A stretch of 49,759 nucleotides of DNA from NCBI GenBank assembly GCA_016926205.1, contig JAFGPB010000067.1, forward strand, positions 1-49,759, in the 5' to 3' direction. This document shows positions 1 through 49,759 of this stretch, piece by piece. Made by a program: the position numbers and the translations under genes. Every line of letters begins with the position of its first letter. Within the stretch, counting starts at the first letter, position 1. The notes beneath the pieces were generated by a model. That model was not told the origin of the DNA and did no database searches. It saw only the letters and a program-made list of their open reading frames with translations. The DNA is from Bacteroidales bacterium. Its GTDB lineage: Bacteria; Bacteroidota; Bacteroidia; Bacteroidales; UBA10428.

Positions 1-49
1 ATAACCTGTAATCAGGAACTTCCTGCAATCCAATGAAAGGAACCGGCAA

Positions 50-2287
50 ATGAAGAATTTATGTTGCTGTGGATTTAACTGTTTCTTCAAGATATTGATA
101 CCTCTTTTTTCATATGCACAATCCCCGCAGATCATTCAAAAACTTGAATCCGAACCTTCGCTTGACGGAAATCCTTTTGAGTCCGCATGGAATGAAGTTC
201 AGGCATACCCTATGATCATGCTGAATCCGGTCTCGGGCAACAGTACTTCACAAAAAACGGACCTTAAGATTGGTTACACCGATAAATACCTTTATGTTGC
301 AGGATATATGTTTGACAACGAACCACAAAAGATCCGTGCTGCAAGCAAGGAGCGCGATGACATGAGTCTGAGCAATGACTGGTTCGGGATCGGTCTTGAT
401 ATCTATAATGACAATGAGAATGCCATGTTTTTTTCGACAAATCCTGCAGGACTAAGGTTGGACGCACAGATATTCAATGACGGGCAGGGATCTTTTCCTG
501 TACAGCGTGACTGGAATACAGTCTGGGAAGTTGAGACACTGATCAATGAAAAGGGATGGTTTGCAGAGATGCGCATCCCCCTTTCCAGTCTCCGGTATGT
601 GACGAGTGAAGGAAAAGTCGTCATGGGACTAGGATCCTCGCGGTATATTTCACGACTGGCGGAATGGGATTGTTATCCTCAGATTTCAAATGAATGGGGA
701 TTCTGGAGCTGGGCGAAACCTTCTCAATACCATGATGTGGAATTCCAGGGCATGAACAGCATCAATCCGTTATATTTTTCACCCTACGTGCTGGGCGGAT
801 TTGAACAGAAAACGCTATTGAATGATGCTGAGGACGCTTATGAACCGGAGTCATCATGGGAAAGGCAGGCCGGTATTGAAATCAAATACGGCATCTCCAA
901 GAATTTCACGCTGGATCTGACCGTCAATACAGATTTTGCCCAGGTGGAAGCGGATGACCAGCAGGTCAATCTGACCCGGTTTTCACTGTTTTTCCCCGAA
1001 AAAAGGCAGTTCTTTCTTGAGCGTTCAGGCATATTTGACTTCACATTCGGTTCAACGGGGCAACTGTTTTACAGCAGGAGGATCGGTATTGACAATGGTC
1101 AGATGGTACCCATCTGGGGAGGCCTCAGGCTTACGGGAAGAACAGGTGACTGGGACGTTGGCCTGATGAGTCTGCAGACGGCTTTCCTGAAGGACAATGA
1201 AAAGGATGAGGAAATATTGCCCACCATCAACAATTCGGCTGTCCGGCTGAGGAAGAAAATCAATCTGAACAGCAACTCCTATCTGGGCGGACTGGTCACT
1301 TCCAGGATCGATGCGCACGGAAGTTACAACATCGGATATGGATTCGATGCCATTTTAAATCTGTTCAGAAATGATTACCTGAATATCGTACTGGCGCGAA
1401 CGAGCGATACTGCAAAAAACGAACATCCTATCCTGAGCCCTTCCAAGATTTACATGCAATGGGAAAGGCGCACTTATCAGGGTTTAAGCTATGATCTGAA
1501 TTATACACAGGCAGGATCCAAATACAATCCCGAAATGGGATTTGAATACAGGAAGGATTTCACACGTTATGGCGGCATACTTCGTTATGGTTGGATTCCC
1601 GGAGATCAGTCCAGATTCCTGAAACGGTACCAGATAGGTTTAAATTCCTACATCTATTTCAGAAATCTGCACCATCAGGTCGAAACAGCAAGGATTACAC
1701 CTTCATACCAGTTCATCACCAAAAAAGACCATGGTTTCACAATGAGCATTCCGATACAGTACGAAAATTTTACAGATGATTTCTACCTGTCTTCCGATGC
1801 ATACATACCTGCAGGTGATTATACTTTTTTTGAGTTTCAATTTGATTATTCCTCACCAGCCGGTGACATCCTGTATTGGGAATCATCCGTTTCATCAGGC
1901 AGATATTATGACGGCTGGAAGAATTCATTTGCAGTCAGTTCATCCATTGTGCCGGAAGAAAGCTGGAACATCGATCTGGGTTACGAAGTGAACCGGATCA
2001 ACTTTAATTCAAGGGAACAGAAATTTCTTTCGCACCTTGCCAATATCAGGATCCTGTATATGTATTCAATATCCACTTCCGCATCCAGTTTTTTGCAATA
2101 TAACAGTCTGAACAAAAGAATCATCTGGAATGTCAGGTTTCATTATAATCCAAAAGAAGGGAATGATTTTTACGTTGTATACAATGACAACCTGAATGTA
2201 GGCAGGACTGCGGTCCAGCCCGAGCTCCCCTTCAGCAACCAGCGGACCGTACTGTTAAAATATACCCATACCTTCAGGGTCAGGTAA
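50..2287 (+). CDS. DUF5916 outer-membrane protein with CBM9-like N-terminal domain
   Basis: This 745-residue protein opens with a hydrophobic stretch ending near SYAQ, which reads as a signal peptide. Residues about 30-220 resemble the carbohydrate-binding family 9-like domain seen in this family (SLDGNPFESAWNEV, then LKIGYTDKYLYVAGY). The hallmark DUF5916 block follows near residues 290-335 (DFAQVEADDQQVNLTRF, FFPEKRQFFLERS). The remainder alternates short aromatic strands, as in an outer-membrane beta-barrel, and ends in FRVR. The family is common in Bacteroidota. A role in binding or uptake of a glycan or peptide is often assumed but not shown, and I assign no substrate. Only 49 bases precede the start, so its promoter cannot be judged. 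Confidence 0.85.
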   Translation: MKNLCCCGFNCFFKILIPLFSYAQSPQIIQKLESEPSLDGNPFESAWNEVQAYPMIMLNPVSGNSTSQKTDLKIGYTDKYLYVAGYMFDNEPQKIRAASKERDDMSLSNDWFGIGLDIYNDNENAMFFSTNPAGLRLDAQIFNDGQGSFPVQRDWNTVWEVETLINEKGWFAEMRIPLSSLRYVTSEGKVVMGLGSSRYISRLAEWDCYPQISNEWGFWSWAKPSQYHDVEFQGMNSINPLYFSPYVLGGFEQKTLLNDAEDAYEPESSWERQAGIEIKYGISKNFTLDLTVNTDFAQVEADDQQVNLTRFSLFFPEKRQFFLERSGIFDFTFGSTGQLFYSRRIGIDNGQMVPIWGGLRLTGRTGDWDVGLMSLQTAFLKDNEKDEEILPTINNSAVRLRKKINLNSNSYLGGLVTSRIDAHGSYNIGYGFDAILNLFRNDYLNIVLARTSDTAKNEHPILSPSKIYMQWERRTYQGLSYDLNYTQAGSKYNPEMGFEYRKDFTRYGGILRYGWIPGDQSRFLKRYQIGLNSYIYFRNLHHQVETARITPSYQFITKKDHGFTMSIPIQYENFTDDFYLSSDAYIPAGDYTFFEFQFDYSSPAGDILYWESSVSSGRYYDGWKNSFAVSSSIVPEESWNIDLGYEVNRINFNSREQKFLSHLANIRILYMYSISTSASSFLQYNSLNKRIIWNVRFHYNPKEGNDFYVVYNDNLNVGRTAVQPELPFSNQRTVLLKYTHTFRVR

Positions 2288-2420
2288 ATCATGCATTGAT
2301 ATTTTTTGTATATTCAGCGGTTTAAATGTATCGATGTCATCTGTTGTTTTCTGAAACTGATGGCTTCAGTTCATTGAATATTACATTGCAATCTGAATGA
2401 TTAACCAATGACTTGCTGGT

Positions 2421-3257
2421 ATGAAAACAAAATGTATAAACAATTTTTTGCTGATCCTGCTGAGCTTCTCACTACTTCCGGTCAGCTTGACATGTCAGGC
2501 ACAGCAGGGAAACGAAGATTATGAGCCCCGCGTCGGACAGGCAGGCAAAGACGTGGTCTGGGTACCCACACCGCAGGCGCTTGTGGACAAAATGCTTGAG
2601 ATTGCTGAAGTCACGCCGCAGGATTACGTGATCGACCTCGGCTCGGGAGACGGCCGGACTGTGATCACGGCAGCAAAACTGGGTGCCAGGGCTACCGGTA
2701 TAGAATACAATCCCGATATGGTTGCACTCTCAAAAAAGAATGCCATCAGCGCCGGTGTGGGTAATAAAACCGAATTCATTCAGGCAGACCTGTTCGAGAC
2801 CGACCTGTCACAAGCCACCGTAATCACAATGTTTCTCCTGCCGGATATCAACCTTCGTTTGCGTCCCAGAATCCTTGACCTGAAGCCGGGCACACGTATT
2901 GTATCCAATACTTTTACCATGCAGGACTGGGAAGCAGACATGACGGTACGGCTTGAGGAAGATTGCACAAGCTGGTGCACTGCCCTGCTCTGGATCGTAC
3001 CGGCGAAAGTTGACGGGACCTGGAGGCTGGGAAACGGAGAACTTGAGCTCACCCAGGAATTCCAGATGTTAAGGGGAACTCTGACATTTGAAGGGACCGA
3101 AATTACACTGACAGACGGAAAGCTGCGGGGTGTTGAGATCACTTTCAATGCCGACGGGGCTATCTATGCAGGCAGTGTAAACGGAAATACAATGACGGGG
3201 ACCATACAGGCAGACGGTAATGTGTACAAATGGTCAGCCACCCGGATAAGCAATTGA
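2421..3257 (+). CDS. Exported class I SAM-dependent methyltransferase-like protein
   Basis: The 278-residue product starts with a clear signal peptide (basic MKTK, hydrophobic run, cleavage probably near CQAQ). A Rossmann methyltransferase core follows: motif I is VIDLGSGDGR (about residues 72-81) and the acidic ribose-binding position is in GIEYNPD. A beta-rich C-terminal region of about 75 residues (WRLGNGELELTQ to the end) is not part of the methyltransferase fold. Export is odd because S-adenosylmethionine is cytoplasmic. The protein may be periplasmic with an altered ligand, or the leader may be a membrane anchor. The substrate is unknown. It is flanked by unrelated genes on the same strand with gaps over 100 bases, so it is probably monocistronic. 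Confidence 0.75.
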   Translation: MKTKCINNFLLILLSFSLLPVSLTCQAQQGNEDYEPRVGQAGKDVVWVPTPQALVDKMLEIAEVTPQDYVIDLGSGDGRTVITAAKLGARATGIEYNPDMVALSKKNAISAGVGNKTEFIQADLFETDLSQATVITMFLLPDINLRLRPRILDLKPGTRIVSNTFTMQDWEADMTVRLEEDCTSWCTALLWIVPAKVDGTWRLGNGELELTQEFQMLRGTLTFEGTEITLTDGKLRGVEITFNADGAIYAGSVNGNTMTGTIQADGNVYKWSATRISN

Positions 3258-3362
3258 ACACAAGATCCGGCATTACAATTCCTGAAACCCGGAAACACAT
3301 GTTGTCCGGCAGGAAATATCTTTATTTGCAGTCCGTTTCAACACACCATAAACTTTAACACC

Positions 3363-4517
3363 ATGCACCCACATAACATTCTCATGATCGTCTTTTTTAT
3401 CCTGGCACCGATCGCCATTATTTATCTTGAAAGCAAATTTTCAGTTGTGAAAAAGATCGGAGCGGTACTGATATGCTATGCCATTGGCCTGATCATAGGC
3501 AATTCCGGACTGCTGCATGAGGGAGCCTACAAGTACCAGGACCTGCTTTCCCAGGTTACTGTCCCGCTTGCATTGCCGCTGATCCTTTTTTCGATGGACG
3601 TGAAAAGATGGTTCAAGCTGGCTGGTGCTGCGATCACTTCACTGTTGATCGGGGTTTTCACTGTCGTGGTGATGATCTTTGCGGGCTACTGGATCTTCAA
3701 AGGCAGCATTGATGAGATCTGGCAGGTGTCCGGAATGCTGGTGGGCATTTATACCGGAGGAACTCCCAATATGGCAGCCATCAAGACCGCACTGAATGTG
3801 AACAATGAATTGTATATCATGACCCATACCTACGAAGTGGCTCTGGGGGCTGTTTACCTGTTGTTTATTTTATCGATCGGACAAAAAGTATTCCTTCTAT
3901 TCCTGCCCCCGTTTAAAAGTCCGGAAATACATGGGCCTACCGTTATGAATGCAGAAATCGAGGAAGAATTCGAATCCTATGAAGGATTTTTCGGCAAGAA
4001 GACATTTTTCCCTTTATTGGCAGCTTTCGGCCTGTCCGTTGCGATACTCGGCATCAGTTATTTCATCGGGACCCTTGTGCCGGAAGATTACTCGACCGCG
4101 GTAACCATTTTGCTCATCACCACGTTCGGCATTGCATTTTCATTTGTTCCCGGGGTGAAAACCATCAAAAAAACATTTCAGCTTGGAATGTATATCATTC
4201 TGATATTCTGTATAGTGGTATCTTCCATGGCGGATATCAAACAGCTTGCCAACATATCCGTCTCATTGTTCTATTACGTGGGACTCGCCATGTTCGGATC
4301 TCATATTCTGCATGCATTCATTGCGCGGTTCTTTAAGATCGATGCAGACACGGTAATTATATCCGGAAGCGCACTGATCTGTTCCCCCCCGTTCGTACCT
4401 GTTGTCGCCGGTGCCCTGAAAAACAGGGAGGTGATCCTGACCGGACTGACTGTCGGGATTGTCGGATATGCCATCGGAAATTATCTGGGTGTCTTTATTG
4501 CTTATTTCCTGAGGTAA
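3363..4517 (+). CDS. DUF819 family integral membrane protein
   Basis: This 384-residue polytopic protein has about ten hydrophobic segments and a charged cytoplasmic-type loop near residues 185-220 (NAEIEEEFESYEG). The sequence near residues 125-150 (GIYTGGTPNMAAIKTAL) is typical of DUF819, a family related to YjcL and to sodium-dependent carboxylate-type carriers. The second half has the matching SALICSPPFVPVVAGAL segment, which suggests an inverted-repeat transporter fold. The substrate is not known. The ATG at 3363 follows an A-rich leader without a Shine-Dalgarno sequence, as is usual in this phylum. Confidence 0.85.
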   Translation: MHPHNILMIVFFILAPIAIIYLESKFSVVKKIGAVLICYAIGLIIGNSGLLHEGAYKYQDLLSQVTVPLALPLILFSMDVKRWFKLAGAAITSLLIGVFTVVVMIFAGYWIFKGSIDEIWQVSGMLVGIYTGGTPNMAAIKTALNVNNELYIMTHTYEVALGAVYLLFILSIGQKVFLLFLPPFKSPEIHGPTVMNAEIEEEFESYEGFFGKKTFFPLLAAFGLSVAILGISYFIGTLVPEDYSTAVTILLITTFGIAFSFVPGVKTIKKTFQLGMYIILIFCIVVSSMADIKQLANISVSLFYYVGLAMFGSHILHAFIARFFKIDADTVIISGSALICSPPFVPVVAGALKNREVILTGLTVGIVGYAIGNYLGVFIAYFLR

Positions 4518-4535
4518 TTGCAAAGCAATTTGGAC

Positions 4536-4567
4536 TTGATATAAATGATCCGGATTTTGTATCTTTG
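4536..4567 (+). promoter_or_regulatory. Bacteroidota-type promoter for the E2-E1-flavodoxin operon
   Basis: A -33 TTG (4536-4538) and a perfect -7 TATCTTTG (4560-4567) are separated by 21 bases, matching the phylum consensus TTTG/TAnnTTTG. Transcription should start near 4573. This rules out the in-frame TTG at 4570 as a start and supports the ATG at 4597. Confidence 0.8.
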
Positions 4568-4596
4568 CATTGTCAGTAAAATATAATCAGGAAATT

Positions 4597-5931
4597 ATGG
4601 CTGATTTCAATCTGGTAATGCCAAAAATGGGAGAAAGTGTCCAGGATGCCACCATTACCAAATGGATGGTAAAAGCCGGTGATGTGGTGAAGGAAGATGA
4701 TGTGCTGCTGGAGATCGCCACCGATAAGGTTGATACAGAAATCCCCTCACCTGTAGCGGGTGAAATAACTAAACTTTTATTTTCAGAGGGATCGACCGTT
4801 CCTGTTGGAGAAGTTATTGCCATCATCAATACGGAAGGAAAACCGGAAAGCCAGGAAACCGTTCCGGAAACATCAAAAGCCAGTGCCTCCGGTTCCGGAC
4901 CATCACGGAAAAAAACCGGAGAAGCAGTAACGGAACCTGCAGTTGAACCCTCACGGGAGCCTTCCGGAACTGGGAAAACCGGACAAAAAAGAACGACCGG
5001 AGGAAAATCAGGAGAGAAGTTCTACTCCCCTTTGGTCAGGAACATTGCTCAAAAAGAAAATATCACGGTTTCAGAACTTGACGCAATACAGGGAAGCGGT
5101 ATAAACGGCCGTGTCAGGAAACAGGATGTTCTGGACTATATTCAGGCACGGGGCAAAGAGAAGAAACCTCCTGCAGCGGTCCCGACCGGAAAACCAGCCG
5201 GCATGAAAACAGAAATCCGGGAAGGTGACCGGATCGTGGAAATGGACCGTATGCGCAGGATCATTGCCGATCATATGGTCATGTCGAAACACACTTCTCC
5301 CCATGTCACAAGTTTCATTGAGGCAGATGTCACCAATCTTGTCCTTTGGCGCAACAAGGTGAAAGATGAGTTTCTGAAAAGGGAAAACCAGAAGATCACC
5401 TTTATGCCAGTATTCGTCGAGGCTACTGCGGGTGCATTAAAAGAATTCGCAGGAGTGAACGCTTCTGTCGACGGAAACAATATTGTGCTCAGGAAGGACA
5501 TCAACATCGGTTTTGCCGTAGCCCTGGAATCCGGCAACCTCATTGTTCCGGTGATCAAACATACGGACCAGAGGAGTCTTGTGGGGCTGACCATCGAATT
5601 AAACCGGCTTGCGGATGCTGCAAGAAAGAACAGCCTGACTCCGGATGAGATCCAGGGAGGAACCTTCACGATCACCAATTTCGGAACATTCCGGAACCTT
5701 ACCGGGACTCCCATCATTCATCAGCCCCAGGCAGCCATACTTGGCACGGGAGCCATTGAAAAGAAACCCGCTGTGCTGGAAACCCCCTCAGGTGATGTGA
5801 TTGCCATCCGGCATAAAATGATCCTTTCATTGTCCTATGACCACCGAATCATTGACGGGGCCCTGGGCGGAGCTTTCCTCCGCAGACTGGCCGATCTCCT
5901 GGAAGAATTTGATCTGAACAGGACCATTTAA
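4597..5931 (+). CDS. 2-oxoacid dehydrogenase E2 component (dihydrolipoamide acyltransferase)
   Basis: This is the E2 core of a branched-chain-type 2-oxoacid dehydrogenase complex. It moves acyl groups from E1 to coenzyme A on a swinging lipoyl arm in the cytoplasm. From the ATG at 4597 the protein is 444 residues. The lipoyl domain spans about 2-78, with the lipoylated Lys44 in EIATDKVDTE. A Pro/Ser/Thr-rich linker follows, then a peripheral subunit-binding domain (about 139-182, YSPLVRNIAQKENI), a second linker and the catalytic domain (about 210-444) with DHRIIDG near the C-terminus. The E1 gene follows after 29 bases, so the two form an operon. No E3 (lipoamide dehydrogenase) gene is in the window. 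The acyl substrate cannot be fixed from sequence; branched-chain oxoacids are the likely choice. Confidence 0.93.
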   Translation: MADFNLVMPKMGESVQDATITKWMVKAGDVVKEDDVLLEIATDKVDTEIPSPVAGEITKLLFSEGSTVPVGEVIAIINTEGKPESQETVPETSKASASGSGPSRKKTGEAVTEPAVEPSREPSGTGKTGQKRTTGGKSGEKFYSPLVRNIAQKENITVSELDAIQGSGINGRVRKQDVLDYIQARGKEKKPPAAVPTGKPAGMKTEIREGDRIVEMDRMRRIIADHMVMSKHTSPHVTSFIEADVTNLVLWRNKVKDEFLKRENQKITFMPVFVEATAGALKEFAGVNASVDGNNIVLRKDINIGFAVALESGNLIVPVIKHTDQRSLVGLTIELNRLADAARKNSLTPDEIQGGTFTITNFGTFRNLTGTPIIHQPQAAILGTGAIEKKPAVLETPSGDVIAIRHKMILSLSYDHRIIDGALGGAFLRRLADLLEEFDLNRTI

Positions 5932-5960
5932 ACAATTGTTACTATAAAAGACCATAACAT

Positions 5961-8006
5961 ATGACTGAAATACCCAAACGGTTCAGTATAAAAACAACGG
6001 ACAGGAAAACGCTCAGCAGGTGGTTTCACCTTTTGGTCCTTGGCCGGGCACTGGACAACAGGGCTCCCAATTATCTGAAACAGGCCATAGGATGGTCATA
6101 CCATGCGCCCTATGCCGGCCATGACGGAATCCAGCTTGCCATAGGACAGGTATTTGACCGCAGTACCGACCACCTGTTTCCCTATTACAGGGATATGCTT
6201 ACCTGTCTCTCAGCAGGACTCACAGCCGAGGAGATCATACTGAACGGTCTGTCGAAAGACACCGATATCGCAAGCGGAGGAAGACACATGTCAAATCATT
6301 TTGCAAAACCGGAATGGAACATACACAATGTTTCCTCATGCACCGGAAATCATGCCCAGCATGCAACGGGCGTCGGCCGGGCAATGAAAAAATACAGGCA
6401 CAAGGGCGTGGCAATCTGTTCCCAGGGTGAATCTTCGGTTTCTGAGGGATATGTGTACGAAGCGATCAACGGCGCATCAAACGAACAGTTGCCCGTTGTT
6501 TTTGTAATTCAGGACAACGGGTACGGAATTTCCGTACCCAAGGCAGATCAGACGGCAAACCGCAAGGTAGCCAACAATTTCAGAGGATTCAAGAACCTGC
6601 GCATCATACACTGTAACGGAAAGGATGTGTTCGATTCCATGAATGCCCTCGCGGAAGCAAAGGAATGGGTATTAAAAAACCAGAAACCCTGCATTGTACA
6701 AGCCAATTGTGTGCGCATTCATTCCCATTCGAATTCAGACCGGCATGAGCTCTATCGTGATGATTACGAGCTCAATTATGTGAGCGAATACGATCCTGTC
6801 GGCAAATTCAGGCGTCTGCTGCTGAGGTATAAAAGGTTCACCGAAGATGAACTGAAAGCCATTGAAGAAAAGGTGAAGAAAGAAGTCCTGGAATCGCACA
6901 AAAAAGCTATGGCGGCACCTGATCCGGATCCTGCTTCCATCCGTAATTTTATCCTGCCCGAACCTTACCAGGCAGCCGCATATCCTGAAGGAACACATGT
7001 TCATGACGGACCGAAGAAGAAGCTCATAGAAGCCCTGAACGAAACCCTGAAAGCTGAATTCAGGCACAATCCCGATACATATTTGTGGGGACAGGATATC
7101 GCCCATAAAGAAAAAGGCGGCATTTTTAATGTTTCCAAAGGCATGCAACAGGAATTCGGCCGGGAAAGGGTATTTAATGCTCCCATTGCAGAGGACTTCA
7201 TCATGGGAACGGCTAACGGAATGTCAAGGTTTGACAAAAAAATACGGATTGTTGTCGAGGGTGCCGAATTTGCGGATTATTTCTGGCCTGCCATGGAACA
7301 GCTTGTAGGTTCCACACACGATTACTGGAGATCCAAAGGTCAGTTCTCTCCGAACATAACCGTCAGGCTAGCTTCGGGGGGGTACATCGGAGGAGGTCTG
7401 TACCATTCACAGACGATCGAGGGCGCTTTGTCAACACTGCCCGGAATCCGTATCGTCTATCCTTCATTTGCTGATGACGCTGCCGGATTGCTGCGTACAA
7501 GCATCAGGAGTGAAGGACTCACCCTGTTTATGGAACCGAAAGCATTATACAATGCACCGGTCGCTGCAACTCCCGTTCCCGATGATTTTGAAGTCCCGTT
7601 CGGCAAAGCCCGGATCAGGCTTTCAGGAAACGACCTGTCGGTCATCACATACGGGAATACAACCCACATGTGCATCGAAGCAGCCAGAAAGCTTTCTGAG
7701 GAATCAGAATACAGCATTGAGGTCGTGGACATACGTTCACTCGTTCCCCTCGACCGGGAAGCCGTCATCCGGTCGGTTAAAAAAACAGGGAAAGCCCTGG
7801 TCGTTCATGAAGATAAGGTATTTTCCGGTTTCGGAGCCGAGCTGGCTGCCATCATAACGGATGCGGCTTTTGAATTCCTTGACGGACCGGTCAGGAGGGT
7901 CGGATCAACATTCACACCGGTCGGTTTTAACCGCATTCTCGAGAAAGCAATCCTGCCTGACACGGAAAAGATCCTTTCAGCGATGAAAGCACTTCTTGAT
8001 TACTGA
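5961..8006 (+). CDS. Fused E1 alpha-beta subunit of 2-oxoacid dehydrogenase
   Basis: This 681-residue protein joins the thiamine-diphosphate-dependent E1 alpha and beta subunits in one chain, an arrangement common in Bacteroidota. The alpha part covers about residues 15-310. Its cofactor motif runs from QGESSVSEG to IQDN, with GE in place of the usual GD. The beta part covers about 345-681 (LWGQDIAHKEKGGIF, NAPIAEDFIMGTANGMS, then the transketolase C-terminal domain LVVHEDKVFSGFGAEL). It decarboxylates a 2-oxoacid and passes the acyl group to the E2 encoded just upstream. The fused form and sequence style suit the branched-chain oxoacid enzyme better than pyruvate dehydrogenase, but this is inference. 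Confidence 0.92.
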   Translation: MTEIPKRFSIKTTDRKTLSRWFHLLVLGRALDNRAPNYLKQAIGWSYHAPYAGHDGIQLAIGQVFDRSTDHLFPYYRDMLTCLSAGLTAEEIILNGLSKDTDIASGGRHMSNHFAKPEWNIHNVSSCTGNHAQHATGVGRAMKKYRHKGVAICSQGESSVSEGYVYEAINGASNEQLPVVFVIQDNGYGISVPKADQTANRKVANNFRGFKNLRIIHCNGKDVFDSMNALAEAKEWVLKNQKPCIVQANCVRIHSHSNSDRHELYRDDYELNYVSEYDPVGKFRRLLLRYKRFTEDELKAIEEKVKKEVLESHKKAMAAPDPDPASIRNFILPEPYQAAAYPEGTHVHDGPKKKLIEALNETLKAEFRHNPDTYLWGQDIAHKEKGGIFNVSKGMQQEFGRERVFNAPIAEDFIMGTANGMSRFDKKIRIVVEGAEFADYFWPAMEQLVGSTHDYWRSKGQFSPNITVRLASGGYIGGGLYHSQTIEGALSTLPGIRIVYPSFADDAAGLLRTSIRSEGLTLFMEPKALYNAPVAATPVPDDFEVPFGKARIRLSGNDLSVITYGNTTHMCIEAARKLSEESEYSIEVVDIRSLVPLDREAVIRSVKKTGKALVVHEDKVFSGFGAELAAIITDAAFEFLDGPVRRVGSTFTPVGFNRILEKAILPDTEKILSAMKALLDY

Positions 8007-8041
8007 TCCAGCATACAACACAATCATTAAGATAATTACAA

Positions 8042-8551
8042 GTGAAAAAAATCGGGCTCATTTACAGTTTCAATACAAACAAGACATCCCAGGCCGCCAA
8101 AAAGATCGCAAAGGAAATCGGGGATCAGAATATCAGTCATGTCAATGCTGAAAACATCACTGAAAAAGAGTTTTTAAAATTTGACCTGATCATGCTGGGT
8201 GTACCCACATGGTTTGACGGAGAGCTCCCCAATTACTGGGATGAATTTGTTCCCGCACTGGAAGACATGGACCTTAAAGGAAAAACCTGCGCTGTTTTTG
8301 GCAATGGTGACCAGAAGGGATATCCCGAAAACTTTGTCGACGGCATCGGGATTATGGCAGACCTCCTGGAAAGTCGTGGCGCAAAACTGGCTGGTTTTAC
8401 CTCTGTTGAAGGGTATCAGTTTGAAGGTTCAAAAGCAGTTCGTGGGGATCAGTTTACCGGACTCGCACTGGATTTTGAAAATCAGGGGAAGGAGATCAAC
8501 AGCCGCATCAAAAACTGGGTCAAGCAGCTCAGACAGGAACTCGGTATTTAA
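8042..8551 (+). CDS. fldA: Flavodoxin
   Basis: This 169-residue protein begins at a GTG 35 bases after the E1 stop and appears to be the last gene of the dehydrogenase operon. The FMN phosphate loop is SFNTNKTS (about residues 9-16), in the position of the usual TxTGxT but with Asn in place of Gly. The flavin-stacking Trp lies in LGVPTWFDGELPNYWDEF, and the second isoalloxazine loop is FGNGDQKGYPENFVDG. The length and the inserted loop near residues 115-140 fit long-chain flavodoxins. These are small cytoplasmic carriers that substitute for ferredoxin. Its position beside an NAD-linked oxidoacyl complex is unusual. Confidence 0.9.
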   Translation: MKKIGLIYSFNTNKTSQAAKKIAKEIGDQNISHVNAENITEKEFLKFDLIMLGVPTWFDGELPNYWDEFVPALEDMDLKGKTCAVFGNGDQKGYPENFVDGIGIMADLLESRGAKLAGFTSVEGYQFEGSKAVRGDQFTGLALDFENQGKEINSRIKNWVKQLRQELGI

Positions 8552-8655
8552 TACTGCTGAAGGGTTTTCATTTCCCCGTTCAATTGATCCCGAAACCGAA
8601 CCGCATTCGGGTGCATACCCGGAACCCGGAATCAATCCCGTTGCGACTCCCCTCT

Positions 8656-9300
8656 TTACTTCCAGTCCATCTGCGCTGCAACCATCAATGATTCCGGGAA
8701 GGGTTCAAAAATGCCTTCCAAAGCTTCCTTTGCTCCGGTATCCAGCCACAGTTTTTCATTTTCGGGAGAAAGGATCACCGGCATCCGTTTTTTGATGTTG
8801 TGGATCTCTTCCATCATGGGATTGGCCCTGGTCGTGATCACGGTGAATGTGGGGATCACCTCTCCCGTATCACGGTTTGTCCACCGGTCGAAAAGACCCG
8901 CCAGCGCAAATGCCTGCCGGTCCCTTAAACCGATATAATAAGGAATCTTCTCCCTGCCCGCGGTATGCCATTCATAAAATCCGTTGGTCAGCACCAGGCA
9001 ATGTTTCCGGTTCAGCAGACTGCGGTAGGAAGGTTTTTCGGACAAAGACTCCGACCTGGCATTAAAGGTTTTCATCCGGATGTTTTGCGCCCCGTCAGGA
9101 TCTTTTATCCAGTAAGGTATCAGTCCCCAGTAAAACAGACTGATATCCTCAGGCCGGTCGCTCGTGATAACGGGCAGCACCGGCAGTGAAAATGCACTGA
9201 TCCTGTTGCCGGGCTGATACCCTGAAGGATCATTAAACCTGGCGCCAAAACGACGTTCAAGCTCTTCCCGTGTCAGGTCAATCTTGATTGTGTAACACAT
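8656..9300 (-). CDS. SRAP/HMCES-family abasic-site DNA-protein crosslink protein (YedK-like)
   Basis: This 214-residue protein starts with MC, so removal of Met exposes Cys2. In this family Cys2 forms a thiazolidine link to abasic sites in single-stranded DNA and shields them from breakage. Other active-site residues are present: Asn80 (FNARSE), Glu110 (FYEW) and His167 (IHNIKKRMPVIL). In many homologues the His sits two residues before RMP; here three extra residues intervene. The neighbouring genes are unrelated, and it converges on the flavodoxin gene 104 bases away. I saw no LexA-type box upstream. Confidence 0.9.
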   Translation of the reverse strand: MCYTIKIDLTREELERRFGARFNDPSGYQPGNRISAFSLPVLPVITSDRPEDISLFYWGLIPYWIKDPDGAQNIRMKTFNARSESLSEKPSYRSLLNRKHCLVLTNGFYEWHTAGREKIPYYIGLRDRQAFALAGLFDRWTNRDTGEVIPTFTVITTRANPMMEEIHNIKKRMPVILSPENEKLWLDTGAKEALEGIFEPFPESLMVAAQMDWK

Positions 9301-9544
9301 TTCGCGAAAATAATATCAGCTGAACTCAGATTTCAGTTCAGGCACCGGACATCCCTCATCAATCCCGCCGAATTTGTTTTTCATGACTGCCCCCTGTGAT
9401 TCATAGGATAAAGATACTTATAAAATAGTTCGCGTGAAATGTTGCATGGTGGTATTGTTTACCCAAAACATTTTAACTTTGGCTTTTCGTTCATACAAAA
9501 GCTGTGATTTGTACAGACCGGTCATTCATTCATAACCCGTAACC

Positions 9545-10804
9545 ATGGCGAACCGCTTTGCATTTGTGATCATCTTCCTGGTTGTTTTCACGGTCCTTGT
9601 CGACCTGTATGCTTTTCTGGCTGTCCACAACCTGGTAAAGAACCAGGATTCGTTAGTGAAGCTTATCGTTACGGTTGCATTCTGGACCGTAACCTTTCTC
9701 TTCCTGGTCGTTTTCATGTTTTTTTTCAGAATAGACTACCAGCAGAGAAATCCATCTGACCTTTCAGGTGTCTTCATACTGGTAGGTTTGTATTTCCTGG
9801 TCTATCTTCCCAAAATCACCTTCATCAGTTTCAGGGCTGTTGAGGATCTGATCCGGTTCATCAGCTGGGTCATCAAACAGGGTGTGGCCATGTTTTCGGG
9901 ACAGACCCTGGATGTTTTGAGGCTGAGTATGATCTCAAAAATCGGTCTGGTATTCAGTCTGGTTCCCTTCATAGCAATCCTTTCAGGCATGATCAGCAGG
10001 TTTCATTTTCATATTCAGCAAGTGGAGATCCGGATGCAGAACATGCCTGCATCGCTGGACGGACTGAAAATCGTTCACATATCGGACATTCACCTGGGCA
10101 GCATTTACGGAAAACAAAACAAAGTTCAAAAGGCGGTCGACATGATCAATGCTGCAGATGCTGATCTCGTATTGTTTACCGGGGACCTCGTCAACAACTT
10201 CAGTGAAGAGGCCATCGGATGGGAACAGCTCTTTGCATCGGTGGATTCAAGATACGGCAAGTACTCGATCCTTGGAAATCATGATTATGGGGATTACTGG
10301 ACCTGGGGAAGCCCGGAAGAAAAAGCAGCCAACATGCAGATGCTATTCAACATTCAAAACCGCATGGGATTCAAATTACTTCGAAATGAATGGGATACAG
10401 TTGACGTTAACGGAGCGCAGATCGGACTTATCGGTGTGGAAAACTGGGGACTGCCTCCTTTTTCCCGGCACGGTGATCTGAAGGCGGCAATGCAGAACCT
10501 GCCTCCGGTTGATTTCAAAGTACTTCTTTCACACAATCCCACGCACTGGGATGCCGAAGTGCTTGAAAAAACCGATATTCCGCTTACTTTGTCAGGACAT
10601 ACACATGCCATGCAGTTTGCACTCAGACTTGGAAATTTCAGGTGGAGTCCCGCAAGGATCATGTACGAAAGGTATATGGGATTTTACAGCCAGAACGGTC
10701 AGGCTTTATACGTAAACACCGGTCTCGGTTACATCGGATTTCCGGGTCGCGTCGGCATCCGGCCGGAAATTACCGTACTTACCCTGAAATCCGGTAATGA
10801 TTGA
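9545..10804 (+). CDS. Membrane-anchored metallophosphoesterase (YaeI/YpbG-like)
   Basis: This 419-residue protein has about four transmembrane segments in the first 150 residues, then a calcineurin-like phosphoesterase domain. All metal-binding motifs are present: D181 and H183 in HISDIHLG, FTGDLVNN near 215, LGNHDYGD near 245, LLSHNP near 325 and SGHTHAMQ near 345. Relatives hydrolyse phosphodiesters such as UDP-diacylglucosamine or other lipid-linked substrates, but the actual substrate is unknown. A -7-like TAACTTTG occurs at 9474-9481, though the nearest TTG is only 16 bases upstream of it, so the promoter is tentative. Confidence 0.88.
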   Translation: MANRFAFVIIFLVVFTVLVDLYAFLAVHNLVKNQDSLVKLIVTVAFWTVTFLFLVVFMFFFRIDYQQRNPSDLSGVFILVGLYFLVYLPKITFISFRAVEDLIRFISWVIKQGVAMFSGQTLDVLRLSMISKIGLVFSLVPFIAILSGMISRFHFHIQQVEIRMQNMPASLDGLKIVHISDIHLGSIYGKQNKVQKAVDMINAADADLVLFTGDLVNNFSEEAIGWEQLFASVDSRYGKYSILGNHDYGDYWTWGSPEEKAANMQMLFNIQNRMGFKLLRNEWDTVDVNGAQIGLIGVENWGLPPFSRHGDLKAAMQNLPPVDFKVLLSHNPTHWDAEVLEKTDIPLTLSGHTHAMQFALRLGNFRWSPARIMYERYMGFYSQNGQALYVNTGLGYIGFPGRVGIRPEITVLTLKSGND

Positions 10805-10985
10805 AATTGCAGCCAGAAGACTCACCACTCATGATTGTTTGAAATTTCTCACTTGCTGAAAGCCGCCCCATGTGAAAAAGTTAAAGAACCATCACTGGCC
10901 AAATGATCCGGATAATATTAATTTTCAACTTTGCAGGAATGCAGGCGAAGGATTCTGCTGACCTGTCCGAAAGGATCCCAGCAAA

Positions 10986-11786
10986 TCACAGATCCTGAAC
11001 GGATCCCTCAATTGAGAACCGGTCGCGGTCAAGCCACACGGGAAATTTTTCCCGGAATTCCAGCAATTCATTCATTGAAAGACTGACAGTTTCCGAATTG
11101 TTCTTACCGTGTCCCATATTCAGCAACATATTGCCTTTGGGACCGATAACCTGGGATTCTCCCCGGTATGAAATTCCGTTACCGTCAATGCCGACTCTGT
11201 TCACACCCACGACATAACTCTGGTTTTCCAGGGCCCTGGCCTTAAGCAGCGTATTCCAGACATCACTTCGTTTACCGGGCCAGTTGGCTGCATATACCAG
11301 CAAGTCATAATCATTCACGTTCCTGCTCCATACCGGAAATCTGAGGTCATAACAGATCTGCAGAGCGATCCTCCAGCCGTTCAGACTGATGATCGTCCTT
11401 TTGATGCCTGGAGTATAATGAATCTCTTCACCCTCCATTCTGAACAGATGCCTTTTGTCATAAAAATCAATGTGTCCGGACGGTTCAACGAAAACAAGCC
11501 TGTTAAAATAATGTTCCCTGTCCGTTATGATCACGCTTCCCGCAACTGCACAACCTTTCTTCAAAGAAACTTCCTTCATCCAGCGGATGGTCCTGCCATC
11601 CATACCTTCAGCAAAATTCCCGGGATCGGTCGTGAAACCCGTGGCAAACATCTCAGGCAGAAGGATGAGATCGGTATGACCGGCATTCTTTTCTATGATA
11701 GAGGAACAATTGGAAAGGTTGGCCTGTATATCATTCCACACAACGTCAGGCTGGACAACTGTAATTGTTATTTCCCTGTCTTTCAT
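10986..11786 (-). CDS. Nitrilase-superfamily amidohydrolase, omega-amidase-like
   Basis: The 266-residue protein carries the complete carbon-nitrogen hydrolase triad: Glu45 (LLPEMFATGF), Lys111 (FYDKRHLF) and Cys145 (LQICYDLRFPVWSRN). These motifs match the omega-amidase branch (YafV and Nit2-like), which hydrolyses the alpha-keto acid amides left by glutamine or asparagine transamination. The length is normal for the branch. It lies downstream of the HPt gene on the same strand. The 63-base spacer between them is mostly a decamer tandem repeat whose first unit supplies the start codon. The substrate assignment rests on motif similarity only. Confidence 0.88.
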   Translation of the reverse strand: MKDREITITVVQPDVVWNDIQANLSNCSSIIEKNAGHTDLILLPEMFATGFTTDPGNFAEGMDGRTIRWMKEVSLKKGCAVAGSVIITDREHYFNRLVFVEPSGHIDFYDKRHLFRMEGEEIHYTPGIKRTIISLNGWRIALQICYDLRFPVWSRNVNDYDLLVYAANWPGKRSDVWNTLLKARALENQSYVVGVNRVGIDGNGISYRGESQVIGPKGNMLLNMGHGKNNSETVSLSMNELLEFREKFPVWLDRDRFSIEGSVQDL

Positions 11787-11846
11787 AGTCTTTCATAGTC
11801 TTTCATAGTCTTTCATAGTCTTTCATAGTCTATTATTGTCTTTCAT
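11781..11846 (-). repeat. Decamer tandem repeat over the nitrilase start codon
   Basis: Five perfect copies of TTTCATAGTC occupy 11781-11830, followed by a diverged copy (11831-11840) and a partial one. Read on the coding strand the unit is GACTATGAAA, so each copy carries an ATG, and the copy nearest the gene supplies the nitrilase start at 11786. Because the unit is ten bases, successive ATGs fall in different frames. A seven-codon mini-ORF begun two units upstream ends in a TGA that overlaps the real ATG. Confidence 0.95.
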
Positions 11847-11849
11847 GCT

Positions 11850-12200
11850 TCATTCGTACTGTCCCAGATTGAAATCACGTTCAAATGCATCAGTCAACTG
11901 GTCAACATATTTCCGGGCATGAACCACATAGCTGTGAATATTATGATGTTCTTCAATATTTTTTACACCTTCCTCGATTTTAATGAGTTCGTTTTTCAGG
12001 TCCGCGGCTCCCAGAAAAGATACACCGGGGATCAGTTTATGGGCTTCCCTGCCCAGCGCTTCGTATTTTTGTTGCGAATCATATTTTTCCATCCGGTCCA
12101 TGATTGGTGGAGCGGTACGCTTGAATGTCAACAACATATCAATAATAAACCGTTCATCATCACCGGCCAGTTTTTTCAGAGCATGCAGGTCATATATCAT
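11850..12200 (-). CDS. Histidine phosphotransfer (HPt) domain protein
   Basis: This small stand-alone HPt protein is about 116 residues from the ATG at 12200. The phospho-accepting His54 lies in EALGREAHKLIPGVSFLGA, the classic HPt helix. The start YDLHALKKLAGDDERFIIDML is the usual opening of Bacteroidota HPt proteins. An in-frame ATG at 12242 would add 14 residues outside the fold. A weak -7-like element on the minus strand (12247-12254) also favours the shorter form. It would relay phosphate between a hybrid sensor kinase and a response regulator, neither of which is in the window. Confidence 0.85.
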   Translation of the reverse strand: MIYDLHALKKLAGDDERFIIDMLLTFKRTAPPIMDRMEKYDSQQKYEALGREAHKLIPGVSFLGAADLKNELIKIEEGVKNIEEHHNIHSYVVHARKYVDQLTDAFERDFNLGQYE

Positions 12201-12320
12201 ATGAGGAAGTATTTTATGATTCTTGAATACAGCACCTGTCAAGGCATAAAGATAACCATTTTATCTTTCGGTGTGATTTTCCGTTGCCTGACCTGTGCAA
12301 GTTTATTCCCTGGCCCGGAT

Positions 12321-12351
12321 TTTGCGGTAAAACAATGAAAGGTTATTTTTG
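12321..12351 (+). promoter_or_regulatory. Bacteroidota-type promoter for the TPR gene
   Basis: TTTG (12321-12324) and a perfect -7 TATTTTTG (12344-12351) are 19 bases apart. A transcript would start near 12357, so translation must begin downstream. This supports the ATG at 12392 over the in-frame ATG at 12284. Confidence 0.8.
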
Positions 12352-12391
12352 CAGTGGTTCCGAGAAAATGATCTTCTCAAATTGTTTGGTT

Positions 12392-13699
12392 ATGCACAAG
12401 TTTATCCTGCTGATTCTTTTGATGGTCGTATCTTCTGAGGCAGCCCTTTATCCTCAGTCAGAAAGATTCGGCGCCGACAGCATGAAATGTCTCGGTTCGC
12501 TTTCGGTGATGAGTGAATTTGCCAAAATGGATCTGTATGATGAAGCCTATGATTCATGGAGATACTGCTTCAGCAATTGTCCGGCCTCAAGCAGGAACAT
12601 CTATGTGATCGGTGCCAGTATCCTGAAATACAAAATTGAGAACAACAGCCACCCGGTTTTCAGGAACAATTACATAGACACCCTGATGCTGATTTATGAC
12701 CGTAGAATTGAATATTTCGGACAGGAGGGTTATGTATCGGGAAGGAAGGGACTCGATCTGCTGAAATACAGGCCGTCAGAACAAAGATCTGCATATGAGT
12801 TATTTCAAAAATCGGTCACACTTGATGAAAGGAAGGCTGAAGGCACCGTACTCGGCAATCTGATGCAGGTTTCGGCAGCACTGTACCGGGACAATGCAAT
12901 AACTGTGCAGGAGATGATGGACAATTACTTTATGACTATCAATTTTCTGATTGGTAATGAAACCGTTCAGCCCGACCAGTACCCTTCTGTTGTGGAAACC
13001 ATTAACAACATACTGGTGGAAAGTGGCGCAGCTGACTGTGAACTGCTTGAAAAACATCTGCTGCCAAAGCTTCAGGAGCATTCCCATAACGTTGAATTGT
13101 TAAAAAGCATCGTATCCCTGGCAAACAAAACCGGATGCAACGGGTCAGATCTGAACCTGACGGCTTCCGGGTTGCTTTTCAATGCCGAACCTTCTGCGGA
13201 AATGGGCTTATATCTTGCTAACAGCCTTTTAACGTCAGGAGACTATGCCGGTGCCAATACATATTACTATAAGGCCATTGAACTTGAGAAAGACAATGTC
13301 CGGAAGGCAGGCATTTACTGCCAGATGAGCCTGGTTGCCCAGCAGCAGAACAAGTTTCCGGAAGCGAGGGATCTTGCAATGAGCGCATTGGATATCAATC
13401 CAGGTATGGGAGAGGCAACTATCGCCATAGGACTTGCATATGCTGCATCGGGAAGCACCTGCGGCAGCAGTCCGTTTGAGCGTGCATCGATATACTGGGT
13501 TGCAGTTGACAAATTCACAGAAGCAAAGACAGAAGATCCTTCAGTTGCTGCCAAAGCAGATGAACTGATCCGGCATTATACACAGTTTTTCCCCGACAAT
13601 GAGACGGCTTTTTTCAATGGATACCAGGATGGTGATGAATACACCGTAGGATGCTGGATCAACGAAACCACCGAAGTTCGCACAAGAAAAATACAATAA
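12392..13699 (+). CDS. Secreted TPR-repeat protein
   Basis: The protein is 435 residues from the ATG at 12392, which begins a good signal peptide (MHKFILLILLMVVSSEA). In-frame upstream codons at 12284 and 12338 lie before the predicted transcription start or lack a leader. The body is helical with tetratricopeptide-like units, clearest near the C-terminal third (SAEMGLYLANSLLTSGDY, AGIYCQMSLVAQQQNKFPEA). Near the N-terminus is SKNCP-like spacing of cysteines (YCFSNCP, NKTGC), consistent with an extracytoplasmic location. Such proteins act as periplasmic scaffolds in Bacteroidota. No enzyme function is visible. Confidence 0.8.
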   Translation: MHKFILLILLMVVSSEAALYPQSERFGADSMKCLGSLSVMSEFAKMDLYDEAYDSWRYCFSNCPASSRNIYVIGASILKYKIENNSHPVFRNNYIDTLMLIYDRRIEYFGQEGYVSGRKGLDLLKYRPSEQRSAYELFQKSVTLDERKAEGTVLGNLMQVSAALYRDNAITVQEMMDNYFMTINFLIGNETVQPDQYPSVVETINNILVESGAADCELLEKHLLPKLQEHSHNVELLKSIVSLANKTGCNGSDLNLTASGLLFNAEPSAEMGLYLANSLLTSGDYAGANTYYYKAIELEKDNVRKAGIYCQMSLVAQQQNKFPEARDLAMSALDINPGMGEATIAIGLAYAASGSTCGSSPFERASIYWVAVDKFTEAKTEDPSVAAKADELIRHYTQFFPDNETAFFNGYQDGDEYTVGCWINETTEVRTRKIQ

Positions 13700-13791
13700 G
13701 GTCTTTTGCACTGAAAACCTGATCATGAGTACACCAGGCAAGCATTCTGAAAGCAGGAATGTCCGGGAATGATACAGCAGACAGGCGGGAT

Positions 13792-14997
13792 TTAAAGCTT
13801 ATTGATAAGATTGATCATCAGATCGTTGGGCTCCATTCCAAGATTGTCTTTTGAATACTTTGGTCTGATCCGGTTCACAAAATACATATCAGTCTTTCCC
13901 GTGTTTTTGGTATCGATTTTACCCCTGTGATCACATTCAAAAAATTCCCTGATATAATCATAGGTTACACCCGAAATGTTCACCATACCAACATGACCAC
14001 CCTGTTCCATCCTGGATGCGATGTTGACCGTATCACCCCAGATGTCGTATGCCAGACGCTTTTTCCCGACTACACCCGCCACGACCGGACCCGTGTGGAT
14101 CCCGATCCGGAGTTCCCAGACAGGAAGGTTCTGCAATACCCTTGCATCATTGAGTGTATTCATGTAATGCTGAATTTCCAGACTGGCAAGAACTGCGTCA
14201 AAGGGATTGCTTTTATTGCTCAGGGGCAGTCCTCCCGCAAACATATAGGCATCGCCAATGGTTTTAATTTTTTCAAGATAATGTTTCTCGATGATCTCAT
14301 CATACCTGGCAAAATATCCGTCCAGGATATTCACCAGATCTTTTGGCTCGAGTGTTTTGCTGATCTTTGAAAATCCCTTGAAATCTGCAAAAACAACGCT
14401 CACCATTTTATAATGCCTTGTTCCTGCCCGCCCCTTGGTCTTGAGTTGCTTCGCAACCTCAAACGGAAGTATGTTCAGAAGCAGTTTCTCGGACCTTTGC
14501 TGCTCATCCTCAATGGTCCTCTTCTGAAGGTTGATCTTTTCTTTCTGTTCTTCCAGCAGTTGATTGGCTTTTTCAAGGTTCCTGGCAATTTCTTTCATTT
14601 TTTTAAATTGCTTTTCTATCCTTTCCTCCTTGATCCTGAAAGCCGTAACATCCACTTCAATAGCCATGAATTTTCCGGGATGATCAGCGCAGTTTAAACC
14701 GGGAGAAACAAATGCCTTTATCCATTTTGATTTCCCGTTCCCGGTCCGGATCTCACAGATGAAATTGACCGGATGTCTTTCTTTTATACAGGCAGTGATA
14801 CTATCCTTGATTTCCTCCGAATCATAAAGACTGAATACAGTGGAAGACTCCGGTCTGTCCCCTTTTACAGGGCTGCATTCACGCATCTTTTTAAAACCGT
14901 TGCTTACCCACTCCAGTTCACCCTCTGAATTAAAAACCAAAATCGATAATGCAGGATTTTCAGATGCTGATGTTATGATCTTGTCAAATGAATCCAT
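13792..14997 (-). CDS. PAS-domain class III adenylate cyclase
   Basis: This soluble 401-residue protein has a PAS-like sensor (about 1-120, with the WIKAFVSPG core and a PAC-type end), a coiled coil (about 122-172) and a class III cyclase domain (about 195-375). Catalytic residues are visible: metal-binding Asp205 (VVFADFKGFS) and Asp249 (TIGDAYM), adenine-selecting Lys245 and Asp318 (YDIWGD), and transition-state Asn325 and Arg329 (VNIASRM). Lys and Asp at the selectivity positions indicate ATP, hence cAMP, rather than GTP. The start at 14997 is fixed by an in-frame TAA shortly upstream. A GGAGGTGA stretch about 27 bases upstream is too far away to act as its ribosome site. The sensed signal is unknown. 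Confidence 0.9.
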   Translation of the reverse strand: MDSFDKIITSASENPALSILVFNSEGELEWVSNGFKKMRECSPVKGDRPESSTVFSLYDSEEIKDSITACIKERHPVNFICEIRTGNGKSKWIKAFVSPGLNCADHPGKFMAIEVDVTAFRIKEERIEKQFKKMKEIARNLEKANQLLEEQKEKINLQKRTIEDEQQRSEKLLLNILPFEVAKQLKTKGRAGTRHYKMVSVVFADFKGFSKISKTLEPKDLVNILDGYFARYDEIIEKHYLEKIKTIGDAYMFAGGLPLSNKSNPFDAVLASLEIQHYMNTLNDARVLQNLPVWELRIGIHTGPVVAGVVGKKRLAYDIWGDTVNIASRMEQGGHVGMVNISGVTYDYIREFFECDHRGKIDTKNTGKTDMYFVNRIRPKYSKDNLGMEPNDLMINLINKL

Positions 14998-15154
14998 GTA
15001 CCAGGTTCTGTAACTTTACTGAAATCACCTCCGACTGAGTGAAATTATGAGATATTAAACGAGAAACAGATGACAAAGTTATACCAATATCCCGTTTTCT
15101 GTACACAATTGCCTCTGCAATAATACAGGCGAACTCTTTAAGATGCTCCGGTTT

Positions 15155-16381
15155 TTATAGAAATGTAGTCAGGGTTTCCCTGATGATATTTACCGATTCC
15201 ATCAGCTGATCTTCTGTAATGACAAGCGGCGGTGCAAACCGGATGATGTGATCGTGTGTAGGTTTTGCAAGCAATCCGTTATTCTTCAGTTCAATGCAAA
15301 CATCCCATGCCGTTCTCCCGTCTTTCGGACGGATCACAATGGCATTTAACAGTCCCTTACCACGGACCTTTTCAACCATTTCATGATTTTTTTCCAGTCC
15401 GGTCAACTCTTCCCGGAATATGTTCCCCAGTTTTCCGGCATTTTCAGCAAGTTTTTCATCTGCGATCACTTTCAATGCAGCAATGGCAACATTCGACGCT
15501 ACAGGATTCCCTCCGAACGTGGACCCGTGTTCACCCGGTTTGATGCACAACATAATGTCATTATCTGCCAGCACCGCAGAAACAGGCAGTACCCCTCCCG
15601 AAAGCGCCTTACCCAGGATGAGTATATCCGGTCTTACATTCTCATGGTCACACGCCAGCATCTTTCCCGTGCGGGCCAGACCCGTCTGTACCTCATCAGC
15701 AATGAAGAGAACGTTGTGCTCCCTGCACAGATCATACGCTCCTTTAAGATAACCAGGATCAGGCACAAATACTCCTGCTTCACCCTGGATGGGCTCGACC
15801 AGAAATCCCGCCACATTGGGATCCGCCAGCGCCTTTTCAAGTGCCTTCAGATCATTGTATGGAATCACGGTAAATCCGGGTGTAAATGGACCATAGCCCT
15901 TGTAAGAATCAGGATCGGTGGACATGGAAACGATGGTGATCGTACGGCCGTGAAAATTGTTCTCGCACACAATGATCCTGGCTTCATTTTCAGGCAGACC
16001 TTTCCTGTCGTATGCCCATCTCCGGCAAAGCTTCAGTGCGGTCTCCACACCTTCCGCACCCGTATTCATGGGCAACAGCTTGTCATAACCCAGAAGCTCT
16101 GTCGCATATCTTTCGAAGGATCCCAGACAATCATTGAAAAAAGCCCTCGAAGTCAGGGTAAGCCTTCTGGACTGCCTGACCATCGCTTTTAATATTTTGG
16201 GATGACAGTGACCTTGATTTAAAGCTGAGTAAGCTGAAAGAAAATCGTAATACTTTTTGCCTTCCACATCCCAGACAAAAACCCCTTTTCCCTTTGTCAG
16301 CACAACCGGTAACGGGTGATAGTTGTGCGCACCATACCTGTTTTCGAGGTCTATGAAATCCCGACTTGTTTGTTTTGCCAT
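15155..16381 (-). CDS. rocD: Ornithine aminotransferase
   Basis: The 408-residue PLP enzyme converts ornithine and 2-oxoglutarate to glutamate semialdehyde and glutamate, linking arginine and proline metabolism. The start [16 protein letters not shown] is characteristic of ornithine transaminases. The PLP Lys258 is in [10 protein letters not shown], Asp229 of the cofactor ring contact is in [14 protein letters not shown], and Glu197 (VEPIQGEAG) follows the family pattern. The length matches bacterial RocD and human OAT without its targeting peptide. It stands alone, with 160 bases of AT-rich DNA upstream in which I found no convincing promoter. Confidence 0.93.
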
Positions 16382-16542
16382 ATTACACGATCAGTATTAG
16401 TTTTGTATTTGTGATTTCTGAATTTTTTTACGCAAGTTTTGAATTTTTATTCGGTATAAAAATGACAATTGGCAGTTTTTATGACAAAAGTACTACATTG
16501 GAGTATTTTTCATGCTGAATGGCTCCCGAAAAGGAATTGTAG

Positions 16543-17172
16543 CTATCTGTCATCATTGCCGAATTTGAAGTCCCCCCTTCTTAAAGCCTGAAAGAACTTC
16601 GCCCAGGCGACTGCATTGAACAGCTGGTAAGTCGGGTAGGTTCCGCGGATAAAGGTTTCCTGGTACTGTTGTTCCATAATATACTGGAAATTTGCCCGTG
16701 CACTGGGCTCCTGGTCCATGATGATCTGTGTTCGGATCAGTGCAATATTGCGCCGTGCCCGTTCCATATCGTCGTCCGGCAGTTCTAAGTTGAGAAAGGC
16801 CTGTTTGAATTCCTCGTAAGTCCTCCAGGGATAGATCACTGCTTCCTGAATAAACAGTGTATCCATCTGAAGTATCACATCAACATTCATAAAATTCGTC
16901 GGATGACCTTCCGGTATATGCAGCCGTTTGCTTTTGTATCCTACCGATGAAACGAGGACGGTATCGTTTTCCTCCACTACAAGGGAAAAACTGCCGTAGT
17001 TGTTGGTAATCGCGCCCCTGTAATCATCAAGAATCAGGATGTGCGCAAAGGGCAAAGGCCTTAAAAGCTCATCCGTTACTTTTCCGGTCAGTTGTATGAG
17101 CTTTTTTTCCTGGGCATTGGCCATTGCCGGCAGCAGGAACATCAATATTATGGAAAATCCCAGATACCTCAT
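16543..17172 (-). CDS. Secreted protein with carboxypeptidase-regulatory-like (CarboxypepD_reg) domain
   Basis: From the ATG at 17172 the protein is 209 residues with a signal peptide ending in MANAQ. A GTG nine bases upstream is also in frame but less likely. Residues about 25-105 form the beta-sandwich seen at the N-terminus of TonB-linked receptors (GKVTDELLRPLPFAHILI, then SVGYKSKRLHIP). The rest is a charged helical tail (YEEFKQAFLNLELPDDDMERA) without plug or barrel domains, so this is not a truncated SusC receptor of usual length. Stand-alone proteins of this form are frequent in Bacteroidota; their role is unknown. A consensus promoter lies just upstream. Confidence 0.8.
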   Translation of the reverse strand: MRYLGFSIILMFLLPAMANAQEKKLIQLTGKVTDELLRPLPFAHILILDDYRGAITNNYGSFSLVVEENDTVLVSSVGYKSKRLHIPEGHPTNFMNVDVILQMDTLFIQEAVIYPWRTYEEFKQAFLNLELPDDDMERARRNIALIRTQIIMDQEPSARANFQYIMEQQYQETFIRGTYPTYQLFNAVAWAKFFQALRRGDFKFGNDDR

Positions 17173-17225
17173 GGAAATCACGGTCCTTATTCTCTTTTCA
17201 GATCAGAGAAGTTGCATCCAGTTCT

Positions 17226-17255
17226 CAAAAATAATCAAAATGTTAATTAATTCAA
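17226..17255 (-). promoter_or_regulatory. Bacteroidota-type promoter for the carboxypeptidase-regulatory-like gene
   Basis: On the minus strand a TTG (17253-17255) is followed after exactly 19 bases by a perfect TATTTTTG (17226-17233). The predicted transcript start is near 17220, about 47 bases before the ATG at 17172. Confidence 0.75.
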
Positions 17256-17498
17256 GATTATACACTATGAACCTCATTGCAGACCCGACTGACCACCTTA
17301 AAATGAATGCCATTCCGGCCATTTGATCCGGAAGGAAATTGACGGGATCCATCTGGCTCTAATCAGAAGACAAACAGGTCATGGTACTGTTCATTTTTTT
17401 CTTTGAAAAAAATGGGTTAATTTTAGTATTGCGTAATTTAAACCGTTGTCTTATGATATCAATAGGATCCTGATCTTGCTAACCTGTTAAACCATACC
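17256..17498. other. Divergent intergenic region, remainder
   Basis: The 326-base gap between the divergent genes ending at 17172 and starting at 17499 holds the minus-strand promoter above. The rest is AT-rich. A -7-like TAATTTTA at 17418-17425 could serve the plus-strand gene, but no correctly spaced -33 element was seen. No RNA gene or repeat is apparent. Confidence 0.4.
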
Positions 17499-19046
17499 AT
17501 GATGTTTAAGGACAAAGACCTGAAACAGCTCAAAGAACACGGAATCAGTATCAAACAGGCAGAAGAGCAGCTTTCTTTTCTCAGGCAGGGATTGCTTTAT
17601 GCCAGAATTGCGAAGAATGCTGCAATCGGCAAAGGTATCAGGAAGCTGAACAATAAGATGGTTCAGGAGTATGTGAACAGGTATGAGCAAACAGCAGCCA
17701 GCAGACATATCATTAAGTTTGTACCTGCATCAGGAGCCGCAACCAGGATGTTCAGAGCGCTTCATGAAGCGGACAGTCTTTGTCGCCAGCCGGATTTCAA
17801 TCCAAAATTATTTCAGAACGATGCATACCAGCATGTTGCAGAATGCTTCAACCGCCTTGAAGATTTTGCGTTTTATCCCGAGCTGGAAAAAGTGATGAAA
17901 AAAAACGGAAGCAGTCTTGAGTCAGCCCTGAACAACCGTCACTACCACCTGATCCTGAACTTTCTGCTGGAGCCTGAGGGACTGAATTATGGAAGCCTTC
18001 CAAAGGGACTCATCGCGTTCCACAGGTATGAAAATGGTGCACGCACTGCCTTTGAGGAACACATGGTGGAAGGTGCCGGTTATGCTGCCACATCCGGCAA
18101 TCATGTCAGCATACACCTTACGGTATCCCCGGAAAATGAAAAGCAATTCCGGGATTTGTTGCAGAATAGGCGGAAAAAGTACGAAAACCGTTACAATGTT
18201 CACTATGACATCAGTTTTTCCGTGCAGAAGCCTTCCACTGACACCCTATCACTGGATGAGAATAACATGCCGTTCAGGGAACCGAACGGAAAGCTTCATC
18301 TGCGACCCGGCGGTCATGGTGCATTGCTGGAAAACCTGAACGAACTTGACGCAGATCTGATTTTTATCAAGAATATCGACAATGTGGCACCTGACCGGAA
18401 CAAGAATGACACAATCACATATAAGAAAGCACTTGCGGGCATCCTTTTTGAATACCAGGAAAAAATTTTCAGTTACCTTTCATTGCTTGAAAAAACCGAT
18501 CATATTGCGGATGAGATGATCAATGAAATCAGCAGCTATCTCCGTGACAAGCTTGGAACATCCAAAAACCTCAGCACTTTTAACGGAAAAGAAGAAGCAG
18601 TCAGGTATCTGCAGAAGAAACTGAACCGTCCCATCCGGGTCTGTGGTATGGTGAAAAACATCGGAGAACCCGGTGGCGGTCCTTTTTGGGTTGCCGAGAC
18701 CGGTGGCATCAACTCATTACAGATCATTGAGTCTTCTCAGGTGAATCACCGGAATCCGGAACAGGAGGCCATGTTCAGCAGTTCCTCACATTTCAATCCC
18801 GTAGACCTCGTATGCGGTGTAAAGGATTACCGTGGGAATAAGTTCGATCTATTAAAGCACCGCGACCCGAATACCTGCTTCATCAGCAAAAAGTACAGGA
18901 ACGGAAAACCCCTTAAGGCATTTGAATGGCCCGGACTGTGGAACGGTTCGATGGCCGACTGGAACACGGTTTTTGTCGAGGTACCGGTGTCGACATTTTC
19001 TCCGGTCAAGACCCTGCATGACCTGCTCCGTCCAGAACATCAGTAG
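17499..19046 (+). CDS. DUF4301 family protein
   Basis: This 515-residue cytoplasmic protein belongs to DUF4301, a family almost restricted to Bacteroidota. The diagnostic segment is IIKFVPASGAATRMFRALHEA near residues 68-87, which resembles the nucleotide-binding turn of sugar-phosphate nucleotidyltransferases. Further conserved blocks are LHLRPGGHGALLENLNEL, DLIFIKNIDNVAPD and RVCGMVKNIGEPGGGPFWV. The GHGALLENLN and IKNIDN blocks recall UDP-sugar pyrophosphorylase folds, so a nucleotidyltransferase activity is plausible but unproven. The glycosyltransferase gene begins two bases after its stop, which suits a sugar-related role. Confidence 0.85.
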   Translation: MMFKDKDLKQLKEHGISIKQAEEQLSFLRQGLLYARIAKNAAIGKGIRKLNNKMVQEYVNRYEQTAASRHIIKFVPASGAATRMFRALHEADSLCRQPDFNPKLFQNDAYQHVAECFNRLEDFAFYPELEKVMKKNGSSLESALNNRHYHLILNFLLEPEGLNYGSLPKGLIAFHRYENGARTAFEEHMVEGAGYAATSGNHVSIHLTVSPENEKQFRDLLQNRRKKYENRYNVHYDISFSVQKPSTDTLSLDENNMPFREPNGKLHLRPGGHGALLENLNELDADLIFIKNIDNVAPDRNKNDTITYKKALAGILFEYQEKIFSYLSLLEKTDHIADEMINEISSYLRDKLGTSKNLSTFNGKEEAVRYLQKKLNRPIRVCGMVKNIGEPGGGPFWVAETGGINSLQIIESSQVNHRNPEQEAMFSSSSHFNPVDLVCGVKDYRGNKFDLLKHRDPNTCFISKKYRNGKPLKAFEWPGLWNGSMADWNTVFVEVPVSTFSPVKTLHDLLRPEHQ

Positions 19047-19048
19047 AT

Positions 19049-20176
19049 ATGGTCATTGCGGTCAATACACGTTTGCTGATTCACGACAGGCTTGAAGGGA
19101 TCGGAAGGTTCACGCATGAAACACTCAGGATCCTGACCCGGGAGCACACGGAACATCAGTTTGTTTTCATTTTCGACCGGAAATTCAGCGAGGAATTCAT
19201 TTATTCAGACAATGTTGTGCCTGTGAACGGATTTCCTCAGGCACGACATCCGGTGCTTTGGTATCTTTTTTTTGAAAGGTCTGTGCCGGCCATCCTCAGA
19301 AAACACAGGGCACAACTTTTTCTGTCGCCTGATGGATGGCTTTCCCTTCGCACAGAGGTAAGATCCCTACCGGTCATTCATGACCTTAATTTTATTCATC
19401 TGCCCGGATACATTCCCTGGCACATTCACAGGTATTATCAGCATTTCTTCCCGAAGTTTGTGCGGAAAGCAGACCGCATCGCTACTGTATCCGGTTTCAG
19501 CAAACAGGATATCGCAACTGTGTTCCGGTATGATCCCGGAAAAATTGATGTAGTATATAACGGTGCAAATGAATGCTTTAAGCCCATACCGAAAAGAGAT
19601 CAGCATCTGATCCGTGAGAAATACACACGGGGATGCCCCTTTTTTTTGTTTGTCGGACTGATCCATCCCAGGAAAAATATAACGGGATTAATCAAAGCAT
19701 TCGACGGATTCAGAAGGTCCACGGACAGCAATGTAAAACTCCTGATCGTGGGATCAAGAAAATGGTGGACAAAGGAAATGCAGTCGGCACTCGACAGCTC
19801 CGTATTCAGGGATGAGATCATATTCGTGGGAAGGGTTCCCGATGAAGATTTAGGGATGATCACAGCATCAGCACTGGCACTTGTGTACGTCTCATATTTC
19901 GAGGGATTCGGAATACCGGTGCTTGAAGCCATGTATTGCGATACCCCTGTGATCGCATCAGAAGTCACGGCTCTTCCCGAGGTCGGCGGAGATGCCGTTC
20001 TTTATACCGAACCGGATTCCGTTGAATCCATGAAATCATCCATGTTGTCCCTGTACCGTGATGCCCGCCTGCGAAAAAGCCTGATCGAAAAGGCAAGGAT
20101 ACAACGGTTACAATTCAGCTGGAAACGGACAGCCCGACTCTTATGGGACAGTATGATGCGGTGTGCGGATGCCTGA
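19049..20176 (+). CDS. Glycosyltransferase family 4 protein
   Basis: This 375-residue GT-B glycosyltransferase has an N-terminal acceptor domain (HDRLEGIGRFTHETLRIL) and a C-terminal donor domain. The donor site contains FLFVGLIHPRKNITGLIKAF near residue 200 and the EX7E motif in FEGFGIPVLEAM near 292. It transfers a sugar from a nucleotide donor to an unknown acceptor, probably at the cytoplasmic face. It starts two bases after the DUF4301 stop and is surely co-transcribed with it. It lacks a signal or membrane segment. Confidence 0.9.
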   Translation: MVIAVNTRLLIHDRLEGIGRFTHETLRILTREHTEHQFVFIFDRKFSEEFIYSDNVVPVNGFPQARHPVLWYLFFERSVPAILRKHRAQLFLSPDGWLSLRTEVRSLPVIHDLNFIHLPGYIPWHIHRYYQHFFPKFVRKADRIATVSGFSKQDIATVFRYDPGKIDVVYNGANECFKPIPKRDQHLIREKYTRGCPFFLFVGLIHPRKNITGLIKAFDGFRRSTDSNVKLLIVGSRKWWTKEMQSALDSSVFRDEIIFVGRVPDEDLGMITASALALVYVSYFEGFGIPVLEAMYCDTPVIASEVTALPEVGGDAVLYTEPDSVESMKSSMLSLYRDARLRKSLIEKARIQRLQFSWKRTARLLWDSMMRCADA

Positions 20177-20232
20177 TTACAGAGCAGTCCTTGTCACCCG
20201 ACCTTGACGTTGCTCCGCCCGGTACCGCGATT

Positions 20233-21255
20233 TTATAAATCAGGTTTTTTGTTGTGCGCATTCACAAGGGGGATGATCAGAAGCGCCAGCAAACCCAGCA
20301 CGAGGTAAATAAGATTTGTGGTAGTATGTGCGATCAGTGCAAAGACCTTTCCGTCAGCAGTATCGATTCCGTATATGAAAAGGGTTTCGTAAACCATGAA
20401 ATGCCAGGGTCCGATACCTCCCTGGACCGGGGCGAGCATGGCCAGTCCCCCCATCAGAAAGGTAATCATGCCGATCTGAAGTGACAGGTGTGATGTGGGT
20501 TCATAGGCCAGAAAAACCACGTAGAGCATGAACAGCCATGCAGTAAAAATAAATGCTGTATGTCCGATGAACAGCCATTTGTTCTCCATCTGAGCCACGG
20601 ATTTTACCCCGGACACAAAGTTCCGTTTCAGCAATTGCAAACGCCTGCCCAATTTGCCTTTCTGTTGTTCCCTGTTTTTCAGGAACAGTTTTCTGAACAG
20701 AATAAAAAGGGTAAGCAGGACCGATACAGCCAACACGGCAATAAGGATATTGCGCGTGGAAAATATTTCCAGGAACCTGTCCCTGACTTCGGGATGCGTA
20801 TCAAAAAAGGTAACGAGGACACCCAGCTGGCTGGCGATGATTACTACCACCAGTGTCACGAGCATCACCAGGTCAGCCATCCTCTCGGTAACTACCGTTC
20901 CTGCAAGCTTGGCAAACGGGATTTTCTCATACCGGCTCAGGATAGTGCAACGAAAGACTTCACCTGCCCTCGGTATGAGGAGGTTTATAAAATACATGGA
21001 CAGGATGGACAAAAATGTGTTGTACAGACGTGGCCTGTAACCCAGGGGCCTGATGAGCATGTTCCAACGGACTGCCCTGCTGATGATGGAGAATATACTG
21101 AAAATGACTGAAACGGCAATCCAGAAATAATTTAAATTTTTAAAGGCGTCCTTATAATAGTCAACCGATTCATTCTTATACACCAGCCAAAAGACGACAA
21201 TCCCGATACCCAGGAATATGATATACTTCAGAATGTTCAGAATCCTTTTCCGCAT
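20233..21255 (-). CDS. Flippase-like (LPG synthase transmembrane region / UPF0104) protein
   Basis: This 340-residue polytopic protein has about eight membrane helices and matches the lysylphosphatidylglycerol-synthase transmembrane superfamily. Key blocks are SRAVRWNMLIRPLGYRP, INLLIPRAGEVFRCTIL, VVTERMADLVML and the C-terminal PVQGGIGPWHFMVYETLFIYGI. It has no synthetase domain, so it is a membrane-only member of the type often proposed to flip lipids or isoprenoid-linked sugars. It converges with the glycosyltransferase gene. A -7-like TACTTTTG lies on the minus strand at 21291-21298, without a well-spaced -33. Confidence 0.85.
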   Translation of the reverse strand: MRKRILNILKYIIFLGIGIVVFWLVYKNESVDYYKDAFKNLNYFWIAVSVIFSIFSIISRAVRWNMLIRPLGYRPRLYNTFLSILSMYFINLLIPRAGEVFRCTILSRYEKIPFAKLAGTVVTERMADLVMLVTLVVVIIASQLGVLVTFFDTHPEVRDRFLEIFSTRNILIAVLAVSVLLTLFILFRKLFLKNREQQKGKLGRRLQLLKRNFVSGVKSVAQMENKWLFIGHTAFIFTAWLFMLYVVFLAYEPTSHLSLQIGMITFLMGGLAMLAPVQGGIGPWHFMVYETLFIYGIDTADGKVFALIAHTTTNLIYLVLGLLALLIIPLVNAHNKKPDL

Positions 21256-21483
21256 GATGGCTTACTTCTTTGAGATCAGGAAAGTAGTAACAAAAGTAGT
21301 GAATTCGTATCAATTCATAACAGGACAAAATCATATTATTATCGCCCTGCTTGTCCTTTGAATGATCCGTCTTTCATATTGAATTTTCAAAGTAAACTTT
21401 TTAACCCTGCAAGCGATCCTTTTATTGATGATTTTTTGTATTTTATCCCCTGTAATGTGCAGGGGTGAACCTTCGAATCTGAA

Positions 21484-23286
21484 ATGAAAGCCGGCATACA
21501 TCCTTTTACTGTGTCTGTGATCCTGTTCCTGGTCCCCGTCATTGCAGGTGCACAGACAGACTCAGCGGTTCTGAATTCCGGAAAGGAAAGCCATAAGGGA
21601 AATATCCTAAGCAGGCTGATCTTCCGCGATCCGGAAGGACTTCATACGGAGGAAAGTCCTGCCATACTGTATGCCGGACTTGCAAGGTATGACGACAGGA
21701 TCATCAGGGATATCAGGATCAGCCGGGTCGATATGTTCGCATTCTCCATTATGGATACAGGTTACATCTCCGGATCATGGCTTGAAAAAACCGGGAATAC
21801 TTTGCATACTGACACCCGGATGAAAATGATCCGGCGGAACATCCTTGTCTCTCCCGGTGAAAAAATAAGCGCTCTGCTTCTTACTGAAAATGAAAGGATC
21901 ATCCGCAGCCTTCCCTATATTATGGATGCCCGCTTTCTGATTAAAACCGTACCGGAACAACCTGATTCCGTCGACCTTGTCCTTCTCGTCAAAGACCTCT
22001 GGCCTGTAGGATTCGGAGGTGGATTATCTGGTCTGGATGCAGGAAACATAAGCCTCTGGAATGTAAACATGCTGGGACTGGGACACCAGCTGAGAACAAC
22101 GTTATACTGGGATGCGGATCATGCTCCGGTTTTAGGTTCTTATCTGTCGTATGGCATCTCAAACATATACGGAAGTTTTATCTCGTCCCGGCTGAAATAT
22201 GTCAACCGGTGGAACAAAAGGTCCTATCTTGTAAACATTTACCGGGATTTTAAAACATCAGGACTCAAGTACGCCGGGGCTGTGGACTTTGAAAATACCC
22301 GGTCTCTTGAGCGTATTGAACTCATTGACACAGTTTTATCCCAGATCGGTCTGAATTATACACGTGGTGATCTGTGGTTTGGACGTATGTTTACCCTGCC
22401 GGGAAAGCCGGGTGCAAACATGCGTTCGGGCATCTTTCTCACAGGTAGAGCCTCTTATATAAAATTTCATGAGGGACCGGAGACCCGCAGAAATTATCTG
22501 TATGATTTTCAGGATAAAAAACAGCTTTTGTTTTCAGTAGCCTGGTCCCGTCAGGGATTTCAGAAAGACAACCACATTTATACTTTTGACCGTACAGAAG
22601 ACGTCCCCTTTGGTTACCTGTTCGAAATAACATCAGGAATGGAATGGACTGCATACAAAACGAGACCTTACATAGCGGGCAGCATCTCCGCGGGTAACTA
22701 CCTCATGAATTTTGGTTATCTTTATGGGTTGCTGCAGTATGGTACTTTCTTCAACCAGGGTGTCGCGGAACAGGGTGCAGTCAATGTCCGTCTGCGTTAC
22801 TTCACCGGACTGCGGAAAGGCAGAATATTGGATTTCAGGAGTTTTGCATCCCTGACCTATCAGAGCCTGATGAATCCTTCTGATGGAGAGTATGTAAGTC
22901 TGGAAAACAGAAACGGAATCGGCGGACTGACAAGTCGTGAGATGCGCGGCGACCAGAAGGTACTGCTCAACCTGGAGTCGGTGATCTTCACTCCGTTGCG
23001 CCTGCTGGGTTTCCGCTTTGTATTTTTTGCATCGGTTGATATGGGACTGATATGGCGCGACGGTATGAACATAACGGATGATGATTTTTTTAACGGGATC
23101 GGGATCGGGTGCAGGATCAGGAACGATCAGCTGGTTTTTGACACATTCGAGCTCAGGTTTACATTTTATCCGGGCTGTGAGGAAGCATCTGCCAGATATT
23201 TTGATGCAGGCAGTGTAGCGGGTCTGAAGCTGAATGATTTCTATCCCCATGAACCTTCCATTCTCAAATATTATCCGGTATGGTAA
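21484..23286 (+). CDS. BamA/TamA-like outer-membrane barrel protein
   Basis: The 600-residue protein has a signal peptide ending in IAGAQ. A POTRA-like segment follows around residues 75-165 (RDIRISRVDMFAF, NERIIRSLPYIMDARFLI, SVDLVLLVKDLWPVG). The C-terminal 400 residues alternate aromatic beta-strands, as in the surface-antigen (D15) barrel, and end in ILKYYPVW. It probably sits in the outer membrane and may insert proteins or move lipids, but it is not BamA itself: it has only about one POTRA domain. A small hairpin (CCCCTG/CAGGGG, 21447-21465) lies just before the start. The tilS gene overlaps its 3' end by seven bases. Confidence 0.75.
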   Translation: MKAGIHPFTVSVILFLVPVIAGAQTDSAVLNSGKESHKGNILSRLIFRDPEGLHTEESPAILYAGLARYDDRIIRDIRISRVDMFAFSIMDTGYISGSWLEKTGNTLHTDTRMKMIRRNILVSPGEKISALLLTENERIIRSLPYIMDARFLIKTVPEQPDSVDLVLLVKDLWPVGFGGGLSGLDAGNISLWNVNMLGLGHQLRTTLYWDADHAPVLGSYLSYGISNIYGSFISSRLKYVNRWNKRSYLVNIYRDFKTSGLKYAGAVDFENTRSLERIELIDTVLSQIGLNYTRGDLWFGRMFTLPGKPGANMRSGIFLTGRASYIKFHEGPETRRNYLYDFQDKKQLLFSVAWSRQGFQKDNHIYTFDRTEDVPFGYLFEITSGMEWTAYKTRPYIAGSISAGNYLMNFGYLYGLLQYGTFFNQGVAEQGAVNVRLRYFTGLRKGRILDFRSFASLTYQSLMNPSDGEYVSLENRNGIGGLTSREMRGDQKVLLNLESVIFTPLRLLGFRFVFFASVDMGLIWRDGMNITDDDFFNGIGIGCRIRNDQLVFDTFELRFTFYPGCEEASARYFDAGSVAGLKLNDFYPHEPSILKYYPVW

Positions 23287-24632
23287 AAAAGATGAATATG
23301 ATTAAGGAGTTCAACGCTTTTCTGGAAAGGGAATGTCACTGTTCAGGGGAACACAGGTTCCTGCTTGCCATAAGCGGAGGGATCGATTCTGTCGTCATGG
23401 CCTGGCTCTTCCACCGCTCCGGTATACCCTTCTCGGTAGCCCATTGCAATTTTCATCTCCGGGGAAAGGAATCGGACGGAGACGAGCTTTTCGTACGGGA
23501 ACTTGCCGGAAGGTTCCAGGCGGAATTCCATGTAAAGCATTTCAGAACAAAAGAGTACTCCGGATCACAAGGCCTTTCGGTCCAGATGGCCGCCAGAAAC
23601 CTTCGCTATGAATGGTTTGAGGAATTCAGAAAGAAAAACCGTTTCAATTTTGTTGCCATTGGTCACAACCGTGATGACATCGTGGAAACATTCCTGATCA
23701 ACCTTTCAAGAGGAACGGGAATCAGGGGTCTTACCGGCATAAAACCAAGGCAGGAAGCTGTTATACGCCCGCTTCTCTTCGCTTCCAGGAAGGACATTGA
23801 ATCCTGGGCCGGAGAGCATGGCATCCGCTGGAGGGATGACTCATCCAATGCCGATACCTTTTACCATCGCAACAAGATCCGGCACGACCTGATCCCGCAA
23901 TTCGAGAAAGCCTGTCCCGCTTTCAGGCAGAACATCATAACTACGGTCTCCCACCTCAGTGAGATCGAACAGCTGTTTAACCTTACCATACAGGACATCA
24001 GGGAAAAAATCTGTATCGTTTTGCCTGACAAACAGCTCATTGATATTGACAAACTCAGGGAATATCCTGCGACGAAAACCATATTGTTTGAACTGCTGCG
24101 GGAATACGGATGCAATCAGTCCATGATACAAAGTCTTGTGAATTCCCTGGACGGAGAGTCCGGAAGGAGAATGATCACCGCGACCCATACCGTGACACGA
24201 GACCGTGAATTTCTGATTGTGACCCGAAACATTCCTTTCAGGGATCAGAAAGTTTTTGTCGACCGGGATACCACAGCCATAAACCATCCCCTTAGGATGA
24301 AGTTCAGCAGGATGACCTGTGAGTCTTTCACCATTCCTTCCAGCAGAAATACAGCTGCCCTGGACCTCGACCTGATTGCTTTTCCCCTGACTGTAAGACG
24401 CTGGAGACCAGGGGATGTTTTTAAACCGCTGGGGATGAAAGGAAGTAAAAAGATCAGCGATTACCTGATCGACCAGAAAGTACCGTTACCCGACAAACAA
24501 CACATCCACGTGTTAGAATCGGGAGGTACCATTGTCTGGCTGATCGGTTATCGCATTGACGACCGCTACAGGATCACCGGTACGACCAGAAATATACTGC
24601 TGATTGAAACGGGTGAAGAATTCGGGCAGTAA
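23280..24632 (+). CDS. tilS: tRNA(Ile)-lysidine synthase
   Basis: TilS attaches lysine to C34 of the CAU-anticodon isoleucine tRNA so that it reads AUA. This essential enzyme is 450 residues here. The ATP-pyrophosphatase loop is LAISGGIDSVV (about 28-38). The N-terminal domain shows HCNFHLRGKESDGDELF, IGHNRDDIVETFLINLSRGTG and RPLL, and the C-terminal domain shows VRRWRPGDVFKPLGMKGSKKISDYLIDQKVP. All are typical. It starts seven bases before the end of the upstream barrel gene, so the two are translationally linked. Alternative in-frame starts at 23292 and 23298 would trim only a few residues. Confidence 0.95.
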   Translation: MVKKMNMIKEFNAFLERECHCSGEHRFLLAISGGIDSVVMAWLFHRSGIPFSVAHCNFHLRGKESDGDELFVRELAGRFQAEFHVKHFRTKEYSGSQGLSVQMAARNLRYEWFEEFRKKNRFNFVAIGHNRDDIVETFLINLSRGTGIRGLTGIKPRQEAVIRPLLFASRKDIESWAGEHGIRWRDDSSNADTFYHRNKIRHDLIPQFEKACPAFRQNIITTVSHLSEIEQLFNLTIQDIREKICIVLPDKQLIDIDKLREYPATKTILFELLREYGCNQSMIQSLVNSLDGESGRRMITATHTVTRDREFLIVTRNIPFRDQKVFVDRDTTAINHPLRMKFSRMTCESFTIPSSRNTAALDLDLIAFPLTVRRWRPGDVFKPLGMKGSKKISDYLIDQKVPLPDKQHIHVLESGGTIVWLIGYRIDDRYRITGTTRNILLIETGEEFGQ

Positions 24633-24661
24633 ATGAAACAACAGATTATCCGCAGGGTGTC

Positions 24662-25804
24662 CTATCGAATAATTAACTTTCTCTTTATGATACAGGATTC
24701 TGATGTCAACAGAAGATGGTAAATGCCCGGACGGTAGTTAAGTTCCAATGTTGTATGCTGAGACCTGGTTTGACCATGGTAGAGTATTCTTCCATAGTTA
24801 TCAACAATTTCAATATTCCAGAAGGAATCGGGCATTTTATCGAATTCCAGATTCAGGTTGTTCTTTAATGGATTTGGATATACCGCAATGGCGAGATCTG
24901 AATTTTCGTGGACAATCCTTGAGCTTCCTGATGGCTCATCCATATCATAATAAATGGTGAACTGGTTCTTTGAATCCGTTAACGAAGTATCAAGGAAGGG
25001 AGAATAGGTAGTCACATATATCGAATCATCTCCGGGAACAAATTGCATCAGTCTCATGTACCCTCCCGGGATAACCGTTTGATAATTCGAAAACAGGGTA
25101 TGCATCGTATTGCCATTATAGGTATCAGACCTGCGGGCTGCATTAGCGCTCCCGCAATAATGACCGTTCAGCATAAGAAACAAATTTGGATGGTCTTTCA
25201 ATTCATCATATACTGCCTGTCCCCAGGTATCAAATAATCCGGTATCGGTCGGGGCATCATAATAGACAAGATTGTGACAGGTAAGTATGGCCCTTTTGTC
25301 TGCATTTGAGACCAGGATTGAATCTGCCCATTTTATTGCATCAGTCTCCGGTTCATATCTGAGATGCAGGATGATAAAATCCATTCCGGAAGCCTGAAAG
25401 AATTCATAATTATAATTGTTGTCAGATCCGTAATGTCCTCCATAATAGGCTTGATCCTCAAACCTTGAAATCCCAAAGTAATTGTTATAGCGGGTATAAT
25501 CATTATCTGTCATGTCATGATTACCGGCTGCAACAGAAAATGGTATGTCAGCATCCTCAAACATAGAATATGCGGCATCCGCCCTTAACCACTCGGCATC
25601 AGTATTCTCATTGGTCACATCGCCATAATGGGATACAAAAACAATGTTCGATCCGGCTTTGTTATTGACTATCCACCTGACCTGACTGTAAAAAACTGCT
25701 GAATCATCAATAAAATTTTGTGTATCCGGCAATCCGACGACCGTAAAATCCTGAGCTGACAAATTCACAGCTATTAAAAGCGGTAAGAAAATGGATTTTT
25801 TCAT
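24662..25804 (-). CDS. Secreted metallophosphoesterase with T9SS type A sorting domain
   Basis: From the ATG at 25804 the protein is 380 residues, starting with the signal peptide MKKSIFLPLLIAVNLSAQ. An upstream in-frame codon at 25858 lies before the -7 element at 25843-25850 and is excluded. The catalytic domain has calcineurin-like motifs: GLPDTQNF, SHYGDVTNEN, AAGNHDMTD, TCHNLVYYD and NGHYCGS. The last 75 residues form a Por secretion C-terminal domain (IAVYPNPLKNNLNLEF to KRKLIIR), so it is exported by type IX secretion to the cell surface or medium. The substrate is unknown; an extracellular nucleotidase or phosphatase role is likely. Confidence 0.9.
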   Translation of the reverse strand: MKKSIFLPLLIAVNLSAQDFTVVGLPDTQNFIDDSAVFYSQVRWIVNNKAGSNIVFVSHYGDVTNENTDAEWLRADAAYSMFEDADIPFSVAAGNHDMTDNDYTRYNNYFGISRFEDQAYYGGHYGSDNNYNYEFFQASGMDFIILHLRYEPETDAIKWADSILVSNADKRAILTCHNLVYYDAPTDTGLFDTWGQAVYDELKDHPNLFLMLNGHYCGSANAARRSDTYNGNTMHTLFSNYQTVIPGGYMRLMQFVPGDDSIYVTTYSPFLDTSLTDSKNQFTIYYDMDEPSGSSRIVHENSDLAIAVYPNPLKNNLNLEFDKMPDSFWNIEIVDNYGRILYHGQTRSQHTTLELNYRPGIYHLLLTSESCIIKRKLIIR

Positions 25805-25842
25805 TGCCCTGTCAATAAATGGGTATGTTGCCAAACATATTC

Positions 25843-25850
25843 CAAAGATA
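25843..25850 (-). promoter_or_regulatory. -7 promoter element of the T9SS metallophosphoesterase gene
   Basis: A perfect TATCTTTG on the minus strand. No clean -33 TTG is found at the usual spacing. Transcription from about 25837 would leave a leader of about 33 bases before the ATG at 25804. Confidence 0.55.
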
Positions 25851-26025
25851 TATACCAATTCGTATATTAACCCTTATAGAATCAACTTCCGTCGAAAGAT
25901 CCTGTGAAATGATTCTCTTTGTTGCTTTGATATCCTGAATGACCAGGAATTACAGGATTTTCATATCCACATTTGTCAAAGTCCTTTCGGATAAGTTCCC
26001 GAATGTATCTGGCTGAACCAGTCCG

Positions 26026-27372
26026 TTAAAAAGAATCTGCAAACTGAATGATCAGGTTTGCCAGACCTTCAAATCCGTCCATTGTCAGGGCTTCGGGACG
26101 GTCAAAAATGCTGTGGTAGTCAGGTGAATCCCCTGTGGTGTATATATAGAAACCCGGTACGCCCCTGTAATCGAACGGACAGTGGTCCGATATGCATGTA
26201 GCGCTCCTTTCCGAAACTTCAGGCAAAAAATCATGAACGTCGTTGATCCCTTTCAGCAGCTGGAATTCATCAGGATATACCGTCCCGTTCACAACCTTGA
26301 TGCCTTCCGTCCCGGTCCCTACGAGGTCAAAATTGACAAGGAAGCGGATCTTTGTAAGATCAAACGGTGCATGATTCACGAAATAGAATGAGCCCACAAG
26401 ACCGATTTCCTCTCCTGAGAAGGAAATGAAGGCAATGCTTTTTTTTGGGGGGTGCTGCTGAAAGTATTTTGACAGGTACATAAGCATGGCCACACCGCTT
26501 GCATTGTCATTTGCCCCCGGAAAATAAGTGTCCGCTCCCATCCGTCCCAGATGATCGTAATGGGCAGTAAATACAATGAAAGAGTCGGGACATTCTGTGC
26601 CGCGGATGTATCCTGCCACATTCCTCGTAGTATACTTTTTCCTGTACCTGTTCCTCAGCTCGATCACCATGCTTTTCAGGGTATCCGGACTTGCATCATA
26701 ATTCAGTGTTATGTAAGGTTTCTGCGAAACTTCGGATGAAATCCCCCAGGCAAGCTTTTCGGTTGTAAGCTCGATGATGCCTGCGGCATTCATACCAGCA
26801 CCGTTCTGAAGCTGCAGGATCTTTCTTGACAACAGATCCCTGGTGCCTGCATCCAGTTCGCCGCTGCGACGGTTGTCGATCAGTATGAAACTTTCCGGAC
26901 CGTCCGGGACCTGAAGGGAGTCAGGTTGTGCCTGACGGATCAGGTCCTCAGCACTGATGGTCTGCAATCTGTAGGTTCCCCTGACTGAAGGGGACGAAGG
27001 ACTGACGACAAAATCCTGACCGGGGACCAGTAAGGTATTTCCCAGGGTCAGCTCAATGGACCAGGGAAATGTGTTAACTGCCAACCGAAAGGTTTGATAA
27101 TAATTGCCTGTCAGCGGCGCCAGTCCGTTTTCCCTGAATGTTTTCCGGATCAGGGATGCAGCTTTTTTATCTCCGTTTGCGGTAAAACCCCTGCCTTGGA
27201 AGTCCTCCGATGTGAGCGTCTCAATCATTTGAATTGCGTACCGTAGGTCCTGACCAGAATTTACGGTGCAAAAACTAAGTGAAATGACCAGGCAAGCCGT
27301 TCTGCACAATATCCTGAAACCGGGATTCAGGAAATATACTCCGTGTCTTATTTTCGGAAAGATCCCTTTCAT
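26026..27372 (-). CDS. M28-family zinc aminopeptidase, secreted
   Basis: The 448-residue protein has an N-terminal hydrophobic signal (about 20-40, ending near NSGQ). The M28 peptidase domain is in the second half. Its zinc ligands are visible in TAHYDHLG, PGANDNASG, SFSGEEIGLVGS, NFDLVG and the final SDHCPF. A protease-associated-like insertion occupies about residues 120-245. The enzyme should remove N-terminal residues from peptides in the periplasm or outside. It lies downstream of the dihydroorotate-dehydrogenase-like gene on the same strand, separated by 78 bases with an inverted repeat, so transcription may be partly uncoupled. Confidence 0.88.
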   Translation of the reverse strand: MKGIFPKIRHGVYFLNPGFRILCRTACLVISLSFCTVNSGQDLRYAIQMIETLTSEDFQGRGFTANGDKKAASLIRKTFRENGLAPLTGNYYQTFRLAVNTFPWSIELTLGNTLLVPGQDFVVSPSSPSVRGTYRLQTISAEDLIRQAQPDSLQVPDGPESFILIDNRRSGELDAGTRDLLSRKILQLQNGAGMNAAGIIELTTEKLAWGISSEVSQKPYITLNYDASPDTLKSMVIELRNRYRKKYTTRNVAGYIRGTECPDSFIVFTAHYDHLGRMGADTYFPGANDNASGVAMLMYLSKYFQQHPPKKSIAFISFSGEEIGLVGSFYFVNHAPFDLTKIRFLVNFDLVGTGTEGIKVVNGTVYPDEFQLLKGINDVHDFLPEVSERSATCISDHCPFDYRGVPGFYIYTTGDSPDYHSIFDRPEALTMDGFEGLANLIIQFADSF

Positions 27373-27410
27373 CCTGCTATAGATAACAAATACCGCTTGT
27401 GAAAGTTGAG

Positions 27411-27449
27411 CCGGTTATGAAGAACATGCCCGGTCGCCTGGATAACCGG
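27411..27449. repeat. Inverted repeat between two minus-strand genes
   Basis: CCGGTTAT (27411-27418) and ATAACCGG (27442-27449) are perfect complements around a 23-base loop. No T-run follows in either direction, so it is at best a weak terminator or an mRNA-stabilising hairpin for the gene ending at 27451. Confidence 0.5.
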
Positions 27450-27450
27450 A

Positions 27451-28431
27451 TCAATGGTACCCGGAAAAATACTTCATGAACTGGGATCTTTCATAGACAG
27501 CAGGATCCGGAATGCGTCCGTAATTCAACATTCCCCTGAAAGCATCAACCGATTTGAACTGTTTTCTTTTCATCCATTCCTCCAGCTCACGGATCAGGAC
27601 AGGCAGCTCCTGAATGCCTTTCTGGTAAAGAACGGAACAAATCTGAACGACTTTGGCACCGGCAAGCATTTGTTTGATGATGGCCTTTCCGTCATGGATC
27701 CCGGTCGATGCGGCGATATCTATGTCTCTTACCCTGTCTGAAATGATACCGACCCAGCGGAGCGACTGCCGCAGATCGGAAGGGTTGCTGAACACGGAAG
27801 CAGAGGTGATCTTCATCTTTTCGATATCAATATCCGGTTCAAAGAACCGGTTGAACAGCACCACCCCATTAACGCCTCTCATATACAGGTTATTTACCAC
27901 CGCAATGAGGTTTGTGAAATAATAACCGATTTTCACAGCAATAGGAATTTTTATGATGTTCTTCACTTTTGTCAGTATATCGGCATACAATTTTTCATAT
28001 TCTGACGCATGTTTGTCCTTTTCCTGGGCAATATAGAAAATGTTCAGCTCAAGCGCATCTGCGCCTGCTTTTTCAATATCTTTTGCAAAGCTGATCCACT
28101 CGCTGGATGAAATGCAGTTTATACTTGCGATCACGGGAATTTCCGTCTGCTTCTTCGCATCCTCGATGGTTCTCAGATATTCCTCGACAGAATTATCCCT
28201 TGAATACCTGACAATGTAATCCCCGGCTTCGGGGTAAATACCATTCTCATAAAGCGTTCCGGCTTCGTAACTGATCTGTTCCTCAAAAAGGGATTTCATC
28301 ACGACGGCTCCCGCTCCGAGCTCTTCAAGCTTCCTGATCTTTTCGGCCGAGTCTGTCAGTCCCGAACTGCTGACAATGACAGGGTTTTTCAACGGGATCC
28401 CCATGTATTCTGTCTTCAGATTGCTCATCAT
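27451..28431 (-). CDS. Dihydroorotate dehydrogenase-like flavoprotein
   Basis: This 326-residue TIM-barrel flavoprotein is similar to dihydroorotate dehydrogenase. Matching blocks are GIPLKNPVIVSSSGLTDS at the N-terminus, VIASINCISSSEWI, ADALELNIFYIAQEKD, IPIAVKIGYYFTNL and the C-terminal phosphate-site region AASTGIHDGKAIIKQMLAGAKVVQICSVLYQKG. The catalytic base loop of true DHODs is not recognisable: the segment after ALELN reads IFYI rather than an NxSxPN motif. It is therefore better called DHOD-like, a frequent annotation in Bacteroidota whose substrate is unsettled. No pyrimidine genes are nearby. An intrinsic terminator separates it from the upstream small gene. Confidence 0.8.
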   Translation of the reverse strand: MMSNLKTEYMGIPLKNPVIVSSSGLTDSAEKIRKLEELGAGAVVMKSLFEEQISYEAGTLYENGIYPEAGDYIVRYSRDNSVEEYLRTIEDAKKQTEIPVIASINCISSSEWISFAKDIEKAGADALELNIFYIAQEKDKHASEYEKLYADILTKVKNIIKIPIAVKIGYYFTNLIAVVNNLYMRGVNGVVLFNRFFEPDIDIEKMKITSASVFSNPSDLRQSLRWVGIISDRVRDIDIAASTGIHDGKAIIKQMLAGAKVVQICSVLYQKGIQELPVLIRELEEWMKRKQFKSVDAFRGMLNYGRIPDPAVYERSQFMKYFSGYH

Positions 28432-28479
28432 ACTTATGTTTAGACCTTAAAAATAATAAAACGGTTTCAAAAAGAACAC

Positions 28480-28508
28480 AAAAAAAACCGCCAGATTATC
28501 TGACGGTT
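28480..28508 (-). terminator. Intrinsic terminator downstream of the 74-residue protein gene
   Basis: On the minus strand AACCGTCAGA pairs with TCTGGCGGTT (28486-28508; one mismatch, three-base loop) and is followed by eight T residues (28480-28487). It lies 22 bases after the stop of the gene at 28531-28755 and 50 bases before the next start. Confidence 0.85.
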
Positions 28509-28530
28509 TTTACTTCAGTTCTTCTTTGGT

Positions 28531-28755
28531 TCAATATGAAACATTCTCCCTGGCCACGCTCTTTTCGTTATATTTTTTCGAAAAAGATACAATTCTCTTG
28601 ATCACATCATCATTTACATCACTCTGAAGACCTTTCAGGTAGTACATGACAGCTTCCCATTCTTCTCCATCAAGCAATCCGGCCAGCTTAATAAACTCGT
28701 TTTCTGTTTCTTCGGAGAATTTCAATGAACCCTTTCGCGTAGAGGTTTCATTCAT
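28531..28755 (-). CDS. Small hypothetical protein downstream of the sigma factor
   Basis: This 74-residue, acidic, probably helical protein has no signal peptide and no family I recognise. It has clear gene-like features: an ATG start, compact helical segments (EETENEFIKLAGLLDGEEWEAV) and a strong terminator immediately after the stop. The sigma factor gene lies 253 bases upstream on the same strand. It could be a partner or regulator of the sigma factor, but it has no membrane segment as a classical anti-sigma factor would, and the gap argues against tight coupling. Confidence 0.6.
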   Translation of the reverse strand: MNETSTRKGSLKFSEETENEFIKLAGLLDGEEWEAVMYYLKGLQSDVNDDVIKRIVSFSKKYNEKSVARENVSY

Positions 28756-29008
28756 ATCTACTTCTTTTAATTTGTACTAAAATACGTAGGAAAAAACGCT
28801 CCAATTTATATTAAATTGTGTTAAATGTAATAAAAAAAAATAATTATGCAAAATGTCCCGGGGGCTTTACACAGCAATAGTTTCAGCGATATGTGACACG
28901 GAACGGCCTGTAAACAGGAGGTTTCAGGATGCCTGTGGAAGACCAGTCTTTTCCGGAATTTATTAAATACGATCCTAATATTGTTATTTACAGACCATTA
29001 GGTAGTGC

Positions 29009-29599
29009 CTATGACATTGTGAGGGTCAGGTTCTTTTCCCTGACCATCCTTCTCAGGTTGATCAGTGCATACCGCATCCTTCCCAGGGCTGTATTGATGC
29101 TTACGTTGGTGTGCTCGGCAATTTCCTTGAAGCTCAGCTCACAATACTGTCTGAGGATCAGCACTTCCTTCTGTTCCTGTGGAAGATAATCAATAAGTTC
29201 CCGGATGTCCTTCCTGATCTGTTCAGTGATGATGCTTTCCTCAGCGTTCCTGACGGCATATTTTTTTGAGTTGAGGATATCCAGACTGAAATCCTCTTTT
29301 GAAACCGCATTGAGCTGTTTTTCCTTCCGGTAATGGTCAATCACAAGGTTGTGCGCAATCCTCAGCACCCAGGCAAGGAATTTGCCGTTGTCCTGATATT
29401 TGCCCTCATCAAGCGACCGGATCACCTTGATGAAAGTATCCTGAAAGATATCTTCAGCCAGATAACTGTTTTTTACGAGCAGCAGAATATACGTATATAC
29501 TTGCTTTCTGTACCGGTTGATGAGGGTTTCAAGACTGGATGAATCGCCACTGACGAACTTGTCTACAAGCTCATTGTCAGACTTATAGATTGTTTTCAA
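29009..29599 (-). CDS. RNA polymerase sigma factor, ECF-like sigma-70 family
   Basis: The 196-residue protein contains sigma region 2 (about 10-85, ETLINRYRKQVYTYILLLVKNSYLAEDIFQDTFIK with the core-binding DTFIKV block) and region 4 (about 130-185, LPQEQKEVLILRQYCELSFKEIAEHTNVSINTALGRMRYAL). Regions 1 and 3 are absent, which places it with the ECF group. The start is a TTG at 29599, fixed by a canonical Shine-Dalgarno sequence four bases upstream, itself unusual in this phylum. No anti-sigma gene adjoins it. It diverges from uvrA across 174 bases. Confidence 0.92.
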   Translation of the reverse strand: MKTIYKSDNELVDKFVSGDSSSLETLINRYRKQVYTYILLLVKNSYLAEDIFQDTFIKVIRSLDEGKYQDNGKFLAWVLRIAHNLVIDHYRKEKQLNAVSKEDFSLDILNSKKYAVRNAEESIITEQIRKDIRELIDYLPQEQKEVLILRQYCELSFKEIAEHTNVSINTALGRMRYALINLRRMVREKNLTLTMS

Positions 29600-29603
29600 T
29601 ACT

Positions 29604-29610
29604 ACCTCCT
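29604..29610 (-). promoter_or_regulatory. Strong Shine-Dalgarno sequence for the sigma factor gene
   Basis: AGGAGGT on the minus strand lies four bases before the TTG start codon at 29599-29597. Most genes in the window have no recognisable ribosome-binding site, so this one stands out and decides the start. Confidence 0.8.
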
Positions 29611-29773
29611 TATTTTAATATAAAGCAGAGTAGAATTGTGGCTATAGGCAGTCCTCCTTGTATTTTGAATTAATAAATATTACCTGAACGCTTTTTTAAA
29701 TAAACGAATAATTTTGCTTCGAAAATAAAGATTTTTTTTCAGAAACAACACTTTTCTTTTGTAATATTTATAA

Positions 29774-32587
29774 ATGCCACGTAAGAATTTATACGAAAAA
29801 GAGTCCATAATTGTTTCAGGGGCGCGGGTACATAACCTTAAAAACATCAGTCTTGAGATCCCCCGCGACAGGATGATCGTGATCACCGGACTTTCCGGGT
29901 CCGGAAAATCATCACTTGCATTTGACACGATCTATGCGGAAGGACAGCGAAGGTATGTCGAAAGCCTCTCGTCTTATGCACGCCAGTTTCTCGGCAGGAT
30001 GCACAAACCCGAAGTGGATTTCATAAAAGGAATTCCGCCGGCAATCGCCATCGAACAGAAGGTGAACACCCGCAATCCGCGTTCCACGGTTGGCACATCC
30101 ACGGAAATTTACGATTATCTGAAACTGCTGTATGCCCGTATCGGTAAGACTCATTCACCCGTATCGGGAAGAGTAGTGAAAAAAGAGGATGTCACGGATG
30201 TCGTGGATTACATTACCTCATTTCCTGAAGGAACGCCAATGATGATTCTCAGTCCTGTTACAAAAGACAACGGTACACAAAGTTTTGCGGAAAAGCTCTC
30301 GGATCTTTCAAAACAGGGAATCACAAGACTGGAAGTAAAGGGTGATGTCCTGCGCCTTGAGGAAGCTGTGATTCAATATGCACAGACAGATACAGAAAAC
30401 ATGAACATTGTGATCGACCGGTTTACAGTCGCCCGTGATGATGATTCGAAGAGCAGGTATTCTGATTCCTGCCAGATAGCCTTCGGATTCGGGAAAGGTA
30501 CCTGCACCGTAAGGGTACTGCAGGATCCTCAGTCTTTCCGCATGTTCAGTGACAGATTTGAAGCTGATGGCATTTCTTTCGAGGAACCCTCCGTACACAT
30601 GTTCAGCTTCAACAATCCGCTGGGGGCATGTCCCCTGTGCGAAGGATACGGCAAGGTCATCGGGATCGACGAGGACCTGGTGGTCCCGAACAAAAGCCTG
30701 TCGGTTTATGAAGATGCCGTGGTATGCTGGAAAGGCGACAAAATGAAGAAGTGGAAAGAGCGATTGATATACCAGGCCGACCGGTTCGGCTTTCCCATCC
30801 ACCGCCCTTACCGGGATCTGACACCGGAACAGAAACAACTGCTCTGGAAAGGCAACCGTTATTTTAAAGGGATTGATATCTTTTTCAGGTATCTGGAACA
30901 AAAAAAATACAAAATACAGTACCGGGTAATGCTGGCACGCTACCGGGGTAAGACCACCTGTCCCGAATGCAAGGGTGCCCGACTAAGGAAGGAAGTCGCA
31001 TATGTCAGGATCAACGGTATTTCCATTCAGGATCTTGTGCTTATGCCTGTATCCCGACTCCTTGATTTCTTCCGGAACCTTAAACTCACCCGGCATGAAC
31101 AAGAAATTGCAGGACGGATCCTGACGGAAATACAAGGGAGATTGCAGTACCTGTCTGATGTCGGGCTCGGATATCTTACCCTGAACCGCCTTTCATCGAC
31201 CCTTTCCGGAGGCGAATCTCAACGCATCAACCTGGCCACAACCCTGGGCAGCAACCTGGTGGGATCACTGTATATTCTGGATGAGCCCAGTATCGGACTG
31301 CATCCGAGGGATATCCGCCTGCTGACGAAAGTCCTGCTAAACCTTCGTAAAATGGGCAATACGGTGATGGTCGTTGAACATGAAGAGGAGATCATCCGGG
31401 CAGCAGACGAGATCATTGATATTGGTCCTTTTGCCGGCCGCCATGGAGGGGAGATCATCTTTCACGGCCCTTATGAAAAATTGCTTGTAGAAAAGAACGG
31501 ACTGACAGCAAGATATCTTCGTGACGAGGAAAAGATCCCCGTGCCTGAGGTCAGGCGCAAGTGGAACAACTCCATTGAAATCACGGGAGCCTGGGAAAAC
31601 AATCTGAAGGGGATCACGGTCAGGATCCCGCTTCATGTTTTCACGGTCATCACCGGTGTCAGCGGTTCGGGTAAATCATCCCTCGTCAAGAACATCCTGT
31701 ATCCGGCGCTGGACTGCCTGCTGAACGGCGGAGGCAGCAAAGCCGGGCGGTTCGACAGTCTTGATGGCGACCTGCACCTGCTGGGTCATGTGGAGCTGGT
31801 GGACCAGAATCCGATTGGAAAATCTTCCCGTTCAAATCCTGTCACCTACATCAAAGCATTTGACGACATCAGGAAACTATTTGCCAGCCAGCAGCTTTCT
31901 AAATATTACGGGTTCAATCCCTCTCATTTCTCTTTCAACATTGACGGCGGAAGGTGCGAGGAATGTCTGGGTGAGGGTATCATCAAGGTCGAGATGCAGT
32001 TCATGGCTGATGTCTTACTGGAATGTGAAAGCTGTCACGGAAAAAGGTTCAAGGATGATGTCCTTGAAGTCATGTATCATGGAAAAAATATTTACGATGT
32101 CCTTGAAATGACTGTTGACGAAGCGATCGATTTTTTCGGTCCGCAAAAGGGCGTTCTTGAACGATCGATTGCAAGAAAGCTGCAACCGCTGAGTGACGTG
32201 GGGCTTGGATATGTAAGCCTGGGTCAGTCATCCACGACACTGAGCGGCGGCGAAAGCCAGCGTGTCAAGCTCGCTTCTTTTCTGGGCGGGGAAAAAAGCG
32301 GCACGCCCACATTGTTCATTTTTGATGAACCGACAACGGGACTGCATTTTCACGATATCAAAAAACTTCTTGAAGCTTTTCATGCCCTGATCCGGAGGGG
32401 ACATTCCATTGTAATCATCGAACACAATCCCGAGGTCATTAAAATGGCCGACTGGGTGATCGATCTGGGTCCGGAAGGTGGTGAGGAAGGAGGGAACATC
32501 GTCTTTGAAGGCACACCGGAGGATCTTTGCCAATGTCCGGAATCCTACACAGGCAAGTTCCTGAGCAGGAAGCTGTGTAACAAATAA
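29774..32587 (+). CDS. uvrA: Excinuclease ABC subunit A
   Basis: UvrA recognises bulky DNA lesions and loads UvrB in nucleotide excision repair. The 937-residue protein has two ABC ATPase modules. Walker A motifs are [12 protein letters not shown] (about 39-50) and [11 protein letters not shown] (about 630), and signature motifs are [12 protein letters not shown] and [12 protein letters not shown]. Zinc-binding CxxC pairs appear as CPLC and CPEC in the first module and CEEC and CESC in the second. The length is normal for UvrA. No uvrB or uvrC is nearby, which is usual. The stop codon lies inside the first copy of a 22-base direct repeat. Confidence 0.97.
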
Positions 32588-32628
32588 AGAAACTGCCCCG
32601 AAAATGTAAAGAGACTGCCCCGAAAATG
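32585..32628 (+). repeat. Tandem 22-base repeat overlapping the uvrA stop
   Basis: Two adjacent 22-base copies (32585-32606 and 32607-32628) share the core ACTGCCCCGAAAATG and differ at one position. The uvrA stop TAA forms the first three bases of copy one. The core loosely resembles the IS3-type terminus at 49674, so an old transposon scar is one possible origin. Confidence 0.85.
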
Positions 32629-32703
32629 CAGGGAACCCTTTTCAAACAGGACAACAATTGGGATCAGGTCCCGGAACAGGCCCTGGGGAATGAAACCACG
32701 ATG

Positions 32704-32735
32704 AAAAAAAAGCTGCCTCACAGATCAGGCAGCTT
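32704..32735 (-). terminator. Intrinsic terminator of the secreted protein/lipoprotein operon
   Basis: AAGCTGCCT (32710-32718) and AGGCAGCTT (32727-32735) form a perfect nine-pair stem with an eight-base loop. Read on the minus strand it is followed by eight T residues (32704-32711). It lies 47 bases after the stop at 32783. Confidence 0.85.
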
Positions 32736-32782
32736 AGCAAGCTTAGATTTTTATAAGCAACAATTCTTCCGGATACTTGCTG

Positions 32783-33223
32783 TTATTCTTCCTGGAAGCC
32801 AAACATGATCGCCACACAGCCGCTGTTGGGAAATTCAGCCTGTGTTCCGGATACCGGAACATTGACAACTACTTTCAGCTGCTGGCTGGATTCCAGACTG
32901 AAATCCCATGTCGAAGCCATATCGTGCTCCCTGTTGTCGAACAGCACGTTCCTGTATGCATCCACGATCTGGAATTCGACTGCAGGCAGTGCTTCCGCAC
33001 CACAGATTGCGATCCGATATCTCTGGTCCGTGTAAAATGTCTTGTACAATTCCGCTTCTTCTCCCTCTGTCAGGATGGCCGCATGATAGTTGCCGTCATG
33101 TATGTAGGGGGCAAGCTCGAGTTTGCACAGTTTTTTTGCGAATCCTTTGCATTGAGCCTCAACTGACTGGCTCAGCAGGATCAGTGATGCCAGGCTGATG
33201 ATTATGGGCAGATATTTTCTCAT
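32783..33223 (-). CDS. Secreted hypothetical protein
   Basis: This 146-residue protein has a signal peptide ending in VEAQ. The mature part contains three cysteines early (CKGFAKKLCKLEL and AICGAEA) and one late (NSGCVAIMFGF), and a beta-rich middle (VEFQIVDAYRNVLFDN). I do not recognise the family. It begins 10 bases after the lipoprotein gene and ends before a strong terminator, so it is the last gene of a two-gene operon. A periplasmic role together with the lipoprotein is likely, but nothing indicates the function. Confidence 0.75.
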   Translation of the reverse strand: MRKYLPIIISLASLILLSQSVEAQCKGFAKKLCKLELAPYIHDGNYHAAILTEGEEAELYKTFYTDQRYRIAICGAEALPAVEFQIVDAYRNVLFDNREHDMASTWDFSLESSQQLKVVVNVPVSGTQAEFPNSGCVAIMFGFQEE

Positions 33224-33233
33224 TTCTTTGAAT

Positions 33234-34178
33234 TTATTGAACGAAATTTGTCCTGAGTGATCTGACAGCCGACTGAAGTTCTCTGAATGCTTCAGGGGTC
33301 ACATGAATAATCGTCTGGGATTTCAGTGAGGCAACTTCCGGGGTAACCTCATCTTCTTCAACTGTTACAGCTGATGTCTGGACTTCAATATTGTCATATG
33401 CTGCTTTCAGTACCTGCAATTCATCAATCAGTTCCGCAATATCCCTGTTTTCCTGTCCGCCCGCATCCAGCCTGTTATCCTCCAGCATTCTTTCAACAAT
33501 GCTGAATGACAGCTTCTGTTCAGCCAGACGGTCAACCAGCCTGCTTTCTTCAGGCGGATTTTCACCTGCCATCTGCGAACCGATGTACAGTCCCTCAACC
33601 CAACCTCCGACAAGTACAATGGCAGCAACCTGCTGCTGATCATTCTCTTTCAGATATGAACTGGAATTCAAAAATGTTTCGGATATAATGTCCATGACCA
33701 CGTCGCGGTTGTCCAGGTTTTCTTCCAATCTTCTCAGCGTTTCATCATCGATGGCGTCATCAATGCCCATTTCTGTTGCGAGTCTTCTCGTAGCGTCCAT
33801 GTAATTCAGCGAGGTCTGCGCCTGGTCAAAAAGACTTGCAAAGCTGAGATCTGTGGTATAAATGCCCAGGTTCAGCGCTTTGCTCTTGCTGGTTGCATAA
33901 CGTTCCACACTGCTGAGATCGTTAAGCAGCATCTCATCATAATCGATACCGGTCGATTTCAGCAACATGGCTGTTTCAAGCGGCGAAGGCAAAGAATAAA
34001 ATATTTTCTTGGCCCTGTCAATATCATCAAAGATGTCTTCCTCTGTCAGGAAATCCCCGAGACTAACTTCACGGCCGCCCTGTCTGCTTCTGTCGGACCT
34101 GCATGAAGGGATGGCCAGCAACACTCCGGTGATTAACAAAAGTCCGATGATTTGAAAGCGAAGGTTGTTGTACTGCAT
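33234..34178 (-). CDS. Hypothetical lipoprotein
   Basis: The 314-residue product has a type II signal with lipobox IPSC (Cys26) and so is predicted to be lipid-anchored. The mature chain is acidic, charged and almost entirely helical (EEDIFDDIDRAKKIF, SSVERYATSKSKAL, ENDQQQVAAIVLVGGWVEGLYIGSQM). I recognise no catalytic motif. Similar helical lipoproteins are common in marine and gut Bacteroidota without assigned function. It is the first gene of an operon with the 146-residue secreted protein. Confidence 0.75.
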   Translation of the reverse strand: MQYNNLRFQIIGLLLITGVLLAIPSCRSDRSRQGGREVSLGDFLTEEDIFDDIDRAKKIFYSLPSPLETAMLLKSTGIDYDEMLLNDLSSVERYATSKSKALNLGIYTTDLSFASLFDQAQTSLNYMDATRRLATEMGIDDAIDDETLRRLEENLDNRDVVMDIISETFLNSSSYLKENDQQQVAAIVLVGGWVEGLYIGSQMAGENPPEESRLVDRLAEQKLSFSIVERMLEDNRLDAGGQENRDIAELIDELQVLKAAYDNIEVQTSAVTVEEDEVTPEVASLKSQTIIHVTPEAFRELQSAVRSLRTNFVQ

Positions 34179-34522
34179 GGGTTCAAATTTTAATTACTCT
34201 TCTAATTCAATAAGAATCATAGTGATAATAAAATTACCATTTTTCTTCATGATTACAAAACAGGTATATCAGTTACTAAATATAGTACATTACAACTGAT
34301 TATACCCTGTTCAAAATGACAGAAATATTAACAATCCTGTGAAAATCCGGCCATTTTGAAATTACTTATTTTACTGTCCCGCTCCTTAAAAAGTTACAAT
34401 AATCACGGATTTGTTGATTCAAAATAATAATATCTGAAATATACAACCCAAACATCAATAACGGACTCTTGCACTTCATACCATAATCCAGCCATGCAAA
34501 ACCGATAACCCAATCAGAAATC
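34179..34522. other. Intergenic region between the lipoprotein gene and nth
   Basis: This 344-base, AT-rich stretch should contain the promoter of the minus-strand lipoprotein gene, but I found only a one-mismatch -7 element close to its start. An open frame at 34366-34596 on the minus strand overlaps the end of nth and shows no gene-like features. No RNA gene or repeat is evident. Confidence 0.4.
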
Positions 34523-35170
34523 TCACCGTCCCTTCGAATTAAAATAACGACAGATCCCTGAAAGTCCGCATACATCACATTTCGGTTTTCGGGCAATACA
34601 TATGTACCTTCCGTGCAGGATCAGCCAGTGATGTGCCAGCGCCAGCAAAGGTTCAGGAATGTGCCTGACTAGCTGGACTTCCGCAGCATATGGATTCTTT
34701 GCATGGTTGGTCAGTCCCAGTCTGGCAGAAACGCGGAAGACATGTGTATCCACAGGCATGGCCGGCCGGCCGAACGCCACAAGGGAAATTACATTCGCAG
34801 ACTTTCTTCCGACACCTGGAAGGCTCATCAAATCCCCACGGTCTGACGGAACTTCCCCTCCGAAATCAAGGACTACCTTTTTTGCCATGCCTGACAGATG
34901 TCTGGCCTTGCTGTTGGGATACGAGCAGCTTTTTATATATTCCAGGATTTCTTCAACACCGGCATCTGCAAGGGATACCGGATCCGGGAAGCGACGGAAA
35001 AAAGCCGGTGTGATCATGTTCACACGCTTGTCAGTGCACTGCGCGGATAACATGACTGCCACGATGAGCTCGTAAGGACTGGCATAATGCAACTCGGTCT
35101 CCGCTACCGGCATGTGTTCCTGAAAATATTCAATAACCTTTTTGTACCGTTCTTTTGTTGTCATTGCCAT
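34523..35170 (-). CDS. nth: Endonuclease III
   Basis: This base-excision repair glycosylase/AP lyase removes oxidised pyrimidines. It is 215 residues. The helix-hairpin-helix LPGVGRKSANVI carries the catalytic Lys123, and Asp141 (PVDTHVFRVS) is the catalytic acid. The [4Fe-4S] cluster ligands are Cys191, Cys198, Cys201 and Cys207 with the classic C-x6-C-x2-C-x5-C spacing. Either ATG, at 35170 or 35164, may start translation. A -7 element (TATTTTTG, minus strand) lies about 86 bases upstream. It diverges from the aromatic amino-acid leader. Confidence 0.95.
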   Translation of the reverse strand: MAMTTKERYKKVIEYFQEHMPVAETELHYASPYELIVAVMLSAQCTDKRVNMITPAFFRRFPDPVSLADAGVEEILEYIKSCSYPNSKARHLSGMAKKVVLDFGGEVPSDRGDLMSLPGVGRKSANVISLVAFGRPAMPVDTHVFRVSARLGLTNHAKNPYAAEVQLVRHIPEPLLALAHHWLILHGRYICIARKPKCDVCGLSGICRYFNSKGR

Positions 35171-35255
35171 TCGATTTTCACAAGCCCGTTAATGATCATG
35201 GGCATGAAACCCAAAGCATCCTCGTGCAAGATATTCCATAACCGGATGCGTAATA

Positions 35256-35263
35256 CAAAAATA
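35256..35263 (-). promoter_or_regulatory. -7 promoter element for nth
   Basis: A perfect TATTTTTG on the minus strand. I saw no TTG at the expected spacing, so it is a partial promoter call. Confidence 0.45.
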
Positions 35264-35368
35264 TAAAATCCTCCGACTGATGCCCTGATACCAGGACTGA
35301 ATCACCTGTATTTCAGTTCACTCTCCTACAGAAATATGAGTCCAATGAATAAAAATATGAATCTTTTG

Positions 35369-35398
35369 TTGAATATATGCAAACTTTAAGTATATTTG
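35369..35398 (+). promoter_or_regulatory. Promoter of the aromatic amino-acid operon leader
   Basis: TTG (35369-35371) and a perfect -7 TATATTTG (35391-35398) are 19 bases apart; a TTTG at 35365-35368 overlaps as an alternative -33. Transcription should start near 35403, about 12 bases before the leader-peptide ATG. Confidence 0.8.
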
Positions 35399-35414
35399 CC
35401 GCAACATATCAGAA

Positions 35415-35471
35415 ATGAATACATCGACAAATAGAGCTTTTTACTTTTATTTCTTTTTTGAAGTAAAGTAA
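35415..35471 (+). CDS. Phe/Tyr-rich leader peptide of the aromatic operon attenuator
   Basis: An 18-codon reading frame encodes MNTSTNRAFYFYFFFEVK and stops at 35469-35471. Seven consecutive codons (35439-35459) are TTT, TAC, TTT, TAT, TTC, TTT, TTT, giving five Phe and two Tyr. It starts just after a consensus promoter, and its stop codon overlaps the first arm of an anti-terminator. It precedes pheA and the genes for Phe and Tyr synthesis. This matches, by analogy, the pheL leader of enteric bacteria, whose translation rate reports charged tRNA-Phe. It is too short for ordinary gene finders. Homology to any known leader cannot be shown from sequence alone. Confidence 0.82.
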   Translation: MNTSTNRAFYFYFFFEVK

Positions 35472-35518
35472 AGGGACTTTATTTGATTGATATTATGATA
35501 GATAAGAAAGGTCCCTTG
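35470..35518 (+). promoter_or_regulatory. Anti-terminator hairpin of the Phe/Tyr attenuator
   Basis: The arm AAGGGACTTT (35471-35480) can pair with AAGGTCCCTT (35508-35517) in ten pairs, including one G-U, around a 27-base loop. This consumes the 5' arm of the terminator. A ribosome paused in the aromatic codons leaves the first arm free; a ribosome at the leader stop covers it. Confidence 0.75.
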
Positions 35519-35539
35519 AAGAAAGGGACTTTTTTTTTT
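35507..35539 (+). terminator. Intrinsic terminator of the Phe/Tyr attenuator
   Basis: AAAGGTCCCTT (35507-35517) pairs with AAGGGACTTTT (35523-35533) in eleven pairs with one G-U and a five-base loop (GAAGA). The T-run extends from 35530 to 35539. The 3' arm nearly duplicates the anti-terminator arm at 35471-35480, making the two structures mutually exclusive. Confidence 0.88.
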
Positions 35540-35630
35540 AAATGTTATGAGATGACAGACGAAAAATATGCATGCATATATACAAAACCTGTAAAAACAG
35601 AAAAATGATAACAGGCTGGCAATAAATGAA

Positions 35631-35727
35631 GAACAAAAGGACGGTGTAGGAGAACAAAAACGGTTTAGGAGAACAAGGACGGTGTAGGAGAACAAAAACG
35701 GTTTAGGAGAACAAGGACGGTTTTCAC
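35631..35727 (+). repeat. Five 19-base tandem repeats between attenuator and pheA
   Basis: Units start at 35631 (21 bases), 35652, 35671, 35690 and 35709. Two versions alternate, GAACAAGGACGGTGTAGGA and GAACAAAAACGGTTTAGGA, giving a 38-base higher-order period. The array lies in the untranslated leader, ending 27 bases before the pheA start. No ORF crosses it on the plus strand. Confidence 0.93.
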
Positions 35728-35754
35728 AAAAAATGGAGGATAAATTATACCCTT

Positions 35755-36615
35755 ATGAACAAATCAGGAACCAGAGTTAAGAAGATCGCCATTCAGGGAG
35801 GATATGGCGCATTTCATGAGCTTGCCGCCAACGCATATTTTGAGAATGAAAATATAGAGATCGTACCCCGGAACACGTTCAAGGACCTGTTCAAGGCGCT
35901 GAAATCAGGTCAGGTTGACTACGGAATCACGGCGATAGAAAATTCCATTGCAGGCAGCATCCTACCAAACTATACGCTTCTGCTCGAGTCACACCTCAAG
36001 ATTGTCGGTGAGATTTACCTTCGCATCAGACAGAACCTGGTGGCACTGCCCGGACAAACCATCAGCGACATTGTGGAAGTGCACTCACATCCCATGGCTT
36101 TCCTGCAATGCCAGCAGTTCTTTGACGACTATCCGCACTTACGGCTTATTGACAGTGCAGATACCGCGCTCAGCGCAAAAGAGATCTCTGAAAAGAATCT
36201 GAAGGGTGTGGCAGCCATTTCTTCATCAGAGGCAGCAGCCAAATACAACCTTGAAGTAATCGCAGACGGCATCGAGACAAACCGGATGAATTACACCCGT
36301 TTTCTGATCCTCGAAGGGATCAATGGCAATGCTCCTGAGACACAATATGTCAACAAGGCATCGCTGACCTTTGCCCTTGCGCATAAAATAGGCTGCCTTT
36401 CAAAGGTGTTGTCCATCCTCTCCTACTACGAGATCAACCTGGCAAAGGTGCAGTCCATGCCTATTATCGGAAAGGACTGGGAATATCAGTTCTATGTGGA
36501 TGTCGAAATTGACAACTACTATTTTTACAAACAGGCCATTGAAGCCATCAGGCCGTTCACGCAGGATCTGCAGGTCCTCGGTGAATACACGAAAGGTAAA
36601 ACCATAACGGAATAG
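35755..36615 (+). CDS. pheA: Prephenate dehydratase
   Basis: PheA converts prephenate to phenylpyruvate, the committed step to phenylalanine. The 286-residue protein has the periplasmic-binding-like catalytic fold (about 9-185), with TAIENSIAGSI (59-69) and the catalytic Thr181 in NYTRFLILE. A C-terminal ACT domain (about 203-280) has GCLSKVLSIL in place of the GALxxxL effector motif and LAKVQSMPI in place of ESRP, so Phe feedback binding may be altered. It lacks a fused chorismate mutase, which is on the next gene instead. It is the first gene of the five-gene operon behind the Phe/Tyr attenuator. A GGAGGA lies 14 bases before the ATG. Confidence 0.95.
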   Translation: MNKSGTRVKKIAIQGGYGAFHELAANAYFENENIEIVPRNTFKDLFKALKSGQVDYGITAIENSIAGSILPNYTLLLESHLKIVGEIYLRIRQNLVALPGQTISDIVEVHSHPMAFLQCQQFFDDYPHLRLIDSADTALSAKEISEKNLKGVAAISSSEAAAKYNLEVIADGIETNRMNYTRFLILEGINGNAPETQYVNKASLTFALAHKIGCLSKVLSILSYYEINLAKVQSMPIIGKDWEYQFYVDVEIDNYYFYKQAIEAIRPFTQDLQVLGEYTKGKTITE

Positions 36616-36617
36616 TC

Positions 36618-37703
36618 ATGACAGTAAATTTAATGCTTGAACCGTTCACGTTCGAAGGAGTTCCTTCAGAACGACCCCTGCTTCTGGCAGGTCCGTGCAG
36701 CGCTGAAAGTGAGGAACAGATAATGAGCGTTGCGGCACAGGTAAAAGAAATGGGGATCCATATATTCAGGGCCGGATTATGGAAACCGCGTACGCGTCCG
36801 AACACCTTTGAAGGCGTCGGTAAAACGGGACTGCCCTGGCTCAAAAGAATAAAAGAAGAGCTGGGCCTGTATGTTGCCATTGAAGTGGCAAATGTCAAAC
36901 ATGTGTATGAAGCCCTTAAACATGGGATCGACATCATATGGCTGGGTGCAAGGACCACGGCAAATCCGTTTGCCGTCCAGGAGATAGCCGATGCGCTTCA
37001 GGGGGTCGACATTCCCGTCATGGTGAAGAATCCTGTCAGTCCGGATGTGGAATTGTGGATCGGTGCCATCGAGAGGATCAACCGGGCCGGTATCAGCAAA
37101 CTGGCAGCTGTCCACCGGGGATTCTCCGCATACGGCAGAACGTTGTACCGCAACAATCCCGAGTGGGAAATTCCCATTGAGCTGAAACGGCTGATCCCTG
37201 ACCTGCCCATCATCACTGATCCCAGCCACATATGCGGCAACAGGGAACTCCTTTTTGAAGTATCACAGAAAGCCATGGACCTTGAATTTTCGGGACTGAT
37301 GATCGAAACGCACTGTACTCCGGACCAGGCACTCAGCGATGCCCAGCAGCAGATCACTCCGGAGCAGCTGAAAAGGCTTTTATCACGACTAGTACTCAGG
37401 AAACCAGACATTCAAAACCAGATGTTATTGTCCACACTGGAAGAACTTCGCGACCAGATCGACCATTACGATGACAAACTGATGGAGATCCTGGAACTCC
37501 GCATGCAGGTTGCGGAAAAGATCGGTGAATACAAAAAACAGAACAACATCACGATCCTGCAGACCAGCCGCTGGGATGAGGTGCTGCGTTCGCGCATCGA
37601 GGACGGCAAAAAGAAAGGACTGGACGAAGAATTCATCATTAAAGTCTTCAGGGCCATCCACGAGGAATCCATCAACCACCAGACAAGGATCATGAATGAA
37701 TGA
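36618..37703 (+). CDS. DAHP synthase fused to AroQ-type chorismate mutase
   Basis: This bifunctional 361-residue protein catalyses the first step of the shikimate pathway and, at its C-terminus, the chorismate-to-prephenate branch step. The DAHP synthase part (about 1-265) is of the KDO8P-synthase-like class: LLAGPCSAES, FRAGLWKPRTRPNTFEGVG, GARTTANPFAVQEIAD and DPSHICGNRELL carry the phosphoenolpyruvate and metal sites. The chorismate mutase part (about 273-361) shows LRDQIDHYDDKLMEILELRMQVAEKI and a conserved arginine pattern. The gene starts two bases after pheA. The mutase supplies prephenate to both PheA and TyrA of the same operon. Its stop lies in an ATGA repeat that also carries the aroB start. 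Confidence 0.94.
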   Translation: MTVNLMLEPFTFEGVPSERPLLLAGPCSAESEEQIMSVAAQVKEMGIHIFRAGLWKPRTRPNTFEGVGKTGLPWLKRIKEELGLYVAIEVANVKHVYEALKHGIDIIWLGARTTANPFAVQEIADALQGVDIPVMVKNPVSPDVELWIGAIERINRAGISKLAAVHRGFSAYGRTLYRNNPEWEIPIELKRLIPDLPIITDPSHICGNRELLFEVSQKAMDLEFSGLMIETHCTPDQALSDAQQQITPEQLKRLLSRLVLRKPDIQNQMLLSTLEELRDQIDHYDDKLMEILELRMQVAEKIGEYKKQNNITILQTSRWDEVLRSRIEDGKKKGLDEEFIIKVFRAIHEESINHQTRIMNE

Positions 37704-37711
37704 ATGAATGA
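37692..37711 (+). repeat. Five ATGA units at the DAHP synthase-mutase/aroB junction
   Basis: ATGA is repeated five times without interruption. The stop of the upstream gene (37701-37703) and the aroB start codon (37708-37710) both lie inside it, so any change in copy number alters the stop-to-start geometry. Confidence 0.9.
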
Positions 37712-38745
37712 AGACAGTGACCATTTCGACTGATGCAAAAACCTCCAGGATCCTCATCGGAGAAAGACTCGGGAACCTGAAGAATTACCTTCCTCCGGGC
37801 AGAGCCATCATCATCACCGATGAGAACATCCTTGAATATTACGGGGATGTATTGCCGGATCTTCCCGTTGTGGTCATGGGTCAGGGTGAAAAAAGCAAAA
37901 CCCTTGAGACACTTCATGACATTTTTGACAAGCTGCTGGAATATGAAGCGGACCGGAGCACCTTCATCATCGGTATCGGAGGAGGCATCGTCTGTGATGT
38001 GGCCGGGTTCGCTGCTTCCATCTATATGCGTGGACTTCGCTTCGGATTTGTATCCACCACCCTGTTGTCGCAGGTCGATGCCAGCGTTGGCGGAAAGAAC
38101 GGCGTGAACTTCCGGAGGTACAAGAATATGATCGGCTCGTTCAGTCAGCCCGAATTTATCATTTGTGACGATCAGATGCTCGCCACCCTTGATCCGGTTG
38201 AGTTCAGGGCCGGTTTTGCCGAAATTGTCAAGGCAGCTGCGATCAGGGATGCATCCCTGTTTGAATACATGGAGAACAATTTCAAAGCAGCGCTTGAAAT
38301 GGATGGTCCCACCCTCGAAAAACTGATATATGAATCGGTCCGCATCAAAGCCTCGGTTGTCGAAAAGGATGAAAAGGAAAAAGGGGAACGGCGGAAACTG
38401 AACTTCGGTCATACTTTCGCACATGCGATTGAAAACCTGACAGACATGTTGCACGGAGAGGCAGTGAGTATCGGCATGATGCTTGCAGCGCGTCTTTCAG
38501 AAAAGCTGGGTTTCCTTGAAGGAACTGCAGTAATCCGCATTGAGCAATTGCTCAGGAACTTTGCATTACCAGTCAGTTTGAATCTGGACCCGGATCAGGT
38601 GATCAACACTATGAAAAAGGACAAGAAACGTGAGGGAGATGCGATTCACATGGTGTTGCTTGACCGGATCGGATATGCATTTACACATGAAATTGATTAT
38701 AAACAATTAGAAGGATTGTTGTATGATTTGTGTCAGTATCGGTGA
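37708..38745 (+). CDS. aroB: 3-dehydroquinate synthase
   Basis: AroB cyclises DAHP to 3-dehydroquinate, the second shikimate step. The 345-residue protein shows the NAD-binding GQGEKSKTLETL and IGIGGGIVCDVAGFAASIYMRG region, then TTLLSQVDASVGGKNGVNF. The zinc-ligand segments FRAGFAEIVKAAAI and LNFGHTFAHAIE follow. The start is fixed by an in-frame TGA directly upstream. It begins four bases after the preceding stop and its end overlaps aroD by 23 bases, so translation is tightly coupled. Confidence 0.95.
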   Translation: MKTVTISTDAKTSRILIGERLGNLKNYLPPGRAIIITDENILEYYGDVLPDLPVVVMGQGEKSKTLETLHDIFDKLLEYEADRSTFIIGIGGGIVCDVAGFAASIYMRGLRFGFVSTTLLSQVDASVGGKNGVNFRRYKNMIGSFSQPEFIICDDQMLATLDPVEFRAGFAEIVKAAAIRDASLFEYMENNFKAALEMDGPTLEKLIYESVRIKASVVEKDEKEKGERRKLNFGHTFAHAIENLTDMLHGEAVSIGMMLAARLSEKLGFLEGTAVIRIEQLLRNFALPVSLNLDPDQVINTMKKDKKREGDAIHMVLLDRIGYAFTHEIDYKQLEGLLYDLCQYR

Positions 38746-39361
38746 AAAAAACCTGGAAATATGTCTGGCATATCTGGAAAAGCCCGAGATTGCCGAGATC
38801 CGTCTGGACCTGACGGAATTTTCAGATGCGGAAACAGAGCAGGTATTTGCCTTGAAGAAAAAACTGATCGCCACCTGCCGTCCCGGAAAGTACAGTGATG
38901 ATCAGCGCACCCACAGGCTAAAAACCGCGATAAAGGCCGGGGCATCCATTGTCGATATTGAATATGAATCACCTGTTGCCTACCGGAAAGAATTGATGGA
39001 ATATGCCCGTGAATGCCATTGTGATGTGATGATATCCTATCACAATTTCGAATACACGCCTCCCCTTCAGGATCTCGAGAAGATCATGCAGGATTGTTTC
39101 GACATGGGTGCCAACATAGCCAAGATTGCCACCATGGTCAATATGAACCGGGACAATTCCAAGATCCTTTCCCTCTATAAAGCTCCCGGCCGGCTGGTTG
39201 CCATAGGAATGGGAGAGCTCGGCATAATCAGCAGGATCGTCGCTCCCTTCCTGGGCGCTGAATTCACTTATGCCTCACCGGATGAGGGTGAGCCGACAGC
39301 TCCCGGACAGATCAGGTTCTCCAGGCTCAATGATTTCATTATGAAAATACAGGAAATATAA
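38723..39361 (+). CDS. aroD: 3-dehydroquinate dehydratase, type I
   Basis: AroD makes 3-dehydroshikimate. The 212-residue protein is the type I, Schiff-base-forming enzyme. Lys134 (ANIAKIATMVN) is the imine lysine, His107 (ISYHNF) the general base, and Glu25 with Arg27 (EIRLDL) bind the substrate. The later GMGELGIISRIVAPFLG and PTAPGQIRFSRL blocks complete the site. It overlaps the end of aroB by 23 bases. The later shikimate enzymes (AroE, AroK, AroA, AroC) are not in this operon. Confidence 0.95.
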   Translation: MICVSIGEKNLEICLAYLEKPEIAEIRLDLTEFSDAETEQVFALKKKLIATCRPGKYSDDQRTHRLKTAIKAGASIVDIEYESPVAYRKELMEYARECHCDVMISYHNFEYTPPLQDLEKIMQDCFDMGANIAKIATMVNMNRDNSKILSLYKAPGRLVAIGMGELGIISRIVAPFLGAEFTYASPDEGEPTAPGQIRFSRLNDFIMKIQEI

Positions 39362-39371
39362 AACTATCGCA

Positions 39372-40142
39372 ATGAAAATACTGGTCGTGGGCGCAGGAAA
39401 AATGGGATCATGGTTCATTGAATCCCTGTGCCTCGATTATGAAGTGGCTGCTTTTGACAGGGACCTGACACGAATGCGTTATCTGTTCAACACGCATAAG
39501 CTCTTATCCCGCGAAGAGATCCGGGAATATGAGCCTGAAATGGTCATTAATGCTGTGAACCTTGAAAAAACACGGGACGTTTTCCTTGAATTGCTGCCGT
39601 TTCTGAAAGAGGACTGCATCCTTGCCGACATCACCTCGGTTAAGAACGGTCTGGGTGATTTTTACAGGGAAACCGGACGCAGGTTCGTTTCAACCCATCC
39701 CATGTTCGGTCCGACATTTGCAAATATCAAGGATTTGGCCGGTCAAAGTGCCATCATCATCAGGGAATCCGACGAGGAAGGCAAGGTTTTTTTCAGGCAC
39801 TTCTATAAGTCCTTTAACCTGAACATTTTCGATTACACCTTTCTGGAACACGACCAGACCATCGCCTATTCACTGGCCACGCCCTTCGCTTCCACGCTTG
39901 TCTTTGCCTCCTGTATGAAAAAGCAGGAAGCCCCGGGTACCACCTTCCGGAAACACCATGAGATCGCAAAAGGATTGCTGACGGAGGACGACTTTCTGCT
40001 CTCCGAAATCATGTTCAGTCCTTTCGCCCTTGAACAGCTTGAAAAGATCGGTGACAAACTGGAGAACCTGGAGGAGATCATCAAAGCCAAAGACATCCAC
40101 AAAATGCGGGAGTTTCTGGCTGAAATCCGGAAAAACATCTGA
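39372..40142 (+). CDS. tyrA: Prephenate dehydrogenase
   Basis: TyrA oxidatively decarboxylates prephenate to 4-hydroxyphenylpyruvate, the tyrosine precursor. The 256-residue protein starts with the dinucleotide fold VVGAGKMGSWF (5-15). The catalytic His109 is in STHPMFGPTF, and the helical dimerisation domain follows (EHDQTIAYSLATPF). It lacks fused mutase and ACT domains. It is the last gene of the operon, ten bases after aroD. Its presence beside pheA explains the mixed Phe and Tyr codons of the leader peptide. Confidence 0.93.
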   Translation: MKILVVGAGKMGSWFIESLCLDYEVAAFDRDLTRMRYLFNTHKLLSREEIREYEPEMVINAVNLEKTRDVFLELLPFLKEDCILADITSVKNGLGDFYRETGRRFVSTHPMFGPTFANIKDLAGQSAIIIRESDEEGKVFFRHFYKSFNLNIFDYTFLEHDQTIAYSLATPFASTLVFASCMKKQEAPGTTFRKHHEIAKGLLTEDDFLLSEIMFSPFALEQLEKIGDKLENLEEIIKAKDIHKMREFLAEIRKNI

Positions 40143-40181
40143 CAGTCGGAGCTTATTCAGAATAATCCCGGATGGTTTTAT

Positions 40182-40207
40182 TCCGATTGAGGCAGGCTGG
40201 AATCGGA
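40182..40207 (+). terminator. Possible weak terminator after the aromatic operon
   Basis: TCCGATT (40182-40188) and AATCGGA (40201-40207) are perfect complements around a 12-base loop, 39 bases after tyrA. No uninterrupted T-run follows, so Rho or the repeats beyond may be needed for termination. Confidence 0.35.
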
Positions 40208-40231
40208 TATTGATGGTTTTGTTGTCAACCC

Positions 40232-40334
40232 TTTTGATAATAATCTATAATATATCTTACTGACAATAGTCTATTATATATCTCACTGACAATGGTCTAT
40301 TATAATCTTATTGACAATGGTCTATAATATATCT
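40232..40334. repeat. Four 25-26 base tandem repeats, one inside the TPR gene's end
   Basis: Units occupy 40232-40257, 40258-40283, 40284-40308 and 40309-40334. Each contains a form of TGACAATGGTCTATAATATA. The last unit encodes the final codons of the minus-strand TPR gene (ending IIDHCQ); the others lie beyond its stop, as if the gene's end had been duplicated outwards. Confidence 0.9.
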
Positions 40335-41513
40335 TAAGGCCCTTGTCTCCCCTGCCCTCAGGGCTTTCTGAAAGTCTGAACAGGCGGCGGCACGGTCACC
40401 CGTTTCAAGCCGGGCAATTCCCAGATACATCCAGGTCTCTCCATCCGAAGGATCAAGGTCAAGTGACATGGTCAGATCATAGATGGCATAACGGTAAGTG
40501 CGGGTCATGGTATACGTCTTTCCCCTTGCTTTGTAATAGAGGGCATTGTCACCGTCAGCCTGCATGTTCATATTGAAGTATTTCAATGCATTGAGATAAT
40601 CTCCCTTCATAAAACAATATTCCCCGCACCGGTATATGGCCGTCTGATCCGATCCAAAATACTTCAGGTAGTGCAACATATCCTGAACTGCCAGATCGTA
40701 GGATTCCATGCCGGCATATGCTTCCGCTCTTTTAAGGTACCCTTCGAAATATTCCGGCTGATCCCTCAACACCCTGGTGAAATCATCCGCTGCATCTTTA
40801 TAGCGTCCGGCACCAAGGTTTGCCTGACCCCTGTATTGATAGCAGTCCACGTGGCTTTTATCCTGATTGATGGCAGAAGTAAGATCGGAGATCGCCGGGG
40901 CATAGTACCCCTGAACCAGGTTGATCCTGCCACGCAAACAAAACAGTGCCGGACCTGTCATCCCGCCGGTCAAGGCAGATTCCACCAACTTTAAAGCTTC
41001 ATCAGGCCGGTCGCGGTCCATATAATATTCAGCTTCCCTCATCATGACCTCCTCAGGAGTATACCATTCTTTCTGCCACAAGGTGTACCATTCATCGGTC
41101 AGCTGCAGTCCGTCAAATGCCGGATCCCTTTTGATCTGCGTTTCAGGCAACCTGTATGCTGATGCAAGATGTTTTTCCAGATATGATAATACATTCTTAT
41201 CATCGCCATTCTGTGCGAAGCAGCGTGCCAGCCAGATGTCTGCAGCACCCGGTATGATCTCATTTGCTGCCTGAAAATCCGCAATTGCACGATTCCGTTC
41301 ATTCAGGCAATAATAGGCCTCACCCCGTTTTAAAAGGATCTTCACATCTGACTGATTCAGCTCCAGAGCCCGGGTAAGATTATCCGCAGCAAGTCGGTTG
41401 CTGTCCTGTTCAATGTACGCCACCCCTTTCAGGTAATACTCATCAGCGGTCTGTCCCGTCAGTGAATTTAGAACAGAAAGTCCCGTTATCAGTATAATAC
41501 AGAGTTTTTTCAT
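40308..41513 (-). CDS. Secreted TPR-repeat protein
   Basis: From the ATG at 41513 the protein is 401 residues with signal peptide MKKLCIILITGLSVLNSLTGQ. The upstream in-frame codon at 41591 would bury this leader and is unlikely. At least seven tetratricopeptide units follow, with standard W/L/G/Y/A/F/A/P spacing, for example LKRGEAYYCLNERNRAIADFQAANEIIPG and YQYRGQANLGAGRYKDAADDFTRVL. It is probably a periplasmic or outer-membrane-associated scaffold. It follows the large T9SS protein gene on the same strand after 97 bases. The stop codon lies in a tandem repeat. Confidence 0.88.
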   Translation of the reverse strand: MKKLCIILITGLSVLNSLTGQTADEYYLKGVAYIEQDSNRLAADNLTRALELNQSDVKILLKRGEAYYCLNERNRAIADFQAANEIIPGAADIWLARCFAQNGDDKNVLSYLEKHLASAYRLPETQIKRDPAFDGLQLTDEWYTLWQKEWYTPEEVMMREAEYYMDRDRPDEALKLVESALTGGMTGPALFCLRGRINLVQGYYAPAISDLTSAINQDKSHVDCYQYRGQANLGAGRYKDAADDFTRVLRDQPEYFEGYLKRAEAYAGMESYDLAVQDMLHYLKYFGSDQTAIYRCGEYCFMKGDYLNALKYFNMNMQADGDNALYYKARGKTYTMTRTYRYAIYDLTMSLDLDPSDGETWMYLGIARLETGDRAAACSDFQKALRAGETRALRYIIDHCQ

Positions 41514-41610
41514 CTCAATACGCAAATCCTTCCATTTTGCAAAATGATCAACAACCATAATTTTCTCACGACAATAAACAAATTCCAACAAAAACCCTTC
41601 TGCATACCCG

Positions 41611-44265
41611 CTATTTTGTCACCTCTTCTGAATACCCCTCCCCGTAAAGATGGATAAAACCCACGATACTCCTGACCTCAACGCCTGTTATGCGGGGTTC
41701 ATAGACATCACAAATATAATAGTATACGCCGGATGCGACCTTATTGCTGGTATTCCGGTAATAGCCGTTCCAGTTGATTGCCGGATCGCTTGTCTCGTAA
41801 ACCAGCTGGCCGTAACGGTTGTAAATCTTCATATCAACCTTTTCAATCGCTTTGCTGAGATTTTTAGCAACAAATACATCGTTGATGTTATCACCGTTAG
41901 GAGAAAACACGTTGGGCAACTCGTAACTGACACATTCGTCCACACAGATCCTGACAGAAAAGTCGCTTTCGTTCTCGAACGAATCCACGGCAGTTACTGC
42001 ATAGCAGCCCGCCATCAGGGTACCTTCCGTGAACCTGTGGTAGAACACGGTATCGGTCGCCGGAGCCGTATAGGCAATTGAATCAAGCGGAGACTGCAAG
42101 TCACCTGTATAGTATATATTATAACGGATCACATCGTCGGCACAGGTCCGGTTGGGATTCGTCCATGTAAGCACATTCATAAAGCTGTCACATTGTGAGA
42201 CCACATACAGGACGGGCGGACACGGAGGTGTGATGTCCACGGGCGTGCCAATGTTGAGATGCGAAAAGTTCGAATTGGTGAAGACGACTCCCTTTATGGG
42301 CCGCCAGCCCTGACTTTCCACCTGGTACACATAGGTCTCACCGTTTTTGAGTCCGGTGTCCACATAAACATTGCTGTTGCTTGTGTCTATGGGAACAAAT
42401 TCCAGTGCGCTGTTCTGCCTGTAAATGATATAGGTGTCATTGATCCAGGGAGCTTTTTTCCTGATATCCAGCGTGAGCTGGTTGTCATCCGGGGTGATCT
42501 CAATATACAGCGAAGAGGCGATCTCCTGCTCCCCGGGACGAAGCTGAAACCTGTTTCCCGGTGTGTTGTTGAACATTTTCACCGAATAATAATAAGGAAA
42601 ATCCACCGTATTGAGCACATCAACATATGTGGTGTCATCAAGATCGGAAGTCAGGACCGAATCGATCAGCACCATATCCTCCATATCATAAGTCGCAGAC
42701 CTAAAGACCTGGAAGACATAGGGACCGGGTGCACCGGTCAGGTCAGCAGCATCCGGCTTTGCCCAGGCAAGAAAAATATTGCCGTCAGCCAAATCGACTT
42801 TTGTGACACTGACGTTGAGGATGGACGGAAAACCCGGAACAAGGGCGCTGCAGACTTCACCTGAAGCCAGACTCTCATACTCATCATCATAAAATGCTGT
42901 TACCATATAACAATATTCAACACCCTGGATAAGTCCTTCCCCTTTGTTGTCATCCACATACACCGTGTCATCCCGACCGTTGAGCACGGCAATCCTTTCG
43001 AATCCGGTATATGCAGGCACTCCGTACTCGCAACTGTCAGGTGTGAATCCGTAACTGCCTTCCCTGCGGTACAGGAAATAACCCCGAACCGGACCGCAGT
43101 CGCTGCGGTTCCAGGCAAGCTCGATCTCCGTGCTGGTTGCTGAAGCCTGAAGGTCCTCGGGCGCAGGACCGATGATCCTGATGTTGAAGTTGTCAATGTC
43201 CACCAGGTTCACATCTTTGTTGTTGTCCTGACTCCTCACAACGACCTGGTAGGGCTGTTTCCTGATGTGGTCACAGTCGGTCTGCCAGCTGAAATCAGAA
43301 GTGATAAATCCCAGACCGCTGGCTATGGTCTGGTATGTAGCAGGACTGACATCCTGCTCAAACGGTCCCCCGAGGATCGTTTGTTTGATGGAATCCCCGT
43401 CCTCATCAACCGTTGTCACCTGAAATTCAATGAGTTCGCCTGCAATAACACAAAAATCCTCAAGGGGCGGATTCTCAGGTGGATTGTTGTCTGATTCAAC
43501 GACATCGATCTGCATATCCCGCACGATATTGCCTATTTTAACTCCTTTTCTCCACTCTTCGATATTCATGGCCACATTATAACGTCCTGTATCTACCGGT
43601 GCATACCATACGAGATCACCCAAAACGGGATCTACATAAAAGGTATCACTGGCTGCTGGAAAAGTGTAATTTGAAATTTCCTGCCCGTCCTGCCCCGTGC
43701 ATATGGCCAGTTTATAGGACAGGCTGTCCCCGTCAGGATCGTAGGCAGCCGCATTGTGGATGAAAATATGCCCTCTTGCCGCCCGGTCAATGGGGAAATT
43801 CAGCAAAAGAGGCGTGCTGTTGTTTCCGATATCCGGACTGATGATAAAGGTGGTTTTAATGGAAAACACCACATTTACGGAATTGGGTATGTTCGCGATG
43901 CCGTAATTGCGGTTGGGATCCTGCATCATGATCTCATATATTCCGGGACCCGGGAATGTATGTGTTGCAGTATATATGTTATGATAATAATAGTTCGGCA
44001 GGATAGTCCTCTGAACCAGCGGAGCAACGGAATACGTATTGTCGCCCCACTCCACCGTGAGCTGCGACCGGTTCGCAGCACTTTGCGTATAAGTAAAAGT
44101 AGCAATAGTTACTTCATAGGTATAGCCCGAAATGTGTTTAAAAGTAATTTCCCCCGCCCTGTTGTGCGTGGCATAGCTCAGACCAGAATACAGCAGAAAA
44201 GTCATGACGACAACCAGAACCCTTTTCAAAACCCTAGTGTTGGTATTTCCGGGCAGCTTTTTCAT
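41611..44265 (-). CDS. Large secreted multidomain protein with T9SS type B (gliding-motility) C-terminal domain
   Basis: From the ATG at 44265 the protein is 884 residues, with a long basic signal peptide ending in SGLSYA. An in-frame codon at 44442 would add 59 residues before the signal and is unlikely. The N-terminal part starts THNRAGEITFKHISGYTYEVTI, typical of adhesin-like Bacteroidota surface proteins. Several fibronectin III-like domains follow (about 375-770; for example PEDLQASATSTEIELAWNRSDCG). The last 95 residues are the gliding-motility-associated domain (ELPNVFSPNGDNINDVFVA, IYNRYGQLVYETSD, NGYYRNTSNKVASGVYYYI), a signal for type IX secretion. A surface adhesion role is probable. 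Confidence 0.9.
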   Translation of the reverse strand: MKKLPGNTNTRVLKRVLVVVMTFLLYSGLSYATHNRAGEITFKHISGYTYEVTIATFTYTQSAANRSQLTVEWGDNTYSVAPLVQRTILPNYYYHNIYTATHTFPGPGIYEIMMQDPNRNYGIANIPNSVNVVFSIKTTFIISPDIGNNSTPLLLNFPIDRAARGHIFIHNAAAYDPDGDSLSYKLAICTGQDGQEISNYTFPAASDTFYVDPVLGDLVWYAPVDTGRYNVAMNIEEWRKGVKIGNIVRDMQIDVVESDNNPPENPPLEDFCVIAGELIEFQVTTVDEDGDSIKQTILGGPFEQDVSPATYQTIASGLGFITSDFSWQTDCDHIRKQPYQVVVRSQDNNKDVNLVDIDNFNIRIIGPAPEDLQASATSTEIELAWNRSDCGPVRGYFLYRREGSYGFTPDSCEYGVPAYTGFERIAVLNGRDDTVYVDDNKGEGLIQGVEYCYMVTAFYDDEYESLASGEVCSALVPGFPSILNVSVTKVDLADGNIFLAWAKPDAADLTGAPGPYVFQVFRSATYDMEDMVLIDSVLTSDLDDTTYVDVLNTVDFPYYYSVKMFNNTPGNRFQLRPGEQEIASSLYIEITPDDNQLTLDIRKKAPWINDTYIIYRQNSALEFVPIDTSNSNVYVDTGLKNGETYVYQVESQGWRPIKGVVFTNSNFSHLNIGTPVDITPPCPPVLYVVSQCDSFMNVLTWTNPNRTCADDVIRYNIYYTGDLQSPLDSIAYTAPATDTVFYHRFTEGTLMAGCYAVTAVDSFENESDFSVRICVDECVSYELPNVFSPNGDNINDVFVAKNLSKAIEKVDMKIYNRYGQLVYETSDPAINWNGYYRNTSNKVASGVYYYICDVYEPRITGVEVRSIVGFIHLYGEGYSEEVTK

Positions 44266-44347
44266 TGTCTCTTCAGGTGTACTTCCGTGTATCCTATTCC
44301 ATCTGCCATAAAATGTCCCCGCCGGTATCCTTTTCGATGACCTTTCC

Positions 44348-44365
44348 AATACCCCTCCGGGTATT
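44348..44365. repeat. Small perfect hairpin in the leader of the T9SS type B gene
   Basis: AATACCC (44348-44354) and GGGTATT (44359-44365) form a seven-pair stem with a four-base loop, 83 bases before the start codon. It may affect messenger folding between the DUF6702 and T9SS genes; no T-run follows. Confidence 0.4.
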
Positions 44366-44438
44366 TGCTTCTGTATCCATTTCAGCATCCCGTTCATGGA
44401 TGTAAAATTAACATTTCTGAGGTTACGAAAGTGAATTC

Positions 44439-44963
44439 TCAATTTCCATTTCCCAGTTCCCTATTCCTCATTCCCAATTCCACATTAAATATCCTGTTCT
44501 CCCAGTCAAACGTCAATCCCTTTTCATCATCTTCTGAAGCAACGATCACCAGGTTTGTCTGGTCGAAATACAGATCAAACATGATATGATTTGTCAATAT
44601 AAAATTGCTGCATCCGCCTTCCGGCAGTTCACCCTTAAAATAAAGCCAGACAGAATCCTCATTTTGGTCCTTACCTGTATACTCAAAGGTAACGATCGAA
44701 TCCTGATCCGGTCTGAGCACAAATGCCTCAGACATGTATCCCTCAATGGTGCCCAGTTCCTTTTCCGTAAAAGCAACATTGTCTTCCGGAATGATATTCA
44801 CCTCATAAAGATGAAAAAACAGCAATGAAAAATCATCCGTAAAAAACTTATGCGACACGGAAATCTCACCCTGCGCATGGTTAATGTCAACACTGGTAAT
44901 CGTAACATGCAGCGGATGACAGAAAAACAAACTAATAAACAGTAACAAATGGTGCAAGATCAT
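44439..44963 (-). CDS. DUF6702 family protein
   Basis: This 174-residue exported protein has a signal peptide followed by HPLHVTITSVDINHAQGEISVSHKFFTDDF, the diagnostic start of DUF6702, and the block SVWLYFKGELPEGGCSNFILTNHIMFDLYFDQTNLVIV. The domain is small and beta-rich; its function is unknown. In Bacteroidota it is often next to metalloprotease or surface-protein genes. Here it precedes the large T9SS protein by 173 bases. The last residues (GMRNRELGNGN) are encoded by a short repetitive sequence and are probably a late addition to the C-terminus. Confidence 0.85.
   Translation of the reverse strand: MILHHLLLFISLFFCHPLHVTITSVDINHAQGEISVSHKFFTDDFSLLFFHLYEVNIIPEDNVAFTEKELGTIEGYMSEAFVLRPDQDSIVTFEYTGKDQNEDSVWLYFKGELPEGGCSNFILTNHIMFDLYFDQTNLVIVASEDDEKGLTFDWENRIFNVELGMRNRELGNGN
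44444..44481. repeat. Degenerate TTCCCAATTCC-like minisatellite
   Basis: Variants of TTCCCAATTCC/TTCCCTATTCC recur from 44444 to 44481 in the 3' end of the DUF6702 gene. Similar seven-base repeats are scattered in many Bacteroidota and cyanobacterial genomes. Here they are translated. Confidence 0.7.
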
Positions 44964-45016
44964 TGTCGTAAGGAGCTTTCGTTAACTTTACAATAAGGAG
45001 CATATATTCGTTACCG

Positions 45017-45024
45017 CAAATATA
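45017..45024 (-). promoter_or_regulatory. -7 promoter element of the DUF6702 gene
   Basis: A perfect TATATTTG on the minus strand, about 54 bases before the ATG at 44963. No TTG occurs at the normal distance upstream. Confidence 0.5.
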
Positions 45025-45185
45025 GCATCAAAAAACATGCCCGTATGTATAATTACCAGTATGATATCTTGAAATTAACACAACGGATTCACAATGAAAA
45101 ATTGTTTTTCAAGAATTCATTCCTCAAATGTCCCGCTGTTCCAAAATTCCGGTTTTTTATACCTTTATTATGCAATGAATTTTAA

Positions 45186-45908
45186 ATACATACTGATCAT
45201 TATCCTGACGGCAACCATCTTGGTCCCGTTAATCTTGGGCTGGAATATGATTTCAGAAATATCCGGTTGCTCATATACCTTCAGATGATCTATGATGCTG
45301 AAGCTTTGCGTTATCTCGCGAATATTCTGGATGGACTAAATGGTGTAAGTCTTGAAAATAAACGCATTACAGGAAAAGCATTCCAATTGAAAAGAATACT
45401 TTTCGAATTTTTGCACACCAAAAATCAGGGCGGCGAAATATGGTCAAAGTGGACTCCATCTCCTTATGAAAACTATTTTAATAACAGCTATTACCGGAAG
45501 GGATGGTCTTATGACAGTTCAGGAATCGGTACACCTTTCATTAATCCTGTCAATGCTGTTAAGGAAGGATTCCCGTCGGCCCCCGGTAACTTCTTTATCA
45601 ACAACAGGGTAATTGCAGCTCATTTTGGTATGGAAGGAACAATAAACAACTGGCATTTTGTGAGTAAATTCTCCTATTCAAGAAATTACGGCACATACGG
45701 AACCGCATTGACCGGTAAGCCTTCACCCTACATAACATTTCCCTCACCTTACGGCGTTTTCCCTGTAACCGGACAATTTTCCGGATATCCTGAAAAATCA
45801 AGAATATTACGAAACGGTTTGTGCATTGGATTCCTCACTGCAATAGATTTTGGTGATCTCTATGACAATACCTTTGGTCTGATTAGCACGATCTCAAAAT
45901 CTTTCTGA
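45186..45908 (+). pseudogene. Remnant of a capsule-assembly Wzi-like outer-membrane protein gene
   Basis: One open frame runs from after a stop at 45183-45185 to 45908 without a credible start; only a TTG at 45267 or weaker codons exist. The translation looks like the C-terminal half of a Bacteroidota Wzi-type capsule assembly barrel: LGLEYDFRN, YDAEALRYLANILDGLNG, NNSYYRKGWSYDSSGIGTPFI, NNWHFVSKFSYSRNYGTYG. Its end (IDFGDLYDNTFGLISTISKSF) resembles a complete barrel terminus. The first half, including the signal peptide, is missing. No -7 promoter lies upstream. The family assignment is by pattern and moderately sure; the truncation is plain. Confidence 0.6.
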
Positions 45909-46114
45909 ACTTTTCTTCATTCAATCCCTCCCCCTTTCTATTCATTTCATTCTCTCACTTACGTGCTCATGTTCACTCAAACAACCAATTCAATAGCACA
46001 CACTTACCCATAAGTTAATACTCTGTTGAATTACATCCTAAATATTATAGACATAAAATTATTAACAGAAGTTAGCCAAAATGACTGACTGAGAAATGTT
46101 AGTTAACATTTTCC

Positions 46115-46122
46115 TATCTTTG
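46115..46122 (+). promoter_or_regulatory. -7 promoter element of the AT-rich lipoprotein gene
   Basis: A perfect TATCTTTG, followed by GCAC. The start codon at 46173 is about 45 bases beyond the predicted transcript start. The -33 region is AT-rich but has no clean TTG. Confidence 0.6.
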
Positions 46123-46172
46123 CACTTTACTAAAATGTTCTTAAAATTGCATTTTATAATAAAAAATATTAT

Positions 46173-47036
46173 ATGAGACATTATTTTTTAAGTGTCATTT
46201 CTATTATTTTCATTTTAATATCATGTAATACAATGCAAAAATCTGATAGTATTAGAATAATATTTTTACATCATAGTACAGGCTTAACCATTTGGAATGG
46301 TGATCCTTCTAACTTAATGTTTTATTATGGTAAGTTGATAAATAAGTTAACTGGTAAACAGAACAATTTTGCAAAAATTCCAAAGCTTTTAAAAAAGCAT
46401 AATAAAAATCATGGTACTGCTTATGTTATTGAGGAAAGAAATTTTCCTTCCATAAATCCTTATGGTTGGAATAATTATCCTTACGATTATTATAATATTT
46501 GGGTAAAAAATGCAGGAGATGAGCCCTATATGAATGAACCTACATTAGAGCTACTTACTGTGGATTATGATATTGTGATTTTTAAACATTGTTTTCCTGT
46601 AGGGAAAATAAATCCCGATAAAGATTCAATTGAAATTGATTCTGATTACAAATCAATAGGTAATTATAAAGATCAATACCTTATGTTGAGAAATAAAATG
46701 AGACAATTCTCTGAAACGAAGTTTATTGTTTGGACAGGAGCTGCATTGGTAAAATCACAGACAAATGAAGAAGAAGCAATACGGACAAAAGAGTTTTTTG
46801 ACTGGGTAATCAATGAATGGGATATTCCTCATGACAACATATATATATGGGATTTTTACAACCTTCAAACAAATGGTAATCTATATTTTCCTGAAAATTT
46901 GGCTCAATCTAGGACAGATTCGCATCCTAATAAATCTTTTGCTGAATTTGCGGCTGATTTATTTTTCAACAGGCTTATAGATGTTATTACCAATAATGGC
47001 TCCTCTACAAATCTTAAAGGTGAACTAATTTATTGA
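46173..47036 (+). CDS. Lipoprotein with SGNH-hydrolase-like features
   Basis: This 287-residue protein has a lipoprotein signal with lipobox LISC (Cys18). The mature start IRIIFLHHSTGLTIW holds a Ser in the place of a GDS-type nucleophile, and the C-terminal RTDSHPNKSFAEFAADLFFNRL has the Asp-x-His arrangement of SGNH esterases. The middle VDYDIVIFKHCFPVGK may carry the oxyanion-hole block. An acyl-ester hydrolase or transferase acting on a surface polysaccharide is therefore plausible but unproven. Codon use is strongly AT-rich compared with the genes before 45000. It lies 48 bases before the acyltransferase gene on the same strand. Confidence 0.65.
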   Translation: MRHYFLSVISIIFILISCNTMQKSDSIRIIFLHHSTGLTIWNGDPSNLMFYYGKLINKLTGKQNNFAKIPKLLKKHNKNHGTAYVIEERNFPSINPYGWNNYPYDYYNIWVKNAGDEPYMNEPTLELLTVDYDIVIFKHCFPVGKINPDKDSIEIDSDYKSIGNYKDQYLMLRNKMRQFSETKFIVWTGAALVKSQTNEEEAIRTKEFFDWVINEWDIPHDNIYIWDFYNLQTNGNLYFPENLAQSRTDSHPNKSFAEFAADLFFNRLIDVITNNGSSTNLKGELIY

Positions 47037-47084
47037 ACATAAGGGCAAAAAAATATGCAACTCGTTTTAATACACTAGTTAAGT

Positions 47085-47729
47085 ATGTCTGATATCTATA
47101 AAGTTGATTTCAGTGGTTGGTATTTTAAATTATTATTTGTTTTCAGAAATAAATGTCGTGTTGTTTTTTTCAATTGGTTAATTCAATTCATATGTTACCT
47201 TAAAAGGGTTAAATTAGGTAAAAATGTTATTTTTAACGGTAGTCCAGTCATACGTAGATATCCCAATTCAAGAATTATTATCGGCAATACCTGTGAATTC
47301 AACTCAGCAAGGAATTCAGTTATGGTTGGCTTACTTAGACCCTGTACATTCATAACACTTACTAAGAATGCTGAAATTACTATTGGAAATAGCACAGGTG
47401 CCTCAGGAGTTACAATTGTTTCAGCAACAAAAGTCAAAATAGGGGATAATGTCTTAATTGGAGCTGACTGTACTATTGTAGATAATGATTTTCATCATGC
47501 TGACCCCAATAAACGAATTCATGAAGGTTATCCTTCAAGGCCTGTTGTTATTGAGGATAATGTTTTTCTTGGTTTTAACTGTCTTATATTAAAAGGAGTC
47601 ACAATTGGAAGAAACTCAGTAATAGGGGCTAACAGTCTTGTTATCAAGTCAATACCTCCCAATTCAATAGCCTTAGGAAATCCATGCAAAGTGATAATAA
47701 AAAGAAATTGGGAAAACTTTTTTTCATAA
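47085..47729 (+). CDS. Hexapeptide-repeat acyltransferase
   Basis: The 214-residue protein has a left-handed beta-helix made of hexapeptide turns (about 45-205), with the acetyltransferase hallmark VLIGADCTIVDNDFHHADPNKRIHEGYPSRPVVIEDNVFLGFNCLILKGVTIG. The histidines in DFHH match the catalytic pair of the maltose/galactoside O-acetyltransferase branch. It probably adds an acyl group to a sugar of a surface glycan in the cytoplasm. A hydrophobic patch precedes the domain. Its last six bases overlap the convergent asparagine-synthase-like gene. The gene is AT-rich like its neighbours. Confidence 0.88.
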   Translation: MSDIYKVDFSGWYFKLLFVFRNKCRVVFFNWLIQFICYLKRVKLGKNVIFNGSPVIRRYPNSRIIIGNTCEFNSARNSVMVGLLRPCTFITLTKNAEITIGNSTGASGVTIVSATKVKIGDNVLIGADCTIVDNDFHHADPNKRIHEGYPSRPVVIEDNVFLGFNCLILKGVTIGRNSVIGANSLVIKSIPPNSIALGNPCKVIIKRNWENFFS

Positions 47730-49466
47730 AAACCGAATAGGTGTTCCTTGAGATGTTTCCTGAAGCCATAGCTCGAAAGATATCAAGTTGATCATAAACT
47801 TGTCAATTGAAAAATTTAAAAATAATTTTTTTTTATTGATCAGGCATGTTCTATTTCCAATGTATATGCTAATGATTCTCTCCAGCTCAACCTGATTAAA
47901 TAGGGGTGAAGACAACATACTTTCATAATTTAACAACTCGTTTAGAAACTGACTGTTATTTTTCTTTAACCAATAGTGATAATTGGCTATATCCGGATGT
48001 TTGAATAATTGCATATGAATAATCTTAGTTGAAATTTTATTACCGAAAAGTTTTAAATATTTAATTATTCTACCTGTATTATAGTATGTAAGATCCGCAA
48101 GATATTTACTGTTATTGCCTATTATATATTCATGCAATTTGGCATTAATCATGTCTTTAAAATCGGCAAATTTGAGTTGTTTCAATAAAGTCTTATTAAA
48201 AAAAGCGCCAAATATCTTAAAATATCTTCCTGTGAGCTTAAGACTGTTTGCAGCAATATTAGAACAATAAATATTAAAAAGATAATAACGCGTAAAATCA
48301 AGTTTACTTTTTGCCAATTCCGCTTTATTCAGAACTTCAAAAACAGAATCAATTAATCCTTTTTCAATTGAGTCTGCATTTTGTCCTGTGAAAAGATTAT
48401 TGTAAAAATCAATTAGTCTTATCCGAAAGAAAAAGGCACTTGGTGTCTGATATACAATAAATCTTGCAATATCTGTTTTATTATTTGATATAGGTAGATT
48501 ATTACCAAATGGATGGTGCCTGTATAGTTGGTTACCAAGTATTCCTGTTAATAACAAATCACCTTTACCTGCTTCTTCTTCAAGTAATTCATAAACGTGC
48601 AGATATTCTATGAAAGGTAAATGTCCGTAAAGAATTCCTGCCTTGCCTTTTACTTTTAATTTTAAATCTTTTCCATTTTCTTCGCCTGTCATATAATGCA
48701 GGTGTTCTATACCATAGTATTTTGCAATGGTTTTTGCCAATTTAACATCAGAATGATATGATGGACCTTGTGTATAACAATGCAATTTTTCTTTGCTTTT
48801 AAGACAGGCAGACAGTATTAATCTTGAATCACGACCTCCAGTCAAGGGAAGCACAATCTTTTGTTCTAACTCAAAAGCCTTATTAATATGTCTGTTAAAT
48901 TCAGACCTGAATTCATCCTTTGACATCATTTCCTTTTTCTGAATATCCAAAATATCCCAATATTTCTCTCTAATAATTTCCAATTTTTTGGTAATAAGAT
49001 AAATGGAAGAACCTGAAAATTTTCTCACACCATGAATAAGTGTTTTATCTCCCAATACATATCCGAAGTTCAGATATTCAATCACAGATTTTTTATTAAT
49101 ATCAAAATGAGATATCTGCGGAATAAAAGCTTCTATTTCATCTGAAAGTGTAATCTGTTCTTGATTCAGCATATAGTATAACATATAAATTCCATAACGA
49201 TCTGTATAAACTTTACATATTTTTCTCTTCTTATTAATATAGATTATTGAAAAAACACCATCTATGTCATGAATAAAGAGGTTTTTTTCTTCTAAGATCT
49301 TAGTTGATAGTTCATTTGCTAATACCCATTTTTTTTCATTACAATAATAAGGATAGCCGTAAACAACAATAATCATAGATTCGTTTTCAAAATAATCTAA
49401 ATCCTTTGTTTTAATCAATGGATCAAAAAACAATTTGCTCCAATCATGTGAAAGTGTTATCTGCAT
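47724..49466 (-). CDS. Asparagine-synthase-like ATP-pyrophosphatase protein lacking the glutaminase Cys
   Basis: This 580-residue protein resembles class B asparagine synthases. The N-terminal glutamine-hydrolase-like domain (about 1-160) contains DIDGVFSIIYINKKRK and YTDRYGIYMLYY, but the nucleophile Cys2 is replaced (the protein starts MQI), so it cannot release ammonia from glutamine in the normal way. The synthetase domain has the PP-loop PLTGGRDSRL (207-216) and continues to about 450. Such proteins often occur in polysaccharide or natural-product loci as amide-forming or degenerate enzymes. It converges with the acyltransferase gene. It is AT-rich. The actual reaction is unknown. Confidence 0.82.
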   Translation of the reverse strand: MQITLSHDWSKLFFDPLIKTKDLDYFENESMIIVVYGYPYYCNEKKWVLANELSTKILEEKNLFIHDIDGVFSIIYINKKRKICKVYTDRYGIYMLYYMLNQEQITLSDEIEAFIPQISHFDINKKSVIEYLNFGYVLGDKTLIHGVRKFSGSSIYLITKKLEIIREKYWDILDIQKKEMMSKDEFRSEFNRHINKAFELEQKIVLPLTGGRDSRLILSACLKSKEKLHCYTQGPSYHSDVKLAKTIAKYYGIEHLHYMTGEENGKDLKLKVKGKAGILYGHLPFIEYLHVYELLEEEAGKGDLLLTGILGNQLYRHHPFGNNLPISNNKTDIARFIVYQTPSAFFFRIRLIDFYNNLFTGQNADSIEKGLIDSVFEVLNKAELAKSKLDFTRYYLFNIYCSNIAANSLKLTGRYFKIFGAFFNKTLLKQLKFADFKDMINAKLHEYIIGNNSKYLADLTYYNTGRIIKYLKLFGNKISTKIIHMQLFKHPDIANYHYWLKKNNSQFLNELLNYESMLSSPLFNQVELERIISIYIGNRTCLINKKKLFLNFSIDKFMINLISFELWLQETSQGTPIRFL

Positions 49467-49673
49467 TTTTTTTCAAAACTTCCTGATATAAAAATATGAA
49501 TAACTGTATGTTAAGTATACAAGTGCTATTATAGATATTTATATGTTTAATAGTCTGTTTGTAATATTAATATTTAAATATGAAATTGTATGATCAAAAT
49601 AATTTATAAAATTGAAAATAGCATTTTGTTGTTTAAAAATGATATTGTTGATTGAATATTATGTTATTCAATA

Positions 49674-49759
49674 TGACCTCCCCCCGAAAAACAGGACACT
49701 TCTAAATTAGAGAACCTCGGGCAATTTTCGTAATATTAACATGGAGAAAATTGCAATGA
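49674..49759 (+). mobile_element. Left end of an IS3-family insertion sequence, cut by the window edge
   Basis: The sequence from 49674 starts TGACCTCCCCCCGAAAAACA and continues GGACACT, the usual TG-initial, C-rich terminal inverted repeat of IS3-family (IS150-like) elements. An ATG 67 bases inside (49741) is placed where orfA normally begins. Only the end is visible, so the other terminus, target duplication and transposase cannot be checked. Confidence 0.65.
49741..49759 (+). CDS. Start of a probable IS3-family orfA, partial
   Basis: Only the first six codons (MEKIAM) are in the window. The call rests on position behind the IS3-type terminal repeat and on the open frame, not on protein similarity. 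Confidence 0.35.

Follow-up and report, generated by a model that had tools for sequence, protein, structure and literature searches.

Among the closest described counterparts of the system analyzed here is the enterobacterial pheL-pheA attenuator (RF01859), in which a Phe-rich leader peptide precedes pheA, protector, antiterminator, and terminator structures are alternatives to one another, and the RNA arms lie near the leader stop codon. Attenuators of the ilvGMEDA type have a single leader that counts several related amino acids with shared pathway enzymes; those amino acids are branched-chain there and aromatic in the system described below. The classical attenuation surveys of Vitreschak and colleagues (2004) and Lopatovskaya and colleagues (2010) reportedly may include Bacteroidetes cases. 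The nearest description we found comes from the phylum itself: the main text of a transcriptomic study of Flavobacterium psychrophilum describes a structured 5′ element ahead of pheA and another ahead of hisG, the former conserved in Flavobacteriaceae and without an Rfam match, and mentions strong clues that point to leader-peptide attenuation in front of amino-acid operons (PMC9723704). The pheA element shares its phylum, its gene, and a structured 5′ region with ours, while that main text gives no leader sequence, no mechanism for pheA, and no range beyond Flavobacteriaceae (PMC9723704). A map of Bacteroides thetaiotaomicron refers in general terms to long 5′ UTRs that contain short, leader-like ORFs (PMC7366714).

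Here we analyze a 49,759-nt stretch of a Bacteroidales genome (the window), in which a promoter, a short ORF, and a set of complementary RNA segments precede pheA. Judged from its sequence and that of its relatives, this region is very likely a ribosome-mediated transcription attenuator that would sense charged tRNA-Phe and tRNA-Tyr jointly upstream of the pheA operon. Its working principle is that of the pheL and trpL attenuators. Unlike enterobacterial pheL, it would also count Tyr, and in a third of relatives Trp as well; its operon serves both terminal branches and includes DAHP synthase, the host belongs to another phylum, and many relatives carry two attenuators in series. A first-pass annotation of the window knew of no such attenuator in Bacteroidota. 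This view needs qualifying in light of the pheA 5′ element and the attenuation clues in the main text on F. psychrophilum (PMC9723704). In the literature searched, which lay largely outside subscription journals, we found no description of a leader that mixes Phe, Tyr, and Trp codons, of its presence throughout the class, of the spacing rule, or of tandem copies. The mechanism is known and pheL-like; what is new is the counting of Phe and Tyr (and sometimes Trp), the class-wide range, the spacing law, and the tandem copies.

Results

The pheA leader region carries aromatic codons and alternative RNA arms

The features of the locus are collected in Table 1. The leader ORF contains Phe and Tyr as its aromatic residues, without Trp, and lacks a strong Shine-Dalgarno sequence, as is usual in Bacteroidota. 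Upstream of it, a promoter scan returns a match at 35369-35396. The TTG-N19-TATATTTG arrangement is of the Bacteroidota type because TATATTTG fits TAnnTTTG, given as the −7 box consensus of the phylum in the main text of the F. psychrophilum study (PMC9723704). Of 120 loci in relatives, 82 have TAnnTTTG in the 65 nt ahead of their first leader, where 4.7 would be expected, and the motif typically starts 28 nt before the leader ATG. This placement indicates that the leader is probably the first ORF on the transcript, as the mechanism needs.

Table 1 Features of the pheA leader region and operon in the window
Feature	Position	Strand	Details and evidence
Promoter	35369-35398	+	TTG 35369-35371, 19 nt, TATATTTG 35391-35398; Bacteroidota TAnnTTTG type; sequence
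Leader ORF	35415-35471	+	MNTSTNRAFYFYFFFEVK; 18 codons, ATG 35415-35417, stop TAA 35469-35471; sequence
Protector hairpin	~35423-35491	+	Control-codon region pairs with arm 1 when the ribosome is absent; MFE structure
Control codons F-Y-F-Y-F-F-F	35439-35459	+	Sequence; Phe/Tyr dominate the equivalent positions in 140 units
Arm 1, antiterminator 5′ strand	35471-35480	+	AAGGGACUUU; adjoins the leader stop codon, A35470 may add; folding
Arm 2, common to antiterminator and terminator	35508-35517	+	AAGGUCCCUU; folding, arm tests in relatives
Arm 3, terminator 3′ strand	35523-35536	+	Folding
T-run, intrinsic terminator	35530-35539	+	Sequence
pheA, prephenate dehydratase, first controlled gene	35755-36615	+	PF00800, 1.9e-56
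DAHP synthase-chorismate mutase fusion (aroG/CM)	36618-37703	+	PF00793 and PF01817
aroB, 3-dehydroquinate synthase	37708-38745	+	TIGR01357 above cut-off
aroD, type I 3-dehydroquinate dehydratase	38723-39361	+	PF01487
tyrA, prephenate dehydrogenase	39372-40142	+	PF02153

Arm 2 can pair either with arm 1 or, inside the terminator hairpin, with 35523-35532. The terminator hairpin has 14 bp, formed by 35504-35517 and 35523-35536, and T residues continue from it to 35539; its folding energy is −16.9 kcal/mol, whereas the antiterminator formed by arms 1 and 2 reaches about −12 kcal/mol by itself. A generic terminator scan of the window did not list the 35504-35539 terminator on the forward strand, probably because its stem continues into the T-run. 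The whole leader RNA folds better than shuffled versions (z = −7.8). Its protector hairpin buries arm 1, which makes the layout the classic one of four segments rather than three. Pairing probabilities lend moderate support to a corresponding hairpin in relatives, where arm 1 pairs with its own leader at a mean predicted probability of 0.76, compared to 0.58 with shuffled leaders.

Simulated positions of the ribosome select between these structures. With RNA polymerase placed just before arm 3 and the ribosome on the last Phe codon, arms 1 and 2 are predicted to pair (−11.8 kcal/mol). A ribosome at the stop codon leaves the terminator as the one structure able to form (−17.3 kcal/mol).

Much of this had been proposed in the first-pass annotation. 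The consensus promoter named there is present as the Bacteroidota type, and the 18-codon ORF with its FYFYFFF stretch proved exact in its coordinates on re-reading of the sequence. Sequence and folding also agree with an overlap of the stop codon and arm 1, with the complementarity of arm 2 to both arms 1 and 3, and with a T-run ending at 35539. The three-arm layout stands as far as the arms themselves are concerned, and the protector hairpin adds a fourth segment to it.

The operon serves both terminal branches of aromatic synthesis

Domain searches identify the five genes downstream of the leader as pheA, a DAHP synthase-chorismate mutase fusion, aroB, aroD, and tyrA, in accord with the earlier proposal that the operon feeds both branches as well as DAHP synthase. 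Phe and Tyr codons in the leader, with or without Trp, suit an operon in which both terminal branches are encoded together with DAHP synthase, the entry enzyme. Several strong promoter-like sites lie on both strands downstream of tyrA (40222-40292), one of which, TTGTCA-N18-TATAAT, has 11/12 matches.

In the window, the terminator is followed by 215 nt up to the pheA start. The spacer contains a perfect 38-bp tandem repeat (35637-35721, 2.2 copies, sub-units of ~19 bp), and in the nearest relative (L003) the distance from leader to pheA is ~75 nt shorter (208 vs 283 nt). The length of the spacer bears on whether the leader ORF could act on translation, through reinitiation or coupling to pheA, instead of on transcription. 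Short leader ORFs near genes can supply ribosomes to those genes, and a leader-ORF effect on translation in Bacteroidetes was described at ~11-14 nt (PMC4833913). Against that distance stand the 283 nt between leader stop and pheA in the window (roughly 50-280 nt in relatives) and the T-run terminator that lies in between, and we give an action on translation hardly any probability.

Leader and terminator are conserved across the class

We gathered pheA loci by PheA similarity alone, without using the leader as a criterion, and obtained 141 unique loci from the family, order, and class. Nearly all of those with names come from Bacteroidales, Bacteroidetes, and Bacteroidota MAGs, and we infer the class in question to be Bacteroidia. 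A leader was scored as a short ORF with at least five Phe/Tyr/Trp in eight codons, with a terminator sought within reach. An aromatic-rich leader ORF is found in 138/141 loci and a leader plus terminator in 121/141. Dinucleotide shuffles of the same loci yield 12-25 leaders and 0-1 leader-terminator pairs, and their reverse strands 14 and 1, respectively. In 17 loci the leader is present while the strict terminator rule is unmet. Within the family, no genome that encodes pheA lacks the leader, which is present at 21 loci and also at the G008 contig end. Upstream of pheA, the relatives conserve the aromatic leaders along with the co-varying arms and ribosome-scale spacing described below.

Further loci of the same class carry the leader system in 18 of 20 cases, compared to 4 of 40 loci outside the class, plus L146. 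These out-of-class loci (L168, L169, L171, L172, and L146) combine a class-type leader with a class-type PheA N-terminus (IQG...), a combination suggesting that the element moves along with its operon; either transfer or a deeper ancestry of operon and attenuator is possible. A sequence model run on 23 family genomes gives one strong match per genome, at the pheA leader, and no further copies, the secondary matches being at chance level. Inspection of five secondary loci revealed a real leader only at the G008 contig end, which fits the otherwise truncated pheA of that genome.

Arm 1 co-varies with arm 2 and keeps its distance from the control codons

To compare the arms among relatives, we took 140 leader-terminator units and looked, in the segment from the last aromatic codon to the terminator, for the sequence that pairs best with the terminator 5′ strand. 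The resulting arm 1:arm 2 duplex is significant against shuffles (p ≤ 0.05) in 116/140 units. Arms from the same locus pair at a mean of −11.5 kcal/mol, as opposed to −7.85 kcal/mol when arms are swapped among loci, and none of 5000 permutations falls below −8.45 kcal/mol. The arms co-vary through GCG, CGC, AUA, and UAU triples, a table that is biased toward pairing since its register was chosen by folding; the swap, shuffle, and spacing tests, not the triple table, carry the weight of the co-variation case. By median energy, terminators exceed antiterminators in stability (−15.3 vs −11.2 kcal/mol, a gap of typically ~4 kcal/mol), so that the switch would depend on the order of synthesis, as in known attenuators.

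The position of arm 1 follows the codons. Measured from the first base of the last aromatic codon, its 5′ end lies at a median of 13 nt (IQR 12-16), the value also found in the window when counted from the last Phe codon. Arm 1 starts at 9-19 nt in 129/140 units, compared to 37/137 shuffled regions. Relative to the stop codon, by contrast, it lies anywhere from −32 to +13 nt. The constant spacing from codon to arm 1 matches the need of a ribosome stalled on the control codons, whose leading edge would stop just short of that arm.

A plain small gene would need neither arm 1, nor its swap-tested match to arm 2, nor a constant spacing of 12-16 nt. These observations weigh against a constitutive terminator that ends a short independent RNA, from an sRNA or small membrane protein gene, with pheA transcribed from its own downstream promoter. 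Such an arrangement would suit a leader with its own promoter and terminator, the 215 nt before pheA in the window, and a short product that is very hydrophobic. Many relatives, however, have only ~60-110 nt from leader stop to pheA, which leaves little room for a second promoter; moreover, throughout the class the leader keeps its position immediately ahead of pheA, and its amino-acid makeup mirrors what the pathway produces. We consider an independent RNA very improbable.

Leaders count Phe and Tyr, with Trp added in some relatives

Mean counts per leader in the 140 units are 5.5 for Phe, 3.2 for Tyr, and 0.3 for Trp; Tyr is present in 137/140 and Trp in 45/140. Several leaders in the window's own genus end in FYFYFWVT or similar, which adds Trp. 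The class-wide signal is aromatic, and Phe plus Tyr is its constant part. Counting of Phe and Tyr, as first proposed, holds for the codons of the window leader; the Trp codons of relatives widen the signal beyond it.

Both synonymous codons are in use for each amino acid, nothing in the region is more constant than the aromatic codons, and the arm 1 spacing tracks them. These features would be unexpected if the RNA sensed a ligand or uncharged tRNA directly, in the manner of a riboswitch or T-box, and the ORF were incidental. Riboswitches also alternate between terminator and antiterminator pairing, yet beyond the arms and the ORF no loop sequence is conserved, and no Rfam family matches the window at gathering score. 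Direct sensing is thus, in our estimate, exceedingly unlikely. None of the loci scanned against Rfam reaches the threshold of any leader family; for RF01859 (Phe_leader), relatives score at most 38.4 bits, below the 55-bit gathering threshold.

Two units were detected in 19/121 loci. This value (up to 16%) is the detector's upper estimate, since a few of the 19 are overlapping frames of one leader (e.g., L026), although one true pair (L091) was missed. Clear serial pairs are found at L031, L034, L035, L070, L091, L097, L107, L110, L112, L127, and L133. The tandem units before pheA differ in peptide and in arm sequence.

A His-rich leader precedes hisG

We also inspected other operons of the same genome. 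Upstream of hisG (L228) lies a His-rich leader ORF, MKERFPHNHNHRP, with counterparts in relatives such as MNFNGTHHHHHHQP. In 17/21 family loci (L228 and 16 others), hisG has a His-rich leader upstream, and behind the leader comes a conserved GGTTTGCA...TGCAAACC terminator, which suggests that attenuation probably controls the his operon in the family as well. A simple scan found no convincing leader at ilvB or trpE of the same genome, the trpE locus having only 520 bases upstream of the match.

Discussion

The pheA leader combines the features by which attenuators are recognized: an aromatic leader ORF, an intrinsic terminator between the leader and the first gene, a mutually exclusive antiterminator on the terminator 5′ strand with compensatory change, and a spacing at which a ribosome halted on the control codons would leave arm 1 open while one at the end of the leader would cover it. 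Comparative evidence strongly supports ribosome-mediated transcription attenuation as its mode of action. Conserved aromatic leaders, co-varying arms, and conserved spacing all point to the reading that the first-pass annotation had offered for the window.

In the proposed mechanism, RNA polymerase would start ~10 nt 5′ of the leader ATG, and a ribosome would follow it into the leader. When charged tRNA-Phe or tRNA-Tyr is scarce, the ribosome would stall in FYFYFFF with its leading edge just short of arm 1, so that a shortage of either amino acid alone would be expected to trigger read-through. The stalled ribosome would free arm 1 from the leader hairpin, and arms 1 and 2 would pair while arm 3 is still to be synthesized, which would let transcription continue into the operon. 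When both charged tRNAs are ample, the ribosome would proceed to the stop codon and cover arm 1, arms 2 and 3 would pair, and transcription in vivo would end at ~35539. Should the leader remain untranslated, the leader hairpin would sequester arm 1 and the terminator would form too.

As to the wider picture, we lean slightly toward the view that aromatic leader-peptide attenuation is an ancestral and near-universal control of aromatic operons across Bacteroidia. A single RNA device would combine the supply of Phe and Tyr, in some cases of Trp too, into one signal, and it would have been repeatedly duplicated into tandem attenuators in series that sharpen or widen the response. Our search of the literature on transcription-translation coupling in Bacteroides found nothing direct. 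If the class-wide ancestral reading is true, transcription and translation in Bacteroidota would be coupled tightly enough for ribosome-timed termination. Because such attenuation works only if the ribosome keeps pace with RNA polymerase, the leader would offer a ready reporter of coupling in this phylum. The tandem copies would serve as natural experiments on the behavior of serial attenuators, and a medically and ecologically important bacterial class would gain a concrete, testable mechanism for the control of aromatic amino-acid synthesis.

Follow-up and report, generated by a model that had tools for sequence, protein, structure and literature searches.

An AsnB-like protein without a glutaminase nucleophile from a Bacteroidales bacterium

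The AsnB scaffold and its described uses

Glutamine-dependent AsnB and human ASNS (PF13537 and PF00733, TIGR01536) combine an N-terminal glutaminase domain, with a catalytic Cys and glutamine-binding residues, and a synthetase domain with an ATP-pyrophosphatase (PP) loop, SGGxDS, and a second motif, SG[DE]GxDE..GY. The scaffold already serves other chemistries as well, yielding lactams, lasso peptides, hydroxamates, nitriles and uronamides. Beta-lactam synthetase and carbapenam synthetase are not known to have a working glutaminase, and TsnB9 joins an acid to a nitrogen nucleophile.

Members of the superfamily also act on the cell envelope. WbpS, WbqG and PGN_1234 belong to surface-glycan pathways and, in the excerpted text of PMC7468200, P. 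gingivalis no longer forms a uronamide once PGN_1234 (WbpS) is deleted, WbqG is reported to be required for the uronamide of E. coli O121 and WbpS is proposed to act likewise in P. aeruginosa. Amidation of peptidoglycan mDAP by Listeria AsnB is described in an excerpt of PMC8554201. The PGN_1234 uronamide and the mDAP amide provide a precedent for amide formation on an envelope carboxylate.

We analysed a stretch of 49,759 nucleotides, here called the window, which is the entire contig C106 of a Bacteroidales genome (2.24 Mb in 113 contigs, 87.9% complete). Near one end it encodes the protein considered here.

47724..49466, minus strand: AsnB-like protein without a glutaminase nucleophile, 580 amino acids, ATG start
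49673..49759, no strand assigned: final 87 bp of the contig, an exact match to the end of C105, another contig of this genome

The window protein has in common with AsnB and ASNS the two-domain fold, the glycine and aspartate of the PP-loop, a DRxGI segment and the order of the motifs. It differs from them in having no Cys or glutamine-binding residues, a shorter N-terminus, replacements of the aspartate-binding acids and scores below the Pfam and NCBIfam cut-offs.

The gene and its shortened glutaminase domain

The ORF opens ATG-CAG (Met-Gln), hence residue 2 is Gln and not Cys, as an earlier note on this DNA had stated. That note allowed that a different start might restore a Cys at position 2, and such a start was sought in the first 100 codons without success; the ATG, GTG or TTG codons at residues 12, 17, 31 and 95 precede Phe, Ile, Ile and Leu. 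Upstream, the ATG is preceded by two in-frame codons (Lys-Lys) and then a stop. The contig ends 293 bp upstream of the gene. Since its last 87 bp coincide with the end of C105 the assembly breaks at a repeat, placing genes on the far side beyond view, and context is readable on the downstream side only. An Rfam scan gave no match at gathering scores.

Both Pfam domains score below their cut-offs (GATase_7, 23.4 bits against 25; Asn_synthase, 18.7 against 21) and the top NCBIfam match, TIGR01536, reaches 64.7 bits against 267.1. A profile built from the window protein and two close relatives, the trio, matches an AsnB profile with a probability of 99.6% (E 1.2e-23, residue 50 corresponding to AsnB 98); when the partner is a profile of nine Cys-less relatives, the probability is 99.9% (E 2.9e-31, residue 27 corresponding to 61). 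The AsnB match, together with full-length homologues in two other genomes, shows that this is not a chance ORF.

An AlphaFold model computed with 44 sequences has a pLDDT of 84.7 and a pTM of 0.88, though the input alignment included 41 AsnB rows from viral contigs (41 of 80 viral loci), which favours an AsnB-like outcome. A run on three sequences gave a pLDDT of 36.7 and was discarded. The two-domain AsnB architecture is found in the window protein by profile and by model, the latter with AsnB rows in its alignment. Among IMG/VR viral contigs, AsnB relatives were present in 258 of 372 candidate stretches, the best 80 of which were kept (L114-L193).

The top matches of the model to solved structures are TsnB9 (PDB code 7YLZ, Z 26.1 over 499 residues), AsnB (24.3), carbapenam synthetase (1Q15, 24.1) and beta-lactam synthetase (1M1Z, 23.9). 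Among the closest folds are enzymes whose nitrogen nucleophile is internal or unusual. Identity is low, at 10% with TsnB9, 10% with 1Q15 and 11% with 1M1Z. The TsnB9 loop, SGGLDSS, places a Ser after DS in the alignment where the window protein has Arg. In contrast to the two lactam-forming enzymes the window protein has an altered second motif, and no beta-lactam genes were recognised nearby.

48957..49466, minus strand: residues 1-170 (approximate limit), remnant of a shortened class II glutaminase (Ntn) domain, with neither the Cys nor the glutamine-binding residues but with the DRxGI segment kept

For comparison, 67 hits were reduced to 57 distinct AsnB-like proteins, of which 23 have the Cys and 34 do not; they were chosen for their resemblance to the window protein and are not in phylum proportions. 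Tyr36 of the window protein aligns with AsnB N74 and follows 35 residues, whereas 73-75 residues precede the N74 counterpart in 18 of the 23 Cys-bearing proteins and 69 to 101 across all 23. With 35 residues against about 73, the window protein has no position homologous to the Cys. Gln2 describes the ORF correctly, yet on these alignments it is not a substitution at the homologous position of the catalytic Cys. The glutamine-binding residues of AsnB (R49, N74, E76 and D98 in E. coli numbering) correspond to a gap, Tyr36, Tyr38 and a gap or Asn51, respectively.

To describe the glutaminase domain as having lost its entire first half would go too far, as the model retains a first strand at residues 2-6. 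In the structural alignments, residue 1 of the model pairs with chain residue 3 of AsnB, human ASNS and GlmS. If the chains are numbered from Cys1, as we assume, the alignment begins past the nucleophile and no residue appears to occupy its position. The earlier statement that a glutaminase nucleophile is missing can be extended, as neither the Cys nor the R49 region, N74 and E76 are kept; judged by alignment, the window protein is without a working glutaminase site.

The host genome encodes a Cys-bearing AsnB as well, on contig C65. On contig C6 (L113:1-4965), kinase-like, sulfotransferase-like, Cys-less AsnB-like and nucleotidyltransferase-like ORFs were noted by eye in a row, the AsnB-like one having an MPPI start, SGGLDSS and SGFGGDE; the row presumably resembles paeninodin-type lasso peptide gene sets.

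The synthetase site in the close family and in the wider Cys-less group

48822..48842, minus strand: residues 209-215, TGGRDSR, PP-loop; DS is followed by Arg, a feature of 32 of 34 Cys-less proteins
48510..48548, minus strand: residues 307-319, TGILGNQLYRHHP, altered counterpart of AsnB SG[DE]GxDE..GY, from alignments and profile comparison
48048..48086, minus strand: residues 461-473, YYNTGRIIKYLKL, C-terminal motif rich in positions that are invariant across the close family; the model has low confidence for part of it

The loop TGGRDSR is intact, in agreement with the earlier note; the SGGxDS of AsnB reads TGGRDS, with Thr replacing Ser. Gly211 and Asp213 are conserved in 57 of 57 compared proteins, including all 34 without Cys. 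The residue after GGxD[STGC] separates the two classes: it is Arg in 32 of 34 Cys-less proteins (Lys and Ser in one each) and in none of the 23 with Cys. With its Arg and missing Cys, the window protein belongs with the former.

In alignments covering both, SG[DE]GxDE..GY pairs with TGILGNQLYRHH of the window protein, changed at I309, N312, Q313 and H318. SG[DE]GxDE itself reads TGILGNQ, with I/N/Q at the positions of human ASNS E364, D367 and E368, so that the acids which hold aspartate are gone. From spacing, and with numbering that we assume for AsnB, Glu363 and Tyr368 of PesC should equate with AsnB E352 and Y357, and with Q313 and H318 here. According to excerpts of PMC6748925, E364, D367 and E368 of human ASNS form a negative pocket; the mutants E364A, E364Q and D367A show no activity, and that of D367N is lower. 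The Glu363-Tyr368 dyad matters in PesC, as described in an excerpt of PMC13060819. Each of the 23 Cys-bearing proteins retains D, E and Y in the motif; in the Cys-less class these residues are found in 13, 13 and 1 of 34. The loss of these acids fits an altered acid substrate as well as it fits inactivity. The earlier note named loss of synthetase catalytic residues as grounds for rejecting its proposal, and this has happened in part, the second-motif acids having gone while the PP-loop is kept.

The two close relatives are full-length proteins from Bacteroidales MAGs, JAFGWC010000008.1 (40% identity) and JAFGEO010000118.1 (33%). The start point, truncation and motifs are common to the trio, in which 131 of 580 positions are invariant (three sequences). 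In stretches picked after viewing the alignment, invariance is 22 of 37 around the PP-loop (residues 204-240, p 5.7e-7), 11 of 19 at the second motif (304-322, p 7.6e-4) and 11 of 21 at residues 456-476 (p 2.3e-3). The stretch with the PP-loop is thus the most conserved one in the close family, and N312, Q313, R316 and H318 of the altered motif are fixed in all three members. That the conservation centres on the active site speaks against decay, and on present evidence the gene looks used.

Matches better than 1e-31 outside the host genome were confined to these two relatives in searches of 197, 395, 393 and 395 genomes; the four samples overlap, one 395-genome search covered E <= 1e-30 only and the 393- and other 395-genome searches E <= 1e-12 only. 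A single-protein scan of genome contigs found no relative and an alignment-based scan found two loci, both already known. No relative was found in viral contigs scanned with A1 and A4, no phage record matched the window protein and, of 28 plasmid records, none reached 80% query coverage (best 44% among the matches listed, 10 of 28).

The uncharacterised Cys-less proteins with a GGxD[STGC]R loop resemble the window protein in the Arg after DS, the missing Cys and the changed second motif. The trio differs from them as a lineage of its own, on a long branch with support of 100/100 and the motif [TSQ]G[ID]LGNQ..R.HP, and in lying outside glycan operons. In the tree the 23 Cys-bearing proteins group with L020, which has Gly in place of the nucleophile, in a single clade of 24. 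The Cys-less proteins need not be one clade, since the deep order of their other lineages is weak and the program warned of long branches meeting. On the sequence comparisons the window protein is a divergent branch of a known superfamily, real and unusual.

Neighbours within two genes were collected for 29 of the 31 Cys-less loci besides the trio, leaving out L061 (missed by the ATG caller) and L020 (in the AsnB clade); the focal genes L014 and L021 were called short, from a later ATG. Among the 109 neighbouring proteins the glycosyltransferase domains PF13692 and PF00534 occur 30 and 29 times and PF13439 21 times, followed by PF02786 (ATP-grasp type) with 7, PGA_cap and polysaccharide deacetylase with 6 each and a further Asn_synthase with 2, in overlapping counts as one protein can match several families. 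The 29 of 109 for PF00534 was compared with the proteins of the window only, where the figure is 1 of 37; Cys-bearing AsnB genes, too, may sit in polysaccharide loci. Adjacent genes lie on the same strand within 60 bp in 40 of 60 cases counted with the two relatives included, and in 0 of 4 for the relatives themselves. PF02786 and PGA_cap recur near the Cys-less genes (L033, L034, L075-L102), a recurrence that hints at amino-acid or peptide chemistry on polysaccharides. Cys-less Arg-loop proteins of polysaccharide loci were not found as a topic in titles and abstracts among the literature matches listed, and a targeted search for such proteins in Bacteroidota found nothing.

Genomic context and possible functions

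47085..47729, plus strand: hexapeptide-repeat acyltransferase, convergent neighbour with a 6-bp overlap at the stops; only a putative member of the system

The earlier note drew on this acyltransferase in suggesting a glycan role. The two genes converge and their ORFs overlap by 6 bp at the stops, so the acyltransferase is not an operon partner. One relative is flanked by a HAD hydrolase and LytB (above cut-off); the other adjoins a DUF1361 gene and a Thx-like ORF that scores under cut-off, and a Wzz-type gene lies some 3.5 kb off. The polysaccharide operon context that is common, but not universal, in the Cys-less group is seen for neither the window gene nor the relatives, and no biosynthetic partner genes were recognised beside the gene in any of the three. 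What survives of the suggestion comes from the wider Cys-less group, often placed among polysaccharide genes, by which a glycan is still a possible substrate. The link to glycans is fair in that group and putative for the window protein, for which such a substrate is the leading but weak guess.

Elsewhere in the window, positions 46173-47036 (plus strand), beside the acyltransferase, hold a 287-residue ORF whose start looks lipoprotein-like by eye and which matches nothing in Pfam or NCBIfam at E <= 1. At 41611-44442 (minus strand) lies the gene of a 943-residue protein carrying a type IX secretion signal domain, CHU_C. An aromatic amino acid run at 36618-40142 (plus strand) comprises DAHP synthase/chorismate mutase, 3-dehydroquinate synthase, 3-dehydroquinase I and, by eye, a prephenate-dehydrogenase-like gene.

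What, then, might the protein do? Given an intact, highly conserved PP-loop and no glutaminase site, the natural reading is carboxylate activation with an external amine. This was also the proposal of the earlier note; the loop and the missing glutaminase speak for it, the I/N/Q counterparts of E364, D367 and E368 against. We consider the chances evenly balanced that this is an ATP-dependent, amide-forming (adenylating) enzyme of the AsnB superfamily that dispenses with glutamine hydrolysis and aspartate recognition. It would adenylate a carboxylate bound differently from aspartate, and the acyl-AMP would then be attacked by a free amine or ammonia from a source other than its own glutaminase. 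The substrate, in the most tentative step, might be a cell-surface glycan or a precursor, as suggested by the relationship to the wider Cys-less group. The envelope-amide precedents and the unusual nitrogen nucleophiles of the closest folds favour the formation of an acyl-adenylate from a non-aspartate acid. Against this stands the replacement by I309, N312 and Q313 of acids that human ASNS needs.

The same replacement, with the loss of the motif Tyr and two Pfam domains below cut-off, could mark a pseudoenzyme that retains the fold and nucleotide pocket for binding or regulation and not for catalysis. We think this unlikely, for invariance in the trio peaks at the PP-loop and is also high at the altered motif, which is itself fixed, and many other Cys-less relatives lack these acids while 34 of 34 keep the counterparts of Gly211 and Asp213. 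A distinctly improbable alternative is a tailoring enzyme of small molecules or peptides, of the beta-lactam synthetase, lasso cyclase or hydroxyamidotransferase type and with no tie to glycans. The hydroxyamidotransferase TsnB9 is the closest solved fold, the gene stands alone in both relatives and an excerpt of PMC13060819 describes lactam, lasso, C-terminal amide and nitrile chemistry among AsnB relatives. However, the TsnB9 match is one of fold at 10% identity, and biosynthetic partner genes were recognised at none of the three loci.

An ammonia-dependent uronamide synthetase, in which ATP would activate the C6 carboxylate of a uronic acid in the glycan of the adjoining locus and free ammonia would give the amide, is also distinctly improbable. 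The earlier note regarded a uronic acid amide as poorly described, which no longer holds in view of PGN_1234, WbqG and WbpS (PMC7468200, in excerpt); that WbpS-type relatives make, or are proposed to make, uronamides is a point for this reading, as is the adjoining hexapeptide acyltransferase. Nucleotide-sugar dehydrogenases (PF03721) occur in all three gene-carrying genomes, but also in 13 of 14 control genomes, and were dropped as non-discriminating support. Against it, the neighbour is convergent, both relatives lie elsewhere and the window protein, without a glutaminase site unlike WbpS, WbqG and PGN_1234, scores 53.1 bits with TIGR03108 where 816.9 are needed for WbpS-type membership. Genomes G083 and G018 hold separate genes at 469 and 416 bits, also below the cut-off, which is reached in none of the 14 control genomes.

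To return to the adenylating, amide-forming reading, a broader but speculative and probably incorrect version extends it to the whole Cys-less Arg-loop family. These proteins would be ATP amide ligases that join an amine not derived from glutamine, for example that of an amino acid, to glycan carboxylates such as those of uronic acids, the trio being a stand-alone branch with its own acid-recognition motif. If amines are indeed joined to glycan acids in this way, the family would explain amino-acid amides on bacterial surface sugars and could supply the missing enzymes for amino-acid-decorated polysaccharides.
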